NCBI GenBank assembly: GCA_002686265.1
Contig: NZBA01000050.1
Location: 372,001 to 436,000, forward strand
Length of the DNA stretch: 64,000 nt
Source: Planctomycetota bacterium
GTDB taxonomy: Bacteria; Planctomycetota; UBA1135; GCA-002686595
Direction of reading: 5' to 3'
Under the pieces are notes generated by a model. That model was not told the DNA's origin and made no database searches. It worked only from the letters and a program-made list of their open reading frames with translations. Position numbers and translations under genes: made by a program. Shown piece after piece: positions 1 to 64,000 of the stretch; position 1 is the stretch's first letter; each line of letters opens with the position of its first letter.

Positions 1-167
1 ATCTCGAGCCCCGCCGACCTGCGCTTCGCACGGGCGCACCCGGCCAAGGAGCCGAGCTCCTCGGGCAAGGCGCAGACCACGCCCGTGGCGCCGCCGCGCT
101 CGGGATCGGGGGTCGAGGTGAGTGTGGCAGTTGACACGGACGGCTATTGTGGCGCGGCCCGAGTTCC

Positions 168-797
168 ATGCGACCGAGCGACCTCGTCTTCTTCGTCAGT
201 GGTGCGGCGGCCCTACTCCACCAGACCGTCTGGATCCGTCTGCTCGCGCGCCTGGTGGACAGCGACAGCGCGGGCATGGCGGTCTTCCTGGCGGTCTTCA
301 TCGGCGGCATGGGCCTCGGTGCCTGGCTCGCCGGCCCCCTCGCCCGTCGCACCGCCGGTCCCCTGCGGATGTTCTGCCTGCTGGAACTGGGCTTGGCGAC
401 CTGGGCAGCCCTCTCGCCCTTCGCTCTGGAGTTCATCGAGCCGACCGGGGGTGCGGCCACGCGCGCCCTCCTGGCGGCCGGCCTGTTGCTGGCGCCGACC
501 GCCGCCATGGGCGCCACCTTCCCTCTCATGGGGCGCCTGATGATCGCGAGCCGCGAAGCGGCCGGGAGCGCGACGGCCGCGTTCTACGGCGCCAACACCC
601 TCGGCGCCGCCGCCGGAGCCCTGCTCGGCCCGCTCGCGGTGATGCCGCTGCTGGGACTCACCGGCACCCTCCTGGCCGCCGCCGGCTTGGACGTCGTCGG
701 CCGCGGGCCTCGCGGCGCACCTGTTCGGCGGCGCCCGCCCACCCGCAGTCTCGGCGAGACCTTGCTCGCGCCGGGTGCGCGCGCCAGCGGGGAGTGA
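168..797 (+). pseudogene. N-terminal membrane half of a fused MFS/spermidine-synthase-like protein, truncated
   Basis: The product has about five hydrophobic helices resembling the membrane half of the large spermidine synthase-like proteins: it opens with MRPSDLVFFVSGAAALLHQ and contains GANTLGAAAGALLGP. In intact relatives a cytosolic aminopropyltransferase domain follows, and here it is absent. Near 697-700 the reading frame appears to slip by one base. The helix-like continuation GLAAHLFGGARPP lies in another frame (from about 700), while the annotated frame turns into Arg/Pro-rich nonsense before a stop at 797. The start is ATG at 168; a TTG at 147 is possible. No ribosome binding site is clear. 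I read it as a decayed remnant with a frameshift plus loss of the catalytic domain. A sequencing or assembly error could explain the slip but not the missing domain. The family assignment is reasonable; the pseudogene status is inferred. Confidence 0.55.
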
Positions 798-851
798 ACG
801 GGCGCCACGCCGGCGGCGACCGCCACGGAGGCTCTGCTATGCTCTGCGCCC

Positions 852-1793
852 ATGTTGATCGCCATGACAGGGGCCACCGGCTTCATCGGCAGTTACTTGG
901 CCCGCGCCCTCGCCGGCGCCGGCCACGACTTGCGCATGCTCGTGCGCCCGGGCCGCGAGCACGCCCTGCCCACCTTCGCGGGCGTCGAGCGCCGTGAGCA
1001 CGCCGGCGACCTCGCGGATGGCGCCTCCCTGAGCGGGTTCCTCGAGGACGCAGACCTGCTGCTGCACCTCGCCAGCGCCCACGACCACTTCGACGACGAG
1101 GCAATGCGGGCGATCAACATTGGCGGCACCGAGGCCCTGCTCGCCGAGGCAGCCCGCGCGGGTGTCGAGCGCAAGCAGGGTTTCGCGCTCTGGGTGGTTT
1201 CCTCGGCGGTCATCGGCGCGCCCGTCTACAGCTACTACCGCGATACCAAGCGCATCCAGGAGAAGCTCATCCGCGGGTCGGGGATCAACTGGACGTCCTT
1301 CCGCCCGACCCTCGTCTACGGCGTCGGAGACCAGCGCCACACCGCGCCGCTCCTGCGCCGCTGCAGCGCCCCCAAAGGCAAGTTCTGGGTCCCCCACGAC
1401 GGCAAGTCGCGCATCAACCCGGTCCACGTCGAGGACGTGGTCGACGCCGTGATGCGCTACTTCAGCTTCGAGCGCGGTGTCGATTGTTGCTACGAGCTCG
1501 CCGGCCCCGAGGGCATCCCCTACAACGACTTCATCGACGTGACGATCGAGGCCACCGGCGGCGGCGTGCGACGCCGCAACCTGCCCAAGAAGTGGGCCGA
1601 TCGGCTGATCCTGTTGAAGGGCCTGTTCACGGACACGACCGAGGACCGGCGCGCCTCCGCCTACTTCACGCTGCACCACGAGCACGACATCACCAACGCC
1701 ACGGTCGAGCTCGGCTGGCATCCGCGGCCCTACGCCGAGGGCATCCGGCAAGTCGCGGCCGGCGATTGGTGGCAGTCCCCCGCCGAGGCCTGA
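852..1793 (+). CDS. NAD-dependent epimerase/dehydratase (extended SDR family)
   Basis: A 313-residue extended short-chain dehydrogenase/reductase. The N-terminal Rossmann glycine motif GATGFIG is at residues 7-13, and a YxxxK-type pair (Tyr129, Lys133) follows a Ser-Ser strand at 117-118. These are the NAD(P) site and catalytic residues expected for sugar-nucleotide epimerases, dehydratases and related reductases. The C-terminal third should form the substrate domain, so the substrate cannot be read from sequence. The ATG at 852 puts the glycine motif at the usual distance from the N terminus. The gene stands alone between the broken membrane gene upstream and the convergent M20 peptidase gene, 15 bp away. 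It could equally be an NDUFA9-like or isoflavone-reductase-like SDR. Confidence 0.85.
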   Translation: MLIAMTGATGFIGSYLARALAGAGHDLRMLVRPGREHALPTFAGVERREHAGDLADGASLSGFLEDADLLLHLASAHDHFDDEAMRAINIGGTEALLAEAARAGVERKQGFALWVVSSAVIGAPVYSYYRDTKRIQEKLIRGSGINWTSFRPTLVYGVGDQRHTAPLLRRCSAPKGKFWVPHDGKSRINPVHVEDVVDAVMRYFSFERGVDCCYELAGPEGIPYNDFIDVTIEATGGGVRRRNLPKKWADRLILLKGLFTDTTEDRRASAYFTLHHEHDITNATVELGWHPRPYAEGIRQVAAGDWWQSPAEA

Positions 1794-1808
1794 GCGCGGT
1801 GCGCGCCC

Positions 1809-3269
1809 TCAGCCGTTGCGGATGAGCTGCGCGTAGAAGCGCACCATGTCCAGGTAGCCGTCGAGGGCCAGGCGCTCCGCCGCGCCGTGGATGCGCGGCA
1901 GGTCGTCGGGCCCCAACCGCACGGGTAGGAAGCGGTAGACGGCGGGCGAGCAGGCCGCGAAGTGGCGGGCGTCGGTGGCCCCGGTCACCAGGGACGGAGC
2001 GACGACCGCCTCCGGGAAGACCTGCCGGATGGTGCGCTCGAGCCAAGCGAAGGCCTCGCCCTCGGCGGGCGAGACCGGCGAGGGTTCGACGCCTTCGATG
2101 AGCTCGACCGCGACCAGCTCGTCGGCGACGACCTCGCGCACGTGGGCCAAGACGCCGGCCACGCTGTCGTGGGGGTGGACGCGAAAGTTGACCGTGGCCT
2201 CGGCGCTCGCCGGCAGGACGTTGGCCTTGACGCCGCCGGAGATGAGCGTCGCCGCGGTCGTCGTGCGCACCAGGGCCGCGGTCGAGGGGACGGCCAGGAG
2301 CTTGTCGAGCACCAGCGGCTCGAAGAGCCACAGGTTGGCCAGGACCAGGCGCCGGGCGAAGGGCATGTGGGGCACGAGCGCCACGAAAAGGTCGCGCGAG
2401 GGGCCGTCGAGGGCGGCGGGCAGGCCGCGCTCCTCCAGGCGCGCAACGGCGGCCGCCACGCGACCGACGGCGGTCTGGGGCGGCGGGAGGGACGAGTGCC
2501 CGCCGAGCCCCGCCGCCGACAGGCGCACGGTCGCCGAGCCCTTCTCGCAGACGCCGACCGCGGCTACCGGGCGCTCGACGCCGTCGACGATGCCCTCGAG
2601 GACGGCCAGGCCCTCGTCGAGCACGAGTCCCGGGCGCACGCCGCGCTCGACGAGCAGCCGCGCCACGATCGCCGCGCCGCGCTCGCCGCCCACCTCCTCG
2701 TCGAAGCCGAAGGCGATCCAGACGTCCCGGCGCGGGCGCAAGCCCTCGGCCAGGAGGAGCTCGAGGGCCTCGAGGATGGCGAGGGCCGAGCTCTTGTCGT
2801 CCAGGGCGCCGCGGCCCCAGACGAAGCCCTCGGCCAACTCGCCGCCGAAGGGGGCGTAGGGCCAGTCGCCGCCCTCTTCGACCGGCACGACGTCGAGGTG
2901 CGCCAGGAGCAAGAGCGGCGCACCGCGGGGTTCCGGCGCCGTCCAGTGGTAGAGCTGAGCGTGACGCCCCACGCGCTCGGGCTCGAGGCTCGCGTGAACG
3001 CGCGGAAAGTCGTCGCCGAGCTGAGCCAGCAGGGCGTCGAAACGCTCGTGGGGAAACAACGCCTCGTCGGCGGTCGAGACGGTTCGCCGCTGCAGGGCGC
3101 GCCCGAGGCGCCGCGAGAGGGCGAAAGGATCGAGCTCCAGGGACGCCACGGGCTCGCCACCGCCCTCCTCGCCGGCACCGGGCACGGCGCGCGCGACGAG
3201 CAGGACGGCGAGCCCGAGCAGACCGATCCCCAAGGCGGACGAGAGGGCCCTCTGCCTCACCGGCTCCAT
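1809..3269 (-). CDS. M20 family metallopeptidase (PM20D1/carboxypeptidase S-like), membrane-anchored
   Basis: A 486-residue zinc-dependent M20 amidohydrolase that should cleave or form N-acyl or dipeptide amide bonds. One hydrophobic segment at about residues 10-28 suggests an exported, anchored protein. The M20 metal motifs are intact: HLD at 124-126 (zinc His and its Asp), the bridging Asp in GALDD at 157, and the general-base/metal pair EE at 191-192. TDARHF near the C terminus supplies the last metal His. The length and the WPYAPFGG segment fit the carboxypeptidase S/PM20D1 group better than the shorter cytosolic dipeptidases. The gene starts 25 bp after the acsA stop on the same strand, so the two are probably cotranscribed. 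Any functional link to acetate activation is unclear. Confidence 0.88.
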   Translation of the reverse strand: MEPVRQRALSSALGIGLLGLAVLLVARAVPGAGEEGGGEPVASLELDPFALSRRLGRALQRRTVSTADEALFPHERFDALLAQLGDDFPRVHASLEPERVGRHAQLYHWTAPEPRGAPLLLLAHLDVVPVEEGGDWPYAPFGGELAEGFVWGRGALDDKSSALAILEALELLLAEGLRPRRDVWIAFGFDEEVGGERGAAIVARLLVERGVRPGLVLDEGLAVLEGIVDGVERPVAAVGVCEKGSATVRLSAAGLGGHSSLPPPQTAVGRVAAAVARLEERGLPAALDGPSRDLFVALVPHMPFARRLVLANLWLFEPLVLDKLLAVPSTAALVRTTTAATLISGGVKANVLPASAEATVNFRVHPHDSVAGVLAHVREVVADELVAVELIEGVEPSPVSPAEGEAFAWLERTIRQVFPEAVVAPSLVTGATDARHFAACSPAVYRFLPVRLGPDDLPRIHGAAERLALDGYLDMVRFYAQLIRNG

Positions 3270-3293
3270 CCCCCGCGCACACGACGGATCGGC

Positions 3294-5237
<1,944 letters not shown>

Positions 5238-5373
5238 GGTCTTCCTCGCTTTCACCGCAGAGCGTAGCCGATGTAGGACCGAGATGGAGAGGACCTCTCC
5301 GTCGGCGGCGGCGAGTGGTCGGCCCCGCGCCGAACACCGTTGTACCACCGCGAATGCGGACCACCGAGGTGCG

Positions 5374-5379
5374 TATACT
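5374..5379 (+). promoter_or_regulatory. Candidate -10 element (TATACT) for the coiled-coil gene
   Basis: TATACT is one mismatch from the sigma-70 consensus and stands out in this GC-rich DNA, 33 bp upstream of the ATG at 5413. No good -35 hexamer lies 16-18 bp upstream, so this is only a candidate. Confidence 0.3.
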
Positions 5380-5412
5380 GGGCCCGAACCCGACCCCGAG
5401 AATGGAGCGAAC

Positions 5413-5700
5413 ATGGGCCTGATCAACTGGATCTTCGACATCTACCAGCACTCCGAAATCGACAAGGTGCGAGCGGAAGCCTCCGCCGCCCGGCGCGAGG
5501 TCGCCCACCTGCGCGGCGGGGGCGGGAGCCTGGACGCCGAGCGCCTCGAGAGCGCCCTGGGGGAGTTGGCCTTGGCGACCAAGACCCTGCAGCGCGTGCT
5601 GGTGGAGAAGCAGGTCTGCAGCGGCGAGGAGTTCGCCGAACGCCTGCGGCAAATCGATCTCGAGGACGGTAGGGCGGACGGGCGCGCGCCTCTGACTTGA
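5413..5700 (+). CDS. Small coiled-coil protein, function unknown
   Basis: A 95-residue protein I do not recognise. It begins with the amphipathic [12 protein letters not shown] and then runs as a charged, heptad-like helix (about residues 17-75) with a Gly4 break at about 36-39. This suggests a small coiled-coil protein that may touch a membrane or partner through its N-terminal hydrophobic face. The ATG at 5413 is preceded by GGAG at 5404-5407 and by the candidate TATACT -10. A hairpin with a T6 tract begins eight bases after the stop, so it looks like a single-gene transcription unit. That organisation argues for a real gene although no family is visible. Confidence 0.65.
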
Positions 5701-5707
5701 GGAGCGC

Positions 5708-5727
5708 GGCCGCCGCGGCCCTTTTTT
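5708..5727 (+). terminator. Intrinsic terminator after the coiled-coil gene
   Basis: GGCCG (5708-5712), loop CCG, CGGCC (5716-5720), then C and six T. The short GC stem followed at once by a U-tract fits a Rho-independent terminator. It starts 8 bp after the stop codon at 5700 and is the clearest terminator in the window. Confidence 0.65.
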
Positions 5728-5776
5728 CGCGTTTTCTAGCGCCCGCCCACGCGCCGGGCACGGAGTCGGGTCTGCC

Positions 5777-5977
5777 ATGCAACACCCTCAGCCCGACGGC
5801 GAGCCTCAACAGCAGAGAGCCCTGGTCCTGGAACACTGGAACTCGTGGGTACGCGTCTGGCTGCCCGCCACGGGCGAAACCCGCTGGGTGGACTTGGAGG
5901 AACAGGGCTGGACCGCCGAGGGCGACGCGGAGCGCCCCGAGCGCGACGCGCCTACGCCCGGCGTCGGAACAGGGTGA
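5777..5977 (+). CDS. Small Trp-rich hypothetical protein
   Basis: A 66-residue open frame with ATG at 5777 and a GGAG 11 bp upstream. The middle is rich in Trp and aromatic residues (WNSWVRVWLP, RWVDLEEQGW), as in a small beta-structured domain, and the tail is acidic and proline-rich. It overlaps the 3' end of the convergent radical SAM gene by 26 bp. I recognise no family. The concentrated Trp pattern is unusual for a random GC-rich frame, so it may be real. Confidence 0.4.
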   Translation: MQHPQPDGEPQQQRALVLEHWNSWVRVWLPATGETRWVDLEEQGWTAEGDAERPERDAPTPGVGTG

Positions 5978-7358
5978 GGTAGCGGCTCACCTTCCCCGCC
6001 AGCCTCAAGGGATGGCGCAGCTCGCTGGCGATGCGCCGCGGGCGCAGGTAGAAGCGGCGGTACGCCTCGCGGATCTTGGCCTCGATCTGGACCGCGCTCA
6101 TGTGCTCGTTGCCCTCGAGAGCGGCGAAGCCGGTCATCGTCGCATAGTCGAAGTCCCGCTCGCCGCGCAGGAGCTCGTAGAGAGGCGTCCCCGGGTAGGC
6201 GGTCACCGCGCAGAACTGCACCTGATCGGGATCGAGGCGCTCGACGAGGTCCATGGTCTCCTCGGCCATCGCCGGCGTCTCCTCGGGAAAGCCGATCATG
6301 CAGAACGCGCGCGTCTCGATGCCCACGGCCCGCGCCGCGCGAAAGACCTCCTCGGCGTGGTCGTGATCGATGAGCTTCGCGCCGCAGTGCGCGCGCTGGA
6401 TGACCGCGTTGCCCGACTCGACGCCGAGGGAGATGTGGCGGCAGCCGGCCGCGGCCATCTTCTCCAGGAGCGGCCGATCGAGCGCCTTGACGGCGGTCTC
6501 GCACTGCCACTCCAGCTCGAGCCCCTCGGCCCTGATCCCGTCGCAAATGGCGTGCACGCGGTCCTTGCGGGTGGTGAAGATCGGGTCGCGAAAGACCACG
6601 TGAGAGATCCCGTGCTCGCGGTGCAGATCGCGCAGCTCGGCCAGCACGTGCTCGGGCGAGCGGAAGCGGAAGCGCAGGCCCTGTGCCAGGGTGTAGCCGC
6701 AGAACGAGCAGTCGAACGGGCAGCCGCGGGAGGACTTGACCGTCGTCACAGGACCGTCGACTCCCGGGAAGCGGTAGGCGCGGTTGTCGAGCAGGTGGCG
6801 CGCGGGCAGCGGCAGCTCGTCGAGATCGCGGATCTTCTCCCGCTCGGGTTCGTGCACGATCTCGCCGTCGGCTCGCCGCCAGCTCGTTCCGGCCACGCCC
6901 TCGAGGGGCTCCCCGTTGGCTACCCGCCGCGCCAGCTCTCGCACGGTGTACTCGGGCTCCCCGCGCACGACCACGTCCACGCCCTCGTTCTCGAACACCT
7001 CGCCGGGGGTGAAGGTCACCTGGCTGCCGAGGATCCCCACCGGAGCGTCCGTCGCACCGCGCACACGGCGCGCGAGCTCGAGGTCCTGGCTGAGCGAGGT
7101 GCTGCTCGAATCCAGACAGACCAGCTCCCCCCCCAGGGCGACGACGGCATCGTGGGCACCGGCGAGGTCCAAGCCGAGCGCGTCGCTGTCGTGGATCGCG
7201 ACCTCGTGACCGTCCGTCTCCAAGAGCGCCGCAACGTGGGCCAGCTCGATCGGCGGATACAGCAGGCCCGGGTTGACGGCCATGCCAAAGCCCCCCATCA
7301 GCCCGCGGCTGACGCGGTACTCGGGGGGGCTGGGAGGGTTGACGAGGACGATCTTCAC
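5952..7358 (-). CDS. B12-binding domain radical SAM protein
   Basis: A 468-residue enzyme with the usual two-part layout. The N-terminal cobalamin-binding-like domain (about 1-145) opens MKIVLVNPPSPP. The radical SAM barrel carries Cys213, Cys217 and Cys220 in CPFDCSFC, which bind the 4Fe-4S cluster. Such class B-like enzymes (HpnP, BchE and Mg-protoporphyrin cyclase relatives) methylate or rearrange lipids and tetrapyrroles. The substrate cannot be told here. The likely start is GTG at 7358, which places the NPP motif at the N terminus. It lies 71 bp downstream of pheT on the same strand, so read-through from the translation operon is possible. Confidence 0.88.
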   Translation of the reverse strand: MKIVLVNPPSPPEYRVSRGLMGGFGMAVNPGLLYPPIELAHVAALLETDGHEVAIHDSDALGLDLAGAHDAVVALGGELVCLDSSSTSLSQDLELARRVRGATDAPVGILGSQVTFTPGEVFENEGVDVVVRGEPEYTVRELARRVANGEPLEGVAGTSWRRADGEIVHEPEREKIRDLDELPLPARHLLDNRAYRFPGVDGPVTTVKSSRGCPFDCSFCGYTLAQGLRFRFRSPEHVLAELRDLHREHGISHVVFRDPIFTTRKDRVHAICDGIRAEGLELEWQCETAVKALDRPLLEKMAAAGCRHISLGVESGNAVIQRAHCGAKLIDHDHAEEVFRAARAVGIETRAFCMIGFPEETPAMAEETMDLVERLDPDQVQFCAVTAYPGTPLYELLRGERDFDYATMTGFAALEGNEHMSAVQIEAKIREAYRRFYLRPRRIASELRHPLRLAGKVSRYLTLFRRRA

Positions 7359-7429
7359 GGTCGGAGGGCTAGGAGGGCCTTCATCGGCTCCCGGCGTCCG
7401 CTAGCCGAAGGCCTGCCCCCAGCATACGC

Positions 7430-9871
7430 CTACTCGCTGCGAAGCTCGCCGCCGAGGTCGGCGGCGGCCCGCTCGAGACGGCGCAGGAACTTGCGGCCGT
7501 CCGCCTCGCCCAGGGTGCGCTCGGGGGAGGCGAGAACGACGTGGAAGGCCATCGAACGGCGCCCCGCCCCCACGCTCTCACCGCAGAACACGTCGAAGAG
7601 CTCGCAGGAGGCGACCAGGCCCTTGCCGCAGCGCTCGATGGCCGCCACGCAGTCACCGACGCCCACCTCGCCGCCGAGGGCCAGAGCGACGTCGAGCTTG
7701 GTGGCCGGGTAGCGCGGGATCGGCCGGTAGCCCGCCGAGCGCCGGGAGCATTCGAGCAGGCGGTCGAGGCTGACGCGGGCCGCGACCACATCGCTGGCGA
7801 GCTCGCCTTCGAGACCCAGGGCGCGGTGCAAGCCCGGTTCGAGCGCGGCCAGGACACCCACCGCCCGCCCGGCGCCGGAGGCGTCGGGGAGCACGACGCG
7901 CAGGGCGCGGCCGGGGTGCGCCCAGGGCTCGTTCAGCTCCCCGTCGGGTACCTCCCAATCGGGCGTGTCGAACCCCACGCCGCGCAGCAGGTCTTCCACC
8001 ACGCCCTGCAGCCCGGCAAAGCAGCCCGCGTCGAAGCGGGCGGCGGCGGCGGCGGGCGGCGCGGCCCAGACCAGGGCGACCTCATGGACCTGCGCGGGCT
8101 CGCCGCGCTCGCTCGCGCGCTCGGGAAGGTAGCCCTCGCCGACCTCGAACAGGCGCACGTCCGTGCGCCGGCGGCGGTTGGGCTCGAGCAGGCCGAGCAG
8201 GCCAGGAAGCACGGAGCGACGGATGCTGCGCTCGCCCTCGCGGACGGGGTTTCGCAGTTGGAGGTGCGGAAGATCGGCGAGGCCCAGGGTCGCCAGGGCG
8301 TCGTCGGAGAGAAACGAGTAGGTGAGCACCTCATGGAAGCGCGCCCCGCCACTCAGCCTATCCTGGATCCCGCGCACGAGGGCGCGGCGCTCGTCGGGCG
8401 GAGGCGGAGCGATCTCCGCCGTCAAGCGGCGCACCGGGATGCGCTCGTAGCCGACGATGCGGCCGACTTCCTCCACGAGATCCTCCTCGAGGGTCACGTC
8501 CTTGCCCGCGCGGCGCGAGGGAACGGCGACGCGCAGAGCGCCCTCGCCCGCGCTCACATCGAAGTGCAGGCGCCGCAGGCTGTCGGCGATTTCCTCGTCG
8601 GTGAGCGAGAGCCCGAGCAAGCGGCGCACGCGCTCACCGCGGAGGTCGATCTCGCGGGACTGGTCGGTCCAAGCGCCCACGTCCGTGGGCGGAGCGGGCA
8701 GGGTGATCTGGGGCTGGAGTTCGGTCAGGGTGCGCACGAGGTGCGCGGCGGCCTCCATCGGCAGCGCCGGGTCGAGGCCCTTCTCGAAGCGCGCCGAGGC
8801 GTCGCTACGCGTCCCCAGGCGGATCGCGCTGCGCCGGACCGTGACGGGATCGAAGTGGGCCACCTCGAGCAGCAGCTCGCTGGTGCCCTCCAGCACTTTC
8901 GAACCCTCGCCGCCCATGATCCCCGCCAGGGCGACGGGTTCCGCGCCCGAGCAGATCAAGAGGTCCTCCTCGCCGAGCGAGCGCTCCTCGCCGTCGAGGG
9001 TCGTCGTGCGCTCCCCGGCGTTCGCCATGCGCACCACGATTCCCTCGGCGGACAAGCGCCCGCGATCGAAGAGGTGGTTGGGCTGACCGAGGTCGAGCAT
9101 GACGAAGTTCGAGAGATCGACAAGGAGGTCGAGGGGGCGCTGTCCGACCGCCAGGAGCAGGAAGCGCAGCCAGTCGGGGCTGCGACCCTGGCGCACGCCA
9201 TCCACGGGCAGGGCGACATAGCGCGAGCAGGCGACGGAGTCGATGCGCACCGGGAAGGAGGCGCCGTCGCCTGTGGGCGGCAGGCTGAGATCGAGGGGCA
9301 GGAGCTCACGGCCATGGATCGCCGCCAGCTCCCCGGCGATACCCCGGTGGCCCCACAAGTCGGGGCGGTGGGTGAGCGACTTGTTGTCGATCTCGATCAC
9401 CGTGTCGCGCACATCGAGGGCCTCGGCCACGCCCAGCCCCACGGCGGCATCCTCGTCGAGGACCCAGATCCCATCGTGCTCGTCGCCTAGCTCCAGCTCG
9501 CGCACGGAGCAGATCATCCCCGTCGAGGGCACACCGCGGATCTTGGCCTTCTTGATCTTGAGCTCCCCCGGCAGCACACAGCCGACCTCGGCCACGGCGA
9601 CCTTCTGTCCCGCGTCCACGTTGGGTGCGCCGCAGACGATCTGCAGGGGCTCCTCCGCCCCCACGTCCACTGTGCAGACGGCGAGCTTGTCCGCGTCGGG
9701 GTGTGGTTCTCGAGTCTGTACGAAGCCCACGCGCACGTCGTCGAGGTGCGGGGCGAAGGCCGTGATCCCCTCGACCTCGGCGGTCGAGAGGGTCAGGGAC
9801 TCGGCGACGTCCTCGGGCGCGAGACCGCCGAGGTCCACGTGCCGGCCCAGCCAACGGGTGGAGATCAACAT
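7430..9871 (-). CDS. pheT: Phenylalanine-tRNA ligase beta subunit
   Basis: 813 residues, the usual size. In the heterotetramer with PheS it charges tRNA-Phe; the beta subunit supplies tRNA binding and the B3/B4 editing region. Visible features are the N-terminal MLISTRWLGRHVDL, the EMAP/tRNA-binding-like segment around residues 38-145 (HPDADKLAVC, VCGAPN), the B5 and core regions (FEKGLDPALP), and a C-terminal FDX-ACB anticodon-binding domain (YPATKLDVAL). The ATG at 9871-9869 overlaps the pheS TGA by one base, giving tight translational coupling. Confidence 0.96.
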   Translation of the reverse strand: MLISTRWLGRHVDLGGLAPEDVAESLTLSTAEVEGITAFAPHLDDVRVGFVQTREPHPDADKLAVCTVDVGAEEPLQIVCGAPNVDAGQKVAVAEVGCVLPGELKIKKAKIRGVPSTGMICSVRELELGDEHDGIWVLDEDAAVGLGVAEALDVRDTVIEIDNKSLTHRPDLWGHRGIAGELAAIHGRELLPLDLSLPPTGDGASFPVRIDSVACSRYVALPVDGVRQGRSPDWLRFLLLAVGQRPLDLLVDLSNFVMLDLGQPNHLFDRGRLSAEGIVVRMANAGERTTTLDGEERSLGEEDLLICSGAEPVALAGIMGGEGSKVLEGTSELLLEVAHFDPVTVRRSAIRLGTRSDASARFEKGLDPALPMEAAAHLVRTLTELQPQITLPAPPTDVGAWTDQSREIDLRGERVRRLLGLSLTDEEIADSLRRLHFDVSAGEGALRVAVPSRRAGKDVTLEEDLVEEVGRIVGYERIPVRRLTAEIAPPPPDERRALVRGIQDRLSGGARFHEVLTYSFLSDDALATLGLADLPHLQLRNPVREGERSIRRSVLPGLLGLLEPNRRRRTDVRLFEVGEGYLPERASERGEPAQVHEVALVWAAPPAAAAARFDAGCFAGLQGVVEDLLRGVGFDTPDWEVPDGELNEPWAHPGRALRVVLPDASGAGRAVGVLAALEPGLHRALGLEGELASDVVAARVSLDRLLECSRRSAGYRPIPRYPATKLDVALALGGEVGVGDCVAAIERCGKGLVASCELFDVFCGESVGAGRRSMAFHVVLASPERTLGEADGRKFLRRLERAAADLGGELRSE

Positions 9872-10893
9872 CAGAACTGCTCCAGGAACCGCAGGTCGCC
9901 GGCCATGAAGTGGCGCACGTCGTCGATGCCGAGCAGCATCATCGTCAGGCGATCCAGGCCGAACCCGAAGGCGAAGCCCGTGTAGCGCTCGCTGTCCACG
10001 CCGCTGGCCGCGAAGACCCGCGGGTGGACCATGCCCAGGCCGCAGAACTCGATCCAGGAGGTCCGGCCGCAGACGCGGCAGCCGCCCTCGCAGAAGGGGC
10101 AGCGCACATCCAGCTCGAATCCGGGCTCGACGAAGGGGAAGTAGCCCGGCCGCAGGCGCGTGTCGAGCTCGCGCCCGAACAGGTGCGCCAGGAGGGAGCG
10201 CAGGGTGCCGATCAGGTGCCCGGCGGTGACGTCCTCCCCCACCACGAGCCCCTCGACCTGGTGGAAGGTGTGGTCGTGGGTCGCGTCCTGCTCCTCCTTG
10301 CGGAACACACGCCCAAGCGAGATCACGCGGTAGGGCGGCTCGACGCTCTCCATCGTGCGCACCTGCACGGGCGAGGTGTGGGTGCGCATCACCAGGTTTC
10401 CGCTCCCGGTGCAGTAGAAGGTGTCCTGCATCTCGCGCGCGGGGTGGTCCGCGGGGATGTTGAGGGCCTGGAAGTTGTAGTAGTCGAGCTCGACCTGCGG
10501 ACCCTCGAGGATGCGGTAGCCCATCGAGGTGAAGACATCCTCGACCCTGCGCCGGACGCGCGTGATCGGGTGCAGGGAGCCGCGCCGCGCCGGCCGAGCC
10601 GGCAGAGTGGGATCGAAGTCCTCGCAGGAGCGCTCGGCCGCCAGCAGCTCGGCCTCGAGCACCTCGCGCCGCTCCGCCGCGACGGCGAGGAGCTCGCACT
10701 TGAGCACGTTGGCCAGCCGCCCGACTGCCGGCCGCTCGGCCTTGTCGAGGCTCGGAATCGAAGCCAGGATCTCCGCCAGCGGTCCCTGCTTGCCGAGCAA
10801 GTCGCGCTCGATGCACCGCAGGGCCTCCAAGTCGGCCGCGGCGGCGATGCGCGCACGCGCATCGGTGCCGAGCTGAGCGATCCGGTCTTCCAC
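9871..10893 (-). CDS. pheS: Phenylalanine-tRNA ligase alpha subunit
   Basis: The catalytic class II subunit, 340 residues. Class II motifs are present: the motif 2 region (RTHTSPVQVRTM), the GLVVGEDVTAGHL segment, and the C-terminal GFGLDRLTMMLLGI (motif 3). An N-terminal coiled coil (about 1-85) binds tRNA. The GTG at 10893 (residues VEDRIAQLG) is chosen because it gives the family length and starts just inside the gap after rplT; the frame is open further upstream inside rplT. The stop overlaps the pheT start by one base. Confidence 0.94.
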   Translation of the reverse strand: MEDRIAQLGTDARARIAAAADLEALRCIERDLLGKQGPLAEILASIPSLDKAERPAVGRLANVLKCELLAVAAERREVLEAELLAAERSCEDFDPTLPARPARRGSLHPITRVRRRVEDVFTSMGYRILEGPQVELDYYNFQALNIPADHPAREMQDTFYCTGSGNLVMRTHTSPVQVRTMESVEPPYRVISLGRVFRKEEQDATHDHTFHQVEGLVVGEDVTAGHLIGTLRSLLAHLFGRELDTRLRPGYFPFVEPGFELDVRCPFCEGGCRVCGRTSWIEFCGLGMVHPRVFAASGVDSERYTGFAFGFGLDRLTMMLLGIDDVRHFMAGDLRFLEQF

Positions 10894-10901
10894 CGCCCGG
10901 C

Positions 10902-11258
10902 TCAGACCAGCGCGCTCTTGGCCTCTTCGGCCAGGGCGTCGAAGGCGGCCGGGTCGTTTACCGCCAGCTCGGACAGCTGCTTGCGGTTGAGGTCCACGCC
11001 GGCCCGCTTCAGTCCGGCCATCAGGCGCGAGTAGTTGATCCCGCGCTGCCTTGCGGCGGCGTTGATGCGCAAGATCCACAGGCGTCGGAACTGGCGCTTG
11101 CGCTGCTTGCGGTCGCGGTAGGCGTAGGCCCAGGAGCGGACCAACGCCTCGCGCACGGTGCGCCAGAGCTTGGAGCGCCCGCCGCGGTAGCCGCGGGCGG
11201 CCTTGAAGTAGCGGAGCTTCTTGCGCCGGCGCGGAGCGCCGTAGGTGACGCGCACCAT
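10902..11258 (-). CDS. rplT: 50S ribosomal protein L20
   Basis: 118 residues, the exact family length. It has the basic N-terminal extension ([14 protein letters not shown]) and the globular [11 protein letters not shown] and NRKQLSELA segments. L20 binds 23S rRNA domain II early in assembly. In other bacteria it represses translation of rpmI-rplT by binding the mRNA; the same gene order here makes that possible but no operator was tested. It starts one base after rpmI ends. Confidence 0.97.
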
Positions 11259-11259
11259 C

Positions 11260-11454
11260 TCAGGACCCCATCATCCGGCGCATCATGTTGCCCCAGGTCG
11301 TGGGCAGGACGATGCGTTCGCGCAGCCGGCGCTTGCCGGCGGCGTTCTTGGAAGCGTGCATGTGACCGCGGGCGGGACGGCTGCACTTGACGCGCCCCTT
11401 CTTGGTCACCACGAAGCGCTTCTTGACGGCGCCCTTCGACTTCATCTTCGGCAT
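11260..11454 (-). CDS. rpmI: 50S ribosomal protein L35
   Basis: 64 residues beginning [14 protein letters not shown] at the ATG at 11454. The frame is open upstream but the conserved N terminus fixes the start. Very basic, as expected for L35. It is the second gene of the classical infC-rpmI-rplT cluster, with 225 bp separating it from infC. Confidence 0.97.
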
Positions 11455-11679
11455 GAGTAGATCCTCTGCTCGGTGGGGTTTCCCCGCTCGCCGGCATGCC
11501 TGCACCGCTCGCGGGAGCCGGGACGAGCCCGGACTTGGAGGGCAACAGAGTACGGTTCCGCCGCCCCGAGGCAAGGCCCGCCCGGAGAAAGCGCGCTTGG
11601 AGGGAAGCCCGCGGGGCAGCGGGCGGCGCGGGGGAGGGCCCGGGGGAGAGCGCGAGGGGACGGCGTGTGGCCCGCCGGC

Positions 11680-12216
11680 TCAGACCTCCGCGGCCCGATC
11701 CATCTTCTGAGGCAGTGGCGCGAGCATCATCGTCATGCGGCGCCCCATCATCCGCGCCGGTGATTCCACCTTGGCGACATCCTCGAGGGCGGACACCACG
11801 TCCTTCATCACGTTGTAGCCGTGCTCGGGGTGCCGTAGTTGGCGACCTCGAAAGATACAGACGACCTGAACCTTGTGACCGGCCGCGAGGAACTTGCGTC
11901 CCTGGACAAGGCGGTAGCCGAGGTCGTGCTTGTCGATCGCGGGCCGGACGCGCAGCTCCTTGAGGTGGGACGCGGTCTTGCGCCCCTGTCCGGTCCGCTC
12001 GCGCTTGCGTTGCGCGTACTTGAACTTGCCGAAGTCCATGATGCGACAGACGGGCGGACGCGCGGTGGGCGAGACCTCGACCAGATCGAGGTTGGCGTCC
12101 TGTGCCATGCGCGCCGCCTCGGAGGTCTGGACGATTCCGACCTGCTCTCCAGCAGCGTCGATCAGCCTCACCTCGGGAACGCGAATCTGTCTGTTCCGGC
12201 GATAGTCCTGTGCCAG
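11680..12216 (-). CDS. infC: Translation initiation factor IF-3, CTG start
   Basis: IF-3 (178 residues from the CTG) binds the 30S subunit, blocks 50S joining and proofreads start codons. The N-domain begins RNRQIRVPEVRLID (residues 7-20) and the C-domain contains MDFGKFKYAQ and MMGRRMTMMLAP. No ATG or GTG occurs before the conserved IRVPEVRLID. The in-frame GTG at 12171 would delete it. CTG at 12216-12214 lies 7 bp downstream of a strong AAAGGAGA and gives the normal length. IF-3 genes often use rare start codons (AUU in E. coli) so that IF-3 represses itself, and that logic fits here. Confidence 0.95.
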   Translation of the reverse strand: MAQDYRRNRQIRVPEVRLIDAAGEQVGIVQTSEAARMAQDANLDLVEVSPTARPPVCRIMDFGKFKYAQRKRERTGQGRKTASHLKELRVRPAIDKHDLGYRLVQGRKFLAAGHKVQVVCIFRGRQLRHPEHGYNVMKDVVSALEDVAKVESPARMMGRRMTMMLAPLPQKMDRAAEV

Positions 12217-12229
12217 GGTCGTTCTCCTT
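12214..12229 (-). promoter_or_regulatory. Shine-Dalgarno and CTG initiation site of infC
   Basis: On the minus strand AAGGAGAA (12229-12222) is followed 7 bp after its GGAG core by CTG (12216-12214). A near-perfect ribosome binding site in front of a non-standard start codon is what an autoregulated IF-3 gene would need. Confidence 0.7.
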
Positions 12230-12386
12230 TGTCTTGTTTCGGTGGATCAAGCCCGCTCGCGGGCCGCATCCGGGGTCGAGACGGCGGTCTGCCGCCATCG
12301 TGAAGCGTCACCGCTCCAGGGGAGCAGCATAGTTCGCGGCCGCCGCGAGCGCCACCCGCGGAAGGCCGAGACGAGCCCGAGATCCG

Positions 12387-14201
12387 TCACGCCTCGGCGC
12401 CCGCGGCGTCGGAAGCGGCCCGAGCGGCTGCGTCCAACTCGATGTGGACGTCTCCGAGCTGCTCCGCGCTCACACGCGAGGGCGCCGCGCACATCAGGTC
12501 CGCGGCCGAGGTTGTCTTGGGGAAGGGCAGGGTGTCGCGCAGGTTCTCGAGGCCGAGCGAGAGGGCCACGATGCGGTCGAGGCCCACGGCGAAGCCGGCG
12601 TGGGGCGGCGCTCCGTGGGCCAGGGCCTCGAGCAGGAAGCCGAACTTGAGCTCCTGTTCGGCCGGCGTGATGCCCAGAAGCTCGAAAACGCGCTGCTGCA
12701 CGTCGGAGCGGTGGATCCGCACCGAGCCCGAGCCCAATTCCCAACCGTTCAGCACCAGGTCGTAGGAGCGGCTGGCCAGGGAACTCAGATCGGCGCCCTC
12801 GCCACCGAGGTTCCAATCCTCGGGGGCGGTGAAAGGGTGGTGCGAGGAGGTCCAGCCGCCGCTCTCCTCGTCGCGCTCGAAGAGCGGAAAGTGGGTCACC
12901 CACAGGAACTCCCAGGACGTCTCCCCCACCAGGCCGCGGCTTCGGCCGAGGTGGACGCGCAGCTCGCCGAGGGAGCGCTGCACGATTGCGGCGCGGTCGG
13001 CCACGAAGACGCACAGGTCGCCCTCGGTCGCCCCCATCTGCTCCATCAGGGGCGCTCCGTCTCCGTTCATGAAGCGCGCCAGGGGGCCGGCCCCGCCGTC
13101 GTCGGCGGGCTTCCACCAGGCCAGCCCGCGCGCGCCGTAGTCCTTGGCAAGGACCTCGAGCGCCTCGATCTGCTTGCGCGAGAGCTCGGCGCCGCCGGAG
13201 ACCACCAGGCCCATGACGCGCCCGCCGCCCGCGATCGTGTCGCGAAATACGCCGAACTCCGAGCTCGCGGCCCACTCGCCGACGCAGACGAGCTCCATGC
13301 CAAAGCGCCTGTCGGGCTTGTCCGAACCGAAGCGTTCCATCGCCTCCGCGTAGCGCATGCGCGCGAAGGGCACCGTCACTTCGACGTCCATCGACTCGCG
13401 GAAGGTGTGCGCGAGAACGCGCTCCCAGACGGCCCAAACGTCCTCCTCCTCGACGAAGGACATCTCCATGTCGAGTTGAGTGAATTCCGGCTGGCGATCG
13501 GCGCGCAGGTCTTCGTCGCGGAAGCAGCGTGCGACCTGGAAGTAGCGATCGTAGCCCGCGACCATCAGGATCTGCTTGAAGATCTGCGGGGACTGGGGCA
13601 GGGCGTAGAAATTCCCCGGGTGGACGCGGCTGGGCACGAGGTAGTCGCGTGCGCCCTCTGGAGTGGCGCGGGTCAGGATCGGTGTCTCGATCTCCAGGAA
13701 CCCCTCGTCCTCGAAGGCGCGCCGCATGGCGTTGATGAAGCGCGAGCGGTGAGCCAGGTTGCGCTGCAAGGGCCCCCGCCGCAAGTCCACGTAGCGGTAG
13801 CGCAGGCGCGTCTCGATGGCCGTGTCGAGGTCATCGAGGACCTCGAAGGGCGGCACCTCGGAGGTGGAGAGCACCTCGACCCGCTCGGCGATCAACTCCA
13901 CGTCGCCGGTCGGCAGGCCCTCGTTGCGGTTGGACTCGCCGCGCGCGGCCACCTCGCCGCGCACCGAGAGGACGTACTCCGGTCCGAGCTTGATCGAATC
14001 CGCGATCTCCTCGCGCAGAACGACCTGGGTCACCCCGTAGCGATCGCGCAGGTCCACGAAGTAGATCCCGCCGTGGTCCCGGCGGCTATCGACCCAACCG
14101 TTGAGGGTCACCTTGCAGCCGACCCTCTCGGACCGCAGCTCCCCACAGGTGTGAGTCCGACGCCAGTCCGCCGCACTCAGCTCGTCCTTGCTCTCCGACA
14201 C
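12387..14201 (-). CDS. aspS: Aspartate-tRNA ligase
   Basis: 604-residue class IIb synthetase of the bacterial type with the large insertion domain. The order is an OB-fold anticodon domain (about 15-110, with GWVDSRRDHGGIYFVDLRDRYG), the catalytic core with CFRDEDLRADRQPEFTQLD (motif 2), the bacterial GAD insertion (about 300-420), and motif 3 GLDRIVAL. The GTG at 14201 is chosen because it gives the expected N terminus; a longer frame exists upstream and the ribosome binding site is weak. It follows atpC by 83 bp and precedes infC by 170 bp on the same strand. Whether it also charges tRNA-Asn cannot be judged. Confidence 0.94.
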   Translation of the reverse strand: MSESKDELSAADWRRTHTCGELRSERVGCKVTLNGWVDSRRDHGGIYFVDLRDRYGVTQVVLREEIADSIKLGPEYVLSVRGEVAARGESNRNEGLPTGDVELIAERVEVLSTSEVPPFEVLDDLDTAIETRLRYRYVDLRRGPLQRNLAHRSRFINAMRRAFEDEGFLEIETPILTRATPEGARDYLVPSRVHPGNFYALPQSPQIFKQILMVAGYDRYFQVARCFRDEDLRADRQPEFTQLDMEMSFVEEEDVWAVWERVLAHTFRESMDVEVTVPFARMRYAEAMERFGSDKPDRRFGMELVCVGEWAASSEFGVFRDTIAGGGRVMGLVVSGGAELSRKQIEALEVLAKDYGARGLAWWKPADDGGAGPLARFMNGDGAPLMEQMGATEGDLCVFVADRAAIVQRSLGELRVHLGRSRGLVGETSWEFLWVTHFPLFERDEESGGWTSSHHPFTAPEDWNLGGEGADLSSLASRSYDLVLNGWELGSGSVRIHRSDVQQRVFELLGITPAEQELKFGFLLEALAHGAPPHAGFAVGLDRIVALSLGLENLRDTLPFPKTTSAADLMCAAPSRVSAEQLGDVHIELDAAARAASDAAGAEA

Positions 14202-14284
14202 GTCGCGCAGAGTACCGTCCGCACGGCCCGATTCCCTCACCTCGCCCGGGAGTTCACCCCCGCGTCCTGACTCTGGGCGAGGAT

Positions 14285-14701
14285 TCAACGGCGACGCCCG
14301 AGCTGCTGGCGCAACAAGGCCCGCCGCAAGGCGGCTTCGGCCCGCAGGAAGTCGATCGCCGACTCGCGCACGAGCGCCTCACCGCGTCGGGCGATGCGCC
14401 CGCGGGCGCGTTCCTCGGCTTTCTTGGCGCGCTCGACGTCGATCTCCTGGCTCTCCTCCCCAGCCGCCGTGAGCACCCGTACGGTGCCCCCGCGTACCTC
14501 GGCGAAGCCGCCGTCCACGAAGAGCATGCGCTCCTCGCCGCCCGCGCGGTAGCGGACGAAGCCGGCGTCGAGGGCGGAGGCCATCGCCGCGTGGTGCGGG
14601 AAGATGCCCATGTCCCCGTCCAGACCGGGAACGCGCACCGAGGCGACCGTCGTGTCCACGACGATCCGCTCGGGGGTGATGACGCGCAGGGTGAGTTCCA
14701 T
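14285..14701 (-). CDS. atpC: ATP synthase F1 subunit epsilon
   Basis: 138 residues. The N-terminal beta-sandwich (MELTLRVITPERIVVDTTV, GDMGIFPHHA) contacts the c-ring and gamma. The C-terminal Arg/Ala-rich helical hairpin (about 88-138) is the part that inhibits ATP hydrolysis in many bacteria. Last gene of the ATP synthase cluster, 18 bp after atpD. Confidence 0.95.
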   Translation of the reverse strand: MELTLRVITPERIVVDTTVASVRVPGLDGDMGIFPHHAAMASALDAGFVRYRAGGEERMLFVDGGFAEVRGGTVRVLTAAGEESQEIDVERAKKAEERARGRIARRGEALVRESAIDFLRAEAALRRALLRQQLGRRR

Positions 14702-14719
14702 CTTTCGTGCCCGAGTCGC

Positions 14720-17069
<2,350 letters not shown>

Positions 17070-17072
17070 CGT

Positions 17073-18641
<1,569 letters not shown>

Positions 18642-18705
18642 GGTTCGTGTCTCGTTCGTTTCCTGACAGGTATCTCTGACAGTCGTATGGGGTCGTTCTC
18701 GCGCC

Positions 18706-19254
18706 TCAGGCGTTCGGCACACCGGCGCTCTTCAGGCGCTTCTTCATGCCCGCGAGGCGGCCGCGGACCGAGTGGTCCACGAGGCGGTTGTCCACGAGCA
18801 CGCGCACTCCGCCGACTAGCTCCGCGTCGATCTCGTTGGTGAGCAGGACCTCCCTCGAGAGCCTCCTGCCGATGTTTCCGGCCAGGCTGGCGATGTCCGC
18901 CTGCGCGAGCGGCCGGGCGCTCTCGACGCGCCCCTCCACCGCTCCCTTGCCGGCCAGGTAGCGTTCGCGAAAGGCCGCCCCGAGCCCGCGCAGCACCTCC
19001 TCGCGGTGCTTGTCGAACACGAGGCCGACGAAGTTCTGCAGCAGGGGGTGAAGGGTCTCGCCCAGCCGCTCCAGGCGTGAGCGCTTCTCCGTAGCGGGAA
19101 CGCGTGCGTCGAACAGAAAGGCCGCCACCGAGTCCTCGGCGATCTCACCCGCGATCTGCTCCACGCCCGAGCGCACCGACTCCAAGACCCCGCGCTCGGA
19201 GGCCAGTTGGTAGAGCGCCTCGGCGTAGCGGGCGGTGACCGCGTCAACGATCAC
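18706..19254 (-). CDS. atpH: ATP synthase F1 subunit delta
   Basis: 182-residue peripheral-stalk subunit. The N-terminal helical bundle ([15 protein letters not shown]) and the C-terminal [22 protein letters not shown] match the OSCP/delta family. The GTG start at 19254 overlaps the atpF stop by four bases (GTGA), so the two are translationally coupled. Confidence 0.94.
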
Positions 19255-19811
19255 GCTCCGCTCCCCCCCGCGCTCTCGCCGCCGCCGAAGGCGGCGCCCA
19301 TCATCTCGCCGACCATGCGGCGGTCGTCCTCGGAGTCCACCCGGCGCTGGAGAACCTGCCCGGCCGCCGCCAGCGAGAGGTCCACGACCTCGTCGCGGAT
19401 GGCCGCGAGGGCCTGCTCCTTGGCCGTCTCGATCTCCCCGTGGGCCCGCTCGCGCATGGTCTCCGCCTCTGCACGGGCGCTGTCGAGGATCTCGCGTTCA
19501 CGCGCCTCGCCGCGCTCACGCGCCTCGGCCATGAGCTTCGCGGCGCCGGCCTGGGCCTCGCCGAGCTTGATTTCGACCTCCGCCCGCGCCTTCTCCGCGT
19601 CCTCACTGGCTTGCCGAGCACTCTGGATGGCCTCGGTGACGCGCCCGTCCCGATCCTCGAGGGCACGCGTGACCGGCCCCAGAATGACCTTCCACGCGAA
19701 CGGCAGGGTCAACAGGAAGATGACCCAGGTCCACAGGGCGTTGCCGAGCCCCGTGAGTTCGAGGGGGTTGAAGCCCCCGCTCGCGGGGAGGATCAGGTTG
19801 ATGGCCGTCAT
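19251..19811 (-). CDS. atpF: ATP synthase F0 subunit b
   Basis: 186 residues: one N-terminal membrane helix (about 19-40, LWTWVIFLLTLPFAWKVIL), then a long charged coiled coil (about 45-150) that dimerises as the peripheral stalk. ATG at 19811 is preferred; a GTG five codons upstream is possible, and neither has a good ribosome binding site, which fits low b-subunit expression relative to c. Only one b-type gene is present, so b is probably a homodimer. Confidence 0.93.
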   Translation of the reverse strand: MTAINLILPASGGFNPLELTGLGNALWTWVIFLLTLPFAWKVILGPVTRALEDRDGRVTEAIQSARQASEDAEKARAEVEIKLGEAQAGAAKLMAEARERGEAREREILDSARAEAETMRERAHGEIETAKEQALAAIRDEVVDLSLAAAGQVLQRRVDSEDDRRMVGEMMGAAFGGGESAGGSGA

Positions 19812-19880
19812 GCTTGGTGGTTCCACGGGGAGTCGGGTGTGGTCGAGGGGCGAAGGTGCACTTCACGGGAGAGAACCTCC

Positions 19881-19912
19881 CCAGCGCCCGCCGGGCCGCC
19901 GGCGGGCGCTGG
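19881..19912 (-). promoter_or_regulatory. Perfect 12-bp inverted repeat between atpE and atpF
   Basis: CCAGCGCCCGCC (19881-19892), an eight-base loop, then GGCGGGCGCTGG (19901-19912). The hairpin starts about 23 bp after the atpE stop and is not followed by a T-tract on the minus strand. It is more likely an mRNA-stabilising or attenuating structure than a full terminator, and could raise c-subunit message relative to the downstream genes. Confidence 0.6.
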
Positions 19913-19934
19913 GACTGCGGTCCTCGCCGGTAGC

Positions 19935-20192
19935 TCAGCCGCCGACGCCGAGGGCGATCAGGAGCGTCACGACGACGCCGAAGAGACACACGCCCTCGAT
20001 CAGGGCCGAGAGGACGATCGAGGTGCCCTTGATGGCTTCAGCCGCTTCCGGCTGACGCGCGGTGCCCTCGGCGGCCGCCCCACCGATACGGCCGATGCCG
20101 ATGCCGGCGCCGATGGCGGCGAGTCCCGCACCGATACCGGCGCCCATCTTCGCGATGTCCATGACCTGTTCGCCGTCCTGAAGGATGTTCAT
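19935..20192 (-). CDS. atpE: ATP synthase F0 subunit c
   Basis: 85-residue hairpin proteolipid. Helix 1 is a GxGxGxG helix (residues 17-38), the polar loop carries the RQP motif at 46-48, and helix 2 carries the ion-binding carboxylate Glu66. The Gln and Ser/Thr ligands typical of Na+-binding rings are not seen, so a proton ring is likely. The start is ATG at 20192; an internal ATG at 20162 would give 75 residues. It is set apart from its neighbours by gaps of 142 and 123 bp, each holding a GC-rich hairpin. Confidence 0.95.
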   Translation of the reverse strand: MNILQDGEQVMDIAKMGAGIGAGLAAIGAGIGIGRIGGAAAEGTARQPEAAEAIKGTSIVLSALIEGVCLFGVVVTLLIALGVGG

Positions 20193-20215
20193 CGTTCTGT
20201 CTGTCTTTCTCACTC

Positions 20216-20232
20216 GGGCGGCCGGGCCGCCC
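20216..20232 (-). promoter_or_regulatory. Short GC hairpin upstream of atpE
   Basis: GGGCGGC (20216-20222), loop CGG, GCCGCCC (20226-20232): a perfect 7-bp stem 24 bp upstream of the atpE ATG. It may act as an mRNA processing or 5'-protecting structure; by itself it is weak evidence in DNA this GC-rich. Confidence 0.35.
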
Positions 20233-20334
20233 TGCTGGGGTTCTTGGGTTCTTGAGAGGTTCTCGAAAAGGAACTGGCAGTCGGAACCGCGCCGGCCCGC
20301 GAGGATCCGGGCGCAGTTGGAGGGTGTCTGTCGC

Positions 20335-21372
20335 TCAGTGCTCGGGGTGCATCGCCCCCTGAACGAACATGATCGAGAGCATGGTGAAGATGTAGGCCTG
20401 CAACATCGCCACGAAGAACTCGATGATCATGATGAAGACGGCGAAGCCGAGGCTGATCGGAGCCGAGCCCCAGCCGACGACGGCGCCGTAGGCCCCGAAG
20501 GTGAAGATCATCCCCATCAGGGACAAGACGACGAGGTGTCCGCCCATCATGTTGGCGAAGAGCCTGATCATGAGCGCAAAAGGCTTGATGAACAGGCCGA
20601 CGAACTCGACCAAGAACATCAGCGGCCACATCGCCGCGGGGACGTCGGGCACCATCCCGGTCCAAAACTTCACAGGGCCCTGCTTGGCCATGCCGCAGCC
20701 GAGCATGCAGCCCAGGGTCAAGAGGGCCAGGGCGCCCGTGACGAACAGGCTCGCCGTGGGCGTCGCCGCCCCGGGCAGGAGCCCCATCATGTTCATGAAG
20801 AACAGAAAGAAGAAGACGCACAGGAACAAGGGCAGGAAGCGCCGCCCGTCCTCGGGGCCCATGACCGGCAGGACCATCTCGTCGCGGATCCACAAGGCGA
20901 ACCCGGCGAAGAGGCGGCTGGTAAGGTCGCCGTGCCCGGTGCGCAGATAGCGCGGAACGCCCGAGAAGACGACGAAGATCAGCAGGCAGGCTGCGATCTG
21001 GAACAGTTGCAGGTTGGTCAGGAGCAGCAGGGGGGCCTCTGAGGCCCGGCCGTCGCTCATGTTGAACAGGCCGAGGAAGCCGGGCAGGGGTAGGGCCAGG
21101 AGGTACTCCCCGGCGTGGGCGCCGTGGTCGGCGTCCCCTCCCGCCTCGGCATCGTGAGCGCCGGCCCCGTGATCGTTGTGCCCTTGCTCGCCGGATGCAT
21201 GCCCGTCGTGCCCGTGCTCTCCGTGCGCGGTCACCTCGAGGGGCACGGGCACGAGGTGCATGTAGAGCGTCTCGAACGCGTTCGCTCCCTCGTGGTGCGG
21301 CGTGTAGCGCTGCGCGAGGAAGATCGGCGCCACGACACAGGCGAGGATCAGCAGGGGACGCAACAAGCTCAC
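20335..21372 (-). CDS. atpB: ATP synthase F0 subunit a with His-rich insert
   Basis: 345-residue membrane subunit forming the ion half-channels with the c-ring. The essential arginine is Arg270 in KPFALMIRLFANMMGGH, and the C-terminal helix contains the usual EFFVAMLQAYIF. GTG at 21372 is chosen because GGAGG lies five bases upstream. It overlaps the atpI stop by four bases. Residues 50-86, before the first core helix, carry nine histidines in an Asp/Glu/Gly-rich stretch. A His-rich loop of this kind is not part of the core family and may bind metal or sit at the outer surface. It makes the protein longer than the roughly 230-270 residues of typical bacterial a subunits. Confidence 0.95.
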   Translation of the reverse strand: MSLLRPLLILACVVAPIFLAQRYTPHHEGANAFETLYMHLVPVPLEVTAHGEHGHDGHASGEQGHNDHGAGAHDAEAGGDADHGAHAGEYLLALPLPGFLGLFNMSDGRASEAPLLLLTNLQLFQIAACLLIFVVFSGVPRYLRTGHGDLTSRLFAGFALWIRDEMVLPVMGPEDGRRFLPLFLCVFFFLFFMNMMGLLPGAATPTASLFVTGALALLTLGCMLGCGMAKQGPVKFWTGMVPDVPAAMWPLMFLVEFVGLFIKPFALMIRLFANMMGGHLVVLSLMGMIFTFGAYGAVVGWGSAPISLGFAVFIMIIEFFVAMLQAYIFTMLSIMFVQGAMHPEH

Positions 21373-21764
21373 GACGCCCTCCGCTCGCGGCCGAGGGCCG
21401 ACTCGCGCAGGGCGCGGGTCGTGTCGAGGGCACCCACGACCATGACGACGAAGACCACCACCGCGAAAGCCACGAGGAAGCTGCGCCAGTCGACGCGCGC
21501 CGCCGCCTGATCGACAAAGCGGAAGACGAGCGCTCCGCACAACACGGCCACCAGCTTGAACAGGAAGGCCATGACGTGCGCGCCGAATACTCTCTCCGGT
21601 CGGGTGCGGGCCACGTGCTGCTGCCACGCAACGCCCAGGCCGGCCACGGAGGCCCCGCACAGGAAGCCGGCCAGCACCCCCAGGCCCAGGGTGCCGCCCA
21701 GTCCCCACGCGACCAGGCCGGACACGGCCAGGGCGGCGAGGATCACCATGTGTGTGCGAGTCAT
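21369..21764 (-). CDS. atpI: ATP synthase-associated membrane protein (AtpI-like)
   Basis: 131 residues with four predicted membrane helices (about 6-22, 28-44, 62-82 and 95-115). Position and topology match AtpI/UncI, which assists c-ring assembly. The ATG at 21764 overlaps the atpZ stop by four bases (ATGA). The sequence itself is poorly conserved, so the call rests on context and topology. Confidence 0.75.
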   Translation of the reverse strand: MTRTHMVILAALAVSGLVAWGLGGTLGLGVLAGFLCGASVAGLGVAWQQHVARTRPERVFGAHVMAFLFKLVAVLCGALVFRFVDQAAARVDWRSFLVAFAVVVFVVMVVGALDTTRALRESALGRERRAS

Positions 21765-21988
21765 GGATTGGGGGGAGTGTGCTCGTGCGGCGGGCGCGGT
21801 CGTCCGCCGGGGACCTTGTTCAGCAGTGAGAGGAATCCTCCGACGGCGCCTAGACCGATGCCCGCGATCATTCCCCAGGGCAGGCTGTCCAGGGCGTTGT
21901 CGAGGGCGTAACCGAGCGCTCCCATCACCACGATCGTTCCGGCGTAGGTCAGGCCGAGGCCCGCGTAGCGCCCGTAGTCGTGGTTCAT
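21761..21988 (-). CDS. atpZ: AtpZ/AtpI-type small ATP synthase accessory protein
   Basis: 75 residues with two helices (about 8-28 and 38-58). The layout GLGLTYAGTIVVMGALGYALD...GMIAGIGLGAVGGF matches the AtpZ family that precedes atpI in many ATP synthase operons and is linked to Mg2+/Ca2+ transport or rotor assembly. First gene of the cluster, about 95 bp downstream of the candidate promoter. The ATG at 21988 lacks an obvious Shine-Dalgarno. Confidence 0.8.
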   Translation of the reverse strand: MNHDYGRYAGLGLTYAGTIVVMGALGYALDNALDSLPWGMIAGIGLGAVGGFLSLLNKVPGGRPRPPHEHTPPNP

Positions 21989-22091
21989 GGCACGCGTGAG
22001 AGTCGTGCTCGTCCGGAGGGTGGACTTTCCAAGGAGTGCGACGAGCGCCGCGCCACACCGGCGCCGATCCCGACGGACTTCATGGGCGAAC

Positions 22092-22119
22092 AATCTAGGG
22101 TCCTCTTCCGGCCCGTCAA
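22092..22119 (-). promoter_or_regulatory. Candidate sigma-70 promoter of the ATP synthase operon
   Basis: On the minus strand TTGACG (22119-22114), a 16-bp spacer, then TAGATT (22097-22092). The -35 matches five of six consensus bases and the -10 four of six. It lies in the 387-bp gap between atpZ and the divergent ndk and would give a leader of roughly 95 nt before atpZ. Confidence 0.5.
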
Positions 22120-22291
22120 CCGGTGGGGCACGATTTCGGCGATCTATTCCGTTTCTTCTCCCCGAAGCGCGTCCCGCCGCCCTCCGCGCCCGCCGCCCCC
22201 GCGCCCGCCCCCGGTGAGCCAGGGGCGGACGGAAAGCCGACGGAGTCCGCCGCTTGCGAAGTCTGGTGGCGCGTTCACGGACGGCGCAAGC

Positions 22292-22297
22292 TAGAAT
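22292..22297 (+). promoter_or_regulatory. Candidate -10 element for ndk
   Basis: TAGAAT, one mismatch from TATAAT, 78 bp upstream of the ndk start in the ndk/atpZ divergent region. No clear -35 at the proper distance. Nothing else is seen in the 22120-22375 stretch. Confidence 0.3.
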
Positions 22298-22375
22298 CCC
22301 GCCCTCCGGGCCCCGCAGCGGAGCCCTCCCCCGCCCCTCTCCCCCCGTATTCCGGCCCGCGAGGGCCGCTAGACC

Positions 22376-22846
22376 GTGGAACGCACTCTCGTCCTCCTCA
22401 AGCCCGATGCCGTCCAGCGCGGGCTCGTCGGCCGAATCATCGCCCGCTTCGAGGCAAAGGGCCTCCACCTCTCGGGCCTCGAGTTGCGCAGCTTTCCCAC
22501 CGAGCTGATCGAGCGCCACTACGAAGTCCACCGTGAACGCCCCTTCTACGGCAACCTGGTGGCCTTCATGACCGCCGGGCCGGCGGTCGCGATGGTCCTC
22601 GAAGGCGTGGACGCGATCGCCGTCGTCCGCCGCCTGGTGGGCGCGACCAACGCCCGCGAGGCCGCTCCCGGGACCATTCGCGGCGACTTCGGCATGTCGT
22701 TCTCCAACAACTTGGTCCACGCCTCCGACAGCCCCGAGAGCGCCGCAAGCGAGCTGGCCCTCTTCTTCCCCGACCCAGAGCAGCGCGCCGAGTGGAGCCC
22801 GGTCAGCGAACCTTGGGTCTACAACGTCGCGGAAGAGCTGTCCTGA
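22376..22846 (+). CDS. ndk: Nucleoside diphosphate kinase
   Basis: 156 residues. It transfers the gamma-phosphate of ATP to NDPs through a phosphohistidine. The catalytic His is His115 in NLVHASDSPESA, and the N-terminal ERTLVLLKPDAVQRGL nucleotide-site motif is intact. It starts at GTG 22376. The C terminus (WVYNVAEEL) is a little longer than the 140-residue minimum. Its stop overlaps the probable CTG start of the NFACT gene. Confidence 0.96.
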   Translation: MERTLVLLKPDAVQRGLVGRIIARFEAKGLHLSGLELRSFPTELIERHYEVHRERPFYGNLVAFMTAGPAVAMVLEGVDAIAVVRRLVGATNAREAAPGTIRGDFGMSFSNNLVHASDSPESAASELALFFPDPEQRAEWSPVSEPWVYNVAEELS

Positions 22847-24357
22847 GCCTCAACGCCCGGCAGATCGGGGAGCTGGTCGCCGAGCTGGCCCCCTTGTTGT
22901 CCGGGGCCGAGTTGCGAGACGTCCACCCGCTCCCGCCGCGCGACCTGCTGCTGGTCTTCGCGGAGTGCGATGATCCCGCGCGCGTCCTGCGCCTGCGCCT
23001 GGCTGCCGACCCCGACGCCTCGCGTCTGCACTTGCAGCACGGGCGCGTGCGGCGCTCGGCCGGGGGCCCGCTCTGCCCGTTCTTCAGGCGCCTGATCGAC
23101 GAGCTACCCGGCCGCTCCTTGCGCCGCCTCCAACAGGTACGCGGCGACCGCTTGGTGCTCCTGGAGTTCTCCGGCGGCGGTGAACGCCGAGCCCTCCTCG
23201 CCGAGCTGACGGGCCGCCACGCCAACCTGCTCCTGCTCGGCCCGCGCGACGAGTTGGTCGACCTGCTGGTCCCGGCTCCCTCGCGCAAGGGCGACCCGCG
23301 CCTGATCGTCGGGCGCCCGTGGCGCGCTCCCCCCGGCAGCCCGCCAATCGAGAAGTCCCTCGCGACCGTAGCCCAGGCCCTGCCGGCCGTCGCCGAGGCC
23401 GCCCTCCCCGAGCGCGCGCCGCTCTCTTGGCTGGTCGAGGCTCACTTCCTGCCCCAGGTCGCCGAGCGCGAGCGCGATCGGGCGCGACGCACCCTCGTCC
23501 GCCGCATCGAACGCAAGCTCGACCGCGCCCGCTCCCTCGCGCGCGGCCTCGCCCGGCGCGTCGCGGCCTGCGAGACGGCCGAGCGAGTGCGCCAGGACGG
23601 AGAGTTGCTCCTCGCCCACCTCGCACGCCTGCGGCGCGGCTTGGACTCGGTCGAGCTCGAGGACCTCTACAGCGACGGCTCGCCCTCGCGCCGCATCCCC
23701 CTCGACCCGCGCCTCGATCCCCAGGGCAACGCCCAACGCTTCTTCGACCGAGCGCGCAAGCTCGAACGCTCGCGGGCCGAGCTACCGGAGGAGGTGACGC
23801 GCGTCGAGCAGCGCATCGCTGACCTCGAGGAGCTGCGCGCGCGCGCCGAGGACACGTGCGAGGACGCCGCCGCCCTCGACGCCGTGGGCGTCGAGGCAGG
23901 CCTGCTCGACGCGCCGCAGCAGGCCGATCCGCGCAAGCGCCCGCCCCCCGCGCCACGCCTGCCCTACCGCACCTTCACCGGTTGCGCCGGATCGGAGATC
24001 CGCGTCGGCCGCAGCGCGCGCGACAACGATGCCCTGACCTTCCGCCACTGCCGTGGAAACGACCTGTGGCTGCACACCGCCGAGGCCCCCGGCAGCCACG
24101 TCGTTCTGCGCACCGCGCGCGGCGTGGAGCCCGATCCCGAGGAGGTGCTCGACGCCGCCCACCTCGCCGTGCACTTCTCCCCCCTGCGCGGGGCCGGGCG
24201 CGCCGACATCCACGTGGCGCGCCGCAAGCAGGTCCACAAACCCCGCGGTGCCCCGGCGGGCCTGGTTACCCTCTCGGGCGGCCGAAACCTGGCCGTGCGC
24301 GTGCAACCGCACCGGCTCGAGCGTCTATTGTCGCCCGACCGCACCGCGAAGGACTAA
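22843..24357 (+). CDS. NFACT family protein (RqcH/Rqc2/FbpA-like), probable CTG start
   Basis: 504 residues. The N-terminal NFACT-N domain begins SLNARQIGELVAELAPLL. A central Arg/Glu-rich helical hairpin or coiled coil spans about 195-330. The C-terminal NFACT-R (DUF814) domain contains RSARDNDALTF, GNDLWLHTAEAPGSHVVLR and KQVHKPRGAPAGLVTL. Bacterial members bind obstructed 50S subunits and recruit Ala-tRNA for C-terminal Ala tailing. It is somewhat shorter than B. subtilis RqcH. CTG at 22843 overlaps the ndk TGA (CTGA) and has GGAAGAG just upstream. It gives the expected N terminus; TTG at 22813 or GTG at 22792 are alternatives inside ndk. Confidence 0.88.
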   Translation: MSLNARQIGELVAELAPLLSGAELRDVHPLPPRDLLLVFAECDDPARVLRLRLAADPDASRLHLQHGRVRRSAGGPLCPFFRRLIDELPGRSLRRLQQVRGDRLVLLEFSGGGERRALLAELTGRHANLLLLGPRDELVDLLVPAPSRKGDPRLIVGRPWRAPPGSPPIEKSLATVAQALPAVAEAALPERAPLSWLVEAHFLPQVAERERDRARRTLVRRIERKLDRARSLARGLARRVAACETAERVRQDGELLLAHLARLRRGLDSVELEDLYSDGSPSRRIPLDPRLDPQGNAQRFFDRARKLERSRAELPEEVTRVEQRIADLEELRARAEDTCEDAAALDAVGVEAGLLDAPQQADPRKRPPPAPRLPYRTFTGCAGSEIRVGRSARDNDALTFRHCRGNDLWLHTAEAPGSHVVLRTARGVEPDPEEVLDAAHLAVHFSPLRGAGRADIHVARRKQVHKPRGAPAGLVTLSGGRNLAVRVQPHRLERLLSPDRTAKD

Positions 24358-24368
24358 CCTGACCCCAC

Positions 24369-25367
24369 ATGGACGCCCCTCGAAGACGACACTCACTCGC
24401 CACCGGCCTGCTCTGCGCGGCGCTCTCCACCACCGCCTGCAACAGCACCAAGCCCACCGAGGCCGAGCTCGACCGGCAACTCGAGATCCACACCGAATCC
24501 ACCATCGGTTACCTGGACATGGGCGAGATCGACCGCGCGATCGACCAGGCCCTACGCGGGCTGAGCCTGGCTCCCGAGGATTTCAGGCTGCGCTTGTTCC
24601 TCGGGCGCGCGCTGCAGAAACGCGGGCCGGTAGAGGATCTGCTGCAGGCGGAGCGGGTCTTCCGCGACCTCTCGCCCAGCGAGGACTTCCGCGTCTCCCT
24701 TGGTCTAGCCGAAGTCCTCGAGCGAAAGGGTCTGGCCCTGGACGAGTCGGCCCGCGGGGTGGCCCCCGGCCGCCACGCGAGCGGCGCCGACCAGGCGGCG
24801 ACCAGCCGGAGCCTGGACCGCGACGCACACGTGGCCTGGGACGAATCCCTGATGGCCTACGAGCGCGCCCTCTCCCTGCGCCCCAACGACCACCCGGCGA
24901 TGACCGGCGCCCTGCGGGTCGCGAGCTTGCGCGGCGACCACGAAGCCAGCCTGAGCTGGACCGAGGCGATCCTGTCCAGCACGAGCGCCGACCGGGCCTT
25001 CTGGCGCTCCCAGCTCGAGCGCCCCGAGCTCTCGGCTCGCGACGAGCAGAGCGCCCGCGACAACCTGGCCGACCTCGACGAGCTCGAGGTGGCCGTGCAG
25101 CTGCATGCGGCGACGACCCTGGTGCTGATGGAGCGCAAGCCCGACGCGGTCGAGCGCCTCGGACGCGCCTGCGCCCTCGTCCCGGATCTGGCCGCGCTCC
25201 ACAGCCGCCGCGCGCAGCTCTTGGTCGAGCTCGGTCGCTACGAGGAGGGCCTGGCGGAGATCGACGAGTACCTGCGCTTGGCCGAAGGCCTGCCCTTCGA
25301 GCACCCCGACATCCGCCGCGCCTACAACCTGCAGCAGGTCTGCCGCAGCTCCCTGGCCGGGCCCTGA
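24369..25367 (+). CDS. TPR-repeat lipoprotein or exported protein
   Basis: 332 residues with an N-terminal signal-like segment ending at Cys24 (STTAC, a weak lipobox) and several TPR-like helical pairs. One is at about 45-80 (GYLDMGEIDRAIDQALRGLSLAPEDFRL), one at about 160-185, and others at about 235-305 (LVELGRYEEGLAEIDEYLRL). TPR proteins scaffold protein-protein contacts; no partner can be named. It follows the NFACT gene by 11 bp on the same strand and converges on the PDZ gene. The repeated Asp/Glu/Arg helices are convincing, while lipidation is uncertain. Confidence 0.75.
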   Translation: MDAPRRRHSLATGLLCAALSTTACNSTKPTEAELDRQLEIHTESTIGYLDMGEIDRAIDQALRGLSLAPEDFRLRLFLGRALQKRGPVEDLLQAERVFRDLSPSEDFRVSLGLAEVLERKGLALDESARGVAPGRHASGADQAATSRSLDRDAHVAWDESLMAYERALSLRPNDHPAMTGALRVASLRGDHEASLSWTEAILSSTSADRAFWRSQLERPELSARDEQSARDNLADLDELEVAVQLHAATTLVLMERKPDAVERLGRACALVPDLAALHSRRAQLLVELGRYEEGLAEIDEYLRLAEGLPFEHPDIRRAYNLQQVCRSSLAGP

Positions 25368-25486
25368 GCTCGACCGTCCGGCAGCCCGTCGAGGATGAGG
25401 CGTGGCGAGACGTGGACTTCCTCGTCGCCGCGAGGAGAGCCCGGTCGCGGTCGAGCGCTTCTCAACGGGTTGCTGGGGCCCCTGGC

Positions 25487-26647
25487 TCAGTCGGAATCGT
25501 CCGGACGCCAGGTCAGCACTCGCCTCCCGCCGCGGCAGTCGGCCACCTCGACCACCAACGGCTCGCCGGCGGTGCGCTCGCCCATCAGGCAACTGATCTC
25601 CGCGGGAGCGCAGATCGCTCGGCCGTCGAGGGTCACCAAGACATCGCCGCGCCGTAGTCCGAGCTCGTCGGCGATCGTGCCCGGGACGACGCGCCGGACC
25701 AGAATCCCGCAGTCGGGGGCGACGCAGCAGGCCGCGCGCTCCTCGGCCGTGGGCGCGCCGCACTCGATCCCCAGAATGTCGGTCGGCAACTTGCCGGCCG
25801 TCCCTCGGTGGCCCGGTTCGAGGGCCCGACGCCAGCCGAGGGGATCGATCCGCAGGCGCACAGGCCCGTCCATCCAGCGCAGGCTGGTGCCCGAACCGAA
25901 GGGCTGTAACGCCATGTCCGCCAGGCCGGGGATCTCGTCCGCGAGATGCGGATTCGCCTCCAGGATCAGGTTCAGGCAGGGTGCCTCGTACTCCCGCGTG
26001 TTCCCGTCCTCCGTCACGAGCAGGCGGACGCCGTCTGGGCGCACCTCGACGCTGTAGCTGCGGCGGCTGCCGCCCGCACCCGCCTGCGGGAGCAGGCTCA
26101 GGTGGCGCGGGCTGACCAGGCTCAGGCCGCCGCCCCCGTCGAACACGCCCGCCAACAACCCCTCGATCGAGCGCAGGCGCCCGGTCAGGTCATCGCCGCC
26201 GGGGACGAGGGGATCGATGAGCGGTCCGGCGGCTTGCCAGCCGCTGAGCGGGGCGCGGTCGAGCTCGCGCAGGGCCAGGCGCGCGGTCCAGGCCAACTCG
26301 GGCTCGGCCGTGCTGCAGGACCAGACAGCCAGGGCGCTCCGGGCGGCGGCGCAGGTGCGCGCCTCGGTGAGAAGGGCCTCGAAGGCCGCTTCGCGCAGGT
26401 CGAGGTCCGGCTGGCCGAGGCGCCGCTTCCAGTCCGCGACACCGAAGCCATTGCCGTGGGCAAGAGGCTCCGTGGCCGCGCGCAGGCGGCTGCTGCGCGC
26501 GTCGGCGGGTTCCTGTCCTTGCACGTCCCGCGGCTGAGCCCCCGGCACCCACGAGCCGGCGGCCAGCAGGACGGCGAACAGGGCACCGCAGGCCGTATGG
26601 CCGGCGGCGGGCAAGAAGAGCCGGCGAAGGTGGGGTGCGCGCTGCAT
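25487..26647 (-). CDS. Exported PDZ-domain protein
   Basis: 386 residues. An N-terminal hydrophobic segment (about 12-36) suggests export to the periplasm. The middle (about 60-300) is unrecognised. The C terminus (about 298-375) is a PDZ domain with the signature ILVRRVVPGTIADELGLRRGDVLVTLDG. No protease catalytic domain is visible, so this is not DegP-like; the PDZ may bind C-terminal peptides as an adaptor. It starts 19 bp after the anti-sigma gene, which points to a shared operon and a role in envelope sensing. This is inference from context. Confidence 0.7.
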   Translation of the reverse strand: MQRAPHLRRLFLPAAGHTACGALFAVLLAAGSWVPGAQPRDVQGQEPADARSSRLRAATEPLAHGNGFGVADWKRRLGQPDLDLREAAFEALLTEARTCAAARSALAVWSCSTAEPELAWTARLALRELDRAPLSGWQAAGPLIDPLVPGGDDLTGRLRSIEGLLAGVFDGGGGLSLVSPRHLSLLPQAGAGGSRRSYSVEVRPDGVRLLVTEDGNTREYEAPCLNLILEANPHLADEIPGLADMALQPFGSGTSLRWMDGPVRLRIDPLGWRRALEPGHRGTAGKLPTDILGIECGAPTAEERAACCVAPDCGILVRRVVPGTIADELGLRRGDVLVTLDGRAICAPAEISCLMGERTAGEPLVVEVADCRGGRRVLTWRPDDSD

Positions 26648-26665
26648 CGGCGGTCCTCGGGGGGT

Positions 26666-27322
26666 TCAGCGGATCCGTGGCGGCAAGATGAGGTGTCCGG
26701 CGGAGCTCGCGGCGGAGGCTCCGCCCGTCAAGGTCCCCGCCGGGCCCGTGGGAATGCTCTCTCCGCCGCCGGGCGCCTCTGCGGAGGGGTCGGAGGCGAG
26801 AGAGACAGCCCCGAATGAAACCGCCCGATCGGCCAGGCGCGCGCCGGTCTCCACCGGTCGCAGGGCGACCGAGCTAGCGGTTCCCTCACCCGTCGAGGGT
26901 CGCGCGCCGGCGTCCGGCGCACCGGGGCCGGACGCCGTGCCGAGGCCACCGCCGGGATTCGGGCCGAAGAAGTCCGACTGGTCCAGCCGCGACCCCACCC
27001 ACACCCCGCCGACGGCGAGCAGCAGGGCGGCCGCGGCGGCGGTCGCGAACCGGCGCGCGGAGGTGCGCGGGACTGTGGCCAGGCGCCCCTCGCCCGCCAG
27101 TTCTGCCCGCAAGGCGGGCCAGGCGTCCGTCGTCGGGCCGGGGGCGTCCTTCACAGAGCGCAGGGCCCTGCGCGCGCCATCCAGGCCCGCCAACTCCACG
27201 CGGCAGGCGCCGCAGGACTCGAGGTGCTCCGCCAGCGCTTCGAGGGCGGACAGCTCGAGGTCCGCGCCCACAAAGAGCGGCAGCTCGCCGCGCACTTGGG
27301 TACAGGTGAGAGGTTGTTCCAT
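26666..27322 (-). CDS. Anti-sigma factor with zinc-finger (zf-HC2) domain
   Basis: 218 residues. An N-terminal ZAS-type domain has Cys7 and the HxxxCxxC motif (His33, Cys37, Cys40). A membrane helix follows at about 91-110, then a long Gly/Pro/Ala/Ser-rich outer domain with no recognised fold. This is the layout of membrane anti-sigma factors that hold an ECF sigma at the membrane until a signal triggers release or proteolysis. It starts 22 bp after the sigma gene and is surely its partner. Confidence 0.88.
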   Translation of the reverse strand: MEQPLTCTQVRGELPLFVGADLELSALEALAEHLESCGACRVELAGLDGARRALRSVKDAPGPTTDAWPALRAELAGEGRLATVPRTSARRFATAAAAALLLAVGGVWVGSRLDQSDFFGPNPGGGLGTASGPGAPDAGARPSTGEGTASSVALRPVETGARLADRAVSFGAVSLASDPSAEAPGGGESIPTGPAGTLTGGASAASSAGHLILPPRIR

Positions 27323-27344
27323 GCGATCGGGTCTCCAGGCCGGT

Positions 27345-28043
27345 TCAGGCTTGGGGCCGCCCTTCGGGAGGTTCTACGGGAGGCTCTACGGGCTCGGGAT
27401 GCGAGCTGTTGGCGGCGCGCGACCCGCGACGCTCCCAAGCCTCTTGGAAGAGTTTTCTGCCCCGGTGCAGACGCCAGCGAACGGTGACGTGGGTGGCCCC
27501 GACGATCTCGGCGATCTCGTTGCAGGGCAGGCCCTCCAGCTCGCGCAAGACGAGAACGGAATGGAAGTGCGGCGCCAGGGTGGCGAGCACGGCGCGCACC
27601 TCGGCCACGGTCTCCTCGCTCTCCATCGCGGCCGCCGGGGCCGGAGCGTCGTGGTCCACCAACTCCAGGTCGGCGTCTTCCTCGTCGGGGGCGCTCGTAC
27701 TCTTGACCGGCCGCCGGCGGCGCAGGTGATCGATGGCCAGGTTGGTCAGGATACGGTACAGCCAGGTGCTGAAGGCGTACTGGAAGTCGAAGCGCTCCAG
27801 GCTGCGAAAGACGCGCAGGAACCCATCCTGCACCAGGTCCCGTGCGTCTTCGTCGCAGGGGACCATGTTGCGCACGACGCGCCAGGCGCGACCCTCATAG
27901 CTGCGCAGGAGCTCCTCGAAGGCCCGCTCGTCCCCCGCCTGGGCGCGCCGGATCAGGACGTGCTCGGGCCCGGACTGAGCCGCCGGGCGGGCCGGAGCCT
28001 GCTCGGAGCGGGGGTCGTCGGTCTTGTCGGGGACGGGGTCCAC
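27345..28043 (-). CDS. RNA polymerase ECF sigma factor (RpoE-like)
   Basis: 232 residues. Region 2 (about 50-118) has DLVQDGFLRVFRSLERFD and FSTWLYRILTNLAIDHLRRR; region 4 (about 155-205) has ELEGLPCNEIAEIVGATHVTVRWRLHRGRKLF for -35 recognition. The linker between them is long and acidic. The C-terminal tail is Pro/Glu-rich (PEPVEPPVEPPEG), an unusual extra. GTG at 28043 is the likely start. It is the first gene of the sigma-anti-sigma-PDZ operon, 119 bp downstream of accA. Confidence 0.92.
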   Translation of the reverse strand: MDPVPDKTDDPRSEQAPARPAAQSGPEHVLIRRAQAGDERAFEELLRSYEGRAWRVVRNMVPCDEDARDLVQDGFLRVFRSLERFDFQYAFSTWLYRILTNLAIDHLRRRRPVKSTSAPDEEDADLELVDHDAPAPAAAMESEETVAEVRAVLATLAPHFHSVLVLRELEGLPCNEIAEIVGATHVTVRWRLHRGRKLFQEAWERRGSRAANSSHPEPVEPPVEPPEGRPQA

Positions 28044-28162
28044 GGGGATCTTGCACGGGTCGGGGCGGGGAGCCTAGCTGGCGGAGGTACGCGCGGCGTA
28101 CACTCGATGTTAGCAGTTACCGCGGTCCTCTCCGGGGCATCGTCCGGCGGGTGACGCCGCCC

Positions 28163-29212
28163 TCAGGGGCAGGCCGGGAAGCGCCCCTCGATAGCTCCGG
28201 CGTGGCGGAACTTCTCACGCCGCAGACGGAGCAGCTCTTCCACCGGCAGCCGCCGCAGGGCGGCCAGCTCGGTCAGGATCGTGCCCCGCACACTCGCCAT
28301 GGCGCTCTCGCGGTTGCGGTGGGCGCCGCCGCGTGGTTCGGGAATGACGCCATCGACGAGCTCGAGGCGCAAGAGGTCGGCGGAAGTCAACCGCAGGGAA
28401 GCGGCGGCGTCGGGAGTCCGCTCGCCGTCCTTCCAGAGGATCGCCGCGCAACCCTCGGGGCTGATGACCGAGTAGTAGGCGTACTCCATCATCAGAACGC
28501 GGTCACCGATACCGATCCCCAGGGCCCCGCCCGAGCCGCCCTCGCCGATGACGATCACCAGGATCGGCACGCGAAGGCCGAACATGGCCAGGATGTTCTC
28601 GGCGATCGCCAGGGCTTGGCCGCGCTCCTCGGCTCCGATCCCCGGGAAGGCGCCGGGGGTGTTGATGAAGGTCACGATCGGCAGGCCGAGCTTCTCCGCC
28701 TGCCGCATCTTGTGCAGGGCCTTGCGATAGCCCTCGGGGTGGGCGCAGCCGAAGTTGCAGGCCAACCGCTCCTTGGTCGTGCGCCCCTTGCGGTGGCCGA
28801 TCAGCATGAAGCGCTCATCGTCGATGCGCGCCAGCCCGGTCAGGATGGCCTGATCGTCGCCAAAGGCGCGGTCGCCGTGGAGCTCGATGAAGTCGTCGAG
28901 AATGTGGTGCACGTAGTCGCTGGCCACCGGCCGCTCGGGGTGGCGCGCGACGCTCACGCGCTCCCAGGGCGAGAGCTCGGAGTAGGTCGTCTCGATGGCC
29001 GCCTCCAGCCGCGCGCGCAGGGCTGCGATCTCGCTCGAGATGTCCAGGCGGGTGCTGCCTGCGAGCTCCTGCAGCTCGGCCAGTTGGCCCTCGAGGTCAC
29101 GGATCGGCCGTTCGAACTCGGGTCCGGTCTCGGAGCTCCGTGGGGAACGCGAAGCCCCCGCCGGGCTTGCGCCGCCTTCGCGCTCGGGTTTCCTGGGGGG
29201 GTCGTCGCTCAC
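28163..29212 (-). CDS. accA: Acetyl-CoA carboxylase carboxyltransferase subunit alpha
   Basis: 349 residues. With AccD it transfers CO2 from biotin carrier protein to acetyl-CoA, the first committed step of fatty-acid synthesis. Core motifs are complete: GDRAFGDDQAI, NTPGAFPGIGAEERGQ, GEGGSGGALGIGIGD and YYSVISPEGCAAILWKD. A roughly 30-residue Ser/Pro/Arg-rich N-terminal extension is extra compared with the 319-residue E. coli protein. It starts at GTG 29212, divergent from purL. accD is not in the window. Confidence 0.95.
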   Translation of the reverse strand: MSDDPPRKPEREGGASPAGASRSPRSSETGPEFERPIRDLEGQLAELQELAGSTRLDISSEIAALRARLEAAIETTYSELSPWERVSVARHPERPVASDYVHHILDDFIELHGDRAFGDDQAILTGLARIDDERFMLIGHRKGRTTKERLACNFGCAHPEGYRKALHKMRQAEKLGLPIVTFINTPGAFPGIGAEERGQALAIAENILAMFGLRVPILVIVIGEGGSGGALGIGIGDRVLMMEYAYYSVISPEGCAAILWKDGERTPDAAASLRLTSADLLRLELVDGVIPEPRGGAHRNRESAMASVRGTILTELAALRRLPVEELLRLRREKFRHAGAIEGRFPACP

Positions 29213-29299
29213 GGTTCGCTCACAGCCTCCATGGCCTCGAGCCCATTTTCGGCGTTCGTCGGCCCCGGCGCAAGCCCCGCCCGATCCTGCCTTCGCGGG

Positions 29300-29327
29300 T
29301 TGGATCGGCCGCCGGGACCGCTATTCT
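29300..29327 (+). promoter_or_regulatory. Candidate promoter of purL-purQ
   Basis: TTGGAT (29300-29305), 16-bp spacer, TATTCT (29322-29327), about 70 bp upstream of the purL ATG. Three of six bases match the -35 consensus and four of six the -10. Weak but well placed in the accA/purL divergent gap. Confidence 0.3.
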
Positions 29328-29398
29328 TGACCTACCGAAGGACATCCCCCGTCGGTGCCCGCGGTCGACCGCCGCCCTCTCCCCGATCCGCGACCGCC

Positions 29399-32353
29399 AT
29401 GCAAGCCTCCACCGAGCCCGAGTCCGCGACCGCCGCCGCCACCCTCCCCGACGCCTGGCGGGTTGAGTGCTTCCGGCGCTCGGTGGCCGACGACCCCGAT
29501 GGCGCGGGCCTGCCCGCCGCAGCCGCGGAGCTGGGCATCGAGGGTCTCGACGACGCCCGCCTCGGCCGCGGGGTGCTCCTGCCGGCCTCCCTCGGGCGCG
29601 AGCACATCGAGCGCATCATCGCCGAGCTGCTCGCCGATCCGCTCCTGGACGAGGTGCGCCTGACGGCCCCCGGCCAACTCCCCGCGATCCCCGCCGGGGT
29701 GCGGCGCGTGCTCGTGGCGCGCAAGCCCGGAGTGATGGACCCGGTGGCCCAGACCATCCGCGAAACCCTGGCGCGCGTGGGTCTGGCGCGGCTCGATCCG
29801 GCCGAGTGCGTCTCGACCTTCCGGGCCTGGGAACTCTCCGGCCCCCTGTCGGACGAGTCCGCCGCCACCCTCGCCCGGCGCGTGCTGGGCAACGAGACGA
29901 TCGAGGACGTGCTCCTCGATGACGAGGGCCTGCACCACGGCCCGCCCGCCGCGGGAGCGCCCCACGGGCGCGTGGAGGTCGCCCTGTGCGAGGCCGAGGA
30001 CGCGCGGCTGGCGCGGATCAGCGACGAGGGCGGTCTGAGCCTGAACCTCGAGGAGATGACGGTCATCCGCGACCACTTCCGAGCCGCGGGGCGCGAACCG
30101 ACGGCCTGCGAGCTGGAGACCCTGGCTCAGACCTGGAGCGAGCACTGCAAGCACAAGACCTTCGCCGGGACGGTGCTCTACTCCTCCCCCGGCCAGCCCG
30201 TGCGGCGCTTCGAGAACCTCCTGGAGGAGACGATCAAGCGCGCGACCGAGGAGCTCGACCGGCCCTGGTGCGTGAGCGTCTTCCACGACAACGCCGGCAT
30301 CATCGCCTTCGACGGCGACTGGGACGTCAGCTTCAAGGTCGAGACCCACAACCACCCCAGCGCCATCGATCCCTACGGCGGCGCGGGGACGGGGATCGGC
30401 GGGGTGATCCGCGACATCCTGGGCGTGGGGCTGGGAGCGCGGCCGATCGCCAACACCGACGCTTTCTTCGTCGGTCCCTCCGACCTGCCGGCCGAGGAGC
30501 TGCCGCGGGGCTGCATGCACCCGCGGCGCATCCTGCGCGGCGTGGTGCGCGGCGTGCGCGACTACGGCAACCGCATGGGGATCCCGACCGTAAACGGCGG
30601 CGTCTGGACGCACCCGGGTTACGTGGCGAACCCGCTCGTCTTCGCCGGCACGATCGGCCTCATCCCGCGTTCCTGCGCGACCAAGAGCGTGGCGGCTGGA
30701 GACTGGATCGTGGTCGCCGGCGGCCGCACGGGGCGCGACGGGATCCACGGGGCGACCTTCTCGTCGGTCGAGCTGCACGAGGAATCGGAGACGGTCTCGA
30801 GCGCGGCGGTGCAGATCGGCGACCCGATCACCGAGAAGCGCGTACTCGACGCCCTGCTCACGGCCCGCGACCGCGGCCTGTACCGGGCGATCACCGACTG
30901 CGGCGCGGGCGGGCTCTCCTCGGCCGTGGGCGAGATGGGCGAGGAGCTCGGCGCGACGGTCGATCTGGAGACGGTCCCGCTCAAGTACCCCGGGCTCACG
31001 CCGGAGGAGATCTGGATCAGCGAGGCGCAGGAGCGGATGGTGATGGCGGTGGGGCCCGAGCGGCTCGAGGCCCTCGTGGAGGTGTTCTCGGCCGAGGGCG
31101 TCGAGACCAGCGTGATCGGGCGATTCGAGGACACCGGCCGCCTGCTCTTGCGCCACGGGGGCGAGGTCACGGGCGAGCTCTCGATGGCCTTCCTACACGG
31201 CGGCACGCCGCGCCCGGTGCGCGAGGCGGTCTGGACGCCGCCGGAGCACCCCGACCCCAGCGTGCCGGCCTGCGCGGACCACGGCCGAACTCTGCTGGAG
31301 TTGCTGGCCATGCCGGACGTCGCCAGCAAGGAGTGGATCGTGCGCCAGTACGATCACGAAGTGCAGGGTTTCTCGGTCCTCAAGCCTCTGGTCGGCGTGC
31401 GCGGGGACGGCCCCGGCGACGGCGCGGTGCTCAAGCCCCTGGTTGACTCTCCCAAGGCCCTGGCCGTCGGCTGCGGAGCGAACCCACGCTACGGCCTGCT
31501 ACACCCCGGGCGCATGGCCGCGGCGGTCATCGACGAGGCCCTGCGCAACGTGGTGTGCGTCGGTGGCGATCCGGAGCACACGGCGATCCTGGACAACTTC
31601 GCCTGGGGCAACTGCGACAAGCCCGACCGCCTCGGGTCCTTGGTGTTGGCGGCGGAGGCTTGTCGCGACGCCGCGCTGGCCTACGGGACGCCGTTCATCT
31701 CGGGCAAGGACAGCCTCAACAACGAGTACCGCGTGGGCGGGCGCGCGATCCCGATCCCCCCCACCCTGCTGATCTCGGCCCTCGCCGTCGTGCCCGACGT
31801 GGCTCGGGTGGTGAGCATGGATCTCAAGCGCGCGGGAAACGGAGTCTGGCTGGTGGGTGCGACGCACGCGGAGCTGGGCGGCTCGCACTACCTCGCGGCC
31901 CGCGGGCTCGAGGGCGGCGTGGTGCCGGCACCGGACTTGGCCACGGCTCCCGGCGTCCTGCGCGCCCTGCACGGCGCCCTGGCCGCGGGCTGTGTGCGCG
32001 CCTGCCACGACCTCTCCGAGGGCGGCCTGGCGGTGGCGGCGGCGGAGATGGCCTTCGCCGGCGAGCTCGGCCTGACTCTCGAACTCTCGGCCGTCGAGGC
32101 GCTCGAGGCTCCTCCCGGCGCGGATCTCGACGCGACCCTGCTCTACTCGGAGTCGACGACGCGCTTCTTGGTGGAGGTCGAGCCCGCCGCCGAGGAGCGC
32201 TGGCTGGCGGCGATGGCCGGCGTGCCTTGCGCGCGGGTCGGGCGCGTGCTGGCCGAACCGCAATTGGAGATCGAGGGTCTGGGCGGCGGGCGTCTGGCGT
32301 GCATCGCCCTCGCGGACCTGCGTGCCGCCCACGGAGGAGGGTTTCAGGGATGA
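29399..32353 (+). CDS. purL: Phosphoribosylformylglycinamidine synthase, large subunit with N-terminal PurS-like region
   Basis: 984 residues. It converts FGAR to FGAM in purine synthesis using ammonia from PurQ. The N-terminal 200 residues look like fused PurS-type modules (RKPGVMDPVAQTIRETLARVGL). Then come the linker/catalytic core with TWSEHCKHKTF, KVETHNHPSAIDPYGGAGTGIGG and a second AIRS-like half (DSPKALAVGCGANPRYG). The C terminus stops without a glutaminase domain, which is supplied by the next gene. This is a layout between the 1,300-residue single-chain PurL and the 730-residue PurL that needs a separate PurS. ATG at 29399; the longer open frame upstream is antisense to accA. Confidence 0.95.
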   Translation: MQASTEPESATAAATLPDAWRVECFRRSVADDPDGAGLPAAAAELGIEGLDDARLGRGVLLPASLGREHIERIIAELLADPLLDEVRLTAPGQLPAIPAGVRRVLVARKPGVMDPVAQTIRETLARVGLARLDPAECVSTFRAWELSGPLSDESAATLARRVLGNETIEDVLLDDEGLHHGPPAAGAPHGRVEVALCEAEDARLARISDEGGLSLNLEEMTVIRDHFRAAGREPTACELETLAQTWSEHCKHKTFAGTVLYSSPGQPVRRFENLLEETIKRATEELDRPWCVSVFHDNAGIIAFDGDWDVSFKVETHNHPSAIDPYGGAGTGIGGVIRDILGVGLGARPIANTDAFFVGPSDLPAEELPRGCMHPRRILRGVVRGVRDYGNRMGIPTVNGGVWTHPGYVANPLVFAGTIGLIPRSCATKSVAAGDWIVVAGGRTGRDGIHGATFSSVELHEESETVSSAAVQIGDPITEKRVLDALLTARDRGLYRAITDCGAGGLSSAVGEMGEELGATVDLETVPLKYPGLTPEEIWISEAQERMVMAVGPERLEALVEVFSAEGVETSVIGRFEDTGRLLLRHGGEVTGELSMAFLHGGTPRPVREAVWTPPEHPDPSVPACADHGRTLLELLAMPDVASKEWIVRQYDHEVQGFSVLKPLVGVRGDGPGDGAVLKPLVDSPKALAVGCGANPRYGLLHPGRMAAAVIDEALRNVVCVGGDPEHTAILDNFAWGNCDKPDRLGSLVLAAEACRDAALAYGTPFISGKDSLNNEYRVGGRAIPIPPTLLISALAVVPDVARVVSMDLKRAGNGVWLVGATHAELGGSHYLAARGLEGGVVPAPDLATAPGVLRALHGALAAGCVRACHDLSEGGLAVAAAEMAFAGELGLTLELSAVEALEAPPGADLDATLLYSESTTRFLVEVEPAAEERWLAAMAGVPCARVGRVLAEPQLEIEGLGGGRLACIALADLRAAHGGGFQG

Positions 32354-33138
32354 GCGCACCGCGAGCGTTGGTGTTGCGTGCGGCGGGAACGAACTGCGAC
32401 GGCGAGACGGCGCGCGCCCTCGAGCTGGGCGGAGCGACGGCGGCGGTCTGGCACCTCGAGCGCCTGGTGGCCGAGCCCGACCGCCTGGAGCAGACCGAAA
32501 TCCTGGTCCTGGCGGGCGGCTTCAGCCACGGGGACGACGTGGGTGCGGGGCGCGTCTGGGGCCTCGACCTGCGCCGCCGCTTGCAGGCGGAGCTGTGGGC
32601 CTTCGTCGAGCGCGGCGGCCTGGTGCTGGGGATCTGCAACGGCTTCCAAGCCCTCTTGGAGTCGGGGCTGTTCGCTCCCCGCGGCAGCGCGGCGGCGGAG
32701 CGCGACGTGGCCTTGACGGCGAACACGTCCAACCACTACGAGTGTCGCTGGGTGAGCTTGGAATCACTCGACTGTGTCTGCCCCTGGATCGTGGCCGGCG
32801 AGCGCTGGCCGGTGCCGGTGGCCCATGCCGAGGGACGCTTCGCCGTGGCCGACGGAGGTGTCGTGGAGCGCCTGCGGGCGGCGGGTCAGGTGGCTCTCAG
32901 CTACGTGGCTCCCGGCGGCGGGCCGGCGGAGTACCCGGCCAACCCCAACGGCTCCGTGGCCGACATCGCTGGGATCTGCGACGCGAGCGGCCGCGTCCTG
33001 GGCCTGATGCCCCACCCCGAGCGCAACGTGAGCCCCTGGCACCACCCGCGCTGGACGCGCATGGAGGCGCGCGAGGAGGGCGAGGGCCTGATCTTCTTCC
33101 GGCGCATGGTGGCGGTCGCCGCGGGTGTGTCGGTCTGA
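32350..33138 (+). CDS. purQ: Phosphoribosylformylglycinamidine synthase, glutaminase subunit
   Basis: 262-residue class I glutamine amidotransferase releasing ammonia for PurL. The triad is intact: Cys96 in LVLGICNGFQ, with His222 and Glu224 in LMPHPERNV. The ATG at 32350 overlaps the purL TGA by four bases (ATGA), as expected for subunits made in equal amounts. Confidence 0.95.
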   Translation: MSAPRALVLRAAGTNCDGETARALELGGATAAVWHLERLVAEPDRLEQTEILVLAGGFSHGDDVGAGRVWGLDLRRRLQAELWAFVERGGLVLGICNGFQALLESGLFAPRGSAAAERDVALTANTSNHYECRWVSLESLDCVCPWIVAGERWPVPVAHAEGRFAVADGGVVERLRAAGQVALSYVAPGGGPAEYPANPNGSVADIAGICDASGRVLGLMPHPERNVSPWHHPRWTRMEAREEGEGLIFFRRMVAVAAGVSV

Positions 33139-33148
33139 ACGGGCTCGC

Positions 33149-33168
33149 GGCGCCGCGGCGGCGGTGCC
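33149..33168 (+). terminator. Hairpin downstream of purQ
   Basis: GGCGCCG (33149-33155), six-base loop, CGGTGCC (33162-33168): a 7-bp stem with one G-T pair, 11 bp after the purQ stop. There is no immediate T-tract; five T occur only at 33200-33204. A weak or Rho-assisted terminator is possible. Confidence 0.3.
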
Positions 33169-33339
33169 GGTTCGGGGGCGGCGGTGGCCGGCGGAGTGAT
33201 TTTTCCTCTTCGGCGCTACTGAACCGCCGCTTCAAAAGCGCTAGGTTCGGAGTCGTCGAGGGAGCGAAGCCCGCGAGACGGAGGGCGCGCTCGAAGATGC
33301 ATTTCACGAATCCGGGCCGAGCCCCAAGAGGACAGAGAC

Positions 33340-33723
33340 ATGCGCCACAAGCTCATCGCCAGCATCCTGATCGCCCTGGCCCTCCCTGGTTGCCTGGCGG
33401 CCGCCGCGGGGGTCGGAGCGGGGATCATCTTCAGCCAGGAGATGGACGCCAACACCTACACCTACTTCCTAGAGAAGGACGCGGACGTGGTGTGGGCGAC
33501 GGCCAAGGCTTCCTTGAGCCACCAAGCCACTGAGATCATCGAACCCGACGAGGACCTGCGCACGGTCACGGCGCGCATCGACAATGCCGACGTGGTCGTC
33601 TCGGTGGAGCTCCACGACCTCGACCGTTGCGCCCTGCGGGTCTCGGCCCGCAAGTTCGGAGTCGCCAACGGCGAGCTGGCCGAGATGGTCATAGACGAGA
33701 TCGTCCGCGACCTCGAGCGCTGA
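33340..33723 (+). CDS. DUF3568-type small lipoprotein
   Basis: 127 residues with a clear lipoprotein signal (Cys18 in ALPGC). The body has the pattern of DUF3568 proteins: a short Gly/Ala stretch, then YTYFLEKDADVVWATAKASL, alternating strands (TVTARIDNADVVVSVELHDL) and a C-terminal helix (MVIDEIVRDLE). Function unknown; probably outer-membrane-attached in the periplasm. The ATG at 33340 is preceded by AGAGGACAGAGAC. It stands alone 201 bp after purQ, in a gap that holds a short T-rich stretch near 33200 and no convincing promoter hexamers. Confidence 0.8.
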   Translation: MRHKLIASILIALALPGCLAAAAGVGAGIIFSQEMDANTYTYFLEKDADVVWATAKASLSHQATEIIEPDEDLRTVTARIDNADVVVSVELHDLDRCALRVSARKFGVANGELAEMVIDEIVRDLER

Positions 33724-33841
33724 GCGGAGTCCGCCTCGCGGCGCGAGCGACGGTCTGGCGACACTCCAGTTCGACTCGTAGCGCCTCCTCGGCGGCGCTG
33801 TGTTCGAGCGCGGTGCGTCTCGGGCAACGCTCCCGCCCGGC

Positions 33842-33921
33842 CCGTCCGGTGCTTCCCGCGCCGACGGTTCGGCCAGACCGACGGCGCTTCCCGTCCGGGA
33901 CGGCATCCCTCCGTCCGGTGC
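33842..33921. repeat. Short CCGTCCGG repeats and small hairpins
   Basis: CCGTCCGG occurs three times (33842, 33891, 33911), twice extended to CCGTCCGGTGC. The middle copy forms the hairpin CCGTC-CGG-GACGG (33891-33903). They lie between the convergent 3' ends of the DUF3568 gene and the Fur-family gene, so they may act as a two-way termination zone. Confidence 0.4.
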
Positions 33922-34008
33922 AGCCAGCCCCTCCGGCCGGTGTAACTAGCACCGCGGGGCGGTTTCGTCGATGCCGCCGTTGGGTCGGTGGTCTCGCGCG
34001 GGCGAGTC

Positions 34009-34464
34009 TCACCCTAGGTCGCCGAGGCTCTCGGCGCAGGAGGCGCAGCGGCCCATCAGGCGCAGAGAGTGGCTCTCGAGGGTGAAGCCCTGGCTGCGCG
34101 CCACCTCTCGTTGCAGCTTCTCGATGCGTGGCTCGCGAAACTCACAGATGCGCCCGCAGTCGGGGCAGATCAGGTGGTCGTGGTGCCCATGCCCGAGCAC
34201 GTGCTCGTAGACGATCTCACCGCCGCCGGTGTCGAGGGACTCGATGAAGCCGCCTTCCTCCAGTAGGGACAGGGTGCGGTAGACGGTGGCGCGCGAGACC
34301 TTTGGCCCCTCCTCCTCCGCCATCCAGGCGTAGAGTTGCTCGGCGCTGAAGTGCTTGTGCGTGGCAAAGGCGCGTTCGAAGATGCGCCATCGCTGCGGAG
34401 TGAGCTTGAGGGAGCGCGAGCGCAGGTAGCTCTCGAACTTCTGGTCGATGAGGGTCTGGTTCAC
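34009..34464 (-). CDS. Fur family transcriptional regulator
   Basis: 151 residues. A winged-helix DNA-binding domain (about 15-85, with SRATVYRTLSLLEEGGFI) is followed by a metal-binding dimerisation domain. That domain contains the His cluster HGHGHHDH (92-97) and two CxxC pairs (Cys100/103 and Cys140/143) that would form the structural zinc site. Fur, Zur and PerR cannot be told apart from this. The start is GTG 34464, 18 bp after the purD stop on the same strand, so it may be expressed with purD. The coupling is odd and may be only positional. Confidence 0.9.
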   Translation of the reverse strand: MNQTLIDQKFESYLRSRSLKLTPQRWRIFERAFATHKHFSAEQLYAWMAEEEGPKVSRATVYRTLSLLEEGGFIESLDTGGGEIVYEHVLGHGHHDHLICPDCGRICEFREPRIEKLQREVARSQGFTLESHSLRLMGRCASCAESLGDLG

Positions 34465-34482
34465 CGCGTGCTCAGCCGGAGT

Positions 34483-35943
34483 TCAGGTCCCCTCGCAGGT
34501 CGGATCGAAGGCGGGACCCGCGCTGTCTGTCCCGACGGCGGGGCCGGCATCTCGGGGTTCGGCGACGGGCTGACCCGGGGCGCCCGCGGTGACGGGAGCC
34601 CCGGCGAGGGCCTCCCCGTCCGCCGGCTCGCCCTTCGTCTTGTCGAGAATGGCGCTGATGTGGGTCTTGCGTGCTTCGACCCGCGCCCCGATGTCTCGCC
34701 GACAGAACTTGCCCGCCCATTCGATCCGGTCGTAGGCCTGGTAGGCCTTCTCGCGCGCGGCTTCGATGTCCTCGCCGAGTGCGGTCACGCACAAGACGCG
34801 TCCACCGGCTGTGTGCAGTCCTCCCTCTCCGGCGACGGTGCCGCCGTGGAAGGTGACGACATCCTCCTCGGCGTCGGCCTCCTCGGTGCCGCTGATCGAA
34901 TCGCCCTTGCGGTAGGGTCCGGGGTAGCCCTCGCTGGCGCCGACGACGCCCACGGCGGAGCGCTCATCCCATTCCGGGGAGTCCATCTGCTCCAGGGTGC
35001 CGCGGGCGGTGGCGGCGAGGTAGGGCAGGAGGTCGTCTTTGAAACGGCGCACGACCGCTTGTGCTTCGGGGTCGCCGAAGCGCACGTTGAACTCGAGCAC
35101 CTTGGGCCCTTGTTCGGTGATCATGAGTCCGGCGTAGAGCACGCCGTGAAACTCGACTCCTTCGGTGCGCAGACCGTGGATCGCGGGGATCAGGATGCGC
35201 TGTTCGATCTGTCGCAGGAGGCGTCGGGTCAGGCTGGGTGCTGGCGAGTAGACGCCCATGCCTCCGGTGTTCGGTCCCGAGTCGCCCTCGCCGACTTGCT
35301 TGTGGTCGACGACGGGTTCGAGGATCAAGACGGCTTCGCCGTCGGTGATGGCTTGGACGGTAGCCTCCTCGCCTTCGAGAAACTCCTCGATGACGATGCG
35401 GGCGCCGGCGTCACCGAGGCGCTTCGCCTCCATGACGGCATCGACGGCCCGGCAGGCCTCGGTCGCGTCAGCGCAGATGAAGACGCCCTTGCCGGCGGCG
35501 AGTCCGTCGGCCTTGACGACCTGCGGCCACTGCTGGCAGGTCTCCAGGTAGGCCTTCGCCTGCCCGGAGCGATCGAACTGCCGCCAGGTGGCGGTCGGGA
35601 TCCGGTAGCGGTCGAGGAGGTCCTTGGCGAAGGCCTTGGAGCCCTCGAGTTGGGCTCCCCGGCGCGTGGGTCCGAAGGTGTCGATGCCCGCCTCGGCGAG
35701 CTCGTCGGCGAGCCCCTTGCAGAGCGGGTCCTCCGGCCCGACGACGACCAGGTCGACGTCCTCCTCGCGCGCCAGTCGGACGAGGCCGGCGACGTCATCG
35801 GCGGCGACGGTCACGTTGCGAGCGACGCCGGCGGTGCCGGCGTTGCCGGGTGCGCAGAGCAGCTCGGAGAGCAGTGGGGACTGGGCGATCTTCCAGCACA
35901 GGGCGTGCTCGCGCCCGCCGCTGCCGACGACGAGGACCTTCAT
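34483..35943 (-). CDS. purD: Phosphoribosylamine-glycine ligase
   Basis: 486-residue ATP-grasp enzyme forming GAR, the second step of purine synthesis. It has the N-terminal MKVLVVGSGGREHAL, the VVGPEDPL segment, KADGLAAGKGV, the GMGVYSPAP loop and EFNVRFGDPEAQ. The last 60 residues or so after KKTHISAIL-like ISAILDK are an Ala/Pro/Gly-rich tail not found in the 430-residue typical enzyme. It belongs to the same pathway as purL-purQ 2 kb away but is transcribed in the opposite direction. Confidence 0.96.
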   Translation of the reverse strand: MKVLVVGSGGREHALCWKIAQSPLLSELLCAPGNAGTAGVARNVTVAADDVAGLVRLAREEDVDLVVVGPEDPLCKGLADELAEAGIDTFGPTRRGAQLEGSKAFAKDLLDRYRIPTATWRQFDRSGQAKAYLETCQQWPQVVKADGLAAGKGVFICADATEACRAVDAVMEAKRLGDAGARIVIEEFLEGEEATVQAITDGEAVLILEPVVDHKQVGEGDSGPNTGGMGVYSPAPSLTRRLLRQIEQRILIPAIHGLRTEGVEFHGVLYAGLMITEQGPKVLEFNVRFGDPEAQAVVRRFKDDLLPYLAATARGTLEQMDSPEWDERSAVGVVGASEGYPGPYRKGDSISGTEEADAEEDVVTFHGGTVAGEGGLHTAGGRVLCVTALGEDIEAAREKAYQAYDRIEWAGKFCRRDIGARVEARKTHISAILDKTKGEPADGEALAGAPVTAGAPGQPVAEPRDAGPAVGTDSAGPAFDPTCEGT

Positions 35944-36109
35944 GGGCGGGTCTCTTGGGGACGGGAACCGGGGCCAGCGGGCAAGCTACCCGCTCCCGGC
36001 CTTTCGGGCCAGCGCTATCCCCCCGGCGCCGCCCTCCCACTCCCCGCCCGGTCCTGTGCCCGCGCCTCCTCGTGCCTTAGAGTGTTCAGGCGGCCGTGTG
36101 TGTCGTCCC

Positions 36110-36185
36110 CGGGGAGTACCTCAGTTGGTAGAGGCGGAGCTTTGGGTGCTCCGAGTCGTGGGTTCGAGTCCCATCTCCCCGACCA
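36110..36185 (+). tRNA. tRNA-Pro (anticodon UGG)
   Basis: A complete 76-nt cloverleaf. Acceptor CGGGGAG/CTCCCCG with the C1-G72 pair and A73 typical of bacterial tRNA-Pro, D-arm CCTC-AGTTGGTA-GAGG, anticodon arm GGAGC-TTTGGGT-GCTCC (anticodon TGG), T-arm GTGGG-TTCGAGT-CCCAT, and an encoded CCA. A possible -10 (TAGAGT, 36078-36083) lies 27 bp upstream. Confidence 0.97.
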
Positions 36186-36197
36186 CATCCCGCTCCG

Positions 36198-36274
36198 GCG
36201 CCCGTAGCTCAGGTGGATAGAGCATCGGATTTCTAATCCGAGGGTCCCAGGTTCGAGTCCTGGCGGGCGCGCCA
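36198..36274 (+). tRNA. tRNA-Arg (anticodon UCU)
   Basis: A complete 77-nt cloverleaf. Acceptor GCGCCCG/CGGGCGC, D-arm GCTC-AGGTGGATA-GAGC, anticodon arm TCGGA-TTTCTAA-TCCGA (anticodon TCT), T-arm CCAGG-TTCGAGT-CCTGG, discriminator G and an encoded CCA. It follows tRNA-Pro by 12 bp, probably as one transcript. It reads AGA/AGG codons, which are rare in this GC-rich genome. Confidence 0.97.
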
Positions 36275-36607
36275 ACTCCCGGCGGGGGTGCGCGGCGTCG
36301 GCCCCGCGGTGGAGCGACCGTCAGCGGGGGCGGCTCATGACGAGCTGGGGGCCTTCCCACCCGCCGGTCCAGAGGAAGCCGGGCGCCTCACAGAAGGAAC
36401 ACGCGCTGTACGGGAGGTCCCGACGCAGCATCCCAATCTCCTGTGGTGGAGACGCCCCCCCGCCGAGTGCCGAGGAGGGCAGGCGGCGCGCGCCGCCGCC
36501 GGGAGACGCGGGATTCCCGCTCGTTGTTCTCAAACCTGGACATCCCACAGGTCGACCCACCACGCATCCGAGAGCTTCGCCCTCACTCCCAGCCAGGAAC
36601 CGCCCCG
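36275..36607. other. Intergenic region after the tRNA pair
   Basis: 333 bp between tRNA-Arg and the small lipoprotein gene. I see no integrase, attachment-site repeat of the tRNA 3' end, or convincing promoter. A minus-strand open frame (36321-36563) with one CxxC occurs here but has no support beyond being open. Confidence 0.5.
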
Positions 36608-36880
36608 ATGCAACCGACTCGAAGCCTGTTCTCCCCGCTCGCCATGCTCGCCCTGCTCACCGCCGGGTGTACGACTGCCGGTCCCTTCGTCACCTCCATC
36701 TCCAGCGACGGACGTGGTGGCGTGATCGTCGAGAAGAGCATGGTCAAGTACAACTCGTTCATGGGCACCGTCTCGAACGAGCACACGACGAGCACGACCA
36801 TCAATTCGATCGACACGAGGAAACTCGACAACACGGCCGCCAGCAAGCCGCAAGAGTGCTGGACCGGAGAATCAGACTAG
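36608..36880 (+). CDS. Small lipoprotein, function unknown
   Basis: 90 residues. The signal sequence ends at LLTAGC (Cys21). The mature part is only about 70 residues, polar and Ser/Thr/Asn-rich (SNEHTTSTTINSID), with one further Cys near the C terminus. The ATG at 36608 is chosen because the lipoprotein signal begins there; the open frame extends upstream. Base composition is less extreme than in the neighbours, giving more Thr, Ser and Asn. No family recognised. It is likely secreted and attached to the outer membrane. Confidence 0.65.
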   Translation: MQPTRSLFSPLAMLALLTAGCTTAGPFVTSISSDGRGGVIVEKSMVKYNSFMGTVSNEHTTSTTINSIDTRKLDNTAASKPQECWTGESD

Positions 36881-37049
36881 ATCGGCACGGCACCTCAGCG
36901 GTGTCCCCTACCGAGGCGCGGGGGCGCGATGCGCGGCGGAATGCCCTCGCGGGTCTCGCCCCCTCCCGATCCGACTCCGCCCGACGGGTGGTCCCGATCG
37001 GCAAGGCGTTGCCGCGGGAGAACCGACTACAGCTCGCCGCCCAGGTCGG

Positions 37050-38333
37050 CTACCCGAACACGGTCCCCGTCGTCGGATTGGCGTGGCGCAGGCGAGAAAG
37101 GAAGCTGGTGTCCACCTGCGTCCCGGTACGGGGCAGGTCGAGGACGAACGGGTGCGCGTCGTGGTCGCGACCGGACTCGCAGGACTCGATGATCCCGGCG
37201 AGCATCACCCCGATCATCGGGGCCGTCTTGAACGAGGAGCCGCTCGTACCGACGGCCACGTACCAACCCGGCAAGTCCGTGCGGTCCACGATCGGGTACC
37301 AGTCCAAGGTCGTGACGTCGTAGAGGTGAGCCAGGCCGCTCGGCGGGCCCATCTCGATCCGTGGGAAGCGCTTCATCGCTCGCAGGACTTGCCGCTCGCG
37401 GTAGCGCTGCGTGATCCCCACGTCGAGGGCGTCGGGGTCGTCCACCCACTCCAGCTCGTCACACGCCGGGTCCGTCGAGCCGATGATCAACTGGCGCTCG
37501 CCGGACTCCGGGCGGAGGTACACGCCGCCGTCGAGGTCGCCGACCACGGGCACCCGCTCGGCGCCGCTGCAAGGATTGGCGAGGGCGTGCACCTCCCGGC
37601 GCAAGGGACGCGTCTCCAGGGGCAAGCTGACACCCCCCAAACCGTTGAGCACCCCCGACCAGGGCCCGGCCGCGTTGACGACCACGTCCGCGACCAGGGG
37701 CCGGCCCCGGGAAACGACCACCTCGAAGGGCGCTCCACCCTCGTGGCGGACCGCCGTGACCTCGGTGTTCAGCCGATAGCGCACGCCGACGCGCTCGCCC
37801 GCCAGGCGCAGGTTGTGGGTCGCCAGACCCGGGGAGACCACGTAGCCGCCGTCCTCCTCGAATACGGCCCCGGCGATACGTTCCCCGCTCCCGACGAGGA
37901 ACTCGGGGTGGTCCACCGCGACCGGAGGCGAGCAGCGCCCCACGTCGAGGAACCCGAAGCGCTCCTCGACGGCGTCGGCATCCAACAGGCGCACGGGCAC
38001 GCCGCAGGAACGCATGTCCTCGACGATGGCGAGGACCGACGCGTCCAGCGCCTCGGGCAGGAGCAGGACGCCGGGGCGCTCGAAGACCGCCAGGTCCCCG
38101 TCGATCGGACCCAGCCAAGCCCCCCAATCAGCCCACAGATGCGAGGCCTCCTGGGCCAGACGGACCATCCCCGGCTGGCTGTAGAAGCGCCGCACGATCC
38201 CGCAGGAGGCGGAGGTCGAGCCGTGACCGACCTCGCCGTTGCGGTCGACGACGACCACCTCCGCCCCGAGCTCACCCAGCTCGCGGCTGATCGCACAGCC
38301 GAGTACGCCCGCTCCGATGACCACCGCTCGCAT
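37050..38333 (-). CDS. FAD-dependent amine/amino-acid oxidoreductase (DadA/glycine-oxidase-like)
   Basis: 427 residues of the DAO family. The N-terminal dinucleotide fold GAGVLG (residues 7-12) is followed by an acidic residue ending strand 2 (VVVVDRN), the STSASCGIVRRF segment near the flavin, VVNAAGPWS, and a C-terminal flavin-binding GTSGSSFKTAPMIG. Such enzymes oxidise D-amino acids, sarcosine, glycine or proline and pass electrons to O2 or the quinone pool. The substrate is unknown. The ATG at 38333 has GGAGGA eight bases upstream, a strong ribosome binding site. Confidence 0.88.
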   Translation of the reverse strand: MRAVVIGAGVLGCAISRELGELGAEVVVVDRNGEVGHGSTSASCGIVRRFYSQPGMVRLAQEASHLWADWGAWLGPIDGDLAVFERPGVLLLPEALDASVLAIVEDMRSCGVPVRLLDADAVEERFGFLDVGRCSPPVAVDHPEFLVGSGERIAGAVFEEDGGYVVSPGLATHNLRLAGERVGVRYRLNTEVTAVRHEGGAPFEVVVSRGRPLVADVVVNAAGPWSGVLNGLGGVSLPLETRPLRREVHALANPCSGAERVPVVGDLDGGVYLRPESGERQLIIGSTDPACDELEWVDDPDALDVGITQRYRERQVLRAMKRFPRIEMGPPSGLAHLYDVTTLDWYPIVDRTDLPGWYVAVGTSGSSFKTAPMIGVMLAGIIESCESGRDHDAHPFVLDLPRTGTQVDTSFLSRLRHANPTTGTVFG

Positions 38334-38506
38334 GACCGAATTCCTCCACGCCGCCCGACGCGCCTCGGCCGTCCTCGCCTCCAGGACCCCAGACACCACG
38401 CACGGGTCCAGAGTATAGGCGACCGCCGCACGCGCCCCGCTCCCCCGCCCGGTGGTCCCCGCCGCGCTACCGCTCCCGGCGCCCGCGGCGCCCGCGCGGC
38501 CGGCCC

Positions 38507-40561
38507 TCACTCCGCGGCGCGCGCGAACTCCAGCGAGAACCACGCCACGGCTAGCTGGCGCCGATCGAGGGCGCCCTCCATGAAGTCGGCCGGTGCCCGG
38601 GTGTAGGCGTAGCGCAGCTCCACGCGGCAAGGCGAGGCCCCGCGCGCGGCGGCGGGGACGTCCAGCGAGTAGGTCCCCAGGCCCTTTCCCAGGCGCACGG
38701 CGCCGATCTCGGTCCCGTCGACGAAGACGCCCACGACCTGCGCCGGGCGCCCGGGGAACTCGTAGGGAGCCGCGGCGAAGGTCATTCGCAGCGCTCCCTC
38801 CGGGGGCAGGGAGACCTCGAGCGCCGAGCGCGCACCGAGGCTCCAAACGAAGCTCCGTCCGCCCATGTTCTCGGCCTGCGCCCAGCCATGGAGCAGGAAG
38901 GGGCGCTCCCCCCCCGAACCGAATTCCAGGCGCAAGGGGAGGGCGGGCTCGGCGGATCCCGCGGGATGGTCGGCGGCGGAGCCTTCGGCGCCGGGTGCGG
39001 GCGGCGCAACGGCCTCGCTCGCTCCCGCCCCCCCATCGCCGAGCAGTCTTGCGACGAACGCGGCCAGCGCCTCCCCGGCCACCGCGTTGCCGCGCGCGTT
39101 GAAGTGGGTGTCGCGCAGGTGGTAGACATGCCGCCGGCCGTCCGCCAGAGGCTCGACCGCCCGTAGCAGGGGCAGCAGGTCGAGGTGTGGCAGGCGCCGC
39201 GAGCCCATCCACTCCACGGTCTTGCGCTGGGCAAGGTCGCGCTCGAGGGGTTGCTCGTTCATCCCCTGCACCGTCTCCCACAGTCCCTCCTCGACCTGCA
39301 GCTCGTCGGGGATCAGCACGAAGGCCACCGGCGTCGAGCCGGCGGCGGCGAGGATCGCGTCCAGCTCGGCGAAGAACCGGCCGTGGGCGCCGCGGTGATC
39401 GATGCAGATCGCCCAGGCGATGCGCGCCTCGAGCTGGTGAAACAGGTCCGCTCCCATCGTGGGCCGCTCGACCAGCGGGTCCTCCAGCCACGGGAAGCGC
39501 CGGGTCAGGGAGACCCCCGAGGACTCGACGGCCGCCAGGAAGGTGCGCGAGATCTCCAAGCGGCGGAGGATGTTCATGCGGTGCCAGACGATCGGCAGCA
39601 GGTAGGCATCGGCATCGTGCCAGCGCGGAGGGCCGGGGGGCGCGGGGCTGGTGACGATGTCGTTGCCCAGGTAGAGCTGGATCACGATCAGGTCGGGCTC
39701 GAGCTCCAACGCCTCGCTCACGAGCAGCTCGAGGTAGTCGGCGGGCCCGATGCCCGGGAAGCCCAGGTTGTAGATCTCCAGGCCGCTCGCACGCTCGGCT
39801 ACCGTCGTGAAGTGGTAGTGGTGCGGGACGCTTCCGTAGCTGAACGAGTCGCCGATGCTCACGACCAGCGGGCGGCGCGCCTCGCCCGCCGCGGCGAACT
39901 CCCCGTCGTAGTGCCCGGTCGTGTTCATCGGGAAGTGGAAGCGCAGGGCTCCCGGCCTCTGCCGCTCGCTCTCGCGCCGGATCTGCGAGGGCGTGTCGCG
40001 CGTGATCAGGATGGGAGTGGGGCGCACGGCGGCCACGAAGCGCAGGGAGAGCTCGCCGAACGCCACCCCGACGACCCCGCAAAGGCACAGGCGTTCGGCG
40101 AGCCGACGCAGCCCCTCGGGCAGGCCGCGGCGCGCCGCGGGCAGGAACCAGGTCCAGAGCACGTAGCCCAGGTACGCGCCCGCCAGGACGAGTTCGGCGG
40201 TGACCGGGTGGCGCACCCGGAACGGTCCCTGGAACGACTCGGCGGTCGAGAGCACGAACACTGAGGAGACCACCAGTGCGACGCCGAAGTAGACGGCCAC
40301 GCGCAGGCGTAGGGCCACGTCGCGCTCCGCCCGGCGCCGCGCCGCCCACCACGCGACGCGTGCGAGCTCGAATCCGCCAGCGATCACGGCCCCGGCTGTC
40401 AGCACCGACAGGGCCTGCACGCCGATCTCCCCCAGGCCGTACCGGTCCGCCAGGATCCGCAGCACCATGCGTCGCTGCACGGACAACTCCCACACCGCCC
40501 AACACGCCCGCACGCCGAGCCCGTGGAGTACGAGGAAGACGAGCGGCGCGAGGAGCCTCAC
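38507..40561 (-). CDS. Membrane-anchored SGNH/GDSL hydrolase
   Basis: 684 residues. About four hydrophobic helices (about 3-22, 48-68, 89-106, 123-142) precede an SGNH hydrolase domain. That domain has the nucleophile block VVSIGDSFSYG, an NLGFPGIGPADY oxyanion-type block, GND, and the catalytic DTHFNARGNAVAG near residue 490. A C-terminal beta-rich region (about 540-680) may bind carbohydrate or lipid. Such proteins act as O-acetylesterases or acyltransferases on surface polysaccharides, probably with the catalytic domain outside. The likely start is GTG 40561. It lies 173 bp upstream of the FAD gene. Confidence 0.8.
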   Translation of the reverse strand: MRLLAPLVFLVLHGLGVRACWAVWELSVQRRMVLRILADRYGLGEIGVQALSVLTAGAVIAGGFELARVAWWAARRRAERDVALRLRVAVYFGVALVVSSVFVLSTAESFQGPFRVRHPVTAELVLAGAYLGYVLWTWFLPAARRGLPEGLRRLAERLCLCGVVGVAFGELSLRFVAAVRPTPILITRDTPSQIRRESERQRPGALRFHFPMNTTGHYDGEFAAAGEARRPLVVSIGDSFSYGSVPHHYHFTTVAERASGLEIYNLGFPGIGPADYLELLVSEALELEPDLIVIQLYLGNDIVTSPAPPGPPRWHDADAYLLPIVWHRMNILRRLEISRTFLAAVESSGVSLTRRFPWLEDPLVERPTMGADLFHQLEARIAWAICIDHRGAHGRFFAELDAILAAAGSTPVAFVLIPDELQVEEGLWETVQGMNEQPLERDLAQRKTVEWMGSRRLPHLDLLPLLRAVEPLADGRRHVYHLRDTHFNARGNAVAGEALAAFVARLLGDGGAGASEAVAPPAPGAEGSAADHPAGSAEPALPLRLEFGSGGERPFLLHGWAQAENMGGRSFVWSLGARSALEVSLPPEGALRMTFAAAPYEFPGRPAQVVGVFVDGTEIGAVRLGKGLGTYSLDVPAAARGASPCRVELRYAYTRAPADFMEGALDRRQLAVAWFSLEFARAAE

Positions 40562-40769
40562 CGCAGCCCACCCCGTTGGCTCGGCCCCGCGCCCCCGACG
40601 GGTCGTCCACCCCGTCCGGCTCCCCAGCGCCCGTCCTCTCGCGCATGCGGCCGTCCGGGGAAAAGTACCTGCGCACTCGGCTCCGCCCGCACGGCGCTCC
40701 GCCGTGCGGGGGCGCGCACCAAGGAGGACTCAGCTGATCGGATGGCGCAGGGAGCTTCCATATTCCCGG

Positions 40770-42152
40770 TCAGTCGCCCGTGTAGCCGAGCGCCTCTAGC
40801 TGCTCGAGGGTGGCAGGGCGCACGCCGTCGACCTCTTTCCGCTCGTGGGCGGCCTGCTCCGTCGCGTCGTGCCACCTCAACGCGTACTCGGCCAGACGCC
40901 CGGAGAGCTCCGGGTGCTCGGCCGAGACGTCCGCCTGCTCCCTGGGATCGGCGCGGAACTCGTACAGCTGGACGCGCTTGGTCCGCCGGCTGATGAGCAT
41001 GTGGTGGCGGTCGGTCGCCACGGCGAGGCTCCGGCCGTAGAAGGGCGACTCGGAGACGGCGATCCGGTCCCCGGCCGGCGCGCGGCCACCGACGAGCGGG
41101 AGGAGGCTCTCGCCGTCGATGCCCTCCGGCGCTCGGAGACCGACGGCCTCCAGGAGGGTGGGCAGCACGTCGATCGACTCCACCACGGCATCCACCTCAA
41201 CGCCCTCGCGCTGTTCTGGGAGCTTGATCACGAGCGGGATGCGTGTCACCGGTGTGTGCAGCTTGTCGTGCATGACGCCGCCATGGTCGAGAAACTCCTC
41301 GCCGTGGTCGGAGAGGAAGACGATCAACGCGTCGTCGAAGAGCCCGCGCTCCCGTAGGCCGGCGAGGAACTCCCCCAGCCAAGTGTCCACGTATCGGATG
41401 CCGCCGTCGTAGAGGTCTACTAGGTAGGCGAGTTGCTCTTCCGTCAGGCTCGGGGGCTCCTCGCTGTTCCTGCCGTCCCAGACCCGCAGCATCTCCATGC
41501 CGCAGATCGCGCGGAACTCGGCGCTCGGCAGGGCACCATCAATGAAGAACATCGACTGATACGGCTCGGGCGAGCTCTCGTAGGGCGTGTGGACGTCGTA
41601 GCTGTGGATCAAGAGCAGGAAGGGCTCCTCGCCAGCAGCGTTCGCGTCCAACCACCCCTCGACCCGCGGCCCGATCTCGGCGAGGCCCCCCGCCCGGTCG
41701 TCGTAGAGGTCGAATCCCCGGCCCAGGCCGTACTCGGTGCTCATGTAACCGCCGTCCACGAAGGCGGCCGTCCGGTAGCCCGCCTCCCCGAGCATCTCCG
41801 CCAGGGGAACGACGGAGTCGGGCAGGGCCGACTCCACGGCGATGCGGCCGTGATGGGTCGGATACAGGCCGGTGAGGATCGAAGTCTGGGAGGGGATCGT
41901 GAACGGAGCCTGGGCGAAAGCCCACGAGAACGCCGTCGCCGCGGCGGCAAAGGCGTCGAAGCTCGGACTCGTCTCCCGCTCGTAGCCGTAGTGCCCGAGG
42001 TGGTCCGCCCGCAGGGTGTCGATGTCGATGATGATGATCGACCGCCCCGTCCCCAAGACGGGGCGGTCGAGCCAGTCCTCGCGCGTGGCCACGGCGAGGA
42101 TCGCCAGGCCGGCCAAGCCGAGCGCGCCGAGCAGGAATCCGATGCGCTTCAT
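40770..42152 (-). CDS. Sulfatase/alkaline-phosphatase-fold enzyme with Thr at the nucleophile position
   Basis: 460 residues with an N-terminal membrane anchor (about 5-22). Metal-site motifs of the alkaline-phosphatase superfamily are present (IIDIDTLRADHLG at about 41-53, and SDHGEEFLDHG). Where true sulfatases have C/S-x-P-S-R for formylglycine, this protein has Thr85-Ile-Pro-Ser-Gln followed by TSILTG. With no Cys or Ser and no Arg it cannot carry formylglycine. A Thr nucleophile, as in phosphoethanolamine and LTA-type transferases or phosphodiesterases, is more likely. Envelope-facing location is inferred. Confidence 0.85.
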   Translation of the reverse strand: MKRIGFLLGALGLAGLAILAVATREDWLDRPVLGTGRSIIIIDIDTLRADHLGHYGYERETSPSFDAFAAAATAFSWAFAQAPFTIPSQTSILTGLYPTHHGRIAVESALPDSVVPLAEMLGEAGYRTAAFVDGGYMSTEYGLGRGFDLYDDRAGGLAEIGPRVEGWLDANAAGEEPFLLLIHSYDVHTPYESSPEPYQSMFFIDGALPSAEFRAICGMEMLRVWDGRNSEEPPSLTEEQLAYLVDLYDGGIRYVDTWLGEFLAGLRERGLFDDALIVFLSDHGEEFLDHGGVMHDKLHTPVTRIPLVIKLPEQREGVEVDAVVESIDVLPTLLEAVGLRAPEGIDGESLLPLVGGRAPAGDRIAVSESPFYGRSLAVATDRHHMLISRRTKRVQLYEFRADPREQADVSAEHPELSGRLAEYALRWHDATEQAAHERKEVDGVRPATLEQLEALGYTGD

Positions 42153-42404
42153 GAGCTATCGTGTTCCGCGCTCGGGGCACCGGCGGGAGCGTTCCCTCGG
42201 TAGCATCTCGCCCAATCCTACCCGCGAGAGAGCGCCGGGGAGACGAAGACCGGCGCAATGGAACCGTGCGAGCCGTCCCATTCCATGCCGCTGCCTCCGC
42301 TTCGCACTCAGCGAACCTCGCGGTCGGGTTGGCGCGGCCGGCGCGCGCCCCTTGTCGCCAGAGCCGGCCTCCCGCGAGGTCCATCTCGCTCGACGCGCAC
42401 TCCT

Positions 42405-43142
42405 TCAGTCCAGCCCGGCGCCCTTGGCGCGGTAGTGGGCCCGCACGTCGCCGCGGCGCGCCGCTGCGAACAGGCGCGCGATACCCCCGCTCCAGGTGCG
42501 CCCGTGCTTGCCGGCCGCGGCGTACTCACGCTCCATCACGCTGTCGTGTTCGTCGATTGCATCGAGCAACTGCGCGTCATCGGGGTAGCGTCCCTCGAAG
42601 AACACGCCGGCCAGGGGGAGCCGCGGGCGAACGGGCGGCTCCTCCGCGGCCGGGCCCACGCACAGACCGAAGAGCGGCAGGACGTCCGCGGGCAGCTCCA
42701 GCAGGCGGTAGACCTCCCCGAGCCGGTTCCGCAGTCCGCCGATGAAGCACACGCCGAGGCCGGCGGCCTCGAAGCCCAGGGCGAGGTTCTGGGCGAACAG
42801 GACCGCGTCCATGACCGCCACGAGGAAATCGTCGAAGTTGGGTCCGAACTCCGCTCCGGTCCGCTCCACCACCAGCCGGTGCCTGCGCTGATCGGCACAC
42901 AGGACGAAGAACGCGGCGGCCTCCCCGACCTGCGCCTGACCGCCGCAGAGCTCCGCGAGACGCTCGCGCTCGCCACGGTCACGGACCCGGATCAGGGAGT
43001 AGGCCTGGACGTGGCTCGAGGTCGCCGCGCACTGGGCGGCCTTGACGCAGCGCGCCACCAGACCGTCCTCGACCTCCCCACCCGCGAAGCGCCGGATCGT
43101 CCGGTGCGCACGCAACAGTTCCAATAGCCCGGTCTCGTCCAT
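42405..43142 (-). CDS. NAD(P)H nitroreductase (NfsA/FRP-like)
   Basis: 245-residue flavoprotein. It has the N-terminal FMN-phosphate motif RAHRTIRRF, AAQCAATSSHVQAYS, a central NLALGFEAAGLGVCFIGG and a C-terminal lid region (REYAAAGKHGRTWSGGIARL), as in NfsA-type oxygen-insensitive nitroreductases and flavin reductases. The ATG at 43142 gives the NfsA length; upstream codons in the frame belong to the divergent promoter gap (92 bp) shared with the PEP-utiliser gene. Confidence 0.87.
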   Translation of the reverse strand: MDETGLLELLRAHRTIRRFAGGEVEDGLVARCVKAAQCAATSSHVQAYSLIRVRDRGERERLAELCGGQAQVGEAAAFFVLCADQRRHRLVVERTGAEFGPNFDDFLVAVMDAVLFAQNLALGFEAAGLGVCFIGGLRNRLGEVYRLLELPADVLPLFGLCVGPAAEEPPVRPRLPLAGVFFEGRYPDDAQLLDAIDEHDSVMEREYAAAGKHGRTWSGGIARLFAAARRGDVRAHYRAKGAGLD

Positions 43143-43234
43143 GTGCGCCAGGATAACGGCCGGGCGCCTGCCGCCACCGGACCTCTCCCCGGTCCCGTGG
43201 ACTCGATCCTCCCCAGCGGATAGGTTCCGACGCA

Positions 43235-45946
43235 ATGGGCGACGCCATCCTCTCCTTCCGCAGCCCGCCCGGGGCGCGAGCGTCGATGGGCGGCAAGGGG
43301 GCCGGCCTGTACGAGCTCGCCCACGGTGGGATGGCGGTGCCGGAGTGGTTCTGCGTCAGCGCCCAGGCCGCCGAGGAGCGCCTCGCCCCCGTCGCCCCGG
43401 AGATCGCGAGCATCCTCGCGGAGGTTGACTCCGGCGAACCCGAGCGCCTCGCGAAGGCCAGCGGAGGGCTCGTCGCCCTGGGCGCTGACGTACCACTCCC
43501 CGCGGCGACGCGGGAGGCGATCGAGGCGGCCCTCGCGGGCCTGGACGGAGAGCGCTTCGCCGTCCGCTCCTCCGCCGCCGGAGAGGACGGGGCGACCGAC
43601 TCCTTCGCGGGACAGCTCGCGACGTTCCTCCACGTCCCCCGCGACGAGGTTTGCGAGCGCGTCGCGGCCTGCCAGCTCTCCGCCTTCGCCCCGGCCGCCC
43701 TCGCCTACCGGCGACAGCGCGGGGCGGACCCGGGCGCCGTGGCCGTCATCGTCCAGGAGATGGTCACCAGCCGCTCTTCGGGAGTCCTGTTCACGGCCAA
43801 CCCCAACGGGAGCCTCGACGAGCTGGTCGTCGTGGCGGGCTGGGGCCTGGGGGAAGGCGTGGTCGGCGACGCGGTCGAGACCGACACCTTCCTCTATGAC
43901 CGCCTCACGGAGTCCTGGAGGGGCACCGTCCGCGAGAAGCGCAGCCGGATCGTCCTCGACGAGGAGAGCGGCGGCGGCACGCGCCGAGCCCAGCTCCCCC
44001 CGGACCTCGGCACGCGGCCGGTCCTCGGCGAGGAACAGCTGGAGGCCCTGCGCCAGGCCGCCGAGGAGATCGAGGCCCTGCACGGTCCGGCGCGGGACGT
44101 CGAGTGGGCCTTCGACCCCGACGGACGCCTCGCCATCACCCAGAGCCGGCCGATCACGACCCTGCCGCGCGGTGAGCTCTCGATCTTCGACAGCAGCAAC
44201 ATCGTCGAGAGTTACCCGGGCGTGACCTCGCCCTTGACCTTCTCCTACATCCGATGCGCCTACGCGCGCGTCTTCCGCGACATCGCCCGGCGCCTGGGGG
44301 TGGGACGGCGCGAGCGCGAACGCAACGACGACCTGTTCGAGAACATGCTCGGACACCTCGACGGGCGCGTGTACTACAACCTCGGGAGCTGGTATCGCCT
44401 GTTCCGCTTGGTCCCCTTCACCGGCGCCTACCTGGCGGTCTGGGAGGAGATGCTCGGGATCAAGAACCCGCGCCCGACCTCGGCGGGCACGCGACCCCTC
44501 GCCGCCGTGCGCGGCCTCCCGCGCGCCGCTCGCACCGCCGGCAGTCTGCTCTGGAACCTCGCCTTCCTCACGCCGGTCATGGAGCGCCTGCGCACACGCT
44601 TCGGCGGGATCGAGCGACGCTTCCGCGCCCTCTCCCTCGACGAGCTCGACAGCGTCGAGCTCGCCCGCCTCTACCGCTCCCTCTCGCTCGAGCTGATGGA
44701 CGGCTGGGACGTCACCCTGGTGAACGACGTCTACGCCATCGTCGGCTCGGGGCTGGTGCGAGCCGCGCTCGAGCGTGCCGGGGCCGAGGCCGACACCTTC
44801 GGCGCCCTGATGGCCGGCGACGAGGAGCTGGAGAGCGCCCTGCCCGCCCAGAGCCTCGCCCTGCTCGCCGACGCCGTGCGCTCGGACGCGCGGCTCGCCG
44901 AGGCCCTCGCCGAGGCGGCGGCACTGGACGGGGAGCCGGGCGGCGCCGGCGCCTTCCCCCACCACCCCGACTTCGCGCGCGGCTTCCAGGAGCACCTCGA
45001 ACGCTGGGGCGACCGGCACCTCGCCGAGCTGAAGCTCGAGTCCCCCAGCCTGCGCCACCACCCGCAACTGCTGGCCGGGCTGATCCTGCGCCAGGCCGAG
45101 AGCGGCCGCAGCGCCGGGGAAGCGCGGGATCACCGCCGGCGCCTGAGTGACGAAGCCCACGCCGAGGCCCGCCGCGCCTTCGCCCGCGCCCCCTCCCGAA
45201 GGGCACTGTTCGCCCTCGCCCTCTACATCGCGCGACGCTCGGTCCGCTATCGCGAGAGCTCGCGCATGGACCGTGCCCGCGGCTTCGGCATGATGCGCGA
45301 CCTGTTCCGTGCCATGGCCACCCACCTCGAGCGCGAGGGCGCCCTCGATTCGGCCGAGGACGTCTTCCACTTGACCGTCGACGAGCTGTTGGGCTTCGTC
45401 ACCGGGAGCGGCGTCGACCCGGACCTCCGTGGGATCGTCGAGCGCCGCCGCTCGGCGGGCCGAACCTGGCGGGCCGACGGCCCTACACGGGAGCGGCTGC
45501 GCTTCCGCGGCACGGTCGGCTCCCATCCGTCCCCCGCCCGCGCCGCCCCTGCGGCGCCCGCCGCCGGGGGTGGCGCCGGGGGCGGCGCCTCGACCGCGCC
45601 GCAGACCTTCGCCGGCACGGGCTGCTCGGCGGGCACGGTCACGGCCGAGGTCCTCGTCGTGCGCGATCCATCCGAAGCAACCGACACGGCCGGCAAGGTC
45701 CTCGTGGCCGAGATGACCGACCCCGGCTGGGTGTTCCTGATGATGTCCGCCGCTGCCCTGGTCGTCGAGCGCGGGAGCCTGCTCTCCCACACCGCCATCA
45801 TCGGCCGCGAGCTGGGCCTGCCGACGGTGGTCGGCGTCGAGCGCGCCTGCAGCGTCCTCTGCGACGGCGACCGCGTCGAGGTCGACGGCCGCAGCGGGGT
45901 CGTCCGCGTCCTCGGCCCGGACGATGCACGGGAGGGCGCTCCGTGA
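43235..45946 (+). CDS. PEP-synthase/rifampicin-phosphotransferase-like enzyme (copy 1)
   Basis: 903 residues. The N-terminal ATP-grasp domain (about 1-310) has KGAGLYEL, RSSAAGEDG (111-119) and QEMV. A central helical domain (about 315-760) follows. An Ala/Gly/Pro linker (about 765-797) leads to the swivelling PEP-utiliser domain with the phosphocarrier His852 in GSLLSHTAIIGRELGLPT. Relatives move the beta-phosphate of ATP to pyruvate (PpsA) or to an antibiotic hydroxyl (Rph) through that His. The PEP/pyruvate TIM barrel is missing, so the acceptor is not pyruvate and is probably an alcohol. First gene of the plus-strand arm; its stop overlaps the next start (GTGA). Confidence 0.88.
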   Translation: MGDAILSFRSPPGARASMGGKGAGLYELAHGGMAVPEWFCVSAQAAEERLAPVAPEIASILAEVDSGEPERLAKASGGLVALGADVPLPAATREAIEAALAGLDGERFAVRSSAAGEDGATDSFAGQLATFLHVPRDEVCERVAACQLSAFAPAALAYRRQRGADPGAVAVIVQEMVTSRSSGVLFTANPNGSLDELVVVAGWGLGEGVVGDAVETDTFLYDRLTESWRGTVREKRSRIVLDEESGGGTRRAQLPPDLGTRPVLGEEQLEALRQAAEEIEALHGPARDVEWAFDPDGRLAITQSRPITTLPRGELSIFDSSNIVESYPGVTSPLTFSYIRCAYARVFRDIARRLGVGRRERERNDDLFENMLGHLDGRVYYNLGSWYRLFRLVPFTGAYLAVWEEMLGIKNPRPTSAGTRPLAAVRGLPRAARTAGSLLWNLAFLTPVMERLRTRFGGIERRFRALSLDELDSVELARLYRSLSLELMDGWDVTLVNDVYAIVGSGLVRAALERAGAEADTFGALMAGDEELESALPAQSLALLADAVRSDARLAEALAEAAALDGEPGGAGAFPHHPDFARGFQEHLERWGDRHLAELKLESPSLRHHPQLLAGLILRQAESGRSAGEARDHRRRLSDEAHAEARRAFARAPSRRALFALALYIARRSVRYRESSRMDRARGFGMMRDLFRAMATHLEREGALDSAEDVFHLTVDELLGFVTGSGVDPDLRGIVERRRSAGRTWRADGPTRERLRFRGTVGSHPSPARAAPAAPAAGGGAGGGASTAPQTFAGTGCSAGTVTAEVLVVRDPSEATDTAGKVLVAEMTDPGWVFLMMSAAALVVERGSLLSHTAIIGRELGLPTVVGVERACSVLCDGDRVEVDGRSGVVRVLGPDDAREGAP

Positions 45947-46887
45947 CGCGCTGGAGGGGCATCGCGACGTTCCTGTGGGAGATGTGTCCGCCCCATCTCC
46001 TGCTTCCGGTGGGCGCGGCGCGCTTCTGCGCCGTCTACCTCGGCCTACAGGCCCTCGCCGGGCTCGAGCCCCTCGTCCTCGGCCTGCGGGCCGTCACCGG
46101 CACCGCCAGCCTGATCGGGTTCGTCGTCCTCGCCCGCGTCTACGACGAGCTCAAGGACGCCGACGCCGACCGCCGCCTGGCGGCCTCCGGAGACCCGCGC
46201 ACCGCCGACCGCCCCATCGTGCGCGGCATCGTCGACGAGAGCGACCTGCGCCTGCTGCGCAACGTCCTGATCGGCGCCCTGGTGGCCCTCCAGCTCCCGG
46301 GCGCGGCGCCCCTGCCGCTGTTCGGGTTCGCCGTCGCCCTGACCGTGTTCTGGCTCTCCTCGCACTGGTTCTTCTGGCCGGCGGTCCAGCGTCACCTGCT
46401 GCTGGCCCTGGTGACGACCAGTCCGCTCACCCTGTTCGTCCTGGCCTACGTCGCCACGCTCTTCGCCGCCGACTTCGGCGTCGAACACCTCGACGGATCG
46501 GCCGCCTTGCTGCTCGTCGGTCTGTACGCCCCGATGCTCGCCTGGGAGACCTCGCGCAAGATCCGCACCCCCGCCGACGAGACCGACTACGAGACCTACA
46601 CCCGCGCCGTCGGACCGCGCGCCGCCTTGGCCCTGCCGATCACCTTCACCCTGCTCGCCACCGGCATGCTGGCGACGGTCGCCGCGCGCGCCGGCCTGCC
46701 GCCGCCTTACTTCTGGGCCCTCGGCGGCGCCTGCACCCTGGTCGTCGGCGCCTGCCTGGCATTCGTGATCGCCCCCAGCCGCCGCCGCGCGCACCTGGAG
46801 CCTGTGACCCAGGGCTTCCTGGTCGTCGCCGACCTCGGCCTCGCGCTCGGCCTGGCGTCCACCTTCCCCCTCACCTGGGCAGGCTGA
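45943..46887 (+). CDS. UbiA-family prenyltransferase-like membrane protein
   Basis: 314 residues with eight or nine membrane helices. Two Asp-rich motifs fit UbiA prenyltransferases: DELKDADAD (68-76) and an acidic loop ETSRKIRTPADETDYET (about 201-217). The family uses them to bind Mg2+-diphosphate of a prenyl donor and attach it to an aromatic or glycerol-type acceptor in the membrane. The RPIVRG segment after motif 1 is also typical. The GTG start overlaps the previous stop by four bases. The acceptor is unknown; the context suggests a lipid. Confidence 0.82.
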   Translation: MTRWRGIATFLWEMCPPHLLLPVGAARFCAVYLGLQALAGLEPLVLGLRAVTGTASLIGFVVLARVYDELKDADADRRLAASGDPRTADRPIVRGIVDESDLRLLRNVLIGALVALQLPGAAPLPLFGFAVALTVFWLSSHWFFWPAVQRHLLLALVTTSPLTLFVLAYVATLFAADFGVEHLDGSAALLLVGLYAPMLAWETSRKIRTPADETDYETYTRAVGPRAALALPITFTLLATGMLATVAARAGLPPPYFWALGGACTLVVGACLAFVIAPSRRRAHLEPVTQGFLVVADLGLALGLASTFPLTWAG

Positions 46888-46892
46888 ATCCG

Positions 46893-48017
46893 GTGAGCGA
46901 CTCCGTCCGCGACGCCGCCTTCTTCGACCACGTGGGCTACGCCACGGTCTGGGAGGACGAGCGCTGCATCGACGAGGGCCTGCGGCCCCGACCCGGCGAC
47001 CGCGTGCTCTCGATCACCTCCGGCGGGGACTTCAGCCTGCAGTTCCTGCTCGCCGACGTCGCCTCGGTCCTCTCGGTCGATTTCAACCCGCGCCAGGACT
47101 TCCTGCTCGGCCTGAAGGTCGCCGCCCTCGCCGAGCTGTCCCACGACGAGTTGTGGCGGTTCTGCGGCCTGGAATCCTGCGGCGACCGCGCGGCCCTCCA
47201 CGCGCGCCTGCGCCACCGCCTGCCAGAGGACGCGCGCGAGTACTGGGACCGCCAGCGGGGTCCGATCGAACGCGGCTTCCTCTCCGGCGCGAAGCAGGAC
47301 CGCTTCCTGCATCGGGCGGGGGCGGTGATCACCGCCGTCCTCGGGCGGCGCGCCGTCGAACGCTACTTCGCCAGCGAGACCCTCGCCGAGCAGCGGGCCG
47401 CCATCGGGCCCAGCCTGCGCGGCCTGCCCTGGCGCGCTCTGGCCCGCGTGCTCTTCAGCCGCGCGGTCTTCAACCGCGCCTTCGACCGCGCCCACTTCCG
47501 CTACGCGACCCGCGAGCACCACCCGGCGAGCCTCCTGCGCGAGCAGGTCGAGGGCGTCTTCCTCGATCTTCCGGCACGGGAGAACTTCCCCTACCACTGG
47601 GCCTTCCGCCGCGGCTTCCGCGACCGCGAGCACTGCCCCGCCTGGCTGCGGGCCTCCGGCCACGACAACCTGCGCGACCGCCTAGGGCGGCTCACCTCGA
47701 CCGTGGCCGACCTCGAGAAGGTCCTCGAGGGCCTGCCCGACGGCTCCCTGGACTGCTTCCACTTCTCCAACGCCTTCGATTGGGTCAGCCCGACGCAGTT
47801 CCTCGTCCTCATGGGTGAGGTCGTGCGCGTCGCCCGTCCGGGGGCGCGCCTGTGCTACTGGACCAACCTGTTCAACACGCGCCGGGAGCTCGGCCTCGCC
47901 GTCGGGGCCCTGGGCGGAATCCGCGAGGAGCGCGAGCTCGCAGACCGCATCCACCGAGCCTCCCGCACCCCCGGCTACTCCTCCTGCACCGTGGGGACGA
48001 TCACCAAGGAGTGGTAG
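46893..48017 (+). CDS. BtaA-like (DUF3419) SAM:3-amino-3-carboxypropyl transferase
   Basis: 374 residues. The SAM-site block is VLSITSGGDFSLQFLLADV and VLSVDFNPRQ (about 36-68), the DUF3419 signature. In Rhodobacter BtaA this enzyme moves the 3-amino-3-carboxypropyl group of SAM to the diacylglycerol hydroxyl, the first step to betaine lipids. The C-terminal methyltransferase-like half (DGSLDCFHFSNAFDWVSP, GARLCYWTN) is also conserved. No BtaB N-methylase is beside it. The GTG at 46893 is five bases after the UbiA-like stop. The acceptor may be diacylglycerol or another lipid. Confidence 0.82.
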   Translation: MSDSVRDAAFFDHVGYATVWEDERCIDEGLRPRPGDRVLSITSGGDFSLQFLLADVASVLSVDFNPRQDFLLGLKVAALAELSHDELWRFCGLESCGDRAALHARLRHRLPEDAREYWDRQRGPIERGFLSGAKQDRFLHRAGAVITAVLGRRAVERYFASETLAEQRAAIGPSLRGLPWRALARVLFSRAVFNRAFDRAHFRYATREHHPASLLREQVEGVFLDLPARENFPYHWAFRRGFRDREHCPAWLRASGHDNLRDRLGRLTSTVADLEKVLEGLPDGSLDCFHFSNAFDWVSPTQFLVLMGEVVRVARPGARLCYWTNLFNTRRELGLAVGALGGIREERELADRIHRASRTPGYSSCTVGTITKEW

Positions 48018-48022
48018 AGCGG

Positions 48023-48937
48023 ATGGACGAGGGAACCGAGGGCGCCTACGTCGACCGCGAGAGCGGCGAGCTGTGCACTGAGCACGTCCACCAGAGCGGG
48101 CTCTTCCGGTGGCTGTACGCTTCGCGGACCGGGCGCGCGGTGCGGCGCTGGCTGACCGGATCGGGCCTCCTCCACCGCGCGGTCGGCCGGTTCGCCGATT
48201 CTCGGCCGTCGCGCCTGTGCATCCGGCGCTTCAGCACCGTCACCGGCGTGGACACCTCGGAGGTCCTGAAACCCGAGGGAGGCTTTCACAGCTTCAACGA
48301 GTTCTTCGCCCGCCGCCTGCGCCCGCAGTGCCGGCCACTCGACGCCGACCCCGAGGCGCTCGTCTCCCCCGGCGACGGCAAGCTGTTCGTCTCCGGCGAC
48401 TTGGGAAGCGGGGGACGGATCACGGTCAAGGGCTGCTCGTTCACGGCGGCCGAACTGCTCGCAGGAGCCGCCGACCCGACTCCCTACGCGGGGGGGAGCG
48501 CCGCCGTCCTGCGCCTGTACCTCCCCGACTACCACCGCATCCACTTCCCCGCCGACGGAGTCCCCGGTCAGGACCGCGAGATCCCCGGCCGCTACCTGTC
48601 GGTCACTCCCTTCCGCGGCAACGACGAGCCGTTCTACTTCCGAAACCACCGCGTCGTGAGCGTGCTCGACAGCCCCCGCTTCGGACCCCTAGCGATGGTC
48701 GAGATCGGGGGCTTTCTGATTTCCAGCGTGCGTCCCTTGTGCGCCCCGGGGCAACCCGTGCGGCGCGGCGACGAGAAGAGCCTGTTCGCCTTCGGAGGTT
48801 CGACCCTCGTCCTGTTGGCCGAGCCGGGGAGGGTGGTCTTCGACGCCGACCTCCGCGAGCACTCCGCGCGCGGCCTGGAAACCCGCGTGCGCCTGGGGAC
48901 GCGCATCGGCCTCGCGGGGCGCGCCGGCTCAGCGTAG
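48023..48937 (+). CDS. Phosphatidylserine-decarboxylase-like enzyme
   Basis: 304 residues of the pyruvoyl-dependent PSD family. SFNEFFARRLRP, VSPGDGKLF and YHRIHFPADG are present, and the C-terminal self-cleavage motif GGST has Ser260, which becomes the pyruvoyl group. Family members decarboxylate the alpha-amino acid head of phosphatidylserine to ethanolamine. Coming five bases after the BtaA-like gene, it may instead (or also) decarboxylate an aminocarboxypropyl head group. No pssA is in the window. Its 3' end overlaps that of the convergent acyltransferase gene by nine bases. Confidence 0.9.
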   Translation: MDEGTEGAYVDRESGELCTEHVHQSGLFRWLYASRTGRAVRRWLTGSGLLHRAVGRFADSRPSRLCIRRFSTVTGVDTSEVLKPEGGFHSFNEFFARRLRPQCRPLDADPEALVSPGDGKLFVSGDLGSGGRITVKGCSFTAAELLAGAADPTPYAGGSAAVLRLYLPDYHRIHFPADGVPGQDREIPGRYLSVTPFRGNDEPFYFRNHRVVSVLDSPRFGPLAMVEIGGFLISSVRPLCAPGQPVRRGDEKSLFAFGGSTLVLLAEPGRVVFDADLREHSARGLETRVRLGTRIGLAGRAGSA

Positions 48938-50029
48938 GTCCTTGGCGAAGACGGCGTAGGTCCGGTCGGGAGGGCCGGCGGCCGAGAGGATGCTGGGCCC
49001 GTCGCCGACGAGGGCGCCGGTGGCGTGGGCGTACCCTCCGCGGGAGCAGAGGTCGAGCCCGTGGGCCATGATCTCGTAGATGAGGTTCGTCTTGCGGTAA
49101 GGCTGAGTGACGCCGAAGACGAAGAACACGACCCGGTCTCGTGGATCCCGGGCCAGGGGGCCGAGTTCGCTCCCGTCGCCGTCGAGCTCGCAGAACGCAC
49201 GGGAGAGGTCCTGGTAGCCGAAGCTGAAGCCGGCGATCTCGCCCGTCTCCGGCACCTCCCAGCGGGTCAGGAACTCGGGGCGGGACAGGTCGAGGAGCGG
49301 CGCGAAGGCCTGGCGGAACTCGGGCAGGTCGATTCCGGCGCAGTGGTAGTTCTCGGCAAAGCACTCCATGATCATCGGGTGCAGGCGGTCGAGTTGCTCC
49401 CCCAACGAGGAGCTCGTCGCGTCGATCGCCCGGTACTCCCCCGCCCCCTCGCTCCGCCGGGTCAGGCCGGCGGCCACGGCGGCGCCGATCCCGCCGAGGA
49501 CCTCGCGGGGCAGGTCCCAGCTACGCCAGGTTGCGTGAGGCGCGTACCCGCCGGCCTCGACGAGGGCGCGATAGTAGGCGGGCGAGCGCGGCTCGCCGAG
49601 GAACGGCTCACGATCGAAGCCGTCGATCTGCAGGCGGTAGCCGCCGTAGACGCTGAGGTTCACCGGCCCGTGTACGACGCGGCGGCCCTCCCCCGCGAGC
49701 CAGGCCTCGGCCGCGGCGAAAAGGGCGGAGGCCACGGCGGTCTCGTCGACGGCCTCGAAGAAGCCGAAGTGCCCCGTGGCCTCGGCTGCCAGGCCCTCGT
49801 CAACCGAAGCGACGATGCGCCCGACGACCGCGCCGGAGCGCCGGCAGAGGAAGGGCTGCGCCCGGCCGTGGCGGAAGAACAGGTTCTCATCGGAGAGCTG
49901 GGCACGAACGCCCTCGCGCAGAGGCGGCACCCAACTGTGCTCCTCGCCGTAGATCCGCCAGGGGAGCTCGATGAACTCCTCCAGGTCCGCTCCCGCTCGC
50001 TCGATCGCGGTGACTTCGAGTCCTTCCAC
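48929..50029 (-). CDS. GNAT-superfamily N-acyltransferase (YghO-like)
   Basis: 366 residues. The N-terminal part (FIELPWRIYGEEHSWVPPLR, then FFRHGRAQPFLCRRSGAVVGRI) is typical of the YghO-like group. The C-terminal GNAT fold includes FFVFGVTQPYRKTNLIYEI as the acyl-CoA/ACP pyrophosphate site. Proteins of this wide group have been linked to N-acylation in lipid pathways, so an amino-lipid acceptor is plausible. The GTG at 50029 overlaps the upstream TAG by one base (TAGTG) and has a perfect AGGAGG seven bases before it. Last gene of the minus arm. Confidence 0.8.
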   Translation of the reverse strand: MEGLEVTAIERAGADLEEFIELPWRIYGEEHSWVPPLREGVRAQLSDENLFFRHGRAQPFLCRRSGAVVGRIVASVDEGLAAEATGHFGFFEAVDETAVASALFAAAEAWLAGEGRRVVHGPVNLSVYGGYRLQIDGFDREPFLGEPRSPAYYRALVEAGGYAPHATWRSWDLPREVLGGIGAAVAAGLTRRSEGAGEYRAIDATSSSLGEQLDRLHPMIMECFAENYHCAGIDLPEFRQAFAPLLDLSRPEFLTRWEVPETGEIAGFSFGYQDLSRAFCELDGDGSELGPLARDPRDRVVFFVFGVTQPYRKTNLIYEIMAHGLDLCSRGGYAHATGALVGDGPSILSAAGPPDRTYAVFAKDLR

Positions 50030-52734
50030 TAGCTCGCCTCCTCTCGCCCATCGGTGCCGCCGCCGGAGGCGGCGCGGATCGTTCCTCGGTCGCCGTCGAG
50101 GGTCACGACCTCGCCGTCGGACAGCACGGAACACAAGTCCTTGACCGCCAGAACCGCCGGGATGCCGTACTCGCGCGAGATGACCGCCGCGTGGGAGAGC
50201 AGGCCGCCGGTCTCGGTCGCCACCCCCGCCAACAGGCCAAAGCGCGGCGTCCAGCCCGGATCGGTGTAGCGCGTGGCGAGCAGGTCGCCCGCCTCGAGGC
50301 GGTCGGCGTCGAAGATGTCGCGGATGACCCTCACGCGGCCGGTCACGACTCCCGGACTGCACGGCACGCCTCGCAACTCGCCGCCGGCCGCGCCCCCCGC
50401 CGCCCGGGTCAGGGCGGCATAGCGGTCCCCGATCTCGTCGGGGTTGCGGTAGTGGCGGAAGGAGCGGTAGTAGAGGCGGTTTCGCATCACGAGGTCCGCG
50501 ATCGCCTCCCGCGTGCGCGCACCACTCATCACCGCCAGCAGCTCGTCAACCGACAGGAAGAAGACGTCGTCCGGCACGGCCAAGAGGCCCGCATCCACCA
50601 AGCGCTCCGCCACCGCCAGGGTGAAGCGGCGCACGAAGAAGTAGAAGCGGGTCGAGAGGTCGCGTAGCTCCTCACGCCACCACAGGAACTCGCGTAGGCG
50701 GTCGAGCTTGGCGGCGAGGGAGCGGCGGCGGTACCAGGGGGCGAGGCGCAGCACGCGCTCGCGCTCGGCGCGGTAGGCCTCGTGGGCTCGCGCATTCGCG
50801 CTGCGCGGGTCGGCATCGTCGTCGAGCTGCAACAGCCCGCGGCAGTGCTCGACGACGATGCGCGGGTCCTCGCCGTAGCGCGGGACCGAGAGATCGAGCT
50901 CGCGCGTCGCGTGGTGACGGGAGCGCCGGACCACCTCGGCCAGCTCGCCGAGAAAGTGCTCCTTGGATCCCTCGAGCATGGCGCGTGTCAGGTGCGCGTC
51001 GTCCGTGCTCGCCCAAGCCTCGCTCGCGGCGGGCGAGCCGCGGATCTGGCGGCTGACGTCCCACAGCTCGTAGTTTGGCAGAAGGTGCGAAACGTCGGTC
51101 AGTCCGGAGAAGAGGGTCAACAGGTCGACCTCTCCCCGGAGCTTGGCGAAGGCGCCCTTGTAGAGCGACTGCAGGTTCGAGTTGTTGTAGACGAGGGTGA
51201 AGTAGGTGCCCTCGCTCTGAAAGTAGTCCGGTCCGATCAGCTTCTCGTAGAGGGCGAACAGCTCCCTGCGCTCCAGGGTCGCCGGGTCGATCCCGTCCAG
51301 CTCGGCCAGGCGGCGGTTCTGGCGCGCGGTGTGCACCTCGAACAGGGCGCTCTGCTCCCGGATCGCGCGCTGGAGGGCCAGAAACACCCGCGCGGCGTTC
51401 CACAGGGTGCGCGGTGTGACCTTCGAGGTCAGCCCGCGCCCTTCGTAGGCGACCTCGATCCCCAGCTCCTCGTCGAACTCGCGCTCGACGAAGCCGGGGA
51501 TGGCCAGGAAGCACTGCTTGACGCGTTGCAGGTTCCAGTAGGGGCGGCCGAAGAACATGTCGCCCCAGCGGGTCCCCTCGTCGGTTCCCAACAGGCGTAC
51601 CCTACTCAGGTACTCCGGCATCGTGCGCTCGAAGATCGTGTCGTAGAGCGACCACATGAAGGGCGTGCAGACCGAGGAAGACACGCCGCCGTCCTTGAAG
51701 TCCGCGGTTGACCACTCGCCCGGGATGCCGCCGGTGCGGATGGTGGTGATCGGCCGCGCCTGCAGGACGAACAGCCGCCCGTCGGCAAAGGCGAACTCGA
51801 TGTCCACCGGGAAGCCGTACTCCGCCTGGATGCGGACGGCGACGTCTCCGAGCTCGGCGACCTCCCCCCCCGTCAGCACCTCGCCGCGGCGCAGCTCCTC
51901 GCCGAGGGGCTCCTTGCACACGAGCTTCGGCGGTTCGCCGGCCACCAGCGCGTGGGTCTGGTCGGGAGCCGTGCGCTCGAGCTCGGCCCGCCGGTACCAG
52001 TCGTAGCGCACCTGTTCAGGAGTCACGCTGCCGCCGACGAGGGCCTCGCCCAGCCCGCGGCAGGCCTCGATGACCAGCTCGGTGTCGGCGCCGGTGAGCG
52101 GGTTCACGGTGAAGACCACACCACTCTTCTCGGCGGGGACCAGCTCCTGTAGGACGACCGCGATCGAGAGGTCGGCGAGGGAGATCGCGTGGTCGAGGCT
52201 GTAGGAGAGCACGCGCTCGTTGAAAGCCGACGCCCAGCACTCCCGGATCGCGGCCCCGACCTGCTCCGCCCCGCTCGCCCCGAGCACGCTCGTGTACATC
52301 CCGGCGAAGGAGGCGCCCGCGAGGTCCTCCTTCGTGCCGCTCGAGCGCACGGCGAAGCGGATGCCCTCGCCGCGCGCCGCCACGAAGCTCTCCAGGTCGC
52401 GCGTCAATCCCGCGGGGAACGGCGCCGATACGATCGCCTCCCGGGCGCGCCCGGCGAGCTCGAGGCAGCGCTCGCGCTCCGCGGGCGGACAGGAGCGCAC
52501 GGCGGCGACCGACTCACGCGCTCCGCCCTCGCTCACGAAGGCCTCGAACGCGCCGGTCGGGACCACGGCTCCGGGAGGGACGCGAAACCCCCAGCCGGCG
52601 AGGCGCACGAGTCCCTCGGCCTTCTTCCCCGCCGCGCCCAGGCGCGCGGGGTCGCGCGCCAGCTCCGCGAACTCCACCAGACACCCGCCAGCGTCCGTGG
52701 GCTCCACCTCGCCGCACTCAGTAGCTCGGCGCAT
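50029..52734 (-). CDS. PEP-synthase/rifampicin-phosphotransferase-like enzyme (copy 2)
   Basis: 901 residues with the same order as the copy at 43235: ATP-grasp with RSSGTKED (130-137) and QELVPAEKSGVVFTVNP; a large helical middle; and the swivel domain with His848 in GGLLSHAAVISREYGIPA. The two copies are equal in length and family but clearly diverged, so this is not a recent duplication. It lacks the pyruvate-binding barrel. The ATG at 52734 overlaps the end of the aminotransferase fusion by 17 bp, giving translational coupling. The acceptor is unknown. Confidence 0.88.
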   Translation of the reverse strand: MRRATECGEVEPTDAGGCLVEFAELARDPARLGAAGKKAEGLVRLAGWGFRVPPGAVVPTGAFEAFVSEGGARESVAAVRSCPPAERERCLELAGRAREAIVSAPFPAGLTRDLESFVAARGEGIRFAVRSSGTKEDLAGASFAGMYTSVLGASGAEQVGAAIRECWASAFNERVLSYSLDHAISLADLSIAVVLQELVPAEKSGVVFTVNPLTGADTELVIEACRGLGEALVGGSVTPEQVRYDWYRRAELERTAPDQTHALVAGEPPKLVCKEPLGEELRRGEVLTGGEVAELGDVAVRIQAEYGFPVDIEFAFADGRLFVLQARPITTIRTGGIPGEWSTADFKDGGVSSSVCTPFMWSLYDTIFERTMPEYLSRVRLLGTDEGTRWGDMFFGRPYWNLQRVKQCFLAIPGFVEREFDEELGIEVAYEGRGLTSKVTPRTLWNAARVFLALQRAIREQSALFEVHTARQNRRLAELDGIDPATLERRELFALYEKLIGPDYFQSEGTYFTLVYNNSNLQSLYKGAFAKLRGEVDLLTLFSGLTDVSHLLPNYELWDVSRQIRGSPAASEAWASTDDAHLTRAMLEGSKEHFLGELAEVVRRSRHHATRELDLSVPRYGEDPRIVVEHCRGLLQLDDDADPRSANARAHEAYRAERERVLRLAPWYRRRSLAAKLDRLREFLWWREELRDLSTRFYFFVRRFTLAVAERLVDAGLLAVPDDVFFLSVDELLAVMSGARTREAIADLVMRNRLYYRSFRHYRNPDEIGDRYAALTRAAGGAAGGELRGVPCSPGVVTGRVRVIRDIFDADRLEAGDLLATRYTDPGWTPRFGLLAGVATETGGLLSHAAVISREYGIPAVLAVKDLCSVLSDGEVVTLDGDRGTIRAASGGGTDGREEAS

Positions 52735-55693
52735 CCTTGATCCGCCCCAGGGCGAAGCCGTGGCTCTCTGCCACCTCCATGATCGCCTCCACGCGCTCGA
52801 TCGAAATGGACCCGAAGCTGTAGTGCTCGTCGATCCCCTCCAGCCCCATCAGCATGGACTCACTGACGCAGGCATAGGTCTCCCCGGTCGCCACCGAGAC
52901 GCCGGGGATGCGAAAGTCCTCGTTGCACGGGAGGCGCACGACTCCTCCGAGGATCACGGTCACGTCTGGCCGCTCGGTACGCACGGACGGGTCGGTGTCG
53001 GTCGGCACCGAGATGTCGCAGATCACGACCGGTCCCTCGCCGAGCATGGAGGGAAAGAGGATCGGCGCGGGATCGTTGGTCGTGCTGACGATCAAGTTCG
53101 CGTCGGTCAGGTCGGACAGGTCCCCGCTGACGCGGACGGGAGCCTCGCGCCCCAGGGTCCGCTCGAGTTCGGCGAACAGCCACGGCCCGACGTCCTCGAC
53201 CTGCTCGCTGCCGTTCAAGAGCCCCCCGACGGTCTCGCTCCTCCAGAGGGCGCCCGCGATCCCCCCGAGCGCGGTGCGCTCCGCGGCATCGCTCGCGCGC
53301 AGCGTGTCGAGGGCGGTTTCGTAGATGCGGGCGGCCACCGCTCGCAGGCGCCGCCGGTGGGCCGGCCGGCCGACGAGCAAGAGGCGCGGCACGCGCCGCG
53401 CCAGGAGCTCGCCGTAGACGCTGCCGATGTTGCCCAGGGCGCCGATGACGGCGGCGCTTCCCGCGGCGAACTCGATACCCTCCTCCTCCGCGGTCCGCAC
53501 GAGCGCCTCGAACCCCATGGCGACCGTCAGGGAGTTCCCCGAGGTCAGGGCCAAGGGCCCGGTGTTCTTCACGTCCAGGCAGTTGTTGGTGATGATCGAA
53601 GTGAATCCGCCGTAGCCCATCACCTGGCAGCCCGTGCTCTTGGCCAACTCGACCGCGATGTCGATCTTGTCGTCGAGGAAGTGGCGGTTGCGCGCCCGCA
53701 TGTGGGCGCCGATCGTCGCCGAGGACTCGAACAGGGCGATCAGCTGGAAGTCGACCAGAGCGCCGCTCGCCGAGCGGATCGGGATCGCCGGCATCAGGAA
53801 CGGATCGACGAGGTCCTTGAAGCGGTCCAGCAGAGAGCCCAACTGCTCCTCGGAGAAGCCCTCCAGGCCCGGATCGAAGTCGATCAGATCGCGCGGGTGG
53901 ATGAAGTGCCCGAGGAAGGCGACCCTGCGCGCGGCGCGGGGAGGAGGAGGCGGCGGAGCGGGGCGCCTGCGGTCGGCGATGCCCTGGGGGTCGTCGGGGC
54001 TCTCCAGGCCGGCGATGAACTTCAACAACTCGTGCGTGTTCTGCTTCTCGATCGCCTCGCACAGCCGGCGGATCCCCTCGGCGAGGCGGTCGCAGTCGTC
54101 CTCGGTGATGCGGTAGGAGGGTTCGAGCCGCAGGGTGTCGCTGTTCGAGAGTGTCGGGAACACGCGCAGGCGGTGCTCGTGGAGCAGGTAGCCGGCGACG
54201 ACGTAGCCGAAGAGGTGCTGCTGTCCGAGGGCGCGCAGGGTCGTGCAGGACGACTCGGTCTGAGAGCACAGCTCCAGGCCGATCATCAGCCCGCGGCCGC
54301 GCACCTGTTCGATCACGCCGGGAAACTCGCTCCGAATGGCCTCGAGCCGCTCGATCAAGCTCGCCCCAATGCGCTGACAGCTCGCGTACACCTCGTCGTC
54401 CCGCTCGAGCAGATTGAGCGCGGTCACGGCCAGTGCGGCGCTGTGGCAGTCCTCGGCGAAGGTCGAGGTGTGGATGCGGCCGAACCGCTCGTCGTACTGC
54501 GCGGCGTCCATCAACAGCGCGGAGACCTTCGCCATGCCGCCGCCGAGGCTCTTCGACAGCAGGTAGTAGTCGGCTACGACGCCTTGTTGCTCGGAGAACA
54601 GGAACGTCCCCGTGCGCCCCATGCCGGTCTGGATCTCGTCGAACACCAGGGGGAAGCCGCCCGCCGTCGCCTCCTCGCGGCAACGCTCCAGGTAGGCCTT
54701 TGGCACGACGTGAATCCCGCCCTCGCCCTGGATCGGCTCGACGAAGAAGCCGGCGATGTGGACCAGCGGGATCTCCTCCACCGAGAGCTCATCACCCTCG
54801 GCTCCGGCGCGCACAACCGGGCGGTAGAGGGTGCTCGTACGCCCCGCGACGGCCTCGTGCAGGGCCGCGACATCCCCGCAGGGCACGAAGGCTGCCTCGA
54901 TGCCGAAGCCCACGAAGGGCTCGCGGTACTCGTCGCTATGAGTGAGCTGAACGGCTCCGCTCGTCTTGCCGTGGAAGGCCCGCTCGAGGGCCAGGAAGAC
55001 GGGTTTCCCAAGCCCCTCGAGGGTCCCGCGGTTGACGGCGTCGAGGCGCTCGAGCGCCTCGGCCAACGCCCCCCCGCGCGCGTCGTCGTCCGCCTCCGGG
55101 CGGTGCACCAGGGTCCGCAGCTCCAGCACCGCCGTGGGCGGGTGCTCGGAGAGCTCGGCGGGGAGCTGTGGTGCGCCCACGACCTCGCGCAGCCGTCCAC
55201 CAACGGCCACCCTCGCCAGGTCCCGGCGGCGCGAGATGCGGACTCCGTCGGCGCGCAGGTCCCGTACGAGGGCTCGCAGGCGGTTGTTCCAGACCAGGAT
55301 CGCGTGCTTGATCGCGCCCTCGACCGCCTCGGCCCCGGAGTTGGCCAGGGTCGTCAGGTAGCGCCGCCCGGTGCGTCTGGCCAGCATCTCCCCCAGCCGC
55401 GCGCCGACCTTGGCTGCCTCCGGCCGGGCGCTGCCCTGGCTGTTGAAGGGCAGGCCCTCCGCCAGGGTCCTCTGGGCGCGGGCGACCAGCTCGGGGGGGT
55501 TGTGGCCGAACAACGCGGCCCCGAAGCCTCCCACGAAGTCACACACCTCGACCTCCCGTCCGTCCTCGCCGCGGTAGAACAGGGACGCTCCCTGGCCGCA
55601 GTGATAGACCTTGTCCATCCGCATGGCGTGCAAGCGCTTGCCGATCGAGGGCCGGCAGTGCTCGGTGTACCTGGCACTGTGAGATTGAGGCAC
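52718..55693 (-). CDS. Class III aminotransferase fused to acyl-ACP-reductase-like domain
   Basis: 991 residues from the GTG. Residues about 10-555 are a class III PLP aminotransferase (VGGFGAALFGHNPP, ANSGAEAVE, AFHGKT, FDEIQTGMGRTG, PLP lysine Lys381 in SKSLGGG), with an extra insertion at about 139-229. A proline linker (575-590) joins residues about 589-991, which resemble cyanobacterial aldehyde-forming acyl-ACP reductase. That half has GGFTSII (695-701), TSGNSLT (717-723), NADPH loop GALGNIGS (751-758) and Cys942 in YACVSESML, aligned with the acyl-accepting Cys. It may reduce an acyl thioester to an aldehyde and aminate it. The start is uncertain: ATG 55753 sits in a possible -10 (TAGAAT), so GTG 55693 is preferred. 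Confidence 0.85.
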   Translation of the reverse strand: MPQSHSARYTEHCRPSIGKRLHAMRMDKVYHCGQGASLFYRGEDGREVEVCDFVGGFGAALFGHNPPELVARAQRTLAEGLPFNSQGSARPEAAKVGARLGEMLARRTGRRYLTTLANSGAEAVEGAIKHAILVWNNRLRALVRDLRADGVRISRRRDLARVAVGGRLREVVGAPQLPAELSEHPPTAVLELRTLVHRPEADDDARGGALAEALERLDAVNRGTLEGLGKPVFLALERAFHGKTSGAVQLTHSDEYREPFVGFGIEAAFVPCGDVAALHEAVAGRTSTLYRPVVRAGAEGDELSVEEIPLVHIAGFFVEPIQGEGGIHVVPKAYLERCREEATAGGFPLVFDEIQTGMGRTGTFLFSEQQGVVADYYLLSKSLGGGMAKVSALLMDAAQYDERFGRIHTSTFAEDCHSAALAVTALNLLERDDEVYASCQRIGASLIERLEAIRSEFPGVIEQVRGRGLMIGLELCSQTESSCTTLRALGQQHLFGYVVAGYLLHEHRLRVFPTLSNSDTLRLEPSYRITEDDCDRLAEGIRRLCEAIEKQNTHELLKFIAGLESPDDPQGIADRRRPAPPPPPPRAARRVAFLGHFIHPRDLIDFDPGLEGFSEEQLGSLLDRFKDLVDPFLMPAIPIRSASGALVDFQLIALFESSATIGAHMRARNRHFLDDKIDIAVELAKSTGCQVMGYGGFTSIITNNCLDVKNTGPLALTSGNSLTVAMGFEALVRTAEEEGIEFAAGSAAVIGALGNIGSVYGELLARRVPRLLLVGRPAHRRRLRAVAARIYETALDTLRASDAAERTALGGIAGALWRSETVGGLLNGSEQVEDVGPWLFAELERTLGREAPVRVSGDLSDLTDANLIVSTTNDPAPILFPSMLGEGPVVICDISVPTDTDPSVRTERPDVTVILGGVVRLPCNEDFRIPGVSVATGETYACVSESMLMGLEGIDEHYSFGSISIERVEAIMEVAESHGFALGRIKDAPSY

Positions 55694-55751
55694 GAGTTCA
55701 CTGTGATCCGAAGCTCCCCGTCTCAAGGCGCGCGGGGGCGGGAGGCCCTGC

Positions 55752-55757
55752 ATTCTA
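55752..55757 (-). promoter_or_regulatory. Candidate -10 (TAGAAT) for the minus arm of the lipid locus
   Basis: On the minus strand TAGAAT, one mismatch from consensus, 58 bp before the GTG at 55693. The -35 region (TCTGAT) is poor. If real, it rules out the ATG inside it as the start of the fusion gene. Confidence 0.3.
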
Positions 55758-55826
55758 CCCAACGGTTACAGCCAATCAGACAGACGCGCCTTGGAATGCG
55801 CCCGCTCGGGCGCCGGCCCGCGGGGA

Positions 55827-56732
55827 TCAGGGCTGCTCGAGGTGCTCCCCGCTCTCGAAGAGCAGGATCGAACCGGCCACGACGTAGGTGGTCTGAAAGC
55901 GGGAGAAGGCGCCGACCGTGGTGGCGAATCCGGGCTCGAAGACGGACCCATCCATGAACAGGAAGGCCGTGCCGTCGTCGGCCACGTGGCGCACGCGGCG
56001 CGTTTGGTAGGGAACCTCCTCGGCATCGCCGGGACCGCGCACGAACTCCGCCTGACGGTGTCCCTGGCCCTCGAGCCAGATCCGCTGGCCGCCGGAGTGC
56101 AGAAAGGCGCGCGCTCGGGGGGCCAGGAAGTCCAGGGGTTCGCGCACGTCGACCCGGATCCCGTTCTCCAGCGTCAGCCGCTGCTTCTCGATGCGCGCGA
56201 GGCGCGTCCAGAAGCCGCCGCTCACCGGGCGGGCTCCCCCGCCGCCCGCTGACCGCCTCCGGCAGAGGTAGTGGACGAGCTCGGTCCCGCGCTCCTCGAG
56301 GGTGACCACCGCCGCCGCCGCGGGCCCCCGGCCGACGACCGTGCATTCCACGCGCAGCGGCGCGACGCCCAGGCGCGCGGGGAGCTCGAACAGGGCACTC
56401 TCGACGCCCCGGCGGCGCCACGCCTCGACCAGCACGGCGCCTCCCCCCAGGCCGGCGAGCACGGGCATGCCCGCCTGCTCCACGAGGCCAACCGACCACT
56501 CCTGGGGCAGTGTCCCAGGCCAAATCGCCCGCGTCGCCGTGCGGTCGAGGTGCCAGGAGCCGAAGATCTCCCCCGGAGCGGCTCGCGTGAACTCGTCGGG
56601 CAGCGCCTCGCCGGCGGCCGGCGCCTCCCCCGCCGCGTCGCTTCGTCCTCCACCCTGCCGGGAGGCGCCCAGGGCCATGCCCAAGACCGCCGTCACCAGC
56701 ACCCACCTTCCGATTCCGATCGCGGCTCTCAT
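55827..56732 (-). CDS. Exported protein of unknown function
   Basis: 301 residues from ATG 56732. A hydrophobic signal or anchor spans about residues 3-23 (IGIGRWVLVTAVLGMALG). The rest is beta-rich and mixed, with DGTAFLFMDGSVFEPGFATTVGAF and LEGQGHRQAEFV near the C terminus and four well-spaced Trp residues. No family recognised. It is upstream of the aminotransferase fusion on the same strand, 133 bp apart, so it could share its transcript. A periplasmic location is inferred. Confidence 0.6.
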   Translation of the reverse strand: MRAAIGIGRWVLVTAVLGMALGASRQGGGRSDAAGEAPAAGEALPDEFTRAAPGEIFGSWHLDRTATRAIWPGTLPQEWSVGLVEQAGMPVLAGLGGGAVLVEAWRRRGVESALFELPARLGVAPLRVECTVVGRGPAAAAVVTLEERGTELVHYLCRRRSAGGGGARPVSGGFWTRLARIEKQRLTLENGIRVDVREPLDFLAPRARAFLHSGGQRIWLEGQGHRQAEFVRGPGDAEEVPYQTRRVRHVADDGTAFLFMDGSVFEPGFATTVGAFSRFQTTYVVAGSILLFESGEHLEQP

Positions 56733-57031
56733 CCCAGGCCTCCAGCAAGGGGACACGGACCGTTACTCGCGCACCCTAGCACTTCGCTCACCCGCGAAGT
56801 AAGGCCCTCCCGGCGGGAGTTCCTCGCTCCGGCCCCCACTGGCGGAGCTGCCCCAACCCCTCGCGAATGTCCGCGGCGAGCGCCGGCGCCCAGCCCGAGC
56901 GGCCCACCAGCCCTCGGGCAGATTCGCTCTCGCGCCGGTCAAGTAGGCACTTCACGACCGGGACGCGCGCCGCCGGGTTGGGCCTGTGATGCGTCGGGCG
57001 TGACGGGAACCGGGGAGGGACACGGGCTAGG

Positions 57032-57556
57032 ATGGGCCCCGCCATGACCGCGCTCTCCAGCCGGACCGGCGCGCACACGGCGGGCCGCGCCCCCTTCGCC
57101 GCCTGGCGCAGCCTGCTGCTCCTCGCCGTGCTCGCCGCCCTCCCCTGTGCCTTGGGGTTCCCCCTCCCTCGGGCCTGGGAATCGGCCCTCAGCCCGCGCC
57201 TGCCCATGTGGACGGACGCGTCCTTCCGCGACGCTGAGCTCGTCCTGCGCGGTCCCGACGGCAGCCGGGTGCGACTGAACGCCTCCTCTCTGCGCCTCGA
57301 GGCGGCCCACACCCCGGGCCTGGTTTCCGCCGCCAAGGCGCTCGTCGCCCGCGACGCCGTGCTGCGCCCCTTGGGGGCCGAGCGCCCGGCGTGGAGCTTC
57401 CGGCGCCTGGAGCTCACCCGTGAGAACGGCCCGCACGCCTGGTTCGGCCCCGTCGGGTGTACGCGAAGCGATGGGAGCGTCGAGGCGAGCGAGGCCTCCC
57501 GCGGTTCGCTCTCGATCGTCTCCGGCGAAGTGCGCTGGCGTCCGGCGAGCCGTTGA
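57032..57556 (+). CDS. Signal-anchored protein beside LptF/G-like genes
   Basis: 174 residues (170 if ATG 57044 is used). One N-terminal hydrophobic segment at about 26-44 (SLLLLAVLAALPCALGFPL) precedes a beta-rich domain with alternating strands (FRDAELVLRGPDGSRVRLNASSLRLEAA). Topology, size and closeness to two LptF/G-like genes recall LptC, the bitopic member of the lipopolysaccharide exporter, but no LptC motif is certain. It is convergent with the LptG-like gene, 20 bp apart, which argues against one operon. Confidence 0.5.
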   Translation: MGPAMTALSSRTGAHTAGRAPFAAWRSLLLLAVLAALPCALGFPLPRAWESALSPRLPMWTDASFRDAELVLRGPDGSRVRLNASSLRLEAAHTPGLVSAAKALVARDAVLRPLGAERPAWSFRRLELTRENGPHAWFGPVGCTRSDGSVEASEASRGSLSIVSGEVRWRPASR

Positions 57557-57576
57557 GCGAGGGCTATCGCCGCGGG

Positions 57577-58395
57577 TCAGCGCTCCCGTGCCACATGCAC
57601 GAGGACGATACCCAGGGCGCCCGCGGAGGAGAATGCCAGGGCGCTCCCGAGCAGTTCGGCCCCGATCCCGGCCCCGAACGCACCGGACAGAGCAGCGCTC
57701 CACCGCGTCCACTGCAACCAGAGAACGAGCGGCCCGCCGTAGGCGAGGGGGCCCATCCAGCGCGCAGAGGCTTGCGCGGCCCGCAGGGCGAGGGCGGCGA
57801 CGAGGAGCACGAACAGCCCGTGGTTCGAGAACCCCGCGAGGTCCGCGGGCGCGGGCGCGACGAAGGGCACGGCCGCGGCGAGGTCGGCGAGGGACGCGGC
57901 CCGCCCCTCGCGAACCTGAGGTCCCGCCGCCGTGGGCCGGAACTCGATCCAGCGCCACTCCCCTTCACCCTCGCGCAGGGCCGCGCCCCAGACCTCGCCC
58001 GTGGCCCAACTGACGCGCCCTCGATCGGGGCGGGCCACCCTCGCCGAGAGGAGCGCGTCCCCCGCCGCGAGCACGGCCAGGGAGAGGGCGAGGGCACCCG
58101 CGGAGATCCGGGCGAGGGGCAGGCCGGCGCAGGCCACGATCGTGTGCTGGCGCCTCGCGACCCACAGAGCGATGGCGCCGGAGAAGCCGACGGCACAGGC
58201 GAGGGGCCAGCAAGCGAGGAGGTGCTCGAAGGCGGCCTCGATGGCCTTCGCCGCGATCCGTCCCGGCGTGGAGGCGCCCAGCTCGTGCGCGTAACGGAAG
58301 GCCGACTGCACCAGACTCAAGGTGGCCACGACCGCCGCGGCGGCCACCGTGTGGCGCAGTACATCGGCCGCGAGGTGCCGCCCGAGGCGCCTCAT
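57577..58395 (-). CDS. LptG/YjgQ-like permease
   Basis: 272 residues. Membrane helices at about 12-32, 58-78 and 92-112 come before a periplasmic beta domain (about 115-185), then three more helices at about 193-262: the LptF/LptG layout, but shorter than the usual 350 residues. With the partner gene it may form the permease that extracts lipid (LPS or another outer-membrane lipid) using an LptB ATPase encoded elsewhere. ATG 58395 overlaps the upstream stop by four bases. Confidence 0.7.
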   Translation of the reverse strand: MRRLGRHLAADVLRHTVAAAAVVATLSLVQSAFRYAHELGASTPGRIAAKAIEAAFEHLLACWPLACAVGFSGAIALWVARRQHTIVACAGLPLARISAGALALSLAVLAAGDALLSARVARPDRGRVSWATGEVWGAALREGEGEWRWIEFRPTAAGPQVREGRAASLADLAAAVPFVAPAPADLAGFSNHGLFVLLVAALALRAAQASARWMGPLAYGGPLVLWLQWTRWSAALSGAFGAGIGAELLGSALAFSSAGALGIVLVHVARER

Positions 58396-59489
58396 GATCT
58401 CCACACCGGCGCGCGCAGGACCAGCCAGACGACGGCGCCGGGAGCCACGGCGGCTCCCCCCAACAGGACCGTGGCCATCCGCGGAGCGTCGGCGGCGACC
58501 GAGCGCGCCCCGGAGATCATCCAGGCCGAGAGAACACAGACGAGCCCGCACGCCACCAGGCTGGGCAGCGCGCGGTCCCCCAGGGGTGGGAGGGTAGACA
58601 GGCACAGCGACAGCTGCAAAGCCACCAACAAGGGCAACGCCGCGAGCAGCAGGCGGTAGAGGGGCTCGACCGCGTAGCGGTTCGCCGCCCGCCGCGCCGC
58701 CCGGCCGGCGACGGCGCGAGCCTGCCGAGCGTCGGCGGCGAGCCGGGGGAGGGGGCGGCTGTCCGCCTTGCGCCATGGGCCGGACCCGTCCCGAACGAGC
58801 GCGGCCAGTTGGGCCTCGACGCGGGATCGGCCGAAGCGGAGCGGCTCCTCGCCGAGGCCCCCGCCGACCACCACGCCGTCGGTCAGATCGATGACCAGAC
58901 CTCCCTCTCGGTCGAGGGTGAAGCTCGCCTGGGCCGCTCCCAGGGCCGCGAAGGCCTCGCGCGAGTCCTCCACGACGAGCGCGAAGTCCCCGACCTCTCC
59001 GCCGCCGACGGGGCGGCCGAAGAAGGCGAGGTGCTCGAAGCGCTGCGAGCCGCCGCGCTCCGCCAACAAGGCCCCGACGTCCTCCGCGCAGAGCCAGTCC
59101 GTTCCCCGAACGGTGCGCGCGGCAGCCGGGTGCACCTCCACCAGCAGCATGGCCGACGCCAGGCTGAGCAGAGCGGCCGGCACGAGGATCCAGCACAACG
59201 CCCAGGCCGGCGAGCGCGTGCCGAGAGCGAGCGCCAGACTCTCTCCGCTTTCGTGCAGGCGGGCGTGGAGCAGGGCGACGCCCCCGGCGGCAGCCAAAGG
59301 GAACAGCAGGGGCGCGCAGAGCACCGTCGCAGTCTTCACCGCGAGCCAGGGCCGCAGGGCGAGCAGCGCCTCCCCCTGCCCCCCGTCGCCGGCGAGCAGG
59401 GCGAGGAGCAGCAACGGGCCGAGGGCCGCGAGCACGGCCAAGGTCGCGTCAGAGGCGTTGCGAACGAGGTACTGCGCGAGGGCGGGCAT
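58392..59489 (-). CDS. LptF/YjgP-like permease
   Basis: 365 residues: N-terminal helices (about 16-34, 49-70, 92-115), a periplasmic domain (about 120-265) with ESREAFAALGAAQASFTLD, and C-terminal helices (about 275-355). The pattern GESLALALGTRSP after helix 2 is typical of YjgP/YjgQ proteins. It forms a pair with the next gene (ATGA overlap), as LptF and LptG do. The pair is diverged, so its substrate might not be classical LPS. Confidence 0.72.
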   Translation of the reverse strand: MPALAQYLVRNASDATLAVLAALGPLLLLALLAGDGGQGEALLALRPWLAVKTATVLCAPLLFPLAAAGGVALLHARLHESGESLALALGTRSPAWALCWILVPAALLSLASAMLLVEVHPAAARTVRGTDWLCAEDVGALLAERGGSQRFEHLAFFGRPVGGGEVGDFALVVEDSREAFAALGAAQASFTLDREGGLVIDLTDGVVVGGGLGEEPLRFGRSRVEAQLAALVRDGSGPWRKADSRPLPRLAADARQARAVAGRAARRAANRYAVEPLYRLLLAALPLLVALQLSLCLSTLPPLGDRALPSLVACGLVCVLSAWMISGARSVAADAPRMATVLLGGAAVAPGAVVWLVLRAPVWRS

Positions 59490-59552
59490 GGATCGTCCCG
59501 TCTCCCCGGCGAGCGGCCTCGCCGAAGGGCCGTGAGGATGGCCTCGAACGGA

Positions 59553-60887
59553 CTAGTAGGCCCACTCCAACGGGTACCCGATCCAGGCCGTGTCCCAGGC
59601 GTGGTTCAAGTCGTTCCAGAAGTCGAGCGCGCCCTGCGCCGGGAGCATGTCGCCCGAGAGTTGCCAATGCAGCAGGGCGATGTCCGAGAAGAGGAGGCGG
59701 TCGAAGCTGCCGAGGCCGGCGACCGTGTACATCCCACCGGTGTAGTCGGGCAGGAACAGCCGGCCCGCGTAGGTGTCCCTCTCGAACAGCACGTCGGGGT
59801 CGAGCTCGAGCTCGGGCAGGACCACGATCTCCCAGCCATCGACGAACGAGACCTCGGGGACGTGTGACGGACCACCGTCGATCGCCGCGCGCACGCCCTC
59901 GAGCCAGGGCAAGCCCTGCTCGAATCTCCACAAGGCCTCGTCGGTCACGTACAAGGCGTCGTCCCAACCAGCGGGGTCCTCCTCGTACTCCATGCCCCGA
60001 ACCAGATCGTCGATCCCGGCCAGCAAGGCCGTGCGCGCGGAGTTCAGGAGGGACTGCGCCTGTGAAGAAACGTCGAACGTGTTATGCGTCGACAGCTCGT
60101 CCGCGCTGTTCAGCAGACCGTCGCGTCCCGTGGTGGACTGCATCCCCTGGACGATGTCGTCCGGCGAGGGGCCGCAGTACAGCCGGTAGGGCATCGGCGT
60201 CTCGTCCACAACGTATTCGACGGCACGCTCGTAGAGAGGGTAGAGGTCCGCCTCGAGATCGATCACCGCCTGCAGGTACAGGATTGCGCTCAGCATCCGC
60301 AGACCGGAGGCCGTGAGCTGGCAGTCCCCGTAGTCGAACTCGGTTTCCGGCAGGTCGTTGAGACCGCGCAACTCGTAGCTGAAATCCTCCGAGACGTCCT
60401 CGAGCATCTCCGCCGCCCGCACCACCTCCTCCGCCAGATCCTCGGAGAGGAAGTCCTGGAACCGCGAGACCAGCGGGAAGTCGTCGCTCGGAGCCTCCAG
60501 GCCGACCGAGGGGTCCTCGTCGCGGGCGAGGTCGAGCAGGAACTGCCCGTACAAGTGGATGCCCATGTCGTCGAGCAGCCGCCCCAGAGTAGAGGAGCCC
60601 TCGTTGTCGTCCAGGAACAGCACCAGGCGCACCGCCGACAGGAGCACGCGGGCCATGTCGTGGTCCACCGCCACGCGGCTGTCCCCGAGGGCGCCCTCGA
60701 GGACGTCGCGGGCGGCCACGAAGCCCGCCCGCGTCTCCTGGTTGAGGTTCTCCACGGTGACCTCGATCGGTTCCTCCACGGACCGCCCCCCCCCGCCCCC
60801 ACCACAGGCCGAGAGCAGCGCCGCGAGGCCGGCGGAGACGAGTACGGTGGCGGAACCTCCGCGGTGCGGGAGCGCGAGTCGTTTCAT
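59553..60887 (-). CDS. Acidic lipoprotein, function unknown
   Basis: 444 residues. The signal ends LLSAC (Cys28) and is followed by a Gly6 linker. The mature protein is very acidic and helical (about 50-210), with aromatic-rich segments near the C terminus (ALLHWQLSGDMLPAQ, WNDLNHAWDTAWIGYPLEWAY). Several pairs such as YEEDP and DDMGIHLYGQFLLDLARDED suggest a helical, perhaps TPR- or imelysin-like, surface lipoprotein, but no family is recognised. ATG 60887 has AAAGGA ten bases upstream. It is 63 bp before the LptF-like gene. Confidence 0.7.
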   Translation of the reverse strand: MKRLALPHRGGSATVLVSAGLAALLSACGGGGGGRSVEEPIEVTVENLNQETRAGFVAARDVLEGALGDSRVAVDHDMARVLLSAVRLVLFLDDNEGSSTLGRLLDDMGIHLYGQFLLDLARDEDPSVGLEAPSDDFPLVSRFQDFLSEDLAEEVVRAAEMLEDVSEDFSYELRGLNDLPETEFDYGDCQLTASGLRMLSAILYLQAVIDLEADLYPLYERAVEYVVDETPMPYRLYCGPSPDDIVQGMQSTTGRDGLLNSADELSTHNTFDVSSQAQSLLNSARTALLAGIDDLVRGMEYEEDPAGWDDALYVTDEALWRFEQGLPWLEGVRAAIDGGPSHVPEVSFVDGWEIVVLPELELDPDVLFERDTYAGRLFLPDYTGGMYTVAGLGSFDRLLFSDIALLHWQLSGDMLPAQGALDFWNDLNHAWDTAWIGYPLEWAY

Positions 60888-61154
60888 GTCGAGCAGGTCC
60901 TTTCTGCGTGGCCGATGGACCGGAACGGACCACCGGGGAACCACACACCCAGGGAGCGAGTACGCGCCCATCAACCATCGCATCCGCCCTCGCGTCAAGG
61001 GCGGCCGCCACGGATTCCGCGCCCACCCGACTCGAAGGTCCCCCAGGGCGCCTCCCGCGCGGCCCTCGGCCCCCGCGGCGCACCGCCGCGAACTCGGACG
61101 GGAGCCCGCCGGAGCGTCCCCGCACGCATCCCCGGCGCCCACCGCCGCTCCCCC

Positions 61155-62243
61155 TCAGCCGTCGTCGGCGGCCAAGACCAAGAGGGCCAGGGCGGTGGCG
61201 GCGCGGCCGATGTAGTGCTTGCCGTCACGGCGCGGGGAGCGGGTGGTCCAGGTGCCGTCGGGTCCCCGGTGATCGCGCAGCCATCCCAGGGCGGCCGCCA
61301 CGGGCGCGTCGGACGGGGAGGAGCCCGTGCGCAGCAGGACGTAGGCGGAGAAGGCCGTCGGGTAGGCCTCGCTCGTATCGGCCTGGGGACCGCCGCCGTC
61401 GCGCTTCCAGTCGGGAGCCGCCAGGGAGGCCATCGACCAACCGCCGTCGCTCCCGACCGCCCCGATCAGGCGCCCGCGCCAGGCGGCTCGATCCGCGCGG
61501 GAGGCCACGCGCGGCCAGAAGGAGGCGGCCCACAGGCGCATGGCGGCGTCGTGCAGGCCCGGCGGCGGGTGCTCCCGCAGGCCGTCCGCCAGCCGGCGCG
61601 CCGCGTGCAGGTCAGCGGGCCGCGCTCCGCCGATCTCGCGCAGCTCACCGAGGGCGACGAGCATCAGGGCGGGGCCGAAGCGCAGATCGCTCTCATAAGG
61701 AGGCCAGTTGCAGGCGAGCCAGTCCTCCCAGACGCCGTCGGTGCCCAGGGTTTCCCAGGCATGGTCGAGGGCCCGGCGGGTCACCGGGTGAACGGCCTCC
61801 CCGAGACGCGCGTCGCTCAACGCTAGGAAGGCCGCCGTCGACACCATGCCCTCGACGCTGCCGTGTTGGCCGTGGGGCTCGTCATCGCCGTCGAGGAATC
61901 GCGTCAGGTACTCGCGCGCGAAGCTCCGCAGCTCCTCCAGCTCCCCCGACGCTCCCGCGACCTCCGGCAGGGCCGCCAGGGCCCAGCCGTTGGTGTGACA
62001 GGAAACGCAGTCGCGCCGCTCCCCCCACTCGCGGGCCCACCGCCCCAAGACGGCGACCCCGTCCGCGATCGACGAGGCTCCCACCGCCGGCGCTCGCTCG
62101 TCGGCTCCCCCCGGCCCACGGCCGTCGGCCTGCGAGCCGCGCTGTCCGGCGGGCGAACCGCCGCCCGCGCTCGCCCCCGTGCCCAACGCGAGCGGAAGGG
62201 AGCAGGCGACGACCCAACCGAGGGCGAGACGGAGCTTCCCCAT
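61155..62243 (-). CDS. Exported helical-repeat protein with a CxxCH haem motif
   Basis: 362 residues. A signal peptide (about 1-26) is followed by a Gly-rich stretch, then CVSCH (Cys79, Cys82, His83), a single c-type haem attachment motif. The rest (about 95-362) is repeats of the squalene-cyclase/prenyltransferase alpha-alpha type (GTDGVWEDWLACNW, GSDGGWSMASL, GPDGTWTTRSPRRDGKHYIGRAATALALL). It is therefore likely a periplasmic protein with a helical barrel and possibly covalent haem. The terpene-cyclase DxDD motif is not seen, so cyclase activity is unlikely. It sits 71 bp after the HEAT-repeat gene. Confidence 0.75.
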   Translation of the reverse strand: MGKLRLALGWVVACSLPLALGTGASAGGGSPAGQRGSQADGRGPGGADERAPAVGASSIADGVAVLGRWAREWGERRDCVSCHTNGWALAALPEVAGASGELEELRSFAREYLTRFLDGDDEPHGQHGSVEGMVSTAAFLALSDARLGEAVHPVTRRALDHAWETLGTDGVWEDWLACNWPPYESDLRFGPALMLVALGELREIGGARPADLHAARRLADGLREHPPPGLHDAAMRLWAASFWPRVASRADRAAWRGRLIGAVGSDGGWSMASLAAPDWKRDGGGPQADTSEAYPTAFSAYVLLRTGSSPSDAPVAAALGWLRDHRGPDGTWTTRSPRRDGKHYIGRAATALALLVLAADDG

Positions 62244-62314
62244 GACGCTCCATTCTGACCCGGGACACGCACGCACCCAAGCCCCCGCCCGATGCGGCGA
62301 GCCCCCCGGGATCC

Positions 62315-64000
62315 TCAGCGCAGGTTCAGGATGCCGCTTCCCTTGCCCGAGATCAGCGCCTGGGTCGCCGCGGCGTAGTTGAGGTGGTTGGCGAAGCTCG
62401 CCGTCCAGGGCAGCGCGTCGCGCTCGCAAACCGCCCCGAGGGCGATGGCCGCGAAATCCCGGGCGAGGTCCGAACGCCGCGGATCCTCGAGCAGCTCCAC
62501 CAACGGGTCGATGGCCCGCGCGTCGCCGGTGAAGGCGATGGCGGCGACGGCCGCGGACTGCACCGCCACGCTGTCGGACTCGCGCATGACCTCCAGGAGA
62601 TCGCTGACGACGCCCTTGTGCCCGAGCAGGGCCAGGGCCGTGGCGGCGTCGCGCAGGAGAGCCGGCCGATAGCGCGCCTCGGCGACGATCTCCTCGAGAG
62701 GCCCGATCGCCTCCCGAGCGCCGAGCAGGCCGAGGGCGATGGCGACCCGCCCGCGAGCCCCGGCGTCGTGGGTGCGCGCGAGGCGCTCGAGCAGGACGGG
62801 CGCCGCCGCGACACTCCCGCGCAGGCCGAGGGCCACGCACCAAGCGCCCGCGTCGGTCGGCGAGCCGACCTCCTCGAGGGTCAGACGCAGGCCCTCCGAG
62901 ACCTCCTCGCGGAGCTCGCCGCCGCCCGCTCGCAGGTGGTGTGCGAACAGGCCCAGACCGAGAGCCGCCCACGGTCGCAGGCGCCGCTTGCCGCGAGCGA
63001 GCTGCTCGACGAGCAGGGCGCGGCCAGCGCCCGCGCCCGCGAGAGGATCGCCCGCACCGGCTCCGCGGCGGCTCGATACCAGGGCCACCGACAGGAGCGC
63101 GAGCTGACGGCCGAAGGTGTCCTCCTCGACGACCGCCGTGCGGAGCGCGCCCCGCAGGCGCGCGTCGAGCGCGTCGGCGTCCGCGTCACCGACCAGGCCG
63201 AGGGCTTCGAGGACGCCGTAGCGCACGAGGCGGTCGGTCTTCACGGCTCCGGCGAGGGTGTCGAGCAGGGCCACGGCGACGGCCTCGCGCTCGGGATCGG
63301 AAGGCCCCCGCAACAGACGGGCCAAGGCCAAGGGGACGTGGGCGCGCACGAAGCGATGCCGCCCTTCGTCACGGAGGAGCTCGGTCAGGAAGTGGAGCTG
63401 CCCCTGCCGGGACGTGCTCGCGCTGGGACTCGGCTCGCCGTCGTCCGCCGCCGGTCGGGCGGTGTCCGCCAAGCGCGTGAGTCCCAAGGCCGTAACGCAG
63501 GACACGAACAACTCCGGCGTCGCCTGATGCTCGCCCTCGAGCAGGCGAACCAGGGTGTGGGCAACGAAGCGGCGCTCGTCCTCACGCTCGGCGTTCGCTC
63601 CCACCAGTCCCAGCGCCGCCGCCGCTAGGGCGCGGATCCGCGAGGGCACCCGACTACGGCCGAGCCTGCGGCGGGCGGCCTCGTCGTCGGCGGCGACCGA
63701 GCACAGCACCCGGGCGGAGGTGCCGTCCGCCAACAAGCCCAGGGCGACGATCGCCGCCTCGACGACCCGCTGGTCAGGGTGGTCGAGGTGCGGCAGGAAC
63801 AGCTCGCTCATCGAGCGCACTCCCGCGGGGACGTAGACCGGGTGCAGCTTGGCCAGGGCGATCATCGCGTCGCACAGGAGCCGGTCGGTCGGGTCGTCCT
63901 CGATCGCCCGCCGAAGAGCCGGGCCGGCCTTGAGCGCAAGGTCGGCGTCCGTCGGCGCGATGCCACCCGATCCCCCGCTGCTCCCCAGGCCGAGGAAGAA
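62315..64000 (-). CDS. HEAT-repeat protein (5' end beyond the window)
   Basis: At least 561 residues; the frame is open to the right edge without a start, so the N terminus is missing. The visible part is nearly all HEAT/PBS-lyase-like helical repeats: DQRVVEAAIVALGLLADGTS, DAGARGRVAIALGLLGAREA, SVAVQSAAVAAIAFTGDARAIDPL and similar. Such solenoids mediate protein contacts. It ends with ISGKGSGILNLR. Downstream CxxCH, lipoprotein and Lpt-like genes run in the same direction and may form an operon with it. Confidence 0.85.
   Translation of the reverse strand, partial: FFLGLGSSGGSGGIAPTDADLALKAGPALRRAIEDDPTDRLLCDAMIALAKLHPVYVPAGVRSMSELFLPHLDHPDQRVVEAAIVALGLLADGTSARVLCSVAADDEAARRRLGRSRVPSRIRALAAAALGLVGANAEREDERRFVAHTLVRLLEGEHQATPELFVSCVTALGLTRLADTARPAADDGEPSPSASTSRQGQLHFLTELLRDEGRHRFVRAHVPLALARLLRGPSDPEREAVAVALLDTLAGAVKTDRLVRYGVLEALGLVGDADADALDARLRGALRTAVVEEDTFGRQLALLSVALVSSRRGAGAGDPLAGAGAGRALLVEQLARGKRRLRPWAALGLGLFAHHLRAGGGELREEVSEGLRLTLEEVGSPTDAGAWCVALGLRGSVAAAPVLLERLARTHDAGARGRVAIALGLLGAREAIGPLEEIVAEARYRPALLRDAATALALLGHKGVVSDLLEVMRESDSVAVQSAAVAAIAFTGDARAIDPLVELLEDPRRSDLARDFAAIALGAVCERDALPWTASFANHLNYAAATQALISGKGSGILNLR

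Follow-up and report, generated by a model that had tools for sequence, protein, structure and literature searches.

CTG as the start codon of infC in a planctomycete, with probable feedback by IF3

Sequence evidence well supports CTG, behind a strong Shine-Dalgarno (SD) sequence, as the start codon of infC, the gene of translation initiation factor IF3, in the Planctomycetota bacterium whose DNA was analyzed here. The window, that is, the whole stretch under analysis, comprises 64,000 nucleotides from a draft assembly of 135 contigs. The CTG is a real feature of this infC. In our judgment, it is probably translated by the ordinary initiator tRNA, with IF3 repressing its own mRNA.

The infC gene and its start

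The minus strand of the window carries, in this order, aspS, infC, rpmI, rplT and the phe genes (Table 1). While thrS is often found upstream of infC, the window gene at that place (12387-14288) resembles aspS instead, which we take it to be from its sequence; the phe genes beyond rplT are presumed on the same basis. The infC product matched the TIGR00168 (infC) profile nearly end to end, with residues 4-168 lying on profile positions 4-168 of 170 (E 8.2e-57; 191.7 bits vs a cut-off of 60). The match of rpmI to TIGR00001 reached 46.3 bits, slightly below the cut-off of 51.2. When read from the CTG, the infC product can be aligned to solved full-length IF3 chains beginning at its residue 3; for 1tif, the alignment begins at residue 2.

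Table 1. Features of the infC region discussed in the text
Feature	Position	Strand	Remarks
Putative own promoter of infC	12326..12354	minus	TGGCGC - 17 nt - TATGCT
In-frame stop TGA upstream of infC	12249-12247	minus	read from sequence
Shine-Dalgarno AAAGGAGA	12230-12223	minus	upstream of infC CTG
Proposed infC start codon CTG	12216-12214	minus	well spaced from SD; conserved in G001
infC, translation initiation factor IF-3	11680..12216	minus	178 codons + stop, read from CTG
First in-frame canonical codon GTG	12171-12169	minus	rejected as infC start
rpmI (L35)	11260..11454	minus	ATG start; TIGR00001 E 3.8e-12
rplT (L20)	10902..11258	minus	ATG start; TIGR01032 E 3.4e-41

The infC frame is open back to the upstream TGA, and between this stop and the GTG at 12171 it contains no ATG, GTG or TTG, leaving no canonical codon at the full-length position. 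These observations bear out the initial annotation, which had reported that no ATG or GTG precedes the conserved IF-3 N-terminus and had placed the start at the CTG behind a strong SD; the relatives agree with this placement. The distance of 7 bp that it gave depends on the counting, as the gap is 7 nt from AAGGAG but 6 nt, a working distance, from AAAGGAGA. The anti-SD CACCTCCTT is present in G001, a genome of the same genus; a search for it in the window's own MAG did not find it. We infer that initiation at the CTG occurs with methionine.

Translation from the internal GTG, the first canonical codon in frame, would yield an IF3 without 15 residues, and we regard it as very improbable. This GTG has no SD before it, and the 15 residues that would be dropped can be aligned, starting at residue 2 or 3, to solved IF3 chains. 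Furthermore, the 38 nt that begin with the C of the CTG are identical in the window and G001, which argues against a start so far inside. Two other weak codons lie in the frame, ACG at 12222-12220 and ATT at 12186-12184. Both are near-cognates, and ACG probably serves as an infC start in other lineages, but here the ACG directly abuts the SD and the ATT has none, so that initiation at either one is similarly remote. The internal GTG, the ATT and the ACG were all rejected as infC starts on the grounds of SD and spacing.

The comparison within the genus rests on two genomes, that of the window and G001. The infC of G001 has the same CTG, the same spacer and AAGGAGA; the 13 nt before the CTG are identical, and at the 14th G001 has G instead of the first A of AAAGGAGA. 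Over the 103 nt upstream of the CTG (ungapped, and including the 13 identical nt), the two genomes show 29 differences, and over the infC gene 60 differences in 534 nt, 46 of them at third codon positions. The conservation of the CTG block amid a diverged upstream region and diverged third positions argues for the CTG as a translation start rather than an assembly error. That a sequencing or assembly error conceals an ATG or GTG of infC is accordingly hardly credible. In its favor are the draft state of the assembly and an out-of-frame ATG at 12298, but G001 carries the same CTG block and has ACG in place of that ATG, and its only ATG further up in the infC frame, 53 codons ahead of the anchor residue, sits within the putative -10 box TATGCT. 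The ATG at 12298, which is not conserved and lies in another frame, was therefore rejected as the infC start. Thus, the comparison of related infC starts that the initial annotation had proposed finds the CTG again, and a sequence correction creating an upstream ATG, which would have spoken against its reading, is not supported.

Upstream of infC, a recurrent motif, (T)TGGCG(C) - about 17 nt - TATNCT, was observed at roughly 100 nt from the gene in the window and in loci of the family. This motif is likely to be infC's own promoter. A TAT-N-(C/A)-T box lies upstream of infC in 55 of the 76 family loci, a count without a chance control and with the -35 part judged by eye. A generic sigma-70 promoter scan returned nothing in the infC upstream region. 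An RNA switch or L20 leader was rejected as well, as two tRNAs are the sole Rfam hits at gathering thresholds in the window, and the fold of the infC leader is unremarkable (z -1.04).

infC starts among relatives

Starts were assigned by a caller whose candidates were ATG, GTG, TTG, CTG, ATT, ATC, ATA and ACG only, with ties going to ATG. Where it saw no SD, it picked the nearest canonical codon, as in 18 of the 76 infC calls of the window's family, f1 (TTG 9, GTG 8, ATG 1), and in the rplT calls of the same family (ATG 15 and GTG 4, of 37). Its range ended 45 codons before the anchor residue; in L002, an ATG that lies beyond this limit, at 53 codons, scores higher. All start counts and Fisher tests treat related loci as independent.

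In f1, 81 genomes were examined and infC was present in 76, all of which were read. The starts are GTG in 52 loci, TTG in 18, CTG in three (the window, G001 and G017), ATG in two (L027 and L113) and GTA in one (L011, of genome G030). The ATG of L113 (caller: ACG) and the GTA of L011 (caller: none) were set by eye, the caller's own output for L027, L113 and L011 being ATG 1, ACG 1 and none 1. From 12 to 45 codons before the anchor residue, four of the 76 loci have no ATG, GTG or TTG, 70 have GTG or TTG only, and two have ATG. In contrast, ATG is available in all 37 loci in which rplT was found and was called in 33 of them, and rpmI was likewise called with ATG in 33 of 37. The difference in ATG use between infC (2/76) and rplT (33/37) gives a Fisher p of about 1e-21, with loci counted regardless of their relatedness. 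Separately, of the 62 family loci in which the presence of rplT could be judged (1300 nt or more of sequence beyond infC), 25 showed no rplT, L005, L007 and L150 among them; the gene order infC-rpmI-rplT may be interrupted in these.

The closest other genus (L140 and L141) reads SD-NNN-GTG-AGG-GCA-CAA, as compared to SD-ACG-ACC-CTG-GCA-CAG in the window. Given that L140 and L141 have GTG and a different spacing, the CTG would most simply have arisen within the window lineage together with a change in spacing. The SD lies 6 nt from the start in the window, versus 3 nt in the majority of family members with an SD (the caller's measure, judged by eye), which speaks against the proposed reading. 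In G017, CTG stands where relatives have GTG, and the usual family spacing is kept. L011, whose genome is a single contig, lacks ATG, GTG and TTG in range; 8 nt after its AAGGAG comes GTA, in the same column as the TTG or GTG of relatives. Judging from this arrangement, L011 infC probably starts at GTA.

The wider sample consisted of 105 further planctomycete genomes (24 + 81 from two sets); in the larger source set, 144 of 149 genomes matched, and 81, hand-picked and mostly one per family or genus, were read. The caller gave ATT 30, ATC 20, TTG 18, ATG 14, ATA 8, ACG 7, CTG 4, GTG 3 and none 1. Outside f1, ATG was thus called for infC in 14 of 105 loci, versus 53 of 57 for rplT and 47 of 50 for rpmI. 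When three more genomes are added (108 loci in all), 50 loci lack ATG, GTG and TTG in range, 30 offer GTG or TTG only, 25 offer ATG, and three are not evaluable. The avoidance of ATG at infC is therefore strong but not absolute, as 25 of the 105 evaluable loci offer an ATG in frame. Outside f1, the starts of L231 (ATC; caller: none) and L274-L276 (ACG) were set by eye.

CTG also occurs at infC in G127 and G150, which belong to one family and share the column, and in G233; G150 has an in-frame ATG near its CTG as well. CTG was called in four loci outside f1. In L245 and L257 the range is free of ATG, GTG and TTG; in L253 an ATG with an SD is present as well; and the call for L249 is ambiguous. 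In g153, the genus of G233 (L273-L276; five genomes, one without a match), a single genome shows CTG in the column where the three others with a match show ACG, each with AGC as the next codon. ACG was called seven times outside f1; for L223, L240 and L255 among these, the range contains no canonical codon. In these three loci and in L183, which belong to other planctomycete families, ACG stands behind an SD, and L183 also has an upstream TTG; from this context, ACG is the probable infC start in all four. On an IF3 tree of 182 rows, a quick tree read without branch support or shuffles, the 7 rows with CTG, one of which is ambiguous, require a minimum of 5 changes, and all codon states together a minimum of 53. 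CTG thus appears to have arisen at infC about four or five times.

Other phyla were represented by 80 named loci, the best 80 of 561, chosen by similarity to the window IF3; six of the 80 (L031-L036) match family loci by eye. In these best 80 of 561, the caller gave ATC 37, ATA 22, ATT 8, ATG 5, GTG 4 and TTG 4, so that ATC, ATA and ATT account for 67, and 41 of the 80 lack ATG, GTG and TTG in range. The initial annotation had noted a codon different from the AUU of E. coli. The CTG does differ from it, but is not unique to the window, since a few other planctomycetes have CTG, and probable ACG and GTA starts occur.

Initiation at CUG and feedback by IF3

The window's own genome encodes, at one place, a tRNA-Met with a CAU anticodon and the anticodon arm GGG-CTCATAA-CCC, which has three G-C pairs in the anticodon stem; read by eye, this initiator tRNA has a C1-T72 mismatch. 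With such a standard CAU initiator tRNA, CUG is a mismatch codon, as expected of an infC autoregulated by IF3. The ordinary initiator tRNA would read CUG with full pairing at codon positions 2 and 3 only, and the strong SD may be needed to offset so weak a start. IF3 would destabilize initiation complexes on poorly matched codons, including those on its own mRNA, and thereby repress it. Initiation at CUG would rise when free IF3 falls, and would fall when free IF3 rises.

IF3 autoregulation through CUG, which the initial annotation had also proposed and which is partly supported here, is the most likely function of this start by analogy, given that IF3 discriminates against codons other than AUG, GUG and UUG (PMC4611024, PMC5472188) and that the feedback of E. 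coli infC depends on AUU. The comparative pattern fits such feedback, as ATG is avoided at infC but not at rplT or rpmI, and the start column moves among near-cognates. The low output of CUG, on the other hand, counts against this reading for an essential factor. It is cited in PMC11497404 as 0.86% of that of AUG, and in PMC9845219 CUG yielded no GUS in either chloroplasts or E. coli. The weakness of CUG would favor an alternative in which the CTG is the start but merely fixes a low, constant output without IF3 feedback. This alternative is also favored by the GTG and TTG starts of most of the family, which a review exempts from IF3 discrimination (PMC4611024). However, the rarity of ATG at infC in the family and the wider phylum sample is specific as compared to rplT and rpmI, and IF3 is the very factor that acts on such weak codons. 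We thus consider constant output unlikely, though a more serious rival than the misplaced starts or the assembly error discussed above.

For the family as a whole, feedback cannot be assumed, because 70 of the 76 f1 genomes use GTG or TTG. CUG itself need not be special in the proposed feedback; any sufficiently weak non-AUG codon in the start column would serve, and lineages would shift among AUU, AUC, AUA, CUG, ACG, GUA, GUG and UUG, mostly avoiding AUG. A broader proposal, which we put forward only tentatively, is that the infC start of Planctomycetota is an exchangeable set point kept off AUG by selection, at which any weakly paired codon could serve, such as GTA or ACG, whose middle base is not U. 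The IF3 of f1 might then discriminate GUG and UUG from AUG, with CTG tightening a feedback already in place.

Relation to known systems

Non-AUG starts of infC are textbook knowledge, and the avoidance of AUG at infC across phyla is probably not new, as an earlier publication reportedly lists infC. We found no report of CTG, ACG or GTA as an infC start in the open-licence PubMed Central literature. The recurrent replacement of the start codon in a single column, where AUG is rare, provides natural replicates in which the codon-anticodon mismatches read by IF3, and the strength of their reading, could be compared. Gene finders limited to ATG, GTG and TTG would truncate or mis-start infC in the window and in many relatives, a mis-annotation already noted for the infC of Streptomyces (PMC5472188).

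Like the infC of E. coli, which starts at AUU and is under IF3 feedback (PMC5472188), the window gene encodes IF3, has an SD and a near-cognate non-AUG start, and would be expected to be repressed by IF3. It differs in that the mismatch lies at position 1 (CUG) rather than position 3 (AUU), and the feedback that is proven in E. coli is inferred for the window. The infC genes of Streptomyces (ATC, with IF3 feedback), Listeria and Bacillus subtilis (both ATT) also have noncanonical starts, in other phyla and with other codons (PMC5472188, PMC13068326, PMC1805508); a CTG start is noted among B. subtilis genes, the gene being unnamed (PMC1805508). Streptomyces sigR, which starts at GTC and is repressed by IF3, likewise places a rare start under IF3 control, but the target is a sigma factor and not IF3 itself (PMC5472188). 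Finally, the GUA initiation codon mutation of E. coli recJ, known here from a title in the references of PMC9845219, indicates that IF3 acts on GUA and bears on the probable GTA start in G030, although it is a mutation and concerns another gene.
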